Below are positions 1-44,616 of a DNA stretch of 44,616 nucleotides, in pieces (the first letter of the stretch is position 1; the number at the start of each line of letters is the position of its first letter). The stretch lies in the NCBI GenBank assembly GCA_944393385.1, contig CALYAA010000017.1:1-44616 (forward strand), read 5' to 3'. A program made the position numbers and the translations under genes. The notes under the pieces were generated by a model. It worked only from the letters and a program-made list of their open reading frames with translations. It had not been told where the DNA came from and made no database searches. This DNA comes from an uncultured Clostridia bacterium (lineage in GTDB: Bacteria; Bacillota; Clostridia; TANB77; CAG-508).

Positions 1-75
1 TTTGGTCCGTTCGACTTGCATGTCTTATGTGCGCCGCCAGCGTTTATCCTGAGCCAGGATCAAACTCTCATTAAA
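1..75 (-). rRNA. rrs: 16S ribosomal RNA, 5' end only (partial)
   Basis: The reverse complement carries the universal 16S start signature (AGAGTTTGATCCTGGCTCAG) followed by the conserved GCTGGCGGCG and ACATGCAAGTCGAACGG blocks. Only about the first 70 nt of the gene lie in the window; the rest of the rRNA operon continues past position 1. The exact mature 5' end near 75 is estimated by analogy with other bacteria. The gene is read leftward from the promoter at 245-273. Confidence 0.97.
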
Positions 76-244
76 AATTTATTTTTTTTAAGTTTTTTCA
101 AGCTCTTCTTTTTTTTACTTTTTTGATTTACTTTTTTGGTACTTTTTTATTCCTAAAAAATTACCGTTTGGTTTTTTCTCTAAAGGATTCATTGTTTACT
201 TTTCAATGTACTTTGTTTGTTCTAATTTATATAGAACGATTCTC

Positions 245-273
245 ATTTTAGCATACCTTTTTTTAATTGTCAA
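245..273 (-). promoter_or_regulatory. rRNA operon promoter
   Basis: On the minus strand there is a perfect -35 TTGACA (268-273), a 17-nt spacer and a -10 TAAAAT (245-250) preceded by TGC, an extended -10. It lies about 170 nt upstream of the 16S 5' end, as expected for an rRNA leader. The leader (about 76-238) contains a short CATTG/CAATG dyad near 190-206 that could form part of a processing stem. Confidence 0.85.
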
Positions 274-573
274 TACTTTTTTGAAAAATATTTTAAATAT
301 TTTTTTGCCTTATTTTTGGGCAAAATAAAAAACTAGTAATTTGTTGTTTTTTCTTCTATTTTGTTATTACTTTATACTAATTTCTTGTGTATTATTTTTA
401 AATATTTTTTCTGTTGCTTGGTACGTTTTTTATATTAACACAAGTTGTCGTATTTTGTCAATACTTTTTTTAATTTTTTTATTGTTTTCAAAAAAATTCC
501 TAATTAAAAATAAAATTGAAATAACCAAACTAAAAATTATTTTGTAGAAACAAATTATTTTCACTTGTATTAG

Positions 574-667
574 TTCTATAATAAATATTGGAAATGTTTA
601 ATAAAACTATTTCAACCTTATCTTGCTTCTGTAATAAATATTGGAATAGCTAATAAATTTACTTCAA
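574..667. repeat. Two imperfect tandem copies of a ~42-nt AT-rich repeat
   Basis: Copies start at 574 and 627 (period about 53 nt) and share the core TAATAAATATTGGAA and the ending TTCAA. They lie in the 620-nt gene-free stretch between the rRNA promoter and the topA terminator. I see no gene, RNA or clear promoter in the rest of that stretch apart from a small dyad at 756-770. Confidence 0.5.
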
Positions 668-846
668 TATTTTTTTGATAATTACTATAGCACTTATCTT
701 AAATACCTGACGATATGTAATTATTACAAAACCCTTAAAGTAAGTAATGATAAGTACACAATAATTGTGTCAAAAATTTATTAAGTCTAAAAGATATGTA
801 ACAAAAAAATATTAAAATTTGAAATTATAAGATTAAAATTTATATA

Positions 847-881
847 TTTAATCCCACATAAATAATTTATGTGGAATTAAA
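847..881 (-). terminator. Rho-independent terminator of topA
   Basis: A stem pairs 847-863 with 865-881 (one G-U wobble on the minus strand). It starts 15 nt past the topA stop codon and is followed on the minus strand by AT-rich sequence. The U-run is weak, so efficiency is uncertain. Confidence 0.6.
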
Positions 882-895
882 TATTATTTGAATTT

Positions 896-2869
896 TTATT
901 CTTTCTTTGGTTTGTTCCAAGATATATAATCACATGATTTTGGATTATTTTCACATATATAATATTTTCTTTTATTTTTAGCTTTTCTAACTTGTATAGT
1001 TCCTCCACACTTTGGGCAAGGTATATCAATTGTTTCCACAATAGGCTTAGTATTTTTACATTCAGGATAGCCAGGACAAGCTAAAAACTTTCCATATCTT
1101 CCATATTTATAAACCATCATTCTTCCACATTTATCACATGGTATATTAGAAACTTCTTCTGTAAGCTCTACATGCTCTAATTGCTTTTCGACTCTCTCAA
1201 CATTTTCTTCAAATGGTCCATAGAAATCTCTTATCATCTTTTTCCAATCTTCTTTTCCTTCTGCAATATTATCAAATTGATTTTCTACATTTGCTGTAAA
1301 TTCTATATCCATTATATTTGCAAAATTTTCTTTTAATAATTTATTAACAATTTTTCCGAGTTCTGTTGGTATAAGTTGTTTTTGTTCTTTTTCTATATAT
1401 CTTCTTTCTAATATAGTTGTAATTGTTGGAGAATATGTACTTGGCCTTCCAATTCCTTTTTCTTCAAGTGTTTTTACAAGACTTGCTTCTGTATATCTTG
1501 GTGGTGGTTCTGTAAAACTCTGTTTTGGTTCAATTTTTTCTAGTTTTAGTTCTTGTTTTATACTCAGTTCTGGTATACTTGTTGTCTCTTCTTCTTTTTC
1601 ATCTGTTCCTTCTACATATAAAGTCATAAAACCTTTAAATTTTAAATTTTGTCCACTTGCTTTAAATTTATATTCATTTGCATCAATTGTAACAGACATA
1701 GTATCATAAATTGCAGAAGCCATTTGGCTAGCTATAAACCTATTATATATTAATTTATATAATTTATATTGATCTTTTGTTAATGCATCTTTTATTTTGT
1801 CTGGTTCTAAGTCAGCATATGTTGGTCTTATACCTTCATGAGCATCTTGGGCTTCTTTATTTGTTTTATAATATCTATTTTCATAATAATTTTCTCCATA
1901 TGTGCCTACAATATGTGCTTTAGCTGCTGCTCTTGCCTCTTCAGAAATTCTTGTAGAATCTGTTCTCATATATGTAATAAGTCCAATTGTTCCTCTTTCT
2001 GGTATTTTTACACCTTCATATAGTCCTTGTGCAATAGACATTGTCTTTTTTAAAGTAAAGCCTAATTTTCTTGATGCTTCTTGTTGCATTGTACTTGTTG
2101 TAAAAGGTGGTGCTGGGGTTCTTTTCTTTTCTCCTTTTTTTACATCTTCTACAATATATTTGGTATTTTTTATATTTTTTAATATCTCATCAGCTTCTTC
2201 TTTATTGTGAATTTCTTGTTTTTTACCATTTTTTCCATAAAATTTGGCTTCAAATGATTTTTTAGATTTTTCATCTAAAAGATTTACATAAATATTCCAA
2301 TACTCTTGAGGAATAAAATTTTCAATTTCTTCTTCTCTGTCTACTATTAATTCAACAGCAACAGATTGAACTCTACCAGCAGATAATCCTCTTCTAACTT
2401 TCTTCCATAATACCGGACTAATTTTATAACCTACAATTCTATCTAAAACTCTTCTGGCTTGTTGTGCATCTACTAAATTTAAATCTATATTTCTTGGTTC
2501 TTTCATTGCTTTTTGTACTGCATTTTTTGTTATTTCATTAAATGTAACTCTTGTAATTTGATTATTTTCTTGATTTAATATATTTGCTAGATGCCAAGCA
2601 ATTGCTTCTCCTTCACGATCAGGGTCAGTTGCTAAATAGACCTTTTTTGAATTTTTGGCACTTTTCTTTAATTCTTTTATTAAATCACCTTTTCCTCTAA
2701 TATTTATATATTCTGGTTCAAAATTATGTTCTACATCTATTCCTAATTTAGATTTTGGTAAGTCTCGAATATGTCCCATTGATGCTATAACTTTAGTATT
2801 TCCACCTAAAAACTTTTTTATTGTATTTGCTTTTGCAGGTGATTCAACTATTATTAGTTTATCTGTCAT
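896..2869 (-). CDS. topA: DNA topoisomerase I
   Basis: Type IA topoisomerase that relaxes negatively supercoiled DNA through a 5'-phosphotyrosine intermediate. The 657-residue protein opens with a Toprim domain (IVESPAKA at about 7-14; acidic DPDREGEA at 82-89). The catalytic tyrosine is Y300 in GLITYMRTDSTR. At the C-terminus are two four-cysteine zinc modules (CDKCG...CPGYPEC and CPKCGG...CENNPKSC), one or two fewer than in the E. coli enzyme but usual for Firmicutes. The start has an AAGGGG ribosome site. It is transcribed toward the rRNA operon and ends in its own hairpin. Function is essentially certain. Confidence 0.98.
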   Translation of the reverse strand: MTDKLIIVESPAKANTIKKFLGGNTKVIASMGHIRDLPKSKLGIDVEHNFEPEYINIRGKGDLIKELKKSAKNSKKVYLATDPDREGEAIAWHLANILNQENNQITRVTFNEITKNAVQKAMKEPRNIDLNLVDAQQARRVLDRIVGYKISPVLWKKVRRGLSAGRVQSVAVELIVDREEEIENFIPQEYWNIYVNLLDEKSKKSFEAKFYGKNGKKQEIHNKEEADEILKNIKNTKYIVEDVKKGEKKRTPAPPFTTSTMQQEASRKLGFTLKKTMSIAQGLYEGVKIPERGTIGLITYMRTDSTRISEEARAAAKAHIVGTYGENYYENRYYKTNKEAQDAHEGIRPTYADLEPDKIKDALTKDQYKLYKLIYNRFIASQMASAIYDTMSVTIDANEYKFKASGQNLKFKGFMTLYVEGTDEKEEETTSIPELSIKQELKLEKIEPKQSFTEPPPRYTEASLVKTLEEKGIGRPSTYSPTITTILERRYIEKEQKQLIPTELGKIVNKLLKENFANIMDIEFTANVENQFDNIAEGKEDWKKMIRDFYGPFEENVERVEKQLEHVELTEEVSNIPCDKCGRMMVYKYGRYGKFLACPGYPECKNTKPIVETIDIPCPKCGGTIQVRKAKNKRKYYICENNPKSCDYISWNKPKKE

Positions 2870-3077
2870 ATTCCATTCCCCTTTCTAAATCTTATTCAAA
2901 AATTTGTAAATCTTTTTATTACTTTGGTATTGTAACTTATTTTTTTGTATTTTACAAGTATTTTTTTTAATTACTTTAAAATTTATATAAATTTGCTTTT
3001 TCTCATTCGAATAGGTTTTACATATTTCAATTTACTTTTTATTTTTTAGGCTCTTTAAAAGGCATAGGATTAAAGAC

Positions 3078-3413
3078 CTATACCTTTATATTGTAAGCTG
3101 AATTTATATCTTCTTGAATTTCTTTTACTATTTCTTCAAGACTAACAGGTGTTACTTCGTTTCTTTTTATTTGTTCTAAAATCTGTTCTATTTGTTTTTC
3201 GTCATTGGTTATGTGTTCAACTTTGCTTTGTTCAATTCCAATTTTATCTCTATACTCAGTTTTAACAGCTTGTATTCCAAATATTGATTCATTACTTTTT
3301 GTTGTTTCTTTCTCACTTATTATCTTATAATATTCAACTTTTATTGGATACTCTATTCCAGCATCTTTTAACTCTTTTTTGCTAATAAATATGCTTCCAT
3401 AAAAGCTTTTCAT
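3078..3413 (-). CDS. DUF6514-like small protein
   Basis: A 111-residue soluble protein preceded by a strong AGGAGG site 5 nt from the ATG. The sequence has no signal peptide or membrane segment. It has a beta-rich first half (short strands around KVEYYKI and IFGIQAVKTEY) and an acidic helical C-terminal half containing KRNEVTPVSLEEIV, a pattern I associate with the DUF6514 family of Clostridia. No biochemical role is known. It lies alone between topA and a membrane-protein gene on the same strand, with 208 nt to topA, so it is probably its own transcription unit. Confidence 0.7.
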   Translation of the reverse strand: MKSFYGSIFISKKELKDAGIEYPIKVEYYKIISEKETTKSNESIFGIQAVKTEYRDKIGIEQSKVEHITNDEKQIEQILEQIKRNEVTPVSLEEIVKEIQEDINSAYNIKV

Positions 3414-3589
3414 TTCATCCTCCTTTCTCTTTTGTACAAAAATTCCTTGATTTCCATTTTTTTGAAATTCTTTTTAACTATATTACTTTATTTAAAAAAA
3501 TGCAAGTATTTTTTGTAAAATTTTTTAAATTTTTATTTTTTTAATGTCATTTTTTTACAAAAAATAACATTAAAAGTATGATATAATTA

Positions 3590-3739
3590 ATATATACATA
3601 TGTCATATGAAAATTTATATTTCATTACATATAGAATCAGCTGATTTCTTTGTTTCTTATCAGTAATTTTGATATTCTTTCCAAATTAATAATATTGCAA
3701 TATTAAAAGGCACAAAAATTATAATGTGCCTTTTCTTTT
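3590..3739 (+). ncRNA. Possible small RNA in a 326-nt intergenic gap
   Basis: On the plus strand a -35-like TTTACA (3554-3559), a 17-nt spacer and a -10-like TATGAT (3577-3582) are followed about 125 nt later by a GC-containing hairpin with a T-run (3705-3740). Between them is a 12-bp palindrome, AATCAGCTGATT (3635-3646). No ORF with a ribosome site is visible. A promoter followed by a terminator with no reading frame fits a small RNA of about 150 nt, but in DNA this AT-rich promoter-like hexamers arise by chance, so this is only a candidate. Confidence 0.22.
3705..3739. terminator. Bidirectional hairpin terminator
   Basis: AAAAGGCACA (3705-3714) pairs perfectly with TGTGCCTTTT (3725-3734), with a 10-nt loop. 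A T-run follows on the plus strand, and a weaker one (TTTTAATATT) on the minus strand. It sits immediately beyond the stop codon of the minus-strand gene at 3740. Confidence 0.75.
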
Positions 3740-4276
3740 TTAATCTATACGTTTAGGTTCAAGTCCAAATGTTCCAAAAATGGGATCTTCGAATAACGGA
3801 ATAATTGGTGGGTAAAATGTAAAAACAATAAATAACATTAATATTAATATTATTAATATTATAGAAGGAATTTCTGCTTTAAATTGGTTTTCTATTTTAA
3901 AAATCTTAAATGTTACATATTCTCCTAAAATAATTCCAATAATAAATGAACATATATCTAAAATAGCTATATTTTTTCCTATGATACCAGTATATGTATA
4001 AAAAAATATTAAAACAAATGAAATTGCAGTTACAATTCCAACAACTTGACTTAACCAATAATTCTTGCTTTGTTTTTTTACTGTCATAACTCCTATTAAT
4101 GCCATTAACATCATTGGAAAAGCCAGTAATTTTAAATGTTCCCAAACACTTTCATTTACTGCACTAAATAATCCTACTATTGGATTATAATTTGACATTT
4201 CATATGTAAAATGTAAAATTGTTCCTAATATTAAACAAATAATAGTTACGATAATTTGCCATTTCTTTAAATTCAT
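3740..4276 (-). CDS. DUF6512-like integral membrane protein
   Basis: A 178-residue protein with five predicted membrane segments (about 7-25, 48-66, 75-97, 104-125, 140-160). The early motif NPIVGLFSAVNESVWEHLKLL, between the first two helices, is characteristic of the DUF6512 family in Clostridia. No function is known; the conserved E/H in NESVWEH could be functional, but that is inference. The ribosome site AAAGGA lies 9-10 nt upstream of the ATG. It is downstream of, and on the same strand as, the sensor kinase gene, separated by 132 nt. Confidence 0.72.
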   Translation of the reverse strand: MNLKKWQIIVTIICLILGTILHFTYEMSNYNPIVGLFSAVNESVWEHLKLLAFPMMLMALIGVMTVKKQSKNYWLSQVVGIVTAISFVLIFFYTYTGIIGKNIAILDICSFIIGIILGEYVTFKIFKIENQFKAEIPSIILIILILMLFIVFTFYPPIIPLFEDPIFGTFGLEPKRID

Positions 4277-4408
4277 ATATTTAAACTTTCCTTTCTGGTA
4301 AAATATTGTGTATGATTGTGTATTAACACTTTACACATATAACCAAATTATTTATATTTAAATATATGTATTTAAATAACTAATATTAATCTTTTGCCAT
4401 GTTTTATT

Positions 4409-5854
4409 TTAATTTTTTACATTTTGTTTATATGATTCTATCTTAAAATTATTTTCTCCATCAAATTTTATTATTACAATTTTTGTATAATTTGCTTTAC
4501 TTGGTTTTGCAAGTTCTTTTATTATTAAACTAGCGCTATATTTCTTTAAAGTATCAAAAGTATTCATAAATCCAAATCCTGTTCCACCATCTTCTGCATG
4601 TGTAGTACACGGTCTTTTACCTAAGTTTGCAAGTGTTTCTTCCTCAAATTCTATTCCACTATCATATATGTATAAACTATAGAAATTATCAATTTTACCT
4701 AGTCTAACAAGTATACTTCTATATTCATTATCGGAATGATTTATTGCTATAATTGCATCTTTAACATGGTCTGCTATTAAGATTTCTAAATCTTCTTTTG
4801 ATATATAATGGTTTGTCATATAAAAAATATTTCCTATTATTTGTAGTTCAAATTCAATTTTATTTTTTATACATTCTTCTTGCATTAATTCTAACATATT
4901 ATCTATATTGGATATTTCTGTTTTCTTTAATGAAACATTGACTTTCTCTTTGTGTATTTCTTTTGATATGTTTTCCAGGCTTTCTTTTATTTCATTCATT
5001 TCTATTGGAGTTATTTCGTTTGAAATTTCAGTGTTCATTAATAACTTGTTTATTTTATGTTCTAATGCTTTTTGTTTATGTGATAATGTATGATTTATCT
5101 TATTAATTTCTATATTTTCTTTTTCTAACTCTTTATAGTTTCTATTTGATTCATCTAATTCTGCATTTAATCTATCTAATTCTTTCATTAATAATCTATG
5201 TTTGTAATATAATTGAAATGATTTTGAAATTGTAATAAACATGATTATTGAAATCAGAATGATGGCTATAAAAGTATTATTTAATTTTGTTATATTTATA
5301 TTTGTTAAAAATGTAACAAAAAATATAATTACTACACTTATATTTAAAATAATATTGTCTGCATTTCCATTTTTTATATTTTCTTGAATAAATCCAAAAC
5401 CATTTTTAAACTTTTTTTGTGAAATAAATATACTTATTATGAAAATGTATATAACTAATATTATTATTATATTACTAGTGTCATTTTTTAGTTTAAAACC
5501 ATTTGGAATACCACTTATAATTAATGCCATGAAAAACAACATATAATTTATTCCTAGCGATATTAAATTAACTATAGTAGCGTACCCAAAATTAATTTTA
5601 TCAATTTCACATAGAACAATTGTTAAAGACAGGATAGTATACACTGAATAATAAAATTTATCGGATTTTGTCTCAATAAAAATCCCTATAATAGATACTA
5701 TACCAATTAAAATAATTTCATATATAAGCTTTTTTATTCCATTATTCGAAAAATATCTTTGTTTTATTATTTTAGATGATGTAATTATTGTAAAAAAATT
5801 AATTACTAAAGTTTTTACTATTATAAATAGATTTTGATAATATTCTTCCCACAT
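4409..5854 (-). CDS. GHKL-type sensor histidine kinase (AgrC-like layout)
   Basis: A 481-residue membrane kinase. The first ~205 residues form about six transmembrane helices. A long charged coiled coil follows (~210-290) with candidate phosphoacceptor histidines in INHTLSHKQKALEHK, then a HATPase domain at the C-terminus. The nucleotide-binding boxes are visible as IADHVKDAII (N box), YDSGIEF (G1) and GGTGFGF (G2). The N box has Asp where most kinases have the second Asn (KDAI instead of DNAI), so catalysis may be altered or this may be a subfamily trait. Polytopic kinases of this layout commonly sense peptides. It has its own promoter (5879-5907), a 17-codon peptide gene lies just upstream, and a Spo0A-like regulator follows upstream of that. 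Ligand and partner are inferred. Confidence 0.85.
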   Translation of the reverse strand: MWEEYYQNLFIIVKTLVINFFTIITSSKIIKQRYFSNNGIKKLIYEIILIGIVSIIGIFIETKSDKFYYSVYTILSLTIVLCEIDKINFGYATIVNLISLGINYMLFFMALIISGIPNGFKLKNDTSNIIIILVIYIFIISIFISQKKFKNGFGFIQENIKNGNADNIILNISVVIIFFVTFLTNINITKLNNTFIAIILISIIMFITISKSFQLYYKHRLLMKELDRLNAELDESNRNYKELEKENIEINKINHTLSHKQKALEHKINKLLMNTEISNEITPIEMNEIKESLENISKEIHKEKVNVSLKKTEISNIDNMLELMQEECIKNKIEFELQIIGNIFYMTNHYISKEDLEILIADHVKDAIIAINHSDNEYRSILVRLGKIDNFYSLYIYDSGIEFEEETLANLGKRPCTTHAEDGGTGFGFMNTFDTLKKYSASLIIKELAKPSKANYTKIVIIKFDGENNFKIESYKQNVKN

Positions 5855-5878
5855 AAGTTCCTTTCTCCTACTTAAAAT

Positions 5879-5907
5879 ATTATATACAAAAATAAAAAGA
5901 TAATCAA
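5879..5907 (-). promoter_or_regulatory. Promoter of the GHKL kinase gene
   Basis: Minus-strand -35 TTGATT (5902-5907), 17-nt spacer, perfect -10 TATAAT (5879-5884). The kinase ATG is 25 nt downstream of the -10 with an AGGAGAAAGGA ribosome site between them. Confidence 0.75.
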
Positions 5908-5970
5908 TATAAGCTATTTACTTATTTGACCATCTTTAATTTTTAAAAATATTTGATTTATATTTAAGAG

Positions 5971-6024
5971 TTATAATCCCATTAAATACATTACATAATA
6001 AACCATTCTATCAAACCAATCCAT
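5971..6024 (-). CDS. 17-residue peptide, candidate signal peptide or modulin
   Basis: The reading frame encodes MDWFDRMVYYVMYLMGL and stops at TAA. It is preceded by AGGAGGTG (6032-6039), a perfect eight-base match to the anti-Shine-Dalgarno sequence, with an optimal 7-nt spacer to the ATG. The peptide is hydrophobic with charges only near its N-terminus (D2, D5, R6), suggesting a membrane-active or short amphipathic helix. It has no Cys and no leader, so it is not a classical AgrD thiolactone precursor. A plausible promoter (TTCAAA, 17 nt, TATTAT) lies about 110-140 nt upstream. It sits between the polytopic kinase gene and the Spo0A-like regulator. The role is unproven; the ribosome site is the main reason to call it translated. 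Confidence 0.6.
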   Translation of the reverse strand: MDWFDRMVYYVMYLMGL

Positions 6025-6151
6025 ACTTCAACACCTCCTTTGAAATATCGCTCATTACATTTTGTATTTTCTGTAATAAGAATATCATCGAAAGTGTTGA
6101 TATGACTGGGTTTGCATAATAAACTTAAATAGTATATTTTTGAATTTTATA

Positions 6152-6204
6152 AAAAAAAATAGGATTTAATATTAAAAAATGTCAAATTCTTAATATTAAA
6201 TCCT
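6152..6204 (-). terminator. Terminator of the Spo0A-like regulator gene
   Basis: A perfect 15-bp stem (6161-6175 with 6190-6204) and a nine-base T-run on the minus strand. It lies about 160 nt past the regulator's stop and separates that gene from the peptide and kinase unit. A T-run on the plus side too (TTTTTAT) means it could act in both directions. Confidence 0.75.
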
Positions 6205-6363
6205 TTTTATAATATTTTCTATTTAATTTTAATTATTACATTTACAAATTTTTAAATACTAAATAAGTAAATTTTAACTATTCAAAAAATTTGCACTAAG
6301 TTTTATAATTAAAATATTTGTATTATATAAATTTATGATTTAGCAAATTATGTATTTATATTT

Positions 6364-7152
6364 TTAAAGTAATTTTTTTATTTTATCTCTATAATAACAA
6401 GTAAACTCACCTGGAGTTGGTATACCTGTATTGACGTTAATTTTTGCTGTATAATTTTCTTCCAAATCTTCAATTGCTGTTGCTCTCCATGCATGATTAA
6501 TTGCATTTTGCATACCAGTTGAAATAGTATTTCCAGATTTTTTATAAATTTTAGTCAAATATTGATTTACACTTATTTCACTATTTGGATTTACTATCAT
6601 ATAATAAATTGCATCATGTAAATATTTTCTTCCTACCATTTTAGGACTAATACCAACTAATTCTAGTTCTTTATAAATACAATCAGACAAATTATTTTCT
6701 TTTTCTTCTAATTCTTCTTCAATTGATTTTTGTTTAATCTCAGAAAAATCTTGTCTTAAAATAATAAAATTGTTTAAAACATTTTCATAAGAAAAGTTAG
6801 GTTGTCCTTTATATAAAATTAATTCTACTCCATCCCTATGAAGTTTGTCATAAGTTCTTTTTGAATTGATATGTGTTGTAACAATAACAATTGGTTCATA
6901 ATTTAGATTTAACTTTTTCAACTTTGACATGAAACCAAAAGAGTCAGCATTACCTGAACTACTATTATTTAATTCTAAATCTAAAATTATACCTTCTGGA
7001 TGTTTTTCTTTAATTATTTTCAAACCTTTTACATCAGAATCCGTAATAGCTACTATTTCTACATCATCTCTGTTTTTAGAACATTCTTTTATTTTGTTAC
7101 AATCATCAATATCATCTTCTATAACTATTATTTTCATAGCTTTTGTTTCCAT
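6364..7152 (-). CDS. Spo0A-like response regulator
   Basis: A 262-residue two-domain regulator. The N-terminal receiver (1-135) has the acidic pair E12-D13-D14, the phosphoacceptor D58 in GIILDLELN, a conserved Thr after VIVTT, and the Lys in LILYKG. The C-terminal domain (about 155-262) resembles the Spo0A DNA-binding domain: LELVGISPKMVGRKYLHDAI, then GMQNAINHAWRATA in the recognition-helix region, then PTPGEF near the end. It is more divergent than true Spo0A, with a serine-rich insertion after D58, so it is probably a paralogue and not the sporulation master regulator. The ribosome site is AAAAGGAGG. The likely partner is the GHKL kinase downstream; that pairing is inferred from position. 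Confidence 0.82.
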   Translation of the reverse strand: METKAMKIIVIEDDIDDCNKIKECSKNRDDVEIVAITDSDVKGLKIIKEKHPEGIILDLELNNSSSGNADSFGFMSKLKKLNLNYEPIVIVTTHINSKRTYDKLHRDGVELILYKGQPNFSYENVLNNFIILRQDFSEIKQKSIEEELEEKENNLSDCIYKELELVGISPKMVGRKYLHDAIYYMIVNPNSEISVNQYLTKIYKKSGNTISTGMQNAINHAWRATAIEDLEENYTAKINVNTGIPTPGEFTCYYRDKIKKLL

Positions 7153-7322
7153 GTTTAACCTCCTTTTATATTTTTCTATAATATACCATAAAATCCCATA
7201 AAATACTATATTTAATTACACTGTTTTCCTATTTGTGTGCTATTTTTATACATTATAATAGTAATTGTAATTTTTGATAGTTTTTTCAAATTTATACTAT
7301 CATTATTTACATATTTATAATA

Positions 7323-7416
7323 TTACGTTAGTGTTGATTGGCGTTCGATGAAAATCGACAAATCACTTCGTTCTATATTATTAGAACACCAAAAATCCAA
7401 TTTTACACTAACGTAA
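7323..7416. other. 94-nt branched inverted-repeat element
   Basis: A perfect 12-bp terminal inverted repeat (TTACGTTAGTGT at 7323-7334, ACACTAACGTAA at 7405-7416) is extended by ATTGG/CCAAT after a small bulge. It encloses two hairpins: TCGAT-GAAA-ATCGA (7345-7358, a GNRA tetraloop on the plus strand) and GTTCTA/TAGAAC (7370-7375/7382-7387). The fold is a three-way junction on either strand. It lies in the 318-nt gap upstream of the Spo0A-like gene and downstream of the GNAT terminator, and has no T-run. It could be a MITE-like element, a structured RNA or a regulatory site. The minus strand contains TTTGTCGAT, one base off a Spo0A box. Confidence 0.55.
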
Positions 7417-7443
7417 GAATCCTTAATTATATAAATTCAATTC

Positions 7444-7470
7444 AAAAAGTCGCATTAAATGCGACTTTTT
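7444..7470 (-). terminator. Terminator of the GNAT gene
   Basis: AAAAAGTCGCAT (7444-7455) pairs with ATGCGACTTTTT (7459-7470) around a 3-nt loop. It starts 2 nt past the GNAT stop codon and ends in a T-run on the minus strand. Confidence 0.85.
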
Positions 7471-7471
7471 A

Positions 7472-8023
7472 TTAGGCTATTTCTTCTTTCGTAATTGAGT
7501 AAATAATTTTATTTTCTGTTTTTCCACTTTCTACATTTATTTTTCTGCTACGTAAACATGCTTCTTTTGTCATTCCGACATTTTTTAATATAGTTTCTTT
7601 CTTTTTGGTTATTTCTTCATTTCCATCATAAAAATTTGATATTACAATATTAAATCCTTCTTCGTCTAATAAGTAATTTAATACTTTTTTTAGAGCTTCT
7701 TCCATATAATCTGACTTTCTCCATTTTGCACCAACTTCAAATTTAATTTTGCAACATTTATTTTCTCTAGACATTTCTTGTGCTTTTATAATTCCAATTA
7801 CTGATTTAGTACTTTTTTCTTCTAGTGCCCATACAAATTCTCCCATTTCATACTCTTTTATATATGAAAATAGAATTTTTTCAGTTTCTTGTATATTTCT
7901 GTGAACATTATAATCTAAGCAATCTGCTAATTCTTTTTCTGTAGCTAAATTTTCATAAACATCTTTTGCATCTTCAATTTTGAATTTTCTAATTTTTAAA
8001 TTTTTTGTTTCTAAATTTTTCAT
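7472..8023 (-). CDS. GNAT family N-acetyltransferase (RimJ/RimL-like)
   Basis: A 183-residue cytoplasmic acetyltransferase that would transfer acetyl from acetyl-CoA to an amine. The opening LETKNLKIRKFKIEDAKDVYEN is typical of the RimJ/RimL branch, as are the central strand FVWALEEKSTKSVIGII, the strand KIKFEVGAKWRKSDYMEEALKKVL (conserved 'W/Y-x-x-G/D-Y-x-x-E-A' helix) and the late motif ILKNVGMTKEACLR. The substrate cannot be told from sequence; ribosomal-protein, antibiotic and polyamine acetylation all occur in this branch. The ribosome site is AAGGAGG. It is a single-gene unit with its own terminator. Confidence 0.85.
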   Translation of the reverse strand: MKNLETKNLKIRKFKIEDAKDVYENLATEKELADCLDYNVHRNIQETEKILFSYIKEYEMGEFVWALEEKSTKSVIGIIKAQEMSRENKCCKIKFEVGAKWRKSDYMEEALKKVLNYLLDEEGFNIVISNFYDGNEEITKKKETILKNVGMTKEACLRSRKINVESGKTENKIIYSITKEEIA

Positions 8024-8153
8024 TTTTTCTTTCCTCCTTATAGTTTTTTTATTGTATCATAAAAATTTAATTTATTTCATTTTTTTCATGAAAACACTAT
8101 TTTTCGTCATGAAAAGTTTTTTATGGCAAAAAAGGAGGTTTTATGTTATTATT

Positions 8154-8900
8154 TTAATCTTTTATAATATCTTTTATTACTTCTCCAGCAATTATTAATC
8201 CTGCTACAGATGGAACAAATGATACACTTCCTATAACTTTTTTGTTACTTTGTTCATTTTTATCTATAATAATTTTATTATTTATATCTTCTTCTATAAG
8301 TTTTTCTCTACTAATTGGCTTTTCTGTTGAACAAACAACTTTTAATCTTTCTATATTTAATTTCTTTAATTTTTTTCTTATTATTTTTGCTAAAGGACAT
8401 GTGTTTGTTTTATATATATCTGTTACTTCAAATTTTGTTGGATCTAATTTATTCCCAGTTCCCATACATGATATAATAGGAATTTTCAATTTATAAGCAC
8501 TTGATATTAATTCTATTTTAGATGATACTGTGTCTATTGCATCAACAATATAATCCAATTTATTTTCTTTATTTAATATTATTTTATTATGAGAATTAAA
8601 AAATTCTTGATATATTTCTACTTTTGCCAATGGGTTTATATCTAATATTCTTTCTTTAGCTATTTCTACTTTTGGTTTTCCAATTGTTTTTGTTGTTGCA
8701 ATAATCTGCCTATTTAAATTTGTTATACTTACAGTATCATTATCTATTAAAATAAACTTTCCAATTCCTGCTCTTACTAACCCTTCTACAACAAAAGAAC
8801 CAACTCCACCTACCCCAAATATAGCAACTTTAGAATTTTGAAGTTTTTCTATCCCTGCTTTTCCTATTAATAATTCTGTTCTTGAAAATTGTTCTAACAT
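8154..8900 (-). CDS. tcdA: TcdA-like tRNA threonylcarbamoyladenosine dehydratase (ThiF/E1 family)
   Basis: A 248-residue E1-like adenylating enzyme. TcdA converts t6A37 of ANN-decoding tRNAs to cyclic ct6A in an ATP-dependent reaction. Visible features are the start QFSRTELLIGKAGIEKLQ, the nucleotide-binding GVGGVGS (about 29-35), the NLNRQI segment, the DAIDTVSSK segment, a cysteine in SCMGTGNKLDP and another in VVCSTEKP, and a C-terminal SFVPSVAGLIIAGEVIKDI, all usual for the YgdL/TcdA group. The start ATG at 8900 has only a weak AAGAA site. A six-codon frame with a strong AAAGGAG site ends about 20 nt upstream, which may affect its translation. Assignment is good at family level. Confidence 0.88.
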   Translation of the reverse strand: MLEQFSRTELLIGKAGIEKLQNSKVAIFGVGGVGSFVVEGLVRAGIGKFILIDNDTVSITNLNRQIIATTKTIGKPKVEIAKERILDINPLAKVEIYQEFFNSHNKIILNKENKLDYIVDAIDTVSSKIELISSAYKLKIPIISCMGTGNKLDPTKFEVTDIYKTNTCPLAKIIRKKLKKLNIERLKVVCSTEKPISREKLIEEDINNKIIIDKNEQSNKKVIGSVSFVPSVAGLIIAGEVIKDIIKD

Positions 8901-9158
8901 TTCTTAAATTATATGCCATATTTAATAACTTAAATATAACATGTTCTCCTTTCGTCTATTTTTATATTAATACCTAGTATTATCTAAGTGTGATTATTAT
9001 TTTCTATTTTTAAATTTAATCATAATTTTTATTTTATTGAATATAATAATACTAAAATAGCTTATAAAATGATCATATAAAAAAGTAAGTTTATTTAAAT
9101 AATTTCTCAAAAAATTAATTATTAAAAAGGGATTTTAAAATTATTTTTATAAAAAGTA

Positions 9159-9187
9159 TTGACAAAACCAACATGTTTCTATATAAT
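9159..9187 (+). promoter_or_regulatory. Promoter of the initiator tRNA gene
   Basis: Perfect -35 TTGACA (9159-9164), 17-nt spacer, perfect -10 TATAAT (9182-9187), 17 nt before the tRNA. The remainder of the ~300-nt gap before it (8943-9158) is AT-rich sequence in which I see nothing else. Confidence 0.9.
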
Positions 9188-9203
9188 AGAAATGTTAATA
9201 CAT

Positions 9204-9279
9204 CGCGGGGTGGAGCAGTTGGCAGCTCGTTGGGCTCATAACCCAAAGGTCGAAGGTTCGAGTCCTTCTCCCGCAACCA
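9204..9279 (+). tRNA. Initiator tRNA-fMet (CAT)
   Basis: A full cloverleaf with encoded CCA and anticodon CAT in loop CTCATAA. Two initiator hallmarks are present: the first base pair is a C1-A72 mismatch, and the anticodon stem ends in three consecutive G-C pairs (GGG/CCC). It is 76 nt long and stands alone between its own promoter and terminator. Confidence 0.97.
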
Positions 9280-9294
9280 TTTATACAGTGTTTG

Positions 9295-9328
9295 AAGACT
9301 TTTACTAGAAATAGTTAAAGTCTTTTTT
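9295..9328 (+). terminator. Terminator of the initiator tRNA gene
   Basis: AAGACTTTTACT (9295-9306) pairs with AGTTAAAGTCTT (9313-9324) with one T-T mismatch, followed by a T-run. The following stretch to 9575 is AT-rich with no gene that I can support. Confidence 0.8.
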
Positions 9329-9575
9329 ATTTATCATATAACAATTTGCTATATTATCTAGATACAATTAGTAATCAAATTCCTTTAACTAATTCTTTTA
9401 GAAATCTTTTAGTATTTTTTTTATATTTCTTTAACCACTTTTCTTATTTTAATAATATTATATTATATCTTCTATCAAATATCAATATTTTGAACTAGTA
9501 AGCATCACTTATAAATTTCATTTTCCATACATACAGTTATACATATATGATATTTTTATTTTTCAAATCACTTAA

Positions 9576-10223
9576 TTAATAAATTACTAGATTCTCTTTA
9601 TATAGTAGAGTTATTTTTTTTCCATTTGTTTTTATAAATCTATCTTCTTTTAAATATTTTAATTCTCTAAACATAGAAGTTCTATTTACTACTAAATAAT
9701 CAGCTAAATCTTTTAAAGTAAATGGTAATTCTATAACTCTTGAATGACTTTTTTGATATTGTATTTCAAAATATTCTAATAATTTATCTCTTATACTTTT
9801 TTGGGATAGCACCCTTAGTTTCTCATTTGTTTTTTTATACTTCAAGCTAATTATTTTAAATAAATTATTAATAAATATATTAAAATAACTATAATTAATA
9901 TATTGATTATTAAATAGCAATTCATAATTAATAACTGCTATTTCTGTTTCTTCATTTGCAATAAGTTGAGAATCTCTATCATTAATAACACTTATATTTG
10001 TTCCAAAAACTGAGTCTTTTCTTAATATTTCTAAAATTATTTCATTTCCATTATAATAAGAATTCACAAGCTTTGCACTTCCTCTTAAGATAATTCCTAT
10101 TATGTTTTCTGACTTAAAAGTAGAAATCATATTTTCATTTTTTTGATATATATAAGTATGTATATTTAAAAGACTGAAAAGTCTCGTTTTTTGTAAATTT
10201 GTTAAGTTATCAAATGGACTCAT
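9576..10223 (-). CDS. Crp/Fnr family transcriptional regulator
   Basis: A 215-residue regulator with an N-terminal cyclic-nucleotide-binding-type beta barrel (about 15-120; GIILRGSAKLV and DSVFGTNIS are the typical strands). A long dimerization helix follows, then a C-terminal winged helix (about 145-210) with the HTH segment LKDLADYLVVNRTSMFRELKYLKED. It contains no cysteine at all, so it cannot bind an FNR-type iron-sulfur cluster through Cys; the effector is unknown. It is divergent from nrdDG with a 116-nt shared upstream region, which suggests, without proof, that it regulates the anaerobic ribonucleotide reductase or itself. No clear operator is visible. Confidence 0.85.
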   Translation of the reverse strand: MSPFDNLTNLQKTRLFSLLNIHTYIYQKNENMISTFKSENIIGIILRGSAKLVNSYYNGNEIILEILRKDSVFGTNISVINDRDSQLIANEETEIAVINYELLFNNQYINYSYFNIFINNLFKIISLKYKKTNEKLRVLSQKSIRDKLLEYFEIQYQKSHSRVIELPFTLKDLADYLVVNRTSMFRELKYLKEDRFIKTNGKKITLLYKENLVIY

Positions 10224-10339
10224 AATTTTACCTCCAAAATTATTATAACAAATTTTTATAAAAGTATCAAATGCGACTTTTACATTTAAATTTCTATTGA
10301 TAAAATTTGTTCAAGAAAACTAAAGGAGGAACAAAAGAA

Positions 10340-12535
10340 ATGAAAATTGTTAAGAGAGATGGACATATAGTAGACTATGATCCAGAAAAAATAAGAATAG
10401 CAATAGGAAAAGCAAATAACGAAGTAAGAGGAAAGGAAAAAGCATCAAAAGATGAAATTGAAGAGATTATTAAGTATATTGAAGAACTAAATAAAAAAAG
10501 AATTTTAGTTGAAGATATACAAGATATTATTGAAGAAAAGTTAATGGAATTTGATAAATATCAATTAGCAAAAAAATATATTACATATAGATATACAAGA
10601 GAATTAGTTAGAAAAGCAAATACAACAGATCAAACAATTAAAGAATTAATTGAAGGTGAGAATGAATATTGGAATAATGAAAATTCTAACAAAAATGCTG
10701 AACTTGTAACAACACAAAGAGATTATTTGGCTGGAATTACAAGTACAGATATAACTAGAAGATTTTTACTTCCTGAAGAAATTGTTAAAGCACATGATGA
10801 AGGAATTATTCATTTCCATGATGCAGATTATTTTGCACAAAATGCATTACATAATTGTGAATTAATTAATTTAGATGATATGTTGCAAAATGGAACTGTT
10901 ATAAATGGTGTTATGATAGAAAAACCACATAGATTTATTACTGCTGCAACTATTGCAACACAAATAATTCTTGCTGTTACATCATCAAGTTATGGTGGAG
11001 CAACAATTTCTCTTACACATTTAGCTCCTTTTGTTAGAGATAGTTATAATAAATATTATCAAAAATATAAAGATAGAAAATTAAAAGATGAAGATTGTAA
11101 AAAATTCGCAATGCAAGATACAAAAAAAGAAGTTGCAGATGGTGTACAAACATTTAATTATCAAGTTAATTCAATGACAAATACAAACGGTCAAGCACCA
11201 TTTTTATCTGTTAATATGTATTTAGGAGAAACAGATGAATATAAAGAAGAATTAGCAATGATAATTGAAGAGTTTTTAAAACAAAGAATCCTTGGATTTA
11301 AAAATAGAAAAGGTGTCTATATAACTCCTGCATTTCCAAAACTTTTATATGTTCTTGAAGAAGATAATATTCATGAAGATAGCAAATATTGGTATTTAAC
11401 AGAGTTAGCTGCAAAATGTACTGCAAAAAGAATGGTTCCAGATTATATTTCAGAAAAAATGATGAAAGAATTAAAAATAAATGAAAATGGAGTTGGAGAT
11501 TGTTATCCTTGTATGGGATGTCGTTCTTTCCTTACTCCAGATAGAACAATGAGTCTTGGAAATATATCAAAAGCCAAAAACTATGTTCCTGGAAAAGGAA
11601 AATATTATGGAAGATTTAATCAAGGCGTTGTTACAATAAATTTGCCAGATATTGCTCTTTCTTCTAAGAAAGATATGAATAATTTTTGGAAAATATTTGA
11701 TGAAAGATTAGAATTATGTCATAAAGCATTACAAATTAGGCATAAAAGATTAAGTAATGTAACAAGTGATGTTGCTCCTATTTTATGGCAAGATGGAGCT
11801 TTAGCAAGATTAGAGCCTGGAGAATCAATACATGATTTATTACATCATGGTTATTCTACTATTTCACTAGGATATGCTGGACTATATGAATGTGTAAAAT
11901 ATATGACTGGGCATTCTCATACAGATAAAGGAGAAGGAGAAAAATTCGGTTTAGAAATTATGCAACATTTAAATGATATGGCAAAAAAATGGAAAGAAGA
12001 AGAAGATATTGATTACTCTGTTTATGGAACTCCAATAGAATCTACAACTTATAAATTTGCAAAATGTTTAAGAGATAGATTCGGAATAATTAAGGGTATA
12101 ACAGATAGAGATTATATTACCAATTCATATCATGTACCTGTATTTGAAGAAATCGATGCTTTTTCAAAATTAAAATTAGAAAGCGAATTTCAAAAACTAA
12201 GCCCTGGTGGAGCAATTTCTTATATAGAAACACCTAATTTACAAAATAACTTAGATGTTATTATAGAAGTTATAAAATTCATTTATGATAATATTATGTA
12301 TGCTGAACTTAACACAAAATCTGATTATTGTCAAAAATGTGGATACACAGGTGAAATTTTAATTGATGATAATTTAGAATGGTATTGTCCAAATTGCGGA
12401 AATAGAGATCATAATACATTAAATGTTGCAAGAAGGACTTGTGGATATATTGGTACAAACTTCTGGAACAAAGGAAGAACTCAAGAAATTAAAGAAAGGG
12501 TATTACATATAGATAATAAGGTGGCAAAAGAATGA
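10340..12535 (+). CDS. nrdD: Anaerobic (class III) ribonucleoside-triphosphate reductase
   Basis: A glycyl-radical enzyme that reduces ribonucleotides to deoxyribonucleotides under anoxia. The start at 10340 is chosen because AAAGGAGGA lies 9-10 nt upstream; the frame stays open about 11 codons further but without a site. The 731-residue protein begins with an ATP-cone (MKIVKRDGHIVDYD). Near the C-terminus is the zinc module CQKCGYTG...CPNCGNRD, followed by the glycyl-radical loop RRTCGYIG. Its stop TGA overlaps the ATG of nrdG (ATGA), so the two are translationally coupled. Together they indicate an obligate or facultative anaerobe. Confidence 0.98.
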   Translation: MKIVKRDGHIVDYDPEKIRIAIGKANNEVRGKEKASKDEIEEIIKYIEELNKKRILVEDIQDIIEEKLMEFDKYQLAKKYITYRYTRELVRKANTTDQTIKELIEGENEYWNNENSNKNAELVTTQRDYLAGITSTDITRRFLLPEEIVKAHDEGIIHFHDADYFAQNALHNCELINLDDMLQNGTVINGVMIEKPHRFITAATIATQIILAVTSSSYGGATISLTHLAPFVRDSYNKYYQKYKDRKLKDEDCKKFAMQDTKKEVADGVQTFNYQVNSMTNTNGQAPFLSVNMYLGETDEYKEELAMIIEEFLKQRILGFKNRKGVYITPAFPKLLYVLEEDNIHEDSKYWYLTELAAKCTAKRMVPDYISEKMMKELKINENGVGDCYPCMGCRSFLTPDRTMSLGNISKAKNYVPGKGKYYGRFNQGVVTINLPDIALSSKKDMNNFWKIFDERLELCHKALQIRHKRLSNVTSDVAPILWQDGALARLEPGESIHDLLHHGYSTISLGYAGLYECVKYMTGHSHTDKGEGEKFGLEIMQHLNDMAKKWKEEEDIDYSVYGTPIESTTYKFAKCLRDRFGIIKGITDRDYITNSYHVPVFEEIDAFSKLKLESEFQKLSPGGAISYIETPNLQNNLDVIIEVIKFIYDNIMYAELNTKSDYCQKCGYTGEILIDDNLEWYCPNCGNRDHNTLNVARRTCGYIGTNFWNKGRTQEIKERVLHIDNKVAKE

Positions 12536-13023
12536 GATATAATTTAATAAGAGAAATGGATATTTCAAATGGACCAGGTTTAAGAGTATCTATATTTATG
12601 CAAGGTTGTAGTTTTCATTGTAAAAATTGTTTTAATCCTGAAACATGGGATTTTGAAGGTGGTAAAGAGTTTACTGATGAAACAATACAAAAAGTTTTAG
12701 ATTTATGCAGTAAAAACCATATTAAAGGATTATCTATCTTAGGTGGTGAACCTATGCATCCAAAAAATATTGAAGCAACAACAAAACTAGCAAAAGCATT
12801 TAAAGAAAAATACCCAAATAAAACTTTATGGGTTTGGTCTGGTTACAAATTTGATGAAGATTTAAAAGATAAAGAAGTTCTAAATTATATTGACGTTTTA
12901 GTAGATGGAACTTATAAAGATGAATTACATGATTTTACATTAAAATGGAAAGGCTCTTCAAATCAAAGAGTAATTGATGTTAAGAAAAGCTTAGAAGATA
13001 ATGCAATTGTTTTAGTTGATTAG
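12532..13023 (+). CDS. nrdG: Anaerobic ribonucleotide reductase activating protein
   Basis: A 163-residue radical-SAM activase that installs the glycyl radical on NrdD. The Fe4S4-binding motif CxxxCxxC is visible in MQGCSFHCKNC, followed by FNPETWDFEGG and the SAM-contact motif LSILGGEP. Length and layout match the NrdG family. It overlaps the end of nrdD by 4 nt and is followed by a terminator. Confidence 0.98.
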   Translation: MRYNLIREMDISNGPGLRVSIFMQGCSFHCKNCFNPETWDFEGGKEFTDETIQKVLDLCSKNHIKGLSILGGEPMHPKNIEATTKLAKAFKEKYPNKTLWVWSGYKFDEDLKDKEVLNYIDVLVDGTYKDELHDFTLKWKGSSNQRVIDVKKSLEDNAIVLVD

Positions 13024-13084
13024 TTTGAAAGAAATTTCTTTTATAACTATGTGTGTCTTAGAGAGGCATGATATTTAAGATGAA

Positions 13085-13117
13085 AAAGATTTTACATTAT
13101 TGTAAAATCTTTTTTTA
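13085..13117 (+). terminator. Terminator of nrdDG
   Basis: A 12-bp perfect stem, AAAGATTTTACA (13085-13096) with TGTAAAATCTTT (13101-13112), followed by a T-run. The same AAAGATTTTAC/GTAAAATCTTT stem recurs at 16562-16592, on the other side of the protease gene. Confidence 0.9.
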
Positions 13118-13153
13118 TAAAATATTTTGTAAAAAAAAAGTTGTATTTTAACA

Positions 13154-13182
13154 TTTACAAAATTAAAGATTATATGTATAAT
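13154..13182 (+). promoter_or_regulatory. Promoter of the surface protease gene
   Basis: -35 TTTACA (13154-13159), 17-nt spacer ending in TG, perfect -10 TATAAT (13177-13182). It is 43 nt before the ATG at 13226, which has an AAGGAG ribosome site. Confidence 0.75.
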
Positions 13183-13225
13183 AAAATAAGAATATTTTTT
13201 AAAATTATATTAAGGAGAAAAAAGT

Positions 13226-16200
13226 ATGAATACACAACAGAAAAAAATTATTTTAATAATGTTAATCTTTTTTATTTCATTATTATTTTTAAATCCAATA
13301 TCATATGCAAATTATGATGAAAGTTTTCTCCAGCCAGTCGAATATTCTGATGAATTTAAAGAATGGCTAAAACTTTCTGATGAAGAAAAATCAAAAGTAG
13401 TCATGCCTAGAATGTATGATGTAAAATACAGTAAAAAGAATTCTAGGAATCTTTTAAATTTAGTTAGAACTGCTAGAGCAAGTTTAGATTCTAGGTTTAG
13501 TTTAAAAGATTTAATTCCAGAGAACTTAGTTATAAGAAATCAACAACAAACAAATTTATGCTGGGCTATTGCTACATTATCTTCTTTAGAAACTAATCTT
13601 GCTTTATCTAATTATAAACAAGGAATAAATTTATCAAAAGTATATGATTTTTCTGAAAGACATATGGAATATGCTACAACCAGAGAATTTGCTGATGGAG
13701 CAATAAACGAAAAAGGATATAACAGAAAACTTGGAAGTGGTGGTGCTTATCAATTTTCATTTTCATATTTAACAAATGGCACTGGTGCAATTCCAGAATC
13801 AGAAATGCCTTTTGAAAATAATGAAGATACTATAGACATTAGCGAAATTCAAGGTAAAACTGTTTCTAGTGAAGTATCTGATATGGTACTTTTTGCAGAT
13901 TACAATGCAGTAACAGGTACAGAAAGAACTGAAATTATGAATCAAATAAAAGAGCATATTCAAAATTATGGTTCTGTACAAGCCTCAATACATGGAAATT
14001 CTTCAAATATTACTGGTTTTAATTGTTATAATAATGATACTGGTGCAAAATATTGTAGTGGAGCTATAAATCACCCTATGGATCATGGTGTCTCAATAAT
14101 TGGTTGGGATGATAATTATAGTATTGATAATTTCCCAGAAGATTCTAAACCAACATCAAATGGTGCATGGATTGTAAGAAACTCTTGGGGAGAATCTTAT
14201 GGAGATGAAGGATATATATATATATCTTATGAAGATTATAATGTATCAAAACAATTATATGGAATTGAGAAAGCATCTGATACTGTTAATTATGACTATA
14301 TATATCAATATGATGAATATTTTCCACCAATAGAGGTTACTGTACCTTCTTCTAGTATGATGTTAGGAACTATCTTTAATAAACAATCATCAAGTACAGA
14401 ATATTTAACACAAGTATCTATTTACTTACCTGGAACAAATACATGTAAAGTATATGTAAATCCTAATGGAACCGGAATGTCTGAAAATGATTTACAACCA
14501 GTCACTTTAAAAGCTGGAAATTCAGAAACTATAAGCTCTGGTTATCATACATTAGAATTTGCTACTCCTATAGAATTAACATCAGATTCATTTGTGGTAG
14601 TAGTGGAAATTCAAAGTTCTTCAAATAATTATGTTATATTACCATTAGAATGCCCAATTGATGTAATGGACTACTGGGATTATGTAACAGTAGAAGAAGG
14701 AAAATGTTTTTATGCTACAGGAAATAACTTGTCAAATTGTAAATGGGCAGATTTAGGCAAACTTGTAGACTCTGGTAAATCTACATATAATGGAGATAGC
14801 ACAATAAAAGCATTTACAACAACTAATTCGAACGATGGTTCTATTAAAAATATTGAAATTACAACTCCTCCTACTAAAACTACTTATTTTGAAGGAGAAG
14901 ATTTTGATAAAACCGGTATGGTTGTTACAGCAAATTATAATAGTGAAGAAACCCCTTCTGTAGTACTAGATGATTCTAGCTACAGTATCACAAATGGTAC
15001 AAATTTACAAGCTGGTCAAACAAGTGTTACTATTTCTTATGAGGGAAAAACTGTAGAACAACCAATTACTGTTGAAGAAAACAGTATAGTTAATTTAGAA
15101 ATTACAACACCTCCTACTAAAACAGAATATAAAGAAGGAGAAAATTTTGATAAAACTGGCATGGTTGTTGAAGCAACTTATAAAAATGGTTCAACAAAAA
15201 ACATTACAGATTATACAATAGATGATGGAGATAATTTAAATGTTGATCAAACATATGTAACAATATCTTATAATGGGCAAACTGTACAGCAAACTATAAC
15301 AGTTATACCTAATCCATTAATAGAAATAGCAATTACTAACCCTCCATCAAAGACAGAATATATTGTTGGACAAAATTTTGATAAAACTGGTATGATTGTT
15401 GCTGGAATTTATCAAGACGGATCTACTAAACAAATATTAGATTATACAATTGAAAATGGAACAAATTTATCTGAGGGACAAACTTCTGTTACAATTACAT
15501 ACAATGGAATGTCAACAACTCAAACTATAACAGTTGAAGAAAAAACAGTTGTTGGAATTTCAATAATTAAATTACCTTCAAAAACTCAATATATACAAAA
15601 TGAAGAAAATTTAGATTTAACAGGCGGATTACTAAAAGTAACTTATAATGACAATTCAACAGAAGAATTAGATCTAAACTCCGAATTAATTGAAGTAAAC
15701 GGGTTTGATAATACAAAAGTAGGTACAAATACAATAGAAATAACATATATGGAATTAACAATTACATTAGATGTAGTAATTATTGAAAATCCTGATGATG
15801 AAAATCCTGATGATGAAAATCCTGATGATGAAAATCCTGACGATACAAATCCTGATGATGAAAATCCTGATGATACAAATCCTGATGATGAAAATCCTGA
15901 TGACGAAAATCCTGATGATGAAAATCCTCAAGATGGAAATGCAGAAAGTTCAAATTTCGATAATGTAGACTATCTTATAAATAAAGTTCAACTTCACACA
16001 TTTACAGATAAAAATACTCAAGAATATTTATTAGTTGATTTAACTATAAATGGTATTTCTAGAAATACAGAAAATGATAGTTACAAATATTACTATTATT
16101 TATCTCCAAATCAAGATGAAAATAGCATACAAGATTGGATAGAGATAAAAGAAGAACAAACATCAAATGATAGTATTCACTTTAAAGTTAACTCAAAAGA

Positions 16201-16555
16201 TATAAAAAATTATTTAGAACTATTATCTTCAGATACTTTATATTTATATATAAGAGAAGTTGTAACAAAAGGAGGAAGTCAATCTGTAGCAATATCAAAA
16301 CCTATGAAAGTTGAATTAAATGCAGATATTGAAATAGAAATATATAGAGATAATGCAAAAATAGAAAATAATAATTCTAATAATAATTCTAATAATAACA
16401 ATAATAATCAGACAGGAAATGATAATACAGTAGCACAAGAAGAAATTCCAAAAACAGGTATAAGAAATATATTAATAATTGGAGTTGCAATAATATTATT
16501 AGGTACATTAGTATTCTTTATTAGATATAAAATATTGAATAGTTATGTTAAGTAA
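13226..16555 (+). CDS. Sortase-anchored papain-like (C1) cysteine protease with Ig-like repeats
   Basis: A 1109-residue surface protein. A signal peptide (1-28) is followed by a papain-fold domain (about 95-350) with catalytic C112 in QQQTNLCWAIA, H287 in MDHGVSIIGW and N319 in IVRNSWGESYGDEGY. A lectin-like beta domain follows (about 360-530), then four Ig-like (bIg_3-type) repeats each containing FDKTGM or a variant, then an Asp/Pro-rich stalk of nine NPDD(E/T) pentapeptides (15788-15922). After another beta domain and an Asn-rich linker comes an IPKTG sorting signal, a hydrophobic segment and a basic tail. It would be covalently attached to the wall, probably by the sortase encoded at 20344-20925. 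The substrate is unknown. It is a single-gene unit, convergent with the cohesin-dockerin genes. Confidence 0.93.
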   Translation: MNTQQKKIILIMLIFFISLLFLNPISYANYDESFLQPVEYSDEFKEWLKLSDEEKSKVVMPRMYDVKYSKKNSRNLLNLVRTARASLDSRFSLKDLIPENLVIRNQQQTNLCWAIATLSSLETNLALSNYKQGINLSKVYDFSERHMEYATTREFADGAINEKGYNRKLGSGGAYQFSFSYLTNGTGAIPESEMPFENNEDTIDISEIQGKTVSSEVSDMVLFADYNAVTGTERTEIMNQIKEHIQNYGSVQASIHGNSSNITGFNCYNNDTGAKYCSGAINHPMDHGVSIIGWDDNYSIDNFPEDSKPTSNGAWIVRNSWGESYGDEGYIYISYEDYNVSKQLYGIEKASDTVNYDYIYQYDEYFPPIEVTVPSSSMMLGTIFNKQSSSTEYLTQVSIYLPGTNTCKVYVNPNGTGMSENDLQPVTLKAGNSETISSGYHTLEFATPIELTSDSFVVVVEIQSSSNNYVILPLECPIDVMDYWDYVTVEEGKCFYATGNNLSNCKWADLGKLVDSGKSTYNGDSTIKAFTTTNSNDGSIKNIEITTPPTKTTYFEGEDFDKTGMVVTANYNSEETPSVVLDDSSYSITNGTNLQAGQTSVTISYEGKTVEQPITVEENSIVNLEITTPPTKTEYKEGENFDKTGMVVEATYKNGSTKNITDYTIDDGDNLNVDQTYVTISYNGQTVQQTITVIPNPLIEIAITNPPSKTEYIVGQNFDKTGMIVAGIYQDGSTKQILDYTIENGTNLSEGQTSVTITYNGMSTTQTITVEEKTVVGISIIKLPSKTQYIQNEENLDLTGGLLKVTYNDNSTEELDLNSELIEVNGFDNTKVGTNTIEITYMELTITLDVVIIENPDDENPDDENPDDENPDDTNPDDENPDDTNPDDENPDDENPDDENPQDGNAESSNFDNVDYLINKVQLHTFTDKNTQEYLLVDLTINGISRNTENDSYKYYYYLSPNQDENSIQDWIEIKEEQTSNDSIHFKVNSKDIKNYLELLSSDTLYLYIREVVTKGGSQSVAISKPMKVELNADIEIEIYRDNAKIENNNSNNNSNNNNNNQTGNDNTVAQEEIPKTGIRNILIIGVAIILLGTLVFFIRYKILNSYVK
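15788..15922 (+). repeat. Nine tandem 15-bp units encoding NPDD(E/T)
   Basis: The unit AATCCTGATGATGAA is repeated nine times in frame with a few synonymous changes and two E-to-T variants, plus a tenth degenerate unit (NPQDG). It forms an acidic spacer in the surface protease. The high nucleotide identity between units suggests recent expansion and possible length variation between strains. Confidence 0.95.
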
Positions 16556-16561
16556 TGCAAA

Positions 16562-16599
16562 TAAAAGATTTTACATTTAGTAAAATCTTTTATTTTTTT
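16562..16599. terminator. Bidirectional terminator between convergent genes
   Basis: A perfect 13-bp stem (16562-16574 with 16580-16592) and a 5-nt loop. A T-run follows on the plus strand for the protease gene. On the minus strand the stem overlaps the end of the cohesin gene and its stop codon at 16590. Confidence 0.88.
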
Positions 16600-17840
16600 C
16601 TTGTTATAATAATTACAAATAAAATAATTATTATAACAATTGTTACTATTAATATTATATGTCTAAAATTTACATTACTCTCATTATTTTCTCTAATTTT
16701 TTCTTCCTCAATATTTTCATTTTCTACTCCTTGTTCAATATTCGCCTCTTCTAATAAATCATTCAATATTTCTGATTGTTTTTCTTCTTGATCTATATAT
16801 TGTTTTTGCTCTTCATCATTCCTTTTATGTGCAATAATTTTATAATTAATAGAACTAATTCCATCTTCTGATAATACATTTATTAAAATTTCATTATCTC
16901 CTGTTTTTAGCATTTCATTACCTTGTATTGTAACTTTAGCTTTTGGATTTTCCGGAATCGCTAATATGTTTAATTTATCTACATTTGGTTCAATTTCTAA
17001 TTTATACTCTGTTATAGTAGAATCAAAACTCGGATACAAAATTGTATTTTCTACAGCCAGATTTTCTAAATTAGTATTTGCTTTTTCTAAATCTTTAGTT
17101 TTTGTAATATATATTTTATATGAATTAGTTATTTCTTCATTAGGCGACGTTACTTTAATTTCTACAATATTTTTTCCTTGAATAAAGTTTTCATTTCCTA
17201 TAATTTCTACTTTAGAATCAGGATTATCTGGAATTGCAGTAATATCTAATTTATGAATTTCTTTATTTGTCGTTAAATAATATTCTTTAATATTTGTATC
17301 AAATTTAGGAATTATTTCTTCTTGATTTGTTCTTAAAATTTTTAATAATGCATTATTTATATCTGTACTAGTTCCTATTTCTTCTTGGGCTATAATTTTT
17401 TCTTGAGTGTTTTCTATTTTTTCTCCTATTTGTAGGTCTTTAAATTCAGCTTCTACTAAATTTCCTATTTCATCATAACAACTACCTTTTATAGATATAA
17501 TACTTTTTCCTTTTTGTTTTTGTTTAAAAATAAACTCTCCTAAGCAAAAATTAGTTTTTCCACTTGCATTTTCATCATACCATGACAATTTTATTTTTCC
17601 ATTTACAATGTTAGAATTACTTGGACCAGAAACGTATTCAATTTGATTAGGATTAAAATAAATCTCTAAATCCATTGCAGAAACATTATTCCCACTTATT
17701 TTTACAGTAACAGAATATTCTTCATCTATATTTATTTTTGTAGAATTAGTTTTTAATTCCACAATTGTATTAGCATTACCTTTAGTAGGATAAATTAATA
17801 TTATTAGAAATATAAATACCAATATAATTATTTTTTTCAT
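16590..17840 (-). CDS. Membrane-anchored cohesin-domain protein with cadherin-like domains
   Basis: With the start at 17840 the protein has 416 residues and begins with a good signal peptide (MKKIIILVFIFLIILIY...). The frame is open back to an ATG at 17951, abutting the upstream stop, but that start lacks a ribosome site and would bury the signal. Residues ~25-140 read as a cohesin fold (NTIVELKTNSTKINIDEEY, SAMDLEIYFNPNQIEYV, GEFIFKQKQKGKSIISI). Two cadherin-like beta-sandwich domains follow (about 160-248 and 252-340; both with IP(D/E)NP(D/K)(S/A)KV). The end is an acidic linker, a C-terminal transmembrane helix (~393-413) and RKK, without LPXTG. It lies directly downstream of the dockerin enzyme in the same operon, so it may dock it. 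Cohesin assignment is by pattern. Confidence 0.8.
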   Translation of the reverse strand: MKKIIILVFIFLIILIYPTKGNANTIVELKTNSTKINIDEEYSVTVKISGNNVSAMDLEIYFNPNQIEYVSGPSNSNIVNGKIKLSWYDENASGKTNFCLGEFIFKQKQKGKSIISIKGSCYDEIGNLVEAEFKDLQIGEKIENTQEKIIAQEEIGTSTDINNALLKILRTNQEEIIPKFDTNIKEYYLTTNKEIHKLDITAIPDNPDSKVEIIGNENFIQGKNIVEIKVTSPNEEITNSYKIYITKTKDLEKANTNLENLAVENTILYPSFDSTITEYKLEIEPNVDKLNILAIPENPKAKVTIQGNEMLKTGDNEILINVLSEDGISSINYKIIAHKRNDEEQKQYIDQEEKQSEILNDLLEEANIEQGVENENIEEEKIRENNESNVNFRHIILIVTIVIIIILFVIIITRKK

Positions 17841-17951
17841 GTGAGGCCCTATTCCTTTCATATCCAAAAACATATATAAATTCACTCTAATATTTTTTAT
17901 GGAATGTAAATCTATTTTCTTTTTTAATATATCAGTTTTAGCATTTTTCAT

Positions 17952-20189
17952 CTATTTTTGTTCTATTATTTTTAAATTTAATATATGTCTTTGTATTAAT
18001 AATAGATCTACTGAACTTGGATTTTTATCATTTTTATTAATATTTCCTGCTTTTAAAAATAAACCATCAAATTTTTCTATTTCTAATATATGTCTTTGTA
18101 ACACCAATAAATCAACACTATTTATTTTTCCATCACCATTTACATCTCCATATAATATAATTTGATATTCTCTTAAAAGATTATTATCTTTATAAATTTT
18201 AATTTTACAACCTGTTCCAACTAGGTCTGTTTCATTTAATTCTTCTTCTTTAAAATTATATATTTTTATATCATAATTTGTTTTTATAAGTTGTTTTATA
18301 TTATTTACAGTATTATTTTTATAATCTATTCCATAAATTTCATTTGCTTTAATAACTAAAGTTTCATCAAAAATCAACTCATTTTCATTTAATTTTTCTA
18401 TAACTTGTAAATTTACTGATTTTTCAATTTTGGAATCTAAAGATTTTACAATAATTTCAGTTTTTCCTATTTCTTTTGCTATAATATTTCCTTGATTATC
18501 TATTGATGCAATATTAGTATTTTGTGAAATAAACTCAATTTCTTTGTTTGTAGCATCTTCAGGATATATTATTACATTTAAATTAAATCTATCTCCTATT
18601 TCTAAAATTATATCATTAGTATCTATTCCTATATCTGTAACTGGGCTATATACATTTATATCTATACTAGCAGAAACATTATTACTAGCTTTAGCTGTAA
18701 TAGTACATTTTCCTGAACTTAATCCTAAAATATAACCATCATTATCAATCATTGCTATAGAATTATCACTAGATATAAATTCTATGTTAGTATTTCCCGC
18801 TTCTGTAGGTAATATTTCTACCCCTAATTTTATTTTCTCATTTTTATTAATAGTTGTTTTTTCAAGAGATAATTTTATTTCAGAAACTTGTATTTCAGGA
18901 ACTGGTTCTAAATAACTCTGAAATACATATCCAACAATTCCATTTTCTAAAATAACTCTATCCCATAATTCTCCTGATTGTTTACCTCTTGCTATTCTTG
19001 TTACTTGCTCTTTACTATCTAAAGTTGTAATAATTTCATAAGAACTTCCTGGTCCTGATCTAACATTTAATTTTGTTGAAACATTAGCAAACATTTTAGT
19101 ATTATCACTAACAAAATCATTATCTAATATATTAGGACTTTCTATAGGTAACTCTGGCATATTATCATAAACTGGAATAATAAATGTTAATCCAGATTCA
19201 AAAATTCCACTATCTTTATAACCATTATAAACTAATTTAGATTCACTATATGGTGCTAATACATTTGTCATATATTGATGCCAAAATAATTCTCCACCCT
19301 TTTCATCATTAACATCAAATTTTTGTAAGTATATCGTATTTTGTCCAATATTTATATAGCTTGAACCAATAAAAATAGCTCCACCAGTTATTGCTTTTTC
19401 TTTTGTATTCCATGGAATTAAATATTTGTTTTTTATTTCTTGACTAGCACCTTTTCCGTCTTTTGCATATTGAAGACCATTTTTTATTGCACCCATAGGC
19501 TCTGAGGAACTAGTAGCTCCTATATTATAAAAATTATATAATCCTTCAAATCCACTTACAGTTCCACTAATTGATGAATGTGATAAAAAAGGACCTACTT
19601 CTTGTTTAATTCTTGAAGCTAAATGATATGTGCTGACTTTAGATGTTATTCCACCTTTAAGTATTAAATCTGAGTATTTATCACTTGTTACTATATTATT
19701 TCCAGATGAATTTTTATATTCTACTATTTTATTATAAAATTCTGTTCCATATAATATTTTTTCTATACCGTCTAAATTATTAGTTTTCTCATCATATGAT
19801 AATATTTCAAATTGAAAAATTCTAACTTCATTTAAAAAATTTCTAGGATCCATTGTATATTCTACTGCTTTTCTTGAAGAATCAACCCATCCTTTATCAA
19901 CTTCTACATTATATTCTCCATTTTTTGTATTTTTCCAATTATCATGATAAGATATTGGAACAAGATTTTTTCCAAAAATATTTTCATTATCAATTACATA
20001 GTTCCAGTCTAAATCTGTATACAAAGCTATAAAATTCCAATTAGGGTGTTTTTGTTTTAATACTTTTAGATATGGTTGATAATTTACTGGGAAAGCATCT
20101 ATTCCTTCTAATTTAGTTGAACAAAAAGAATATGATGGAAAAAAAGCAAAAAATAATAGTATGATAAAAAAGAATATTTTATATTTCAT
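17952..20189 (-). CDS. Dockerin-bearing N-acetylglucosaminidase (peptidoglycan hydrolase)
   Basis: A 745-residue secreted protein. A signal peptide (1-24) is followed by a LytD-type glucosaminidase region (about 28-330) beginning IDAFPVNYQPYLKVLKQKHPNW, with the probable catalytic E196 in RIKQEVGPF and YNFYNIGA further on. Then come an SH3b wall-binding domain (~366-430, LNVRSGPGSSY), two Ig-like Big_2 domains (~435-600) and a C-terminal type I dockerin (~680-741). Dockerin repeat one is canonical (GDVNGDGKINSVDLLVLQRHIL). Repeat two is degenerate in its calcium loop (NINKNDKNPSSVDLLLIQRHIL) but keeps the docking helix. Two neighbouring genes encode cohesin proteins, which suggests that this wall hydrolase is held at the surface by cohesin-dockerin binding. 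The partnership is inferred. Confidence 0.88.
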   Translation of the reverse strand: MKYKIFFFIILLFFAFFPSYSFCSTKLEGIDAFPVNYQPYLKVLKQKHPNWNFIALYTDLDWNYVIDNENIFGKNLVPISYHDNWKNTKNGEYNVEVDKGWVDSSRKAVEYTMDPRNFLNEVRIFQFEILSYDEKTNNLDGIEKILYGTEFYNKIVEYKNSSGNNIVTSDKYSDLILKGGITSKVSTYHLASRIKQEVGPFLSHSSISGTVSGFEGLYNFYNIGATSSSEPMGAIKNGLQYAKDGKGASQEIKNKYLIPWNTKEKAITGGAIFIGSSYINIGQNTIYLQKFDVNDEKGGELFWHQYMTNVLAPYSESKLVYNGYKDSGIFESGLTFIIPVYDNMPELPIESPNILDNDFVSDNTKMFANVSTKLNVRSGPGSSYEIITTLDSKEQVTRIARGKQSGELWDRVILENGIVGYVFQSYLEPVPEIQVSEIKLSLEKTTINKNEKIKLGVEILPTEAGNTNIEFISSDNSIAMIDNDGYILGLSSGKCTITAKASNNVSASIDINVYSPVTDIGIDTNDIILEIGDRFNLNVIIYPEDATNKEIEFISQNTNIASIDNQGNIIAKEIGKTEIIVKSLDSKIEKSVNLQVIEKLNENELIFDETLVIKANEIYGIDYKNNTVNNIKQLIKTNYDIKIYNFKEEELNETDLVGTGCKIKIYKDNNLLREYQIILYGDVNGDGKINSVDLLVLQRHILEIEKFDGLFLKAGNINKNDKNPSSVDLLLIQRHILNLKIIEQK

Positions 20190-20343
20190 AATAAATTTCT
20201 TTCCTTTCTTGCTGTATTTAAGTCATATTTATTATGTATTAAAATTTTATTTTTAATAAAAATTTTACATAATAATTTATATAATCTCTTAATATCAAAT
20301 CTTTTAAAGTATTTTTTATTATTATGATTAAAATATTCACTTA

Positions 20344-20925
20344 TCATACTATTTCTTTCGCCTTGACTATAATTCTTTTTTTACTATTTGGAGTACAAGT
20401 TATTAATGTTACTTCTTTTCTACCATTTGTTTTTTGTGATAAACATTCTGTTTGATTTGGTAGCACTTTATATATATCATATATTTCATATTGAATTAAT
20501 CCATTATAATTATCTGTTAAAGTAAAAATATCACCAATATTCAATTTTGTAATATTTTTAAAATCTTTATAATTATGACCAGCTATGCAATAATTTCCAA
20601 TCTCATTAGGATTGCTTCCCCAAAATTTTGTAACAGAAACTTTTAATGCATCTATGCTATAATCTTTTATAACATAAGATTTTAAATTTATTTTTGGAAT
20701 ATCCAGTTTAGCAGAAACATTGTAACCTTTATATTTTTCCTGAATTAAATTTAAATTTTTTTTAACATTTATCTTGCAAATAATTTCTTCGTCATTAGAA
20801 TTTTCGTCAATTGAAATATCTTTTTTTTGAATAATTATTTCTGTCTTTTTTTTAGGTATATAGCTATAATAATATAAAATTCCAAAACTAATAATTATTA
20901 TAAATATAATAATTATATTTTTCAT
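20344..20925 (-). CDS. Sortase (class D/E-like transpeptidase)
   Basis: A 193-residue membrane-anchored transpeptidase: one N-terminal hydrophobic helix (3-20), then the sortase beta barrel with catalytic H117 in IAGHNY, C177 in TLITCTPN and R184 in SKKRIIVKA. It would cleave LPXTG-type signals between Thr and Gly and join the protein to the wall precursor. Likely substrates in this window are the IPKTG protease (13226) and the LPKTG cohesin protein (20955). It is small and lacks a C-terminal helix, which argues against class C (pilin) sortases; the exact class is not settled. The AAAGGA site is about 22 nt from the ATG, unusually far. It lies 29 nt downstream of the cohesin gene, on the same strand. 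Confidence 0.93.
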   Translation of the reverse strand: MKNIIIIFIIIISFGILYYYSYIPKKKTEIIIQKKDISIDENSNDEEIICKINVKKNLNLIQEKYKGYNVSAKLDIPKINLKSYVIKDYSIDALKVSVTKFWGSNPNEIGNYCIAGHNYKDFKNITKLNIGDIFTLTDNYNGLIQYEIYDIYKVLPNQTECLSQKTNGRKEVTLITCTPNSKKRIIVKAKEIV

Positions 20926-20954
20926 ATATATAATAATAAAGTTTTTTCCTTTAT

Positions 20955-22028
20955 TTATTTTTTCTTTTTAAATTGAGTAAAATAAATTAATACTGCTAAT
21001 ACAATTATTGCAACAATAATTCCTGTGTAATTTATACCTGTTTTTGGTAATTCTTGTGGTAGGTTTTCTTCTTTTTGTGAATTATTTATTGTGTTTTCTG
21101 TCGAATTATTTGGATTATTTTCTGTTGTTCCATTATTATTGTTGTTATTATTATTTTCATTATTGTTTTCATTATCTTCAATTGTTTCTTTTTCTTCTAC
21201 ATTTATATTAAAAGATTTTTCTACAATTGAGGCATCTGATGAATCTCTGTCAATTAATTTTAATGTTATTTGATATTCTCCCGCTTCTGTAAATAATCCT
21301 GTGAATTTAAGAACTTGATTTACTTTTCCTCCAATTTTATATCCTGATGGATCTCCCCATCCACTTTGTATTAAATCATGTTCAAGTTGTTGTTCATCTA
21401 TTCCTATTAATGTTACTGTTCCTCCTGTTTGTGTTGAAACCTCTGCAATTAATCTTGCATGGTCATAATATTTTCCCATTTCTGAACTTGTAGTAATAGT
21501 TATTTCTGTTTCTTTATTTTTTATAATTTCACCTTCATATTGCAAGTTTAGCTCATAATCTTTATAATCTGGTTCTACAGTAATGTTTTTAGTTATTGGA
21601 ACATCTATATCATCATATTGTTCAGATGCATCACCATTTGCCAATCCTTCTGCTGTTACAGATAAATCTGTAGGATTAGATGTAGTTATTCCATCTTTTG
21701 CTCTAAATACAACATCTAAGCTATCTTTTGTATTACTTCCTCCTGTTGAATCATAATAAACAATTCTAACTTTTGTTGACATATCATTTGGTGTTCCATC
21801 ACTAGCACTTACAAATTCTAATAAATTATTATCATATGCAATGTCAAATGTATATGCTCCTAAACTTTTTCCAAATTCTACTTTTAATGTTACTTCATCT
21901 CCTGGATTTACTATTGTTTTATTTGTTTCTATTTTTATACTATCTAAACTTGCTGCCTTTGCTTTTACAGAAAATAAACTTATACACATTATTGAAAATA
22001 TCGTTATTAAATAAAATATTTTTTTCAT
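20955..22028 (-). CDS. LPXTG-anchored cohesin-domain surface protein
   Basis: A 357-residue protein with a strong AAAGGAGG site. A signal peptide (1-25, ending VKAKA) precedes a cohesin-type domain (about 26-150) with the usual pattern VNPGDEVTLKVEF, LGAYTFDIAYDNNLLEFVSA and SLDVVFRAK. A second beta domain (~155-282, ending FNINVEEKE), a Glu/Asn-rich spacer and an LPKTG sorting signal with hydrophobic helix and KKKK tail follow. It is the presumed wall scaffold for the dockerin enzyme, with its sortase encoded immediately downstream. Whether this cohesin and that dockerin match cannot be read from the sequence. Confidence 0.87.
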   Translation of the reverse strand: MKKIFYLITIFSIMCISLFSVKAKAASLDSIKIETNKTIVNPGDEVTLKVEFGKSLGAYTFDIAYDNNLLEFVSASDGTPNDMSTKVRIVYYDSTGGSNTKDSLDVVFRAKDGITTSNPTDLSVTAEGLANGDASEQYDDIDVPITKNITVEPDYKDYELNLQYEGEIIKNKETEITITTSSEMGKYYDHARLIAEVSTQTGGTVTLIGIDEQQLEHDLIQSGWGDPSGYKIGGKVNQVLKFTGLFTEAGEYQITLKLIDRDSSDASIVEKSFNINVEEKETIEDNENNNENNNNNNNNGTTENNPNNSTENTINNSQKEENLPQELPKTGINYTGIIVAIIVLAVLIYFTQFKKKK

Positions 22029-22108
22029 ATAAAAAATCCTCCTTTTTTGTTATTATTTTTATTATGTTCTTTTTTTTTATTTTTATTTTTCCAGATTTTG
22101 TTTTTTTG

Positions 22109-22150
22109 AAAAAAAAGAGCAAATTTTGTTTTACAAAATTTGCTCTTTTT
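22109..22150 (-). terminator. Terminator between the small membrane protein and the cohesin gene
   Basis: A perfect 18-bp stem (22112-22129 with 22133-22150, core GAGCAAATTTTG) with a 3-nt loop and flanking A/T runs on both sides. It ends the 22168-22437 transcript on the minus strand just upstream of the cohesin-sortase operon and could also act in the plus direction. Confidence 0.85.
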
Positions 22151-22167
22151 ATATAGACTACTTCTCT

Positions 22168-22437
22168 TTACTTTTTGTTTTCATCATCATTATTCTTGAA
22201 CCACAGTATCATATTCCTATCTTTATTTGCACTAACTATCCAATAAAAAGCCAATAACCCATATACAAATACTATTAATGTTTGGTCTAAATATTTGTAT
22301 TCAAATAGTAAAAGTCCTATGATTATCGCAATTTGGGTGTAATACCGTTCCTCAAGTTCAGTGATTGTTTTACTCAATTTTGTATCTAACCTAAAGGCCT
22401 TAATCATTAATGCTGCCAACAAAATTGTCAAAATCAT
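22168..22437 (-). CDS. Small membrane protein of unknown function
   Basis: An 89-residue protein with a GGAGGT ribosome site. It starts with a short hydrophobic helix (1-13), then a charged stretch (RLDTKLSKTITELEERY). Two close membrane segments follow (about 34-47 and 50-67), then a charged tail (NKDRN...NDDENKK). I do not recognise the family. It is its own unit between the comEA-like gene and a strong terminator. A holin-like topology is possible but unsupported by any motif. Confidence 0.75.
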   Translation of the reverse strand: MILTILLAALMIKAFRLDTKLSKTITELEERYYTQIAIIIGLLLFEYKYLDQTLIVFVYGLLAFYWIVSANKDRNMILWFKNNDDENKK

Positions 22438-22561
22438 ATTCTACCTCCATGATAACAATATAGCCTATGATATGGTTACCAATTGACAACCACATAATTT
22501 ACAAACAACATAAATATTATATATCAATTTTACATAATTTTCAACACTTTTGTTAAAAATT

Positions 22562-23380
22562 TCAAACTTTTATATATTTTTTTATATTTTCATATTTGGC
22601 TTCTCCTATTCCACTAACATTTTTTATATCTTCAATACTAGAAAATTTTCCATTTTCTTTACGATAATTAATAATGTTTAAAGCAAGAGATGGTCCTATA
22701 CCTGGTAATGTTTCAAGTTCTGTTTGAGTTGCTGTATTAATATTAACAGTAGAAATTTTAAAAGCTGATTCATTATTTGAATTTGTTTTTCCGGTATTTA
22801 TATTTGTAGAAGAATTATCTATATTTGCATCATCTTTTGCATCTCCTGAACTCATTGTTATATATTCAAAATTCTCATTATTTTTTAGATCATTTTGATT
22901 TGGAATATTAATTTTCATTCCATCTTGTAATACATATACTAAATTCACTTTTGTAATATTTGCTCTATCTGTTACCCCTCCAGCTGCTTCTATTGCATCA
23001 ACAATTCTACTTCCTGAGTCTAATAAAACTACTCCAGGACTTTTAACTTCACCTGTAATATAAATATATATTTTCTCAGAAGTTTCTGAATTTTTATATA
23101 CTTGTTCATTTTCTAATGTTTGTTCTGTTTCTAAACCATTTTCTTCTAAATTAGTATCTTCTGTTATTATTGTTTCTTCTATATCATCAATACTTTCTTC
23201 TCTAAGATCAACCAAAACATTATTTTCTTCATTTTCAATGATATCACTATCTGATTCTTTGACTATTTCTGTATCATTATTTATAATTTTTTCACTTATT
23301 ACATATGTAATTATTAAACATATTATAATAATAGCTATCCATAAATTTTTATTTTTCAAAATATTTTTTATATTTGACAT
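22562..23380 (-). CDS. comEA: ComEA-like DNA-binding protein (SLBB + helix-hairpin-helix)
   Basis: A 272-residue protein. An N-terminal membrane helix (about 13-30) is followed by an acidic linker rich in Glu and Asn, a SLBB domain (~104-165: IYITGEVKSPGVVLLDSGSRIVDAIEAAGG) and a C-terminal double helix-hairpin-helix (~212-272: INTATQTELETLPGIGPSLALNIINYR). This is the standard architecture of ComEA, which binds incoming double-stranded DNA outside the membrane. The rest of the com uptake operon is not in this window, so competence cannot be concluded. AAAAGGAG ribosome site. Confidence 0.92.
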   Translation of the reverse strand: MSNIKNILKNKNLWIAIIIICLIITYVISEKIINNDTEIVKESDSDIIENEENNVLVDLREESIDDIEETIITEDTNLEENGLETEQTLENEQVYKNSETSEKIYIYITGEVKSPGVVLLDSGSRIVDAIEAAGGVTDRANITKVNLVYVLQDGMKINIPNQNDLKNNENFEYITMSSGDAKDDANIDNSSTNINTGKTNSNNESAFKISTVNINTATQTELETLPGIGPSLALNIINYRKENGKFSSIEDIKNVSGIGEAKYENIKKYIKV

Positions 23381-23490
23381 AAGATCAACTCCTTTTTTAT
23401 ATTTTTATATTATTTTAAAACAAACATTATCTCTTTGTGTAATTTATTTTTAGTTTGCATAGCTACACTAATTAAAGCTAACAATTATAG

Positions 23491-23535
23491 TTTTTTATAT
23501 AATAAGAAAATATAACTCTTTTACTATATAAAAAA
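23491..23535. repeat. 45-bp palindromic repeat, upstream copy flanking dacF
   Basis: Matches the sequence at 25131-25175 at 39 of 45 positions, in the same orientation. This copy has lost part of its palindrome. It lies in the 295-nt gap between the divergent comEA-like and D,D-carboxypeptidase genes, which otherwise holds only AT-rich sequence and the presumed promoters. Confidence 0.65.
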
Positions 23536-23675
23536 TTTTAAATTTTTCTATATCTTATCTTGAAATTAATTAAAAAATAAGATATTATATATATGCACTA
23601 AAAAAATCTTTTTAAATGAACTTATATATGTTCATTATTTTTTTTACAATTTTTATCAGAAGGGATTAACTTAAA

Positions 23676-25064
23676 ATGAAAAAGAAAATACTTATAATCT
23701 TATTGATATTTATAAGTTTAATTAATATTTATAATATATCTTTTGCAGAAGAAAATTTGACTTTAATTACAAATGATAATTCAAGTAATAATTTAAATAT
23801 TACCAATAATACTATCTCAGATGTTCCTGAACCAAATTTTCAAATTTATTCAGAAGGAGCAATTTTAATAGATTCTAAAACCGGAAATATCTTAGCCCAA
23901 AAGGATATGGATAAACAACTATACCCAGCAAGTATAACTAAAGTTTTAACTGCAATTATTGCAATAGAAAAATTAAATTTAGATGATATTCTAACAGCTA
24001 GTTATTCTGCTGTAATGAGTATCCCTTCAGGTTATTCTAATGCAGGTATAAAAGAAGGTGAACAATTTACTGTAATAGACTTATTAGATATGTTTTTAAT
24101 TCATTCTGCCAATGAAATTGGTTATATTTTTGCTGAACATATATCTGGCAGTATTTCTGAATTTGCAAATTTAATGAATCAAAAGGCTACTGAACTTGGG
24201 TGTAAAAACACACATTTTACTAATCCTAGTGGGATACAAGATACTGAGCATTATACTACTGCATATGATATGGCTCAAATTACTAAATATTGTATGAAAA
24301 ATGAAACATTTAGAAATATTGTTTGTAAAACAAGTTGTAAAATAGCTCCAACAGCACTTTATCCAGAAGAAAGATATTTTAAAAATACAAATAGTTTATT
24401 AGATCCTTCAAATAGATATTATTATGAATATGCAATTGGTGTAAAAACAGGATTCACATCTCAAGCCAAAAATTGTTTTATTGGTTGTAGTGTAAAAGAT
24501 GGAGTAGAATTAATTGTTGTTTTAATGGGTGCTGAAGCTACAGAAACAGGTCTTAGTGGAAGATATACTGATGCAATTAATCTATTTAATTACGGATTCG
24601 AAAATTATATTAATAAAACAGTTTTAAATGCTAATACGGTTATTCAAGAATTAGAAATAAAAAATGCGACTAAAGAAACAAAAAATTTAAATATTATTGC
24701 CAAAAACTCTATTTCAACTTTACTACCAACAAATTATGATATTGAAAATTTACAATATACAATTGAATTAAAAGAAAGTATTACAGCACCTATTGCAAAA
24801 GATTCTGTATTAGGAAAAATCACATATAATATTGATGGAATCACATATACATCAGATTTAATTGCTAATAATGATGTTATAAAATCAAATACTATTATTA
24901 TAATCGCTCAAATTACATTAGCTATTATAGTTTTAATAATATTAGCAAAAATAATTTCTCCAAAAAATCATAAAAAGAATAAGAAAAAAAATAATAAAAA
25001 ATTAAAAATTAAAATAAAAGATTATAATGATTATAATTCAATTTATAAATTTAAAATAGATTAA
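23676..25064 (+). CDS. dacF: D-alanyl-D-alanine carboxypeptidase (PBP5/DacF type)
   Basis: A 462-residue serine D,D-carboxypeptidase that trims the terminal D-Ala from peptidoglycan stem peptides. After a signal peptide (1-24) the three active-site motifs appear: S86-x-x-K89 in YPASITK, S144-A-N146 in IHSANEIG and K257-T-G in GVKTGFT. A C-terminal beta domain of the PBP5_C type precedes a transmembrane helix (~407-427) and a very lysine-rich tail. The C-terminal helix replaces the amphipathic anchor of E. coli PBP5. DacF versus DacA cannot be decided. It is a monocistronic unit with inverted repeats on both sides. Confidence 0.93.
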   Translation: MKKKILIILLIFISLINIYNISFAEENLTLITNDNSSNNLNITNNTISDVPEPNFQIYSEGAILIDSKTGNILAQKDMDKQLYPASITKVLTAIIAIEKLNLDDILTASYSAVMSIPSGYSNAGIKEGEQFTVIDLLDMFLIHSANEIGYIFAEHISGSISEFANLMNQKATELGCKNTHFTNPSGIQDTEHYTTAYDMAQITKYCMKNETFRNIVCKTSCKIAPTALYPEERYFKNTNSLLDPSNRYYYEYAIGVKTGFTSQAKNCFIGCSVKDGVELIVVLMGAEATETGLSGRYTDAINLFNYGFENYINKTVLNANTVIQELEIKNATKETKNLNIIAKNSISTLLPTNYDIENLQYTIELKESITAPIAKDSVLGKITYNIDGITYTSDLIANNDVIKSNTIIIIAQITLAIIVLIILAKIISPKNHKKNKKKNNKKLKIKIKDYNDYNSIYKFKID

Positions 25065-25086
25065 AAATTATTTTGAAAAAATAATG

Positions 25087-25136
25087 AAAAAATATATTAT
25101 TAAAGAAAAAATATTTTCTTTAACAATATATTTTTT
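25087..25136. terminator. Bidirectional terminator between dacF and the LCP gene
   Basis: A 23-bp stem with one mismatch (25087-25109 with 25114-25136) and a 4-nt loop. Both arms end in A/T runs, so either strand gives a U-rich 3' arm. It serves the convergent dacF (plus) and LCP (minus) genes. Its last six bases are shared with the adjoining palindrome 25131-25175, so the two hairpins exclude each other. Confidence 0.75.
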
Positions 25137-25175
25137 ATATAATAGGAAAGTATAACTTTCCTATTATATAAAAAA
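25131..25175. repeat. 45-bp perfect palindrome, downstream copy flanking dacF
   Basis: A perfect 21-bp stem (25131-25151 with 25155-25175) with a 3-nt loop, starting with T6 and ending with A6. It is a direct repeat of 23491-23535 (39 of 45 identical). It lacks an unpaired T-run, so it does not look like a plain terminator. Confidence 0.7.
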
Positions 25176-25228
25176 TTATGTATAAATTTCTTATGAATTA
25201 TTTGTATTGATGTTCTTATTGAAGATTT

Positions 25229-26581
25229 TTATTCATAGTCTTCTCCTATTATAATTGTAATATCAACATTACTTGAAGTAATAGCAGAATTAGAAGAAAC
25301 ATCTCCAACTCCCAACACTTGCTTTATCTGTTCTAAGTATTTATCTTCAACATTTGTTTTATTTAAAATTGTTGTTTTTCCTGTAGTAGATGTAGGTTTA
25401 GATGTTACTACTTTATATCCTAAATCTTTTAATGCTTCTCTTACTTTAGATAATTTAGTTTCTGAATTTGAGCCATTTAAAATTTCGATTTTTATTTCAG
25501 AAGCTTCTTTTTTTGAGATATTTTCTGTGTAATTCGTTGATTCTGTAGAAGATGTAGATTGATTTTCTTCTGTTGACTGTGTACTTTCTGTTCCTGTATT
25601 TTCAGTTGTCTCTGTTTGTGGCTCAGAATATAATTCGTTAATTAGTTGTGCTGTTTCAGTTTTATTAATAACAATAAACCAATATGGTGCATAAAGTGAA
25701 CCTGTTTGTGTTGGTCCAACTGAAACACCTGGCAATACAGCACTCTTTAAATTGTTAATATCAAAATTAATTGCATATGGAACATATGCTTTGATATCAG
25801 AAATAGATAAATTTGTTTCAACATATTCATATAAGATATCAATAATGTCTCTTATCTTAAATATATTTTTGGCTTGTAAAGCTTGTTTTGCTGTTGCCAT
25901 TATAAAATTTCTTTGTGTTTTCATTCTTCCAATATCATCTGAACCATACCATGCAGGATATCCTGTTCCGTTATCATTTTTTCTAAAACGCAACAATTGT
26001 TCTGCTTTTGCTCCATCTAAAACTTGTAGTCCTTTTGATAATCTAATTTTTAATCCTTGTGTTTCATCTGTATAATGCATATCTATTGGAACTTCAAATT
26101 CAACACCTTCAAGTACATCAACAAGTTTTATTAATGCTTGGTTATCTATTACCATATAATATTTTAAGTCTAATCCTGTTAAATCATTTACCTCTTCTAA
26201 TATTTTATCAACGCCTCTAGTATATAATGCATTAATTTTTTCACTTGCAGAACCATTTGCATAATTATTTCCTGTATATGTATCTCTAGGAATTGATAAT
26301 AATGAAGCCGTTTGATTTTTGGGGTTATAGGTTGCAACCATAATCGTATCAGTAATTTTTCCACCTAAATCTGTACTAACACCTAATAATAAAACTTGAA
26401 TTGGATCTAATTCTTCTAAAGTAGTTTCATCATTACCAACTAATGTAGATAAAAATCCTTGTAATCCACCACCATTAGCATGTGTTCTGTATCCAATAAA
26501 TCCTATACAGCATAAAAGCAATATTAGTAATAAAAATATTATTTTTTTCAAAATGCTTGACTTTTTCTTCTTTTTAGTCAA
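25229..26581 (-). CDS. LCP (LytR-CpsA-Psr) family cell-wall polymer ligase
   Basis: LCP enzymes transfer lipid-linked anionic glycopolymers to peptidoglycan outside the membrane. The start is taken as the TTG at 26581 because GGGGTG lies 8 nt upstream; an ATG 16 codons earlier has no site. The 450-residue protein has a lysine-rich N-terminus, one membrane helix (~12-31) and an LCP domain with LLGVSTDLGGKITDTIMVATYNP, LLSIPRDTY and the arginine motifs LLRFRKND and RMKTQRNF. A Ser/Thr/Glu-rich linker and a C-terminal LytR_C domain (IKIEILNGS...GEDYE) follow. The polymer is unknown. Confidence 0.92.
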   Translation of the reverse strand: MTKKKKKSSILKKIIFLLLILLLCCIGFIGYRTHANGGGLQGFLSTLVGNDETTLEELDPIQVLLLGVSTDLGGKITDTIMVATYNPKNQTASLLSIPRDTYTGNNYANGSASEKINALYTRGVDKILEEVNDLTGLDLKYYMVIDNQALIKLVDVLEGVEFEVPIDMHYTDETQGLKIRLSKGLQVLDGAKAEQLLRFRKNDNGTGYPAWYGSDDIGRMKTQRNFIMATAKQALQAKNIFKIRDIIDILYEYVETNLSISDIKAYVPYAINFDINNLKSAVLPGVSVGPTQTGSLYAPYWFIVINKTETAQLINELYSEPQTETTENTGTESTQSTEENQSTSSTESTNYTENISKKEASEIKIEILNGSNSETKLSKVREALKDLGYKVVTSKPTSTTGKTTILNKTNVEDKYLEQIKQVLGVGDVSSNSAITSSNVDITIIIGEDYE

Positions 26582-26702
26582 AGTTAATTCACCCCTATTT
26601 ATGAAATCTTTGCTAATATAGCATATCAAATTTTACAAAATTTTTCAATACATTCTTAAAGAATTAATAAAGAATTCACATTTTATTCATAATTATATTA
26701 TC

Positions 26703-26804
26703 AAAAAAAGAGTTTCTAAAATGCTATTAGGCCATAGCTCTATTATTTAATAGTGAAATGCGATTTTCACTATTAAATATACATAACATTTAGAAAACCC
26801 TTTA
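26703..26804 (-). terminator. Large branched terminator-like element after cvpA
   Basis: An outer stem (TTTCTAAAATG at 26713-26723 with CATTTAGAAA at 26787-26796, extended by AAAGAG/CCCTTT) encloses two hairpins. These are GCTAT/ATAGC (26723-26738) and a 14-15-bp stem (26745-26758 with 26764-26778). On the minus strand it ends with seven Ts, so it should terminate the cvpA operon. The branched fold of about 100 nt is far larger than a normal terminator. Confidence 0.65.
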
Positions 26805-26810
26805 TTTTAA

Positions 26811-27458
26811 TTAAAATATCAAATTCAATAATAAATTGTTATTATAGAAAAATTTCGTAATAAATGAGTTAGATATTGCACTTGAAAGTGTAGTATTTCC
26901 AGAAATATATATTATAAAGAAAATAATTGCTAATAATACATAAATTATTAATAGTGCTTTAATTAACCCATATATTATTCCTCCAGCCTTGTTAAACTGT
27001 TTTAATATTGGTAAACTCATAATTATATCTGCAACAAATGTTAATAATATTAGAACAAGTCTAGCTATTATAAAAATACCTAAAAAAGCACATATATTTA
27101 TTACTTTTGTTGCGATAATATCAGATGCCTCAAGTACTATTTGATTTCTAGTTTTATTTATTGAATCATCAACATATTTTTCTATATATTTCATAAAACC
27201 ATTATCTGTTTCGTTTTCTTCATTTTCATCTGCTTCTACCGAAAAGTTATCAATTATTGTAGTTTCTATTTTTTCATCTATTTCTGTATTATTTATAATT
27301 ATATTTGAAACCGGTTTATAAAATATCATAGAGATTACAATTGCAACTAAAACAGCAATTAAACCTACAGCAAGTTTTACAAGACCTTTTCTGTAACAAA
27401 TAAATACATTTAATGCTATAATTGCTACTATAATAATATCAAAAATAATTCCCAACAT
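26811..27458 (-). CDS. CvpA family membrane protein
   Basis: A 215-residue protein with about four membrane helices (4-20, 26-48, 117-140, 157-185). The start GIIFDIIIVAIIALNVFICYRKGLVKLAVGLIAVLVAI is the CvpA family signature. Between helices two and three is an acidic extracellular or cytoplasmic segment. In proteobacteria the family is linked to colicin V production and envelope homeostasis; in Firmicutes the role is uncertain. It is the last gene of a three-gene unit with the DUF5711 and YkvI-like genes (33 nt from the former). AAAAGGAG ribosome site. Confidence 0.88.
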   Translation of the reverse strand: MLGIIFDIIIVAIIALNVFICYRKGLVKLAVGLIAVLVAIVISMIFYKPVSNIIINNTEIDEKIETTIIDNFSVEADENEENETDNGFMKYIEKYVDDSINKTRNQIVLEASDIIATKVINICAFLGIFIIARLVLILLTFVADIIMSLPILKQFNKAGGIIYGLIKALLIIYVLLAIIFFIIYISGNTTLSSAISNSFITKFFYNNNLLLNLIF

Positions 27459-27491
27459 TTTCTATCTCTCCTTTTTATATTTTCTTTTTAA

Positions 27492-28673
27492 TTAATAATT
27501 CACAATAGCTATATTATCACTGTAAACTATTGCTATTAAATTATCTGTCATTACAACATCATTTATTTCCGAATTTGATATGTATTTTTTTATTAAAATA
27601 CCATTAGTTCCAATAATATGCATCTCTGTTCCAAAATTAATTGCGATTTTATTTGAATAAGTTAAAATTGCTTTAGCTACATTATTTGTATGATATTGTT
27701 TTGCTTTTCTATTATTCGTATTTATTATTGAAACTGTAGTATCTGATGTATATTCTCCTGTTGAATTTTCTTCAACTAATGCAACACTATTATTTAACCC
27801 TATTGTAATAAATGCTAAATTTTCATTATATTGTAATAACTCTGAATAATTTTCACCTTCTAATATTCCAATAGAATCGTCAAACATGCATATTAACTTA
27901 TTTTTATCTTGATAATTGATATTTGTTATAAGTTTTCCTGTAGGCGCCTCATATTTGTAAATTATTGCTTCATCAGAATTTGTCATAGCTATTTCAAAAG
28001 AAACAATCATAATATTTGATTTTATGATAATACCAGATATATCTACTTCAGCTATTGCTAGATATTTACTGTCTTGTGAAACACTAATATCTACAACTCT
28101 TGAATTAACTAAATTGGTTCTAAATATTTCTTCTCCTGTTTTATCAAAAACTTTTACAACAGATTCATATGTTGTATTAGATATAAGAATAGAGACAAAT
28201 CCATTTCTATTTACATTAATCTGTGCTATATTTCCTTCTGTAGTATTTTCAAATAAAATTTCTCTATCAGAAATTAAATAAAACTTTTGCCCATTTTTTT
28301 CACATATAGCTAAATATCTACCCATTGAAGTAAATTCAGCATTTAAAATATCAATTTCAATTGAGTCTATTTTCGTTCCTAATCTATTATAAAAATTTAA
28401 TGTTTTTTTACTTAATACGCAAATATATTTATCATATGCATATACTTGAACATTTTCATCTCTACCAATTTCTATTGTATTTACATCTTCTTGTAAAATT
28501 TCTTTTTTTATAATATTTTCATCACACCAACTTCTAAAAGACATATTATTATAGTAAATTATATATAAAATAACCATAATCACTATAATTAATACTATTG
28601 TCCATAGAAATACCGCTTTTATGATTTTACTTTTCCTATGATTCTGTAGCCCTTCAGCCCAAAAATCTTTCAT
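27492..28673 (-). CDS. DUF5711-like membrane-anchored beta-propeller protein
   Basis: A 393-residue protein with a basic N-terminus (HRKSKIIK), one membrane helix (~20-42) and a large extracellular part. That part is made of repeating four-stranded blocks such as VYAYDKYICVLSKKTLNFYNRLG, EFTSMGRYLAICEKNG and VDISVSQDSKYLAIAEV, i.e. a WD40/propeller-like fold. This matches the DUF5711 family seen in Clostridia next to CvpA. No enzyme motif is visible; a scaffold or sensor role is a guess. The ribosome site AAGGAAG abuts the ATG. It lies 50 nt downstream of the YkvI-like gene and 33 nt upstream of cvpA. Confidence 0.8.
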   Translation of the reverse strand: MKDFWAEGLQNHRKSKIIKAVFLWTIVLIIVIMVILYIIYYNNMSFRSWCDENIIKKEILQEDVNTIEIGRDENVQVYAYDKYICVLSKKTLNFYNRLGTKIDSIEIDILNAEFTSMGRYLAICEKNGQKFYLISDREILFENTTEGNIAQINVNRNGFVSILISNTTYESVVKVFDKTGEEIFRTNLVNSRVVDISVSQDSKYLAIAEVDISGIIIKSNIMIVSFEIAMTNSDEAIIYKYEAPTGKLITNINYQDKNKLICMFDDSIGILEGENYSELLQYNENLAFITIGLNNSVALVEENSTGEYTSDTTVSIINTNNRKAKQYHTNNVAKAILTYSNKIAINFGTEMHIIGTNGILIKKYISNSEINDVVMTDNLIAIVYSDNIAIVNY

Positions 28674-28723
28674 CTTCCTTCGTATTCCTTTCGCTTTTAA
28701 TACTATTAGTTTATCATAATTTG

Positions 28724-29755
28724 CTAAGTTTTAGCAATATTATTTTTTAAATTTTTCATTAATATTAACAATATTTGTATAATTCCAATATATCCAAATA
28801 TTGGGTAACCAAAATTTAAAATTTTAGAAAAGCCAAATCTTGTTATAAACAAACTAGTTATACACATAAATATGACAAATTGTGTATAACTTTTTTTATT
28901 TTTACTTACATTTTGTAAAAATCCAATACCCACAGATATAGCTGTCGTAAATATAGAAGCTAGAATAATAAATGCATATAAATTTCTATACTGAAAAAAC
29001 TTTCTACTAATAATATATACTGTTGGCATTTCTTGTTTTTGTAAATTCAGTATATTTTCATTTGTCATTAACATGAAAATCATTATTGATAATATTACCA
29101 TAATAATCGAACTAAAAATAGCTATATGTTTTATATGTTTAAAACTAGTTATTTGTTTTCTTAATGAAATTAAAACTGGTATTAATAATATTAAATTATA
29201 ACTTGTATATATTATAGAACTTATAATCCAATTGTCTCTTATTTGTATGATCTCTATATTTTGTTGTATATTTAAAATATTTTTGGTTCCTATAAAAATA
29301 ATAAATATAATTAATACTGGTACAATAATATTACTTACTTTAAGTACACCTTTTACATTCAAAAGAAATACTATTGTGCACAAAAAGACAAAACAAATAC
29401 TACCCAAAAATTTACTTACTCCTAACTCTTGTTCAAAATAAGCACCAAATCCAGCCACCATTATATAAAATGAAAATAATAATAATATATTTATTACATT
29501 ATTTATTATTAAATTTATTTTTTTATTTTTTATAAAAGAATTTAAAAAATCATTATAATTATCACTTTCTTCTATATATGCAATACTTAATGTTTTATTA
29601 ATAAGCACCCCCATTAAAAAACACATAAAAATGATTCCATAAATTCCATTTATTCCATATATATAAAAAAAAGAAAAAATTTCTTGACCAGATGCAAATC
29701 CAGCACCCACTAAAGCACCTATAATAACAAATATAATTGATATAATTTCTATCAT
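28724..29755 (-). CDS. YkvI-like membrane transporter
   Basis: A 343-residue protein with about ten membrane helices, starting IIFVIIGALVGAGFASGQEIFSFFYIYG. The early GAxxGAGFASGQE motif in helix 1 is diagnostic of the YkvI family, related to the APC and GerAB transporter superfamily, where this unwound stretch binds substrate. The substrate is not known. It is the first gene of the minus-strand unit with DUF5711 and CvpA. The start ATG has AAGGA about 11 nt upstream, a slightly long spacing. The 183-nt gap upstream contains only AT-rich sequence. Confidence 0.88.
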   Translation of the reverse strand: MIEIISIIFVIIGALVGAGFASGQEIFSFFYIYGINGIYGIIFMCFLMGVLINKTLSIAYIEESDNYNDFLNSFIKNKKINLIINNVINILLLFSFYIMVAGFGAYFEQELGVSKFLGSICFVFLCTIVFLLNVKGVLKVSNIIVPVLIIFIIFIGTKNILNIQQNIEIIQIRDNWIISSIIYTSYNLILLIPVLISLRKQITSFKHIKHIAIFSSIIMVILSIMIFMLMTNENILNLQKQEMPTVYIISRKFFQYRNLYAFIILASIFTTAISVGIGFLQNVSKNKKSYTQFVIFMCITSLFITRFGFSKILNFGYPIFGYIGIIQILLILMKNLKNNIAKT

Positions 29756-29938
29756 ATTCTAATTAGTTCCTTATTTATATTTAGGTTTTAAATAGATAAC
29801 CTATAACTCTATTAGATATACTCAAAAAATTATATTAAATTATTTTTATTTATATGCTATTTCAAGAAATTTTTTACTTTATTTTTCTTAAGTGTTCAGT
29901 TTAAATTTTTCAAAATTTTTTCATAATAAATTTATTAT

Positions 29939-31390
29939 TTATTTTCTTCTTTTTCTTATAATAGAAATAATAATTCCAACAATTATTATTGCAACAGGAA
30001 CAGCAAATATAATTGCTTTAATAATTCTATCTTCTTGTTCTGAAACAGTATATATTTCAGATTCATCATCTTTTCTTATTGTAATTGTATCATCTCTTTC
30101 TGTTAAATGAGATATTGAATTTAAGACAACATCTTTATTATTATGCAAATCTATTGCATATAAATAATATTCACTACTTATTGGTATTTGTAAATTTGAA
30201 GCACTCACTTCACTTGAAAAAATAACTAATTCTGAAGATACCTCATCAGAAATTTTCTTTGTTATATATGCTCCAACAATAAATTCTCCTTCATCTCCGT
30301 CTTGATCTGTTTTGCTATAAGATTGACTTTCAAAATTTGTTCTTATAAATGATGTTTCTCCTGTTTTTGAAATTGTTTCATATATTACTCCAAGTTCTTC
30401 AAGTTTATCTTCATCTACAAATTCAATTCTTCCTGCATCCACAAAACACATTTTTAAAGACATATCTATATCATTCATATAACTTGCATAAGCATCTGCA
30501 ACTGCAAATTCTGGTGCATTTTGTAACATTTTAGAGGTATCTTGTTCAAATATAACTCCATAATCAATTGTAAATCCATATTCTGCAAATATTTGTTCAA
30601 GATTTGGCATTTTTGTTTCTATAATGTTTTGAGATGTTAACATCATCAATTTTCCACCATTTCTAATATATTCTAATATTTTATCTCTTTCTAATTCATT
30701 TAAATCTTGTTTTTGTGTTGTTATAATTAAACAATCACAATCTTCAGGTACTGAACCTGTTGTTAATATATCTAAATAATCTACATCATTTGCTTCTTGG
30801 GTTAATTCAGTTACAATACTATTTAGAGATTGTTCTGGATTATATTGAGTTTTTCCTCCAGCAAAAATATATATTTTAGGTTTATCTGTTATAGAAAGTT
30901 CAACAATTGCATTTGTTATAGCTTCTTCTGTTAAATCAATTTGTTTTCCTGTTGAATAATCATATGTATATAAATCATATTCCTCAATTGTTTTTTCTTT
31001 ATCCCCTTTTTTTACTACAATTAACATATCTGTATCTTCAAGATTATATTTTGTTTTTAAATCTACTCTTGATGATAAATCTGTAATTTCTTCTACTTTT
31101 ATTTTATCATTTAATGCTTCATATTTTTTTGCATAATCAATTAAATATGTATAATCTGTTGCATTTATTAACTGTATTGTTACATCTTCATCTAAATCTT
31201 TTATTTTGGTTTTTGTTTCATCTGATAAAGAATATAATTTTTTTTCAGTAAAATCTAAATCTTCCACATTTATTTCATTTGCTAATATATTAATTCCTAT
31301 ATAAAGAGCTATTATTATTAAAATTAATAATAATGTTGATGTTCCTTTAATTAACCATTTATTTTTTATAATTTCTAAAAATCTTTTCAA
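29939..31390 (-). CDS. GldG-type ABC transporter accessory protein
   Basis: A 483-residue protein with an N-terminal membrane helix (about 16-36) and a large extracytoplasmic region of the GldG/ABC_transp_aux type: LYSLSDETKTKIKDLDEDVTIQLI, then KIYIFAGGKTQYNPEQSLNSIVTELTQE, then DCLIITTQKQDLNELERDKILEYIRNGGKLMML. A C-terminal membrane helix (~455-477) and RKRRK tail follow. The start is a TTG with an AGGAAAG site about 8 nt upstream. It is the third gene of an operon with the ABC permease (23 nt upstream) and ATPase. In Bacteroidota these proteins accompany gliding; in Firmicutes the cargo is unknown. Confidence 0.87.
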   Translation of the reverse strand: MKRFLEIIKNKWLIKGTSTLLLILIIIALYIGINILANEINVEDLDFTEKKLYSLSDETKTKIKDLDEDVTIQLINATDYTYLIDYAKKYEALNDKIKVEEITDLSSRVDLKTKYNLEDTDMLIVVKKGDKEKTIEEYDLYTYDYSTGKQIDLTEEAITNAIVELSITDKPKIYIFAGGKTQYNPEQSLNSIVTELTQEANDVDYLDILTTGSVPEDCDCLIITTQKQDLNELERDKILEYIRNGGKLMMLTSQNIIETKMPNLEQIFAEYGFTIDYGVIFEQDTSKMLQNAPEFAVADAYASYMNDIDMSLKMCFVDAGRIEFVDEDKLEELGVIYETISKTGETSFIRTNFESQSYSKTDQDGDEGEFIVGAYITKKISDEVSSELVIFSSEVSASNLQIPISSEYYLYAIDLHNNKDVVLNSISHLTERDDTITIRKDDESEIYTVSEQEDRIIKAIIFAVPVAIIIVGIIISIIRKRRK

Positions 31391-31413
31391 CTTTATTCTT
31401 TCCTTTCCTAAGT

Positions 31414-32097
31414 TTATTTTACCAATTTACGTCTTTGCATAACAATAATTGTAAAAGATATAAACATTGCTGTAAATGAAATTAATCCTAAAACCTCTTT
31501 TAAAGAAATAACTCCACTTGGAAAATCACTATAAAAATTCATTATAGATGCATTTGCAAATATAGTATTTACATCTTGCATAAATAATGTCATTACTAAA
31601 AATGCAATTGTTATAACTCCTGCAATAATTTGATTTTCAGTAATACTTGATGCAAACATTCCTATTGAAATAGCTGCACCACTAACTAATATAAAGCCAA
31701 GCATATGCACTAAAACTGCAGAAAGATTTGGATTACCAAAATATCTAACTATAAAAAAATAAATAAATGATATTAGTAATGTTATAACAATAACTCCCAT
31801 TGCAGCAAAAAATTTTCCAAAAACAACTCCTATCATACTTACTGGTGAAGTTAATATAAGCTGTTCTGTTCCAGACTTTCTTTCTTCAGCAAACATTCTC
31901 ATTGTTAATATCGGTGCTATAATAATTAGTCCATATAAAGCTGTATAAAAATATAGTGAACCTAAATCAACACTTCCATATAATATAGTTGTTAAATAGA
32001 AAAACACACTAAATACAAATAAAAATATTCCTATTACAACATATCCTATAGAAGATAAAAAGTAACTTTTAAATTCCTTTTTTAAAACTGCTAACAT
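31414..32097 (-). CDS. ABC-2 type permease (GldF-like)
   Basis: A 227-residue permease with six membrane helices. The first part, FKSYFLSSIGYVVIGIFLFVFSVFFYL, and the segment ILTMRMFAEERKSGTEQLILTSPVS, the cytoplasmic coupling helix, are hallmarks of the ABC-2/GldF group. Its ATG overlaps the stop of the ATPase gene (TAATG), so the two subunits are translationally coupled. It forms the membrane part of an exporter with the ATPase (32097-33209) and the GldG-like protein. Cargo is not known. Confidence 0.9.
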   Translation of the reverse strand: MLAVLKKEFKSYFLSSIGYVVIGIFLFVFSVFFYLTTILYGSVDLGSLYFYTALYGLIIIAPILTMRMFAEERKSGTEQLILTSPVSMIGVVFGKFFAAMGVIVITLLISFIYFFIVRYFGNPNLSAVLVHMLGFILVSGAAISIGMFASSITENQIIAGVITIAFLVMTLFMQDVNTIFANASIMNFYSDFPSGVISLKEVLGLISFTAMFISFTIIVMQRRKLVK

Positions 32098-33209
32098 TAT
32101 TTTTCCTCCTTTTTATTTTCATCACGTAATTTACTTTTTTTCTTTTCTTCTTTTTTCTCTAATTTTTTATTATTTTTGTTTTCTTTTTTTTCATCAGAAG
32201 CTCTTTCTTCTTTATCTACTTTTTCTTTAGACTCTTTATCGTTTTCTATTTTTGTATTTTCTTCTTCTCTTTTTTGCGTATCATCAATTAGTTTCATAAA
32301 TGCATCTTCTAATGTTACATCTGCTTTTTTCATTTCAAAAATTGTAATTCCCTCTTTTGCAAAAGTTTCAAATATATTTTTTCTTAAATCAATATCTTTT
32401 TCACCTGTTATAATATATTTTTTTGTTTTGTCTTCATTTTCTGAAATTAACCTTACATCTTTTATTTGAGATAATTTATCTTTAATATTCTCCATTTTTC
32501 CTTCAGTATCCTCTACAGTAACATATATTGAATTATCTCCTACAACTTTATTTTCTAAATTCTCTGGCGTATCAATTGCAATTATTTTTCCTTTATTTAT
32601 AATTATAACTCTATTACAAATTTGGCTAACTTCTGATAATATATGAGAACTTAAAATTACAGTATGATTTTTACCTAGTTTTTTTATTAATGCTCTAATT
32701 TCCGTAACTTGTTTTGGATCTAATCCAACAGTTGGTTCATCAAGGATAATTACTTTTGGGTCTCCAACCAATGCTCCTGCCATACTAACTCTTTGCTTAT
32801 AACCTCTTGATAAGTTTTTAGTTAATTTATTTTGAACATCTGCCAATCCTGTTTCTTCTATAACCTTTTGAACTCTTTCTTTTTTGGTTTTAGATTCACA
32901 ACCCTTTAACTCTGCCATATATGTAACAAATTCTTTAACAGTTAAATCTCCGTATAATGGAACTCCTTCTGGCATGTATCCAATCTGTTTTTTTGCTTTT
33001 TTAGGTTTTTTTGATATATCATAACCATCTACTATAATTTTTCCTTCTGATGGTTCAATAAATCCTGTTATCATATTCATTGTTGTACTTTTTCCCGCTC
33101 CATTTGGACCTAAAAAGCCTACAATTTCTCCCTCATCAATTTCAAAATTAATATTACTTACTGCTGTGAAATTACCATATCTTTTTGTAACATTTTCTAC
33201 CTGAATCAC
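32097..33209 (-). CDS. ABC transporter ATP-binding protein (GldA/CcmA-like)
   Basis: A 370-residue ATPase. The nucleotide-binding domain (1-230) shows Walker A GPNGAGKST, Q-loop IGYMPEGVPLY, signature LSRGYKQRVSMAGAL, Walker B VIILDEPTVGLDP and the switch His in ILSSHILSE. A ~75-residue accessory domain follows. The last ~60 residues are almost only Lys and Glu with Asp, Asn and Ser, a charged low-complexity tail not usual for the family. First gene of the three-gene exporter operon; AGGAGG-like ribosome site (rc of cctcct). Confidence 0.93.
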   Translation of the reverse strand: MIQVENVTKRYGNFTAVSNINFEIDEGEIVGFLGPNGAGKSTTMNMITGFIEPSEGKIIVDGYDISKKPKKAKKQIGYMPEGVPLYGDLTVKEFVTYMAELKGCESKTKKERVQKVIEETGLADVQNKLTKNLSRGYKQRVSMAGALVGDPKVIILDEPTVGLDPKQVTEIRALIKKLGKNHTVILSSHILSEVSQICNRVIIINKGKIIAIDTPENLENKVVGDNSIYVTVEDTEGKMENIKDKLSQIKDVRLISENEDKTKKYIITGEKDIDLRKNIFETFAKEGITIFEMKKADVTLEDAFMKLIDDTQKREEENTKIENDKESKEKVDKEERASDEKKENKNNKKLEKKEEKKKSKLRDENKKEEK

Positions 33210-33357
33210 AAGTTTTTCCTCCTATTCTTCTATATATTATTTAATTTCTTGTTTTCTCTTGCCAAATTTGAATTTTTTCTAAAATAGCAAGTATTAAGTT
33301 GTTAGTTGTTATGGCTTTTTTATAATATGAAATTATATTTTCATTTATTAAATTGCC

Positions 33358-33399
33358 AAAAAAAATAATATAAGCTCTTTTTTCTTTGAGCTTATATTA
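33358..33399 (-). terminator. Terminator of the pilin-like gene
   Basis: A perfect 12-bp stem (TAATATAAGCTC 33366-33377 with 33388-33399), a 10-nt loop and an eight-base T-run on the minus strand. It lies about 90 nt past the stop codon of the gene at 33487. Confidence 0.8.
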
Positions 33400-33486
33400 C
33401 CATTTTGAATTTTTTTTGTAAATATTTTTCACATAAATTTCACATTCAATCTTAGGGAATTCTATTATTTGACATTATAATACATT

Positions 33487-34008
33487 TTAGTCTACTAAAC
33501 TTCCTCCTCTTATAACATCTTTTACTTGATCTATTATATAATAATCTGTACCATTATATTCATAGCCCTCTACTAATATTGCCACCTGTTTTTTTATATC
33601 AATTATATAATTATTTTCAACTCCATTAATTTGTAAACTTTCAAAATCATTTTTACTAAAATATCTATATGATGAAATATCTTCACTCATATCTATATTC
33701 ATATTATTGGCTATTTCTTTAACTTTATTAAGTATTCCTGTTGGTCCTTGTAACTCACTTAGCATCGAGTCTGGAATAGGACTACCAATCTCTATTTCTT
33801 CATTTGGAACATCTATATATTGTTGATACCACAAATTTACATTAGCTTGAACCATTTCTAACTCAAATCTTAGTTTTTCAAACTTGTTGTTCCTAATAGA
33901 ACTTAATCCTGAATAAGTGAAAATACTAGATAAAATAACTAATAAAATAATAGTAACAACTAAAGAAATCATTGTTATCCCTTTTTCATTCATCTTAAGT
34001 TTTTTCAA
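33487..34008 (-). CDS. Type IV pilin-like (pseudopilin) protein
   Basis: A 173-residue protein with a prepilin-type N-terminus: short basic leader MKKLKMNEKG, then ITMISLVVTIILLVILSSIF, a single hydrophobic helix as in type IV pilins cleaved after Gly by prepilin peptidase. The usual Glu at position 5 of the mature protein is Ser here, as in other variant pilin-like proteins of gut Clostridia. The C-terminal domain is beta-rich (YEYNGTDYYIIDQVKDVIRGG). The TTG start at 34008 is supported by GAGAGGT 7-8 nt upstream. No pilus assembly genes are nearby, so its role is open. It is the only gene of its unit. Confidence 0.78.
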   Translation of the reverse strand: MKKLKMNEKGITMISLVVTIILLVILSSIFTYSGLSSIRNNKFEKLRFELEMVQANVNLWYQQYIDVPNEEIEIGSPIPDSMLSELQGPTGILNKVKEIANNMNIDMSEDISSYRYFSKNDFESLQINGVENNYIIDIKKQVAILVEGYEYNGTDYYIIDQVKDVIRGGSLVD

Positions 34009-34151
34009 TTTTATTACCTCTCTATTAATAATTCTTTCTTTATATTTCTTATATATGATATATTATTTTTTTTATAAAATCAATGTTTTAAATGAATATT
34101 TTTATTTTTTATTCATAATTTTAATTAGTCATTATTTTTTTGGGGGTTTTT

Positions 34152-34775
34152 ATGCAGTATATGTTTTCTTTTATAATATCTTTTTTATTTATAGCTTTAT
34201 CAGAACTTGGAGACAAAACACAAATTCTTGTCTTGTCTTTTTCTTCCAAAAACAAAAGCTCTCATATCCTAATAGGTGTTGCTATTGGCACATTACTTAG
34301 TCATGGTCTTGCAATCATATTAGGAAGCAAAATTTGTAATTTAGGAAATACTAATTTTATTTATTATTTAAAAATATTAACATATTTTACTTTTTTAATT
34401 TTTGGTATTATAGGCTTCTTGAAAGTAAAAATGTCTTCTCAAAATAATGACTTAAAAAGTGATTATAAATCAAAATTATTAAATACTATTTCTTCTTTAC
34501 TTAAAAGTTGTATATTTATTGTAGCTATTTCAATAGCTATTGGAGAAATTGGAGACAAAACTTGGCTTGCTTCAATTGGCTTAGGCATACAATATCCAAT
34601 GTTTAAAATTCCTTTAATCTGTGGTTCAATTTGTGGAATGCTTCTTAGTAATTCTATTGCAATCTTTTTTGGAAAATGGCTTGGCAATAAAATTCCCGAA
34701 GTATATATAAATATTTTATCAAATTCTATTTTTATTATTTTTGGATTTTTAGGGATTATTAATATATTGTTCTAA
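34152..34775 (+). CDS. TMEM165/GDT1 family (UPF0016) cation transporter
   Basis: A 207-residue protein with six membrane helices in two inverted halves, each with the family motif: ELGDKTQ in the first and EIGDKTW in the second. The family exchanges Ca2+ or Mn2+ for protons (known from yeast Gdt1, human TMEM165 and bacterial MneA). In bacteria, manganese export is the likely role. The ATG at 34152 has a GGGGG site 5 nt upstream; a TTG 12 nt earlier overlaps that site and is unlikely. It is divergent from the pilin-like gene. Confidence 0.93.
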   Translation: MQYMFSFIISFLFIALSELGDKTQILVLSFSSKNKSSHILIGVAIGTLLSHGLAIILGSKICNLGNTNFIYYLKILTYFTFLIFGIIGFLKVKMSSQNNDLKSDYKSKLLNTISSLLKSCIFIVAISIAIGEIGDKTWLASIGLGIQYPMFKIPLICGSICGMLLSNSIAIFFGKWLGNKIPEVYINILSNSIFIIFGFLGIINILF

Positions 34776-34801
34776 TATAGGATAAAGCAATTTTTACTAT
34801 T

Positions 34802-34850
34802 AAAAAATGTTAGAATAAATAAGTATGTACTTTCTTATTTATTCTAACAT
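34802..34850 (-). terminator. Terminator between convergent UPF0016 and ABC-F genes
   Basis: A perfect 17-bp stem (34807-34823 with 34834-34850), a 10-nt loop and a T-run on the minus strand. It mainly serves the ABC-F gene. The plus-strand tail (AAATTTG) is weak, so termination for UPF0016 is less certain. Confidence 0.75.
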
Positions 34851-34907
34851 AAATTTGTAGGAGCATACAAACATAAAATAAATATAATAGATTTTGTGTT
34901 TATATTC

Positions 34908-36488
34908 CTATTCTATTCCAAGATATTCATTATATGTAACTTCTTTATCAATTAATTTATCTGCTTTAATATCAATAATTCTATTTGCAACAGTTTGTGT
35001 TAATTGATGATCATGTGATGTAAATAATATATTTCCTTTAAACTTACGCATTCCATCGTTTACAGAAGTTATACTTTCCATATCTAGGTGATTTGTAGGT
35101 TCATCAAATATTAAGAAATTTGCACCAGATAACATCATTTTGGCAAGTACACATCTTACTTTTTCTCCTCCAGAAATAACTTTCGCCATTTTTAATGATT
35201 CATCTCCAGAAAATAACATTCTGCCCAAAAATCCTCTTACATAAGTTTCATCTGGGTCTTTTGAATATTTTCTAAGCCATTCTGTTAAATTTTCATCAAC
35301 ATCAAACAAATAATTATTATCTTTAGGGAAATAGCTTTTAGTAATTGTAGACCCCCATATTAGTTCACCTTCATCAGGTTCCATTTCTCCTGCAATAATT
35401 TGAAACAATACAGTCTTTGCATTTTCATTATCTGCTAAAAAAGCAATTTTATTTCCTGTTCTTACAGTAAAAGAAATATTATTTAATATCTTTTCTCCAT
35501 TTATTGTTTTAGAAATATTCTTTACTTGTAATATTTCTTTTCCTGGTTCTCTATCTGGTTTAAAGTCAACATATGGATATTTTCTATTTGATGGTTTAAT
35601 TTCATCTAGTTCAATTTTTTCTAAAGTTTTCTTTCTTGATGTAGCCTGTTTTGATTTTGAAGCATTTGCACTAAATCTTGCAATAAACTCTTGTAATTCT
35701 TTAATTTTTTCTTCTTTCTTTTTATTTTGTTCTCTCATCTGTTTTAAAGCTAATTGGCTAGACTCATACCAGAAATCATAATTTCCTGGATATACTTTAA
35801 TTTTTCCAAAGTCAACATCCGCAATATGTGTACATACTTTGTTTAAGAAATATCTGTCATGTGATACTACAATAACAGTATTTTCAAAATTTATTAAAAA
35901 TTCTTGTAACCAATTAATACTTTTTAAGTCTAAGTCATTTGTTGGCTCATCTAATAAAAGTACATCTGGATTTCCAAAAAGACTTTGTGCCAATAATACT
36001 TTTACTTTCTCTCTAGCTTCTAATTCACTCATCATTTTATAATGTTTTTCTGGAATAATTCCCAAATCATTTAAAAGTATTGCCGCATCTGATTCTGCAT
36101 TCCAACCATCTAATTCCGCAAATTTCTCTTCCAATTTTGCTGCTTTCATTCCATCTTCTTCAGAAAAATCTGGTTTCATATATATTGCTTCTTTTTCTTT
36201 CATAATATCATATAATTCTTTATTTCCCATAATAACTGTATCTATTACACTAAAATTTTCATATGCAAAGTGATCTTGCTTTAATACAGATATTCTTTCT
36301 CCTTTTTCTAGGGATACTTCCCCTTTACTAGGTTCTAGTTCGCCAGATAATACTTTTAAAAATGTTGATTTACCTGCCCCATTTGCTCCAATTATTCCAT
36401 AGCAATTACCTTTTCCAAATTTTATATTAACATCTTCAAACAATACCCTTTTTCCAAATCTAACAGTTACTCCTGTAGCAGTTAACAT
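34908..36488 (-). CDS. ABC-F family ATPase (YkpA/YbiT-like)
   Basis: A 526-residue soluble protein with two nucleotide-binding domains, of the class that acts on ribosomes. The start at 36488 is set by AAAGGAGG 7 nt upstream; the frame runs 26 codons further without a site. NBD1 has Walker A GANGAGKST and Walker B VLLLDEPTNDLD, but its signature reads ELEAREKVKV where LSGGE is usual. The linker (~245-310) is charged and helical. NBD2 has a degenerate Walker A (LADNENAKTVLF, no GxGK) but a full VISGGEKVRC signature and LIFDEPTNHLD. These departures match what I know of the YkpA/YbiT subfamily. No membrane segments, so not a transporter; whether it confers resistance cannot be told. Confidence 0.92.
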   Translation of the reverse strand: MLTATGVTVRFGKRVLFEDVNIKFGKGNCYGIIGANGAGKSTFLKVLSGELEPSKGEVSLEKGERISVLKQDHFAYENFSVIDTVIMGNKELYDIMKEKEAIYMKPDFSEEDGMKAAKLEEKFAELDGWNAESDAAILLNDLGIIPEKHYKMMSELEAREKVKVLLAQSLFGNPDVLLLDEPTNDLDLKSINWLQEFLINFENTVIVVSHDRYFLNKVCTHIADVDFGKIKVYPGNYDFWYESSQLALKQMREQNKKKEEKIKELQEFIARFSANASKSKQATSRKKTLEKIELDEIKPSNRKYPYVDFKPDREPGKEILQVKNISKTINGEKILNNISFTVRTGNKIAFLADNENAKTVLFQIIAGEMEPDEGELIWGSTITKSYFPKDNNYLFDVDENLTEWLRKYSKDPDETYVRGFLGRMLFSGDESLKMAKVISGGEKVRCVLAKMMLSGANFLIFDEPTNHLDMESITSVNDGMRKFKGNILFTSHDHQLTQTVANRIIDIKADKLIDKEVTYNEYLGIE

Positions 36489-36735
36489 GATATCTCCTCC
36501 TTTAATCTCTTTTTTATGCCTATCTAATATACCATATTTTAACATGTTTAACAAGTATTTTTTCAAAATCTTGTTTTTTTATTTTTAATACTGTTTCATA
36601 TATACTGTTTTTTATATTTTTAGAAAAAAACTATATTATTAAAAATTATTTACATTAGTTGATTTTTTTGTCAAATTATGATACATTCTTCTTATAAAAG
36701 AAAGGGTTGTATAATTTATTATACAAGGTGATGTT

Positions 36736-37953
36736 ATGAAAAAATTTATTATATCTATAATTACAATCATATTGTTAGTAATCATATGTTTATTTACTTA
36801 TGAATTCTACATATTACCAAAAAAAGATTCCCATCAAACAGACATTTCAAATGTAGTTCAAAATACAGCAGAAACAAACCAAGATAATATTGTTGTAGAA
36901 ACGCCAAAAAAAGAAGATACCAAAATAACAATGAGTGTTATTGGAGACATTATGTGTCATAATTCTCAATATATAGATGCTTTTGACGGAAACACTTATG
37001 ATTTTTCTTATGTTTTTGAGGACATCAAAAATTATATAAATTCTGCTGATATTGCAGTTGGAAATTTAGAAACAACATTTGCTGGAGCCAAAAAGGGTTA
37101 TAGTAATTATCCACGTTTTAATACACCAGAGCAATTAGCCCAAGGCCTTAAGGATTTTGGTATCGATGTAGTTTCTACTGCAAATAACCATAGTATGGAT
37201 ACAAATTATGAAGGAATAGTAAGTACATTAAATTATCTAGATGAAGCAGGAATTTCTCATACAGGAACAGCAAGAAGTATAGAAGAACAAAAAACAGTTT
37301 TAGTAAAAGATGTTAATGGAATAAAAATTGCATTTCTATCTTTTACATACGGAACAAATGGAATTCCAGTTAAATCAGAATATACTTATTCTGTAAACTT
37401 AATTAGTGATGATTTTATTTTAGAGCAACTTAAACTTGCAAAAGAGCAAAAACCTGATTTAATTTGTGTTAGTATGCATTGGGGCATTGAATACCAAAAC
37501 AAACAAAATTCTGAACAAGAAAGACTTGCAAATTTACTTTTTACTAATGGTGCTGATATAATTTTAGGAAGTCACCCTCACGTTTTACAACCTATGGAAA
37601 AAAAGACAATTACTCTTGAAGATGGAACTACAAAAGATTGTTTTGTAATATATTCTTTGGGAAATTTTATGTCTGGTCAAACAAAAGAAAGAACCAGAAA
37701 CTCTATAATTTTAAATATTGAGCTTAATAAAAATGGCGAAACTGAAGAAACAACAATTGGAGAGATATCTTATGTACCAATTTATATGTATAAAAACAAC
37801 TCAAAAAATAAACAAAAATATTTAGTAATGGATATAGAGAATGCAATAAATAGATATGATTCTGGAGACCATTTTATAACTTCTAGTGTGTACTCTACCT
37901 TAAAATCTGAACTTACAAAAATCAAAAACACTATGGGAGATTTTATAAAATAG
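36736..37953 (+). CDS. CapA family protein (PGA_cap metallophosphatase-like)
   Basis: A 405-residue secreted or membrane-tethered protein: N-terminal hydrophobic helix (3-24), a linker, then a calcineurin-like PGA_cap domain. The metal-site motifs appear in order: VIGDIMCHNSQ, VGNLETTFAG, STANNHSMD, SMHWGIEYQ, GSHPHVLQPME, and YSLGNFMSGQ. Relatives take part in poly-gamma-glutamate capsule synthesis, but many clostridial homologues stand alone without capBC, as here, so capsule formation is not implied. AAGGTG ribosome site; followed by a terminator. Confidence 0.92.
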   Translation: MKKFIISIITIILLVIICLFTYEFYILPKKDSHQTDISNVVQNTAETNQDNIVVETPKKEDTKITMSVIGDIMCHNSQYIDAFDGNTYDFSYVFEDIKNYINSADIAVGNLETTFAGAKKGYSNYPRFNTPEQLAQGLKDFGIDVVSTANNHSMDTNYEGIVSTLNYLDEAGISHTGTARSIEEQKTVLVKDVNGIKIAFLSFTYGTNGIPVKSEYTYSVNLISDDFILEQLKLAKEQKPDLICVSMHWGIEYQNKQNSEQERLANLLFTNGADIILGSHPHVLQPMEKKTITLEDGTTKDCFVIYSLGNFMSGQTKERTRNSIILNIELNKNGETEETTIGEISYVPIYMYKNNSKNKQKYLVMDIENAINRYDSGDHFITSSVYSTLKSELTKIKNTMGDFIK

Positions 37954-37979
37954 TAAAACAATATTTAGAAATTCAAACA

Positions 37980-38006
37980 AAAAAGCACTTAGTTTAAGTG
38001 CTTTTT
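37980..38006 (+). terminator. Terminator of the capA-like gene
   Basis: AAAAAGCACTTA (37980-37991) pairs with TAAGTGCTTTTT (37995-38006) around a 3-nt loop, with a T-rich tail. It lies 8 nt before the 3' end of the opposing tRNA-Lys. Confidence 0.88.
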
Positions 38007-38013
38007 CTTTTAT

Positions 38014-38089
38014 TGGTGCACCATAGAGGATTCGAACCTCCGACCATTTGATTAAGAGTCAACTGCTCTACCAACTGAGCTAATGGTGC
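38014..38089 (-). tRNA. tRNA-Lys (CTT)
   Basis: A 76-nt cloverleaf with encoded CCA. The anticodon loop CTCTTAA gives anticodon CTT (codon AAG). The acceptor stem GCACCAT pairs fully with ATGGTGC. It is single, with its own promoter at 38128-38156. Confidence 0.96.
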
Positions 38090-38091
38090 AT

Positions 38092-38130
38092 AAAAAAATA
38101 AGTTTGCTATATTTTTACAACAAACTTATT
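38092..38130 (-). terminator. Terminator of the vanW gene, overlapping the tRNA-Lys promoter
   Basis: A perfect 10-bp stem (AATAAGTTTG 38097-38106 with CAAACTTATT 38121-38130) followed by a seven-base T-run on the minus strand. It lies about 170 nt past the VanW-type gene. Its upstream arm overlaps the -10 box and presumed start of the tRNA-Lys promoter. Confidence 0.6.
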
Positions 38131-38156
38131 ATATTACGATTTTATTTACTTGTCAA
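38128..38156 (-). promoter_or_regulatory. Promoter of tRNA-Lys (CTT)
   Basis: Minus-strand perfect -35 TTGACA (38151-38156), 17-nt spacer, perfect -10 TATAAT (38128-38133). Transcription would start near 38121, inside the upstream terminator stem. Confidence 0.88.
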
Positions 38157-38301
38157 TATTAAAACTGAAAATAAAGTTGTTTATTAAATTTTCTAATATT
38201 CTCATAAAATACAAAATTATTATCTTATTTCAATATAATTACAAATACATTAAAAATTTTATTTTTCATAATCATTATCTTGTCAAAAAATGATTTTTGC
38301 T

Positions 38302-39969
38302 TTATTGTTTTGTTCCGATTTTCACAATTTTGTTTTTTGCATTATATGTATCTTTTGAAAGTAATGTTCTAGAAACAACTTCACCATTAAGTCTCATAAC
38401 TTTATATGCTTCATATTTACTACCATTATTTCCATTTTGAACTACTTTTTGCGTTCCTTTAGGTAAAGAAGAATCTTTAATATATTGTGTTGTATATGGT
38501 ATAGATGCTGTTTTTTTAGTTTCAATTGTTATATCATATTCAACTTCTTCTTTTACTCCCCATACTTGTACTGTAGCAACTCCTCCACTTACCGTTGCCG
38601 TAATTCTAATAGGATATTTTCTTGAATTTACAAATTTGAAGTCTTGAGACCCCCATACAACTGTTGCATCTTTCCCTCCAGAAAGATATGATGTTACAAA
38701 TTGATGGTTTCTCCTTACTGTAACATCTAAATTTGCCATAACTACAGCATCATACAATGTTGAAGAAATTTGACAAATTCCTCCTCCAAGTCCGTCTACA
38801 ACTTTTCCTCCAGAAAATGTAGCTGCCATTTTATAACCAGCTTCAACTGTTCTTTCACCTACAATTTTGTTATATGAAAATTCATCTCCTGGTAATAACA
38901 CTGTTCCATCAATTTTTCCTGCTGATAATTTTAAATTTGTTGTTCTATTTGTTTCTCCAGCATTGTATTTAGTTGAAAATGTAGCTAGTAAATCCGGAAA
39001 TGCTTCTGTCCCTATATCTTGCACTGTTTTACTTGCTTTCGTAATAATTAATGGTATTTCATATTGTTCTTTAGATTCTGAAATAATACTTTTTGCATTT
39101 TCTATATCAAAATCTACACCATTTACTTCTGGATAAATTGTAAAGGGATCATTAGTATAATATGCATCTTTCACTTCCTTATAAATTTCACTACGTATTT
39201 TTTCTAAATCTATTGGAGAAGGTTCAACTTCTGCAACTTGAACATCAATTATAATGCTACTATCAGAATTTAATTTAATAGTATTATTAACAGTTTGCAT
39301 CAATTCCTCTTCATTAACCTTAATTCCTTTTTTTCCTGATGTAATAATTAATTTATCATTTTCAACATAATAACTTGCTTCAACTATGGCATCAGCAGAT
39401 GAATTATTTATATTTTCACATACTTGTTTAATTACGTTTTCATCAAAGTTAAATTTTAATTGAATATTTTTTCCATTTATCCATGTTCTTAAAATTTCAA
39501 AATTATTTTCAAAAATATTTCCGCTTCTTCCTAATGAATATGCTTCTTTTATAGCAGATTCAATATCAAAATTTACTTCTAAAGCTTCATATGTAATTGG
39601 TGTTTCTATTTCTTTATATTTAAAGACAATTTCATTTTGCATTGTTTTTTCTACTAACTCTGTTAAAATCTGTTTGGCCTCTTCTTCTGTAATATTTGAT
39701 ACATATACATTTTCTATAAATATACCTTTAACTATTTTATTTGTTCTAGAATTAATAATCGCAAAAATTGTGGATAAAGTTAATGCTAAAACAATTAATA
39801 TTAAAACAACTATACCTATTATAATTCCTATTTTACTTTTTTTATTTTCTCTATCTTTAAAATTTATATTTTCAACAATTTCATCTTTTTCTTTGTTTTC
39901 AATATTTTCTTCTAAATTCACATCTAATTGATTTTTCTCTTCAACTTTTTTCTCTTCTACATTTATCAT
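38302..39969 (-). CDS. VanW family protein with peptidoglycan-binding and G5 domains
   Basis: A 555-residue envelope protein. The cytoplasmic N-terminus is highly charged (Glu/Lys), followed by a membrane helix (~46-70), two PG_binding_4-type domains (~85-330), a VanW domain (~335-470: LLPGDEFSYNKIVGERT, GGGICQISSTLYDAV, RNHQFVTSYLSGGKDATVVWG) and a C-terminal G5 domain (~475-550). VanW is named after the vancomycin clusters but its chemistry is unknown, and no van genes are present, so this is a housekeeping wall protein. G5 domains bind GlcNAc-containing polymers. GGAGG ribosome site 9 nt upstream of the ATG. Confidence 0.92.
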   Translation of the reverse strand: MINVEEKKVEEKNQLDVNLEENIENKEKDEIVENINFKDRENKKSKIGIIIGIVVLILIVLALTLSTIFAIINSRTNKIVKGIFIENVYVSNITEEEAKQILTELVEKTMQNEIVFKYKEIETPITYEALEVNFDIESAIKEAYSLGRSGNIFENNFEILRTWINGKNIQLKFNFDENVIKQVCENINNSSADAIVEASYYVENDKLIITSGKKGIKVNEEELMQTVNNTIKLNSDSSIIIDVQVAEVEPSPIDLEKIRSEIYKEVKDAYYTNDPFTIYPEVNGVDFDIENAKSIISESKEQYEIPLIITKASKTVQDIGTEAFPDLLATFSTKYNAGETNRTTNLKLSAGKIDGTVLLPGDEFSYNKIVGERTVEAGYKMAATFSGGKVVDGLGGGICQISSTLYDAVVMANLDVTVRRNHQFVTSYLSGGKDATVVWGSQDFKFVNSRKYPIRITATVSGGVATVQVWGVKEEVEYDITIETKKTASIPYTTQYIKDSSLPKGTQKVVQNGNNGSKYEAYKVMRLNGEVVSRTLLSKDTYNAKNKIVKIGTKQ

Positions 39970-40142
39970 AAAATAATTTCCTCCTATATTAATATACCAT
40001 ATTCTCTATATTTTGACAATCTTTTATTCAATTTTAATTATTAATTTATTTTGCAAAAAAAATAAATTTTTTATAAAAACACTTGAATATTGTAAAATTA
40101 AATATTATAATAAGAGATATCAAAAGATAAGGAGTTCTTAAA

Positions 40143-40613
40143 ATGGAATTAGTAAAAAACATTTTTTTTAATACCGACAAACTAATTGAAAATAGTAGAG
40201 TAAAAATATCTTATACAGGTAAGTTTTTTCAAGATAACTCTCAAGAAGTTACAATACACTATGGATTCGGCAATAACTGGGAAAATCTCCATGATGAGAA
40301 AATGGTTAAAACCGAATTAGGTTTTCAAATTGAAGTTGATTTAGGAGAATTTGAAACATTTAATTTTTGTTTTTGTAATGAAAAAAATGAATGGGATAAT
40401 AATGATGGTTCAAACTATTCTTTTTTAATAGAAAAAAAGCCTGTTGAATTAATTACTTTAGATGATGAACCAGTCTCACTTGGATCTGCAAGAAAACTTA
40501 GAAAAACATATATTTGGAGTAAGAAAATTAGATTAGCTGTATATAAAATAATTACTTATCTTCCAAAAATTATATCTGGAAATTATAAAAGGAAAACTGC
40601 TACAAACAAATAA
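40143..40613 (+). CDS. Stand-alone CBM25-like carbohydrate-binding protein
   Basis: A 156-residue protein without a signal peptide. Residues ~10-95 resemble a CBM25/CBM53 starch-binding module: VKISYTGKF, VTIHYGFGNNWENLHDEKM, FQIEVDLGEFETFNFCFCNEKNEWDNNDGSNYSF. The aromatic residues Y/W and the WDNN-GxNY ending are typical binding-site elements. The C-terminal 60 residues are basic and helical with no recognised domain. Lacking any catalytic partner or export signal, it might bind intracellular glycogen-like polymer; that is inference. AAGGAG ribosome site. Confidence 0.72.
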   Translation: MELVKNIFFNTDKLIENSRVKISYTGKFFQDNSQEVTIHYGFGNNWENLHDEKMVKTELGFQIEVDLGEFETFNFCFCNEKNEWDNNDGSNYSFLIEKKPVELITLDDEPVSLGSARKLRKTYIWSKKIRLAVYKIITYLPKIISGNYKRKTATNK

Positions 40614-40630
40614 AAAGTAGCAGTTTTAAT
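40593..40630 (+). terminator. Terminator overlapping the end of the CBM25-like gene
   Basis: AAAACTGCTAC (40593-40603) pairs with GTAGCAGTTTT (40617-40627); the stop codon lies in the loop region. The tail is AT-rich with a short T-run inside the 3' arm. Confidence 0.65.
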
Positions 40631-40671
40631 ATTATATTTAATATTATATATTGATTCTAAAATTTTCTCAT

Positions 40672-41391
40672 TTAAATAATTACCCATCCTCCATTAATTG
40701 AAATTACCTGCCCTGTTGTATATTCATCCTCAATAAGCCAATTAACACATTTAGCTATATCAGATGTTTTTCCTATTTTTTCTAGCGGTATTTCTTCTTT
40801 AATATTTTTAATTTCTTCGTTACTATAAAATTTATTCATATCTGTATCAATCATACCAGGAGCAATTGAATTTACACGTATATTAGATGGTCCTAACTCT
40901 TTAGCTAAAGATTTTGTCATTGCATCAATCCCTGCTTTTGTTATAGAATAAATTGTTTCACAAGAACTTCCTACAATTCCCCATATAGAAGAAATATTAA
41001 TGATACATCCATCTTTCTTCTTTATCATTTCAGGTAATACTTCTTGAGTAGTACAAAATGCAGAATACAAATTGTTATTAATCATTTGATTCCAATCTTG
41101 ATCTGTAACATCTGTAAATACTTTACTTTCAGAAATTCCTGCATTATTAATAAGAATATCAATTTTATGATATCTTTCAATAATATATTGAATCATTTTA
41201 TGAACTTCTTTTCTTTTAGAAACATCAGCTTTATATATATCTATATTTATATTTTCTTCTTTTAATTTTTTTGCTTGATCTTCTGACTTATTATAATTTG
41301 CAATTATTTGGTATCCTTTTTGAGCTAATGTTTTTGCAACTTCTCTTCCGATTCCTCTTGAAGCCCCAGTTATTAATACTATTTTATTCAT
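40672..41391 (-). CDS. SDR family reductase, probably EF-P 5-aminopentanone reductase (YmfI type)
   Basis: A 239-residue Rossmann-fold oxidoreductase. Features are TGASRGIGR (cofactor glycines), NNAG, catalytic Ser in ISSIWG, the Y-x-x-x-K pair in YSITKAG, and PGMIDTDM. The stretch SSIWGIVGSSCETIYSITKAGIDAMTKSLAKEL is the form I associate with YmfI, which reduces 5-aminopentanone on the conserved lysine of elongation factor P in Firmicutes. FabG-type 3-oxoacyl-ACP reductase is the main alternative; no fatty acid or efp gene is adjacent to decide. AAAGGA ribosome site. Confidence 0.82.
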   Translation of the reverse strand: MNKIVLITGASRGIGREVAKTLAQKGYQIIANYNKSEDQAKKLKEENINIDIYKADVSKRKEVHKMIQYIIERYHKIDILINNAGISESKVFTDVTDQDWNQMINNNLYSAFCTTQEVLPEMIKKKDGCIINISSIWGIVGSSCETIYSITKAGIDAMTKSLAKELGPSNIRVNSIAPGMIDTDMNKFYSNEEIKNIKEEIPLEKIGKTSDIAKCVNWLIEDEYTTGQVISINGGWVII

Positions 41392-41503
41392 TATCTTTTC
41401 CTTTATTAATTCTATTTTTATATATTACTTAATTAATTAATATATCTATTTTAACATAACTAGACTTAGAAATCAATTAAATAATTTCATTTTTCCTACT
41501 AAA

Positions 41504-41543
41504 CAAAAAAATCGATAATTAAGAGTATCCTCAAAACTATCGA
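41504..41543 (-). terminator. Terminator of the tRNA Lys-Glu-Thr operon
   Basis: TCGATA/TATCGA arms (41512-41517 and 41538-41543), an inner partial stem and an eight-base T-run on the minus strand, 7 nt past the tRNA-Thr 3' end. Confidence 0.8.
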
Positions 41544-41549
41544 CCTTTA

Positions 41550-41626
41550 TGGAGCCACTTCCCAGATTCGAACTGGGGACCCCCGCATTACAAGTGCGGT
41601 GCTCTGGCCAGCTGAGCTAAAGTGGC
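41550..41626 (-). tRNA. tRNA-Thr (TGT)
   Basis: A 77-nt cloverleaf with encoded CCA. The anticodon loop CTTGTAA gives TGT (codon ACA). Last gene of a three-tRNA operon. Confidence 0.96.
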
Positions 41627-41628
41627 AA

Positions 41629-41703
41629 TGGTGACCCCGACGGGAATCGAACCCATGACTCCGCCGTGAAAGGGCGGTGTCTTAACCGCTTGACCACGGG
41701 GCC
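41629..41703 (-). tRNA. tRNA-Glu (TTC)
   Basis: A 75-nt cloverleaf with encoded CCA. The anticodon loop CTTTCAC gives TTC (codon GAA). The acceptor GGCCCCG pairs with CGGGGTC including one G-U. Only 2 nt separate it from tRNA-Thr. Confidence 0.96.
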
Positions 41704-41747
41704 ATAAATTATAGAATTCTAATTATATTAGAATTCTTTTTAATCTT

Positions 41748-41823
41748 TGGTGAGCTATCCGCGACTCGAACGCGGGACAACTTGATTAAAAGTCAAGTGC
41801 TCTACCACCTGAGCTAATAGCCC
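41748..41823 (-). tRNA. tRNA-Lys (TTT)
   Basis: A 76-nt cloverleaf with encoded CCA. The anticodon loop CTTTTAA gives TTT (codon AAA). The first gene of the operon; a 44-nt spacer with a GAATTC-centred hairpin (41714-41737) separates it from tRNA-Glu and may be a processing signal. Confidence 0.96.
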
Positions 41824-41852
41824 ATATGCAATGTATTGAACAATGCTTAATT

Positions 41853-41881
41853 ATAATACTACAATATGAATAATTTGTCAA
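41853..41881 (-). promoter_or_regulatory. Promoter of the tRNA Lys-Glu-Thr operon
   Basis: Minus-strand perfect -35 TTGACA (41876-41881), 17-nt spacer, -10 TATTAT (41853-41858; an overlapping TATAAT lies 3 nt downstream). It is about 30 nt before the first tRNA. Confidence 0.87.
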
Positions 41882-41909
41882 TACATTTTTAAAAATTTTT
41901 TAATTTTTT

Positions 41910-42101
41910 TTATTTTTCTTCATTTAACTTCTTTAAAACTTCTTCTACATCTATACCATGTACTTCGCAAGCCTCCTCTAATGTTTCCATTTGAGATGCA
42001 GGACAACCCAAACAGTGCATACCAATTTCAATTAATAAGTCCGCTTTTTCTGGTGCTATTTGTAAAATCTCACCTATTTTTGTATCTTTACTAATTTTCA
42101 T
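41910..42101 (-). CDS. DUF1858 domain protein (hybrid-cluster-associated redox disulfide)
   Basis: A 63-residue protein that is almost entirely one DUF1858 domain: ISKDTKIGEIL, then the redox pair in MHCLGCPASQ, then ETLEEACEVHGIDVEEVLKKLN. The C-x-x-C in HCLGC is the presumed redox or metal site. Relatives occur beside hybrid cluster (prismane) proteins or as free-standing small proteins in anaerobes. AAGGA ribosome site. It is alone on its strand, upstream of the tRNA operon. Confidence 0.9.
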   Translation of the reverse strand: MKISKDTKIGEILQIAPEKADLLIEIGMHCLGCPASQMETLEEACEVHGIDVEEVLKKLNEEK

Positions 42102-42313
42102 TATAAAATCCTTTCTATAAATAATTTTTTATTTATTATATGTATTTTCAATATTTTTATTCTACTACAAAAATCCAAAAAAATCAAGTATTAAAAAAAG
42201 TGAATATTTTAATTAGTTAAATTTTTTTGAATTACTCTAAGTCTATTTTTATTGTTCTCTCTATTAAATTATAATTTAAATATGTGATAAAAATTAAAAT
42301 TTTAAAAAAACTA

Positions 42314-42342
42314 TAGACAAATTAAAAAAAATGTTGTATTAT
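42314..42342 (+). promoter_or_regulatory. Putative promoter of the small membrane protein and coupling ATPase
   Basis: -35 TAGACA (42314-42319), 17-nt spacer, -10 TATTAT (42337-42342). The presumed start near 42349 gives a very short leader before the ribosome site GGTGGTGA (42355-42362). The preceding 210 nt after the DUF1858 gene are AT-rich with nothing else visible. Confidence 0.55.
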
Positions 42343-42358
42343 TTTTATTAGCTAGGTG

Positions 42359-42529
42359 GTGATTTTTATTTCTAAATTATTTATTATATTTTCTATATTT
42401 TATTTTATAAGTCTTATAGTTTTTTTCTATTCAATTTATACGTATTTTGAAATATATTTTTTTCATAATTTACAAGGATCAAAATTAGAATTAAAAAAAC
42501 AATTATTAAAAGAAAATAAAAAGCTTTAA
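42359..42529 (+). CDS. Small single-pass membrane protein upstream of the coupling ATPase
   Basis: A 56-codon frame from GTG at 42359: a hydrophobic, aromatic-rich membrane helix (IFISKLFIIFSIFYFISLIVFFY), then YFEIYFFHNLQGS and a charged C-terminus (KLELKKQLLKENKKL). The GTG overlaps the GGTGGTGA sequence that should be the ribosome site. A start at AUU 42368 (spacing 4-5 nt) would fit the site better and give 53 residues (SKLFII...). No other gene overlaps. I do not recognise the family; gene order suggests it works with the VirD4-like ATPase. Confidence 0.55.
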   Translation: MIFISKLFIIFSIFYFISLIVFFYSIYTYFEIYFFHNLQGSKLELKKQLLKENKKL

Positions 42530-42760
42530 TTTTATTTTTTTAATATTAATTATTATTTTTTGTTTTTTATTTAATATTTTTTATATTAATTATTATTTTT
42601 TTGTTTTTATTTTAAATAATTATTTTTTTATTTCACTTTTTCTATTATATTTATATAAATTGTCAAAAAAATTTTTTCTTTTTTAATTTTATAAAATCTT
42701 ATTATTTAATTATTTTTTCAAGTGAGGTGATTAAAAATAATAAAACTTTTAAGAATATTT

Positions 42761-44452
42761 ATGTATACCTTTCTGTCTTGCTTTTCAGCTTACCACTTTT
42801 TCTCTCCTCTTTTTAATGCCAATGAAATTATTGTTTCCTTAAGCATTCATCCTTTTGACATTTGTCAGAAAAATATATTAGCCTGGAATTTTTTAAAAAC
42901 AAGTTTTTGGTTTTTATATATTTCGTCAAATTTTATTGTTTTTAATTTACTAGAAAACAAATTTGTAAAAATTTTAAATAATTTAAACAAAATTAAAATT
43001 ATTAAAAAAAATAATAATTCTATAATTACAAAAAATAATTCTTTTAATAATAATCAAGAAATAGAATTATTGATTGGAAAAAATATTAATTTAAATCAAA
43101 ATATAATTATACCCGAATCTGGGTTATATCAAAATTTTTTAATTACTGGAACTATTGGAACAGGTAAAACAAGCTCTGCAATGTATCCTTTTACTGAACA
43201 ATTAATTAAATATAATTCTACAAACAAAAATAAAAAAATTCCTATTTTACTTCTAGATGTAAAAGGAAATTATTATGAACAAGTAAAAAAATTCGCAAAA
43301 AAATATAATATAGAAAAAGATATTATAGAAATAAGTTTAAATTCGAATATAAAATATAATCCATTACATAAACCAAATTTAAAAGCATCTGTTCTAGCTA
43401 ATAGATTAAAAACAATATTACTTTTATTTTCAGAAAACAATACAGAATCTTTTTGGTTGGATAAAGCTGAACAAGTTTTAACAGAAGCAATTAAACTTTG
43501 TAGATTATATAATAACAATTATGTTACTTTTATAGAATTACAAAAATTAATTACAGAACCAGAATATTATAAATTAAAAATTGAAAAACTAAAAGATTTA
43601 TTTTGTCAATCAGAGTTTAATTATCAACAAGTTTATAATTTAAATACAGCATTAGAGTTTTTTGAAAAAGAATTCAATTCATTAGATACAAGAACTTTAG
43701 CAATTTTAAAATCTGAAATTACACGTATTACTAATATTTTTGTTTCAGATTATAAGATTTCAAAAATATTTTGTCCCCCAAAAGATAAGTTAAATTTTAA
43801 AGGTTTTTCTTCTATGTTAGAACAAGGAAAAATATTAGTTTTAAATATGAATATTGCAGAATATAAAAATCTCTCAAAAATAATCGCCGCATACTTGAAA
43901 TTAGATTTTCAATCAGAAATAATGTATAACTTGTCTCATAAAAAAGTTAAAACATCTGCATTTATTTGTGATGAATATTCCGAATATATTACCAAAAATG
44001 ACGCAGATTTCTTTTCATTAAGCAGAGAAGCAAAATGTATTAATATTGTTTCAACTCAAAGTTATTCCTCTTTAAAAAACACGTTAAAGGATGAAACTTC
44101 AGTAAAAGTAATAACTCAAAATTTAATAAATAAACTATGGTTTCGAAATGATGATATTTTTACAATTGAAGAAGCACAAAAACAATTGGGAAAAGAAGAT
44201 AAGACAAAAGTATCATCTACAATTTCTGAAAATGCAAAAGAAACATATTTTAATTATATTACAAATTCTTTAAATTCTCAAAATTCTAGTATAACAGAAA
44301 GTTACAATACATATGTACAAAGTGATTATATTTTTGACACTAATTTTTTTACACAAGGATTAGAAACATTCACTTGCCTAGCATTTCTATCCAATGGTTC
44401 AACCATTTTAAAGCCTTCAAAATTACAAATGTTTCCATATTTTAAAAATTAA
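42761..44452 (+). CDS. VirD4/TraG-like type IV coupling ATPase
   Basis: Coupling proteins bring substrates to type IV secretion channels. From the ATG at 42761 the protein has 563 residues. Two N-terminal membrane helices (about 2-18 and 44-64) precede the ATPase core with Walker A GTIGTGKTSSA (K136), PILLLDVKGNYYEQ, and Walker B SAFICDEYSEYI (~404-415). Further on, REAKCINIVSTQSYSSL is the TraM-recognition-type segment seen in TraG/VirD4. The only ribosome site (GAGGTGA, 42724-42730) is 30 nt before this ATG but 6 nt before an in-frame ATA (42737), which would add MIKLLRIF and complete the first helix. Real start probably 42737. No relaxase or other transfer gene is in view. Confidence 0.82.
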   Translation: MYTFLSCFSAYHFFSPLFNANEIIVSLSIHPFDICQKNILAWNFLKTSFWFLYISSNFIVFNLLENKFVKILNNLNKIKIIKKNNNSIITKNNSFNNNQEIELLIGKNINLNQNIIIPESGLYQNFLITGTIGTGKTSSAMYPFTEQLIKYNSTNKNKKIPILLLDVKGNYYEQVKKFAKKYNIEKDIIEISLNSNIKYNPLHKPNLKASVLANRLKTILLLFSENNTESFWLDKAEQVLTEAIKLCRLYNNNYVTFIELQKLITEPEYYKLKIEKLKDLFCQSEFNYQQVYNLNTALEFFEKEFNSLDTRTLAILKSEITRITNIFVSDYKISKIFCPPKDKLNFKGFSSMLEQGKILVLNMNIAEYKNLSKIIAAYLKLDFQSEIMYNLSHKKVKTSAFICDEYSEYITKNDADFFSLSREAKCINIVSTQSYSSLKNTLKDETSVKVITQNLINKLWFRNDDIFTIEEAQKQLGKEDKTKVSSTISENAKETYFNYITNSLNSQNSSITESYNTYVQSDYIFDTNFFTQGLETFTCLAFLSNGSTILKPSKLQMFPYFKN

Positions 44453-44540
44453 TTCTTTCTTCCTTCTATTATTTAAATTTATTAATTTTATTGTTATCAT
44501 TATTATTTATTATTTTTATTTATTATTTTTTATTTGTTAT

Positions 44541-44616
44541 TTTATTTATTATTTTATTTATTATTTTATTTATTATTTTATTTATTATTTTATTTATTAT
44601 TTTATTTATTATTTTA
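44541..44616. repeat. 12-bp AT tandem repeat running off the window
   Basis: About six copies of TTTATTTATTAT in perfect register follow the coupling ATPase gene and continue to the end of the window. The preceding 88 nt after the stop codon are a more degenerate T/A mix. No gene or hairpin is visible here. Confidence 0.9.

Follow-up and report, generated by a model that had tools for sequence, protein, structure and literature searches.

Cohesin-dockerin pairs have been studied almost entirely as assembly modules for enzymes that act on food polymers, and sortase-type anchoring is known in the cellulosomes of ruminococci. Dockerin-borne lysozymes, the idea of a "lyticome" and the pairwise use of cohesins and dockerins are also already known. 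R. champanellensis is reported to have lysozyme activity and dockerin-bearing wall hydrolases, in connection with which a review floats the lyticome (PMC6403190), and C. perfringens uses cohesin-dockerin pairs without a scaffoldin (discussed in PMC12997984). In a separate line of work, SpdC of S. aureus was found to scaffold the hydrolase SagB at the membrane, whereby glycan strands are cut to their proper length (PMC10581084; PMC12272431).

Here we describe a locus by which gut Clostridia apparently keep a hydrolase of their own wall at the membrane, through what would be the binding of the module pair that is used in cellulose-degrading machines. It lies in a stretch of 44,616 nucleotides from an uncultured Clostridia bacterium, the whole of which is hereafter called the window. 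All four genes are on the minus strand and are transcribed in the order LPKTG protein (22028-20955), sortase (20925-20344), hydrolase (20189-17952) and TM protein (17840-16590), with the following features:

20955..22028, minus strand: LPKTG cohesin protein, 357 aa, with a signal peptide, a cohesin, a second beta domain and an LPKTG-TM-KKKK end
21621..21935, minus strand: cohesin domain of the LPKTG protein (PF00963, 28.3 bits; 31 bits in another search)
21036..21050, minus strand: LPKTG sorting motif (TIGR01167, 20.4 bits, cut-off 15.9)
20344..20925, minus strand: sortase, 193 aa, with a TLITC active-site motif; nearest to class C/D, under the subclass cut-offs
17952..20189, minus strand: secreted SagB-like glucosaminidase, 745 aa, with SH3b, two Big_2, an X-like module and a C-terminal type I dockerin
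19152..20096, minus strand: SagB/GH73-like catalytic domain, in which Glu197 of RIKQEVG is the putative catalytic residue (aligned by profile with 6u0o SagB and with 6fxp)
17979..18152, minus strand: dockerin; the Ca loop is canonical in repeat 1, GDVNGDGKINSVDLLVLQRHIL, but degenerate and longer by one residue in repeat 2, NINKNDKNPSSVDLLLIQRHIL
16590..17840, minus strand: membrane partner (TM protein), 416 aa, with a signal peptide, a cohesin, two Cadherin-like domains and one C-terminal TM helix
17427..17768, minus strand: cohesin domain of the membrane partner (ortholog scores, profiles and modelled fold)
16746..17315, minus strand: two Cadherin-like (PF12733) domains, a likely spacer (Pfam)
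16593..16670, minus strand: C-terminal TM helix of the membrane partner, then RKK (read from the translation)

A second in-frame ATG lies upstream of the TM-protein gene, at 17951. Scans for sigma-70 promoters and terminators gave signals no better than the level of shuffled sequence.

A preliminary description, made from the letters of the window, had read here a hydrolase with SH3b and Ig-like domains that ends in a dockerin, two cohesin proteins and an intervening sortase gene, and profile searches bear out this reading. Indeed, the hydrolase has SH3_3 and two Big_2 domains by Pfam and a Dockerin_1 match of 39.5 bits (cut-off 22.9) at residues 680-737, the LPKTG protein clears the PF00963 cut-off of 24.1 bits and is a sortase substrate by its LPXTG-TM-positive tail, and the sortase matches PF04203. 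The catalytic domain of the hydrolase has no Pfam match; among NCBIfam families its nearest is SagB, with a score under the equivalog-level cut-off, which a distant relative would be expected to miss. The profile of this family matches the SagB of structure 6u0o, that of the SagB-SpdC complex, at E 1.9e-28; the catalytic glutamate of SagB aligns with Glu197, which is invariant (alignment A1). By sequence homology and this catalytic Glu, the protein qualifies as a SagB-type glucosaminidase, secreted and without a membrane anchor of its own. Its dockerin is of type I (PF00404) by score, by its two F-hand repeats and by its duplicated recognition residues, which read S-V/I-D-L-L..Q-R-H-I-L in both repeats and are near-invariant across the 80 orthologous loci described below.

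The membrane-anchored operon neighbour needed closer argument, as the domain in the window scores 19-21 bits against PF00963 (20.8 in the ortholog search), under the cut-off. PF00963 matches 50 of the 73 orthologous domains at E<0.01 (best 2.9e-12), every PDB match of the TM-protein profile is a cohesin-bearing protein, and comparison of the TM-cohesins with the LPKTG cohesins by hhalign gives a probability of 98.3%. Furthermore, the window domain is modelled at a pLDDT of about 95, and a Foldseek search with this model returns cohesins for the top 31 matches and for nearly all of the top 50, the best being 2jh2 of C. perfringens (E 9.2e-9, TM 0.77 by target). Because ortholog matches, profile searches and structural matches all point there, the single-TM partner is, by sequence and modelled fold, a cohesin protein. 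Its Cadherin-like PF12733 domains had been overlooked in the preliminary description.

The source genome (1.82 Mb in 57 contigs, 98.5% complete) encodes exactly two dockerins, each on a SagB-like hydrolase and thus none on a plant-polymer glycoside hydrolase. Its two convincing cohesins both lie in the window, on separate single-cohesin proteins. A third cohesin candidate (C9:19250) was rejected, as it looks like a SpaA-like LPxTG protein of the pilin type. The hydrolase with the second dockerin (C15, L001/L237) adjoins a TM protein with two Cadherin-like domains and an N-terminus that looks Ig-like rather than like a cohesin. A third SagB-like protein, of 363 aa (C1, L236:2919-4010), lacks both dockerin and partner and has a hydrophobic stretch in its N-terminal part. 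The same enzyme family thus occurs in three arrangements within one cell. The locus shares with cellulosomes the cohesin fold and a type I dockerin with duplicated recognition residues; unlike them, it comes with one enzyme per partner, and neither a dockerin-borne enzyme for plant polymers nor a scaffoldin with several cohesins was detected in the genome. This content agrees with the non-cellulosomal set around a peptidoglycan hydrolase that had been proposed for the window, but not with the name "murosome" given to it, which implies a multi-enzyme assembly where the evidence points to a tether of one enzyme and one partner.

A single scan of GTDB r220 yielded 80 orthologous loci, almost all from MAGs; many of them come from animal gut samples judging by their names, and Candidatus Merdicola faecigallinarum is included. 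Hydrolase-dockerin, TM-cohesin and LPKTG-cohesin are all present in 72 loci, the LPKTG-cohesin is absent from the locus in seven, and in the remaining one the contig ends ahead of the TM gene. The TM-cohesin adjoins the dockerin gene wherever the sequence is readable (79/79). In the six loci without LPKTG-cohesin that have ample upstream sequence (L098, L104, L106, L107, L113 and L115), no sortase is left either; a clade of three and another of two account for five of these, and for one of the six an ortholog of the LPKTG-cohesin lies on a different contig (G253). With one cohesin in every readable locus and the other missing in seven of 80, the TM partner is therefore constant and the sortase-linked one accessory. 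The TM-cohesin and the wall-linked LPKTG cohesin may plausibly serve as two alternative anchors for the hydrolase, as had been suggested from the window, although the two are not equals: homologous loci do not routinely lack the first, and some do lack the second.

In five of the loci (L096, L105, L110, L117 and L120, from five species), hydrolase, dockerin, linker, cohesin, Cadherin-like part and TM helix form one open frame, from which the signal peptide of the cohesin has been lost. These loci are one clade (support 1.0). The fusion indicates that the genes for the hydrolase and the TM-cohesin work as one unit. Within the clade, identity is 93% for the dockerin and 92% for the catalytic domain, 75% for the X-like module, 71% for the Cadherin-like part, 66% for the cohesin and 19% for the linker, and the conservation of the dockerin implies that it is still under constraint after covalent joining.

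Judging by sequence, the class of the dockerin recognition motif follows the type of the partner. Across the 80 loci, 77 hydrolase dockerins of the S-V/I-D-L-L..Q-R-H-I-L class have a Coh-Cadherin-TM partner (five of these fused). Among 60 dockerin loci sampled from the family, the DY..IKN class is accompanied by Ig-Cadherin-TM partners (28 cases). A third class (TDLL..KR) is borne by NPCBM/F5_8 proteins of about 1500 aa, the partners of which are short cohesin proteins that mostly have an LPXTG-like end. Two loci (L177 and L179) break the rule, and, since the dockerin classes are paralogous lineages, the matches between motif and partner do not count as independent events. In the most widespread paralog cassette, the N-terminal domain of the partner reads as a generic Ig domain by Pfam and PDB; a comparison by hhalign, made to see if a cohesin is hidden in it, gives probabilities of 93.7% to the TM-cohesins and 72.9% to the LPKTG cohesins.

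Dockerins were detected in 228 of the 243 genomes of the family (cohesins in 203), in 132 of 146 of the order and in 94 of 196 of the class. Similar cassettes of hydrolase-dockerin and Cadherin-TM partner are spread over the family and are seen again in other families of Clostridia (L216, L217, L219, L220, L222 and L223), several of the partners having a recognisable cohesin. One family (L201-L204) combines a partner with a weak cohesin match and a hydrolase with no detected dockerin. In two lineages (L233 and L234), a hydrolase without dockerin adjoins a Cadherin-TM partner that lacks the N-terminal domain; this agreement is suggestive of a joint loss of dockerin and cohesin, with which one family (L230) does not agree. 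Covalent and non-covalent tethers look interchangeable because of this arrangement and of the SagB paralog that has a hydrophobic N-terminus and neither dockerin nor partner.

Taken as a whole, the locus probably makes a membrane-tethered peptidoglycan glucosaminidase. This reading is based on the domains that the proteins carry, on a gene order that is conserved, on the natural fusion and on the way in which dockerin motifs sort with the type of partner. The SagB-like hydrolase would be secreted free of any membrane anchor of its own, and its dockerin would bind the cohesin of the operon partner. Because the dockerin would dock on a cohesin that sits above a Cadherin-like spacer and one TM helix, the active site may be held close to the membrane. 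By analogy with SagB under SpdC, the held enzyme would then cut nascent glycan strands, for glycan release or length control, and the sortase-linked LPKTG cohesin from the same locus would, where present, offer a second, wall-bound docking site. We counted against the tether the Ig-type partner of the paralog, the family of L201-L204, the two exceptions L177 and L179, and the lack of confident docking in weak single-chain AlphaFold proxies.

An unlikely alternative is that the dockerin mainly binds the LPKTG cohesin, which would place the hydrolase on the mature wall and leave the TM-cohesin with some other task. The LPKTG cohesin and the sortase do share a gene cluster with the hydrolase in most loci, and the LPKTG protein is better conserved among orthologs than the TM protein (mean identity 55% versus 40%). 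The fusion clade, in which the dockerin already lies beside a cohesin, bears on this as well: its LPKTG cohesins are still present, are the five most diverged of the 72 (44% against the mean of 55%) and have lost the conserved segment YYDSTGG, while the divergence of its hydrolase, dockerin, sortase and TM-cohesin is not unusual. Such a pattern would be expected of an LPKTG cohesin that once shared this dockerin, but it amounts to one evolutionary event. On the other hand, it was the TM protein and not the LPKTG cohesin that became fused, the LPKTG cohesin is absent beside the hydrolase in seven loci and the TM-cohesin never, and the LPKTG cohesin is missing from the cassettes of the family and the class, with the exception of L175.

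We consider it rather improbable that dockerin and cohesin are structural leftovers without affinity for one another, their adjacency reflecting a shared surface function only. The degenerate second Ca loop and the fast divergence of the TM protein would fit such a reading, as would the single-chain AlphaFold proxies, which gave no confident docking. The natural Doc-linker-Coh fusion was modelled at pLDDT 87.7 and pTM 0.52 with both domains folding well, in a proxy limited by its short linker; a read-through of the window, with the stop read as Q, reached pTM 0.56 with a well-folded cohesin and a dockerin at pLDDT 50-68, in a weak proxy limited by the signal peptide. Leftovers would not be expected to keep a motif near-invariant in both repeats over 80 loci, to remain 93% identical once fused, or to show a motif class that tracks the partner type. 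Finally, a lytic or predatory assembly attacking the walls of competitors rather than the cell's own is very improbable, since the dockerin-borne lysozymes of the R. champanellensis cellulosome, the published lyticome idea (PMC6403190) and an amidase with a matching dockerin at a related locus (L174) are outweighed by the probable membrane tether, the single enzyme per partner, the SagB-type catalytic domain, the want of any detected multi-cohesin scaffoldin in this genome and the presence of dockerins in nearly all genomes of the family (228/243).

The tether thus proposed resembles SagB-SpdC of S. aureus in that a hydrolase of the same family would be held by a dedicated membrane protein. 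SpdC, however, is an integral membrane homolog of CAAX proteases, whereas the partner here is a single-TM cohesin/Cadherin-like protein of a different fold and the enzyme carries a dockerin. The lysozymes of R. champanellensis likewise are peptidoglycan hydrolases with a dockerin, but they belong to a plant-fibre cellulosome, while the hydrolase described here has its own dedicated membrane partner. The cohesin of GH84C (NagJ) of C. perfringens (2jh2) is the nearest solved fold to the TM-cohesin and its pairwise use is alike; those pairs link host-glycan enzymes together, whereas here a wall hydrolase would be linked to a membrane anchor. The mucinolysome of Limousia (PMC12997984) is also non-cellulosic, from gut Clostridia and provided with an LPxTG cohesin anchor, but has classical scaffoldins and mucin glycosidases. 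In a literature search reaching few subscription papers, we found no description of a SagB-like hydrolase with a membrane cohesin partner dedicated to it, of the spread of such a partner in Clostridia or of its natural fusion, nor of a comparable GH73-dockerin or cadherin-dockerin arrangement.

One could speculate, with considerable doubt, that the cohesin-dockerin pair is an old housekeeping tether for wall synthesis in Clostridia, doing the job of SagB-SpdC, that wall-linked cohesins let the hydrolase move between membrane and wall, and that cellulosomal use is a specialised branch of this older role. The naturally fused small pairs are easy objects for in vitro tests. If the tether is true, a conserved cassette in which a membrane protein is joined to a SagB-like hydrolase would bring the module pair into the wall biology of the cell itself, and would help explain why dockerins occur in about half of the sampled Clostridia genomes (94/196) though few of these bacteria make cellulosomes.

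The dockerin of the window's SagB-like hydrolase departs from the regular form in its second calcium loop, and the window also encodes a protease that carries its own anchor:

17979-18152, minus strand: dockerin of the hydrolase, with a degenerate second calcium loop (N-x-N-x-N-G) that is one residue longer
13226-16555, plus strand: papain-like protease ending in its own IPKTG anchor

The degenerate loop of this dockerin class is kept in nearly all orthologs of the hydrolase, and the helix residues are fixed. Several of these orthologs are split by frameshifts (loci L021-L025, L028 and L029 of the compared genomes), the break lying near residue 210-219 in three of them, and may represent assembly errors, pseudogenes or phase variation. 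Furthermore, a short SagB-like paralog of about 360 aa, with an N-terminal hydrophobic stretch and without a dockerin, recurs in the genus (L137, L149, L236, L239, L243 and L244) and adjoins the dockerin cassette in three of these six loci.

Some clusters encode several dockerin proteins. One (L174:2446-7438) combines a SagB-dockerin protein and an amidase-like dockerin protein, whose recognition motifs match (ARDSLRIL), with Cadherin-TM partners, one of which bears a cohesin-like N-terminus. Another (L038:2596-17108, genome G171) comprises six dockerin proteins in a row, Big_2 and LRR domains among them, with the common motif NARDAKLVLQYFNG; its neighbours are a sortase and a Big_2 protein with an LPKTG motif. 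Cohesin matches also occur within open frames of 4000-4700 aa (genome:contig:position G166:C4:106833, G207:C6:48291, G070:C9:18469, G082:C28:817 and G155:C86:159), which are putative giant surface proteins.

Because the window protease ends in IPKTG whereas related proteases (L034:1895-4650, L162:205-4601) end in a dockerin and adjoin a cohesin protein, the protease anchor type looks interchangeable. In other genera of the family, a dockerin forms the C-terminal end of NPCBM and F5/8 C proteins of about 1500 aa, each adjoined by a 240-310-aa cohesin protein with a mostly LPXTG-like or TM end (L031-L037, L039-L045); this is a second, frequent putative cohesin-dockerin pair in the family.
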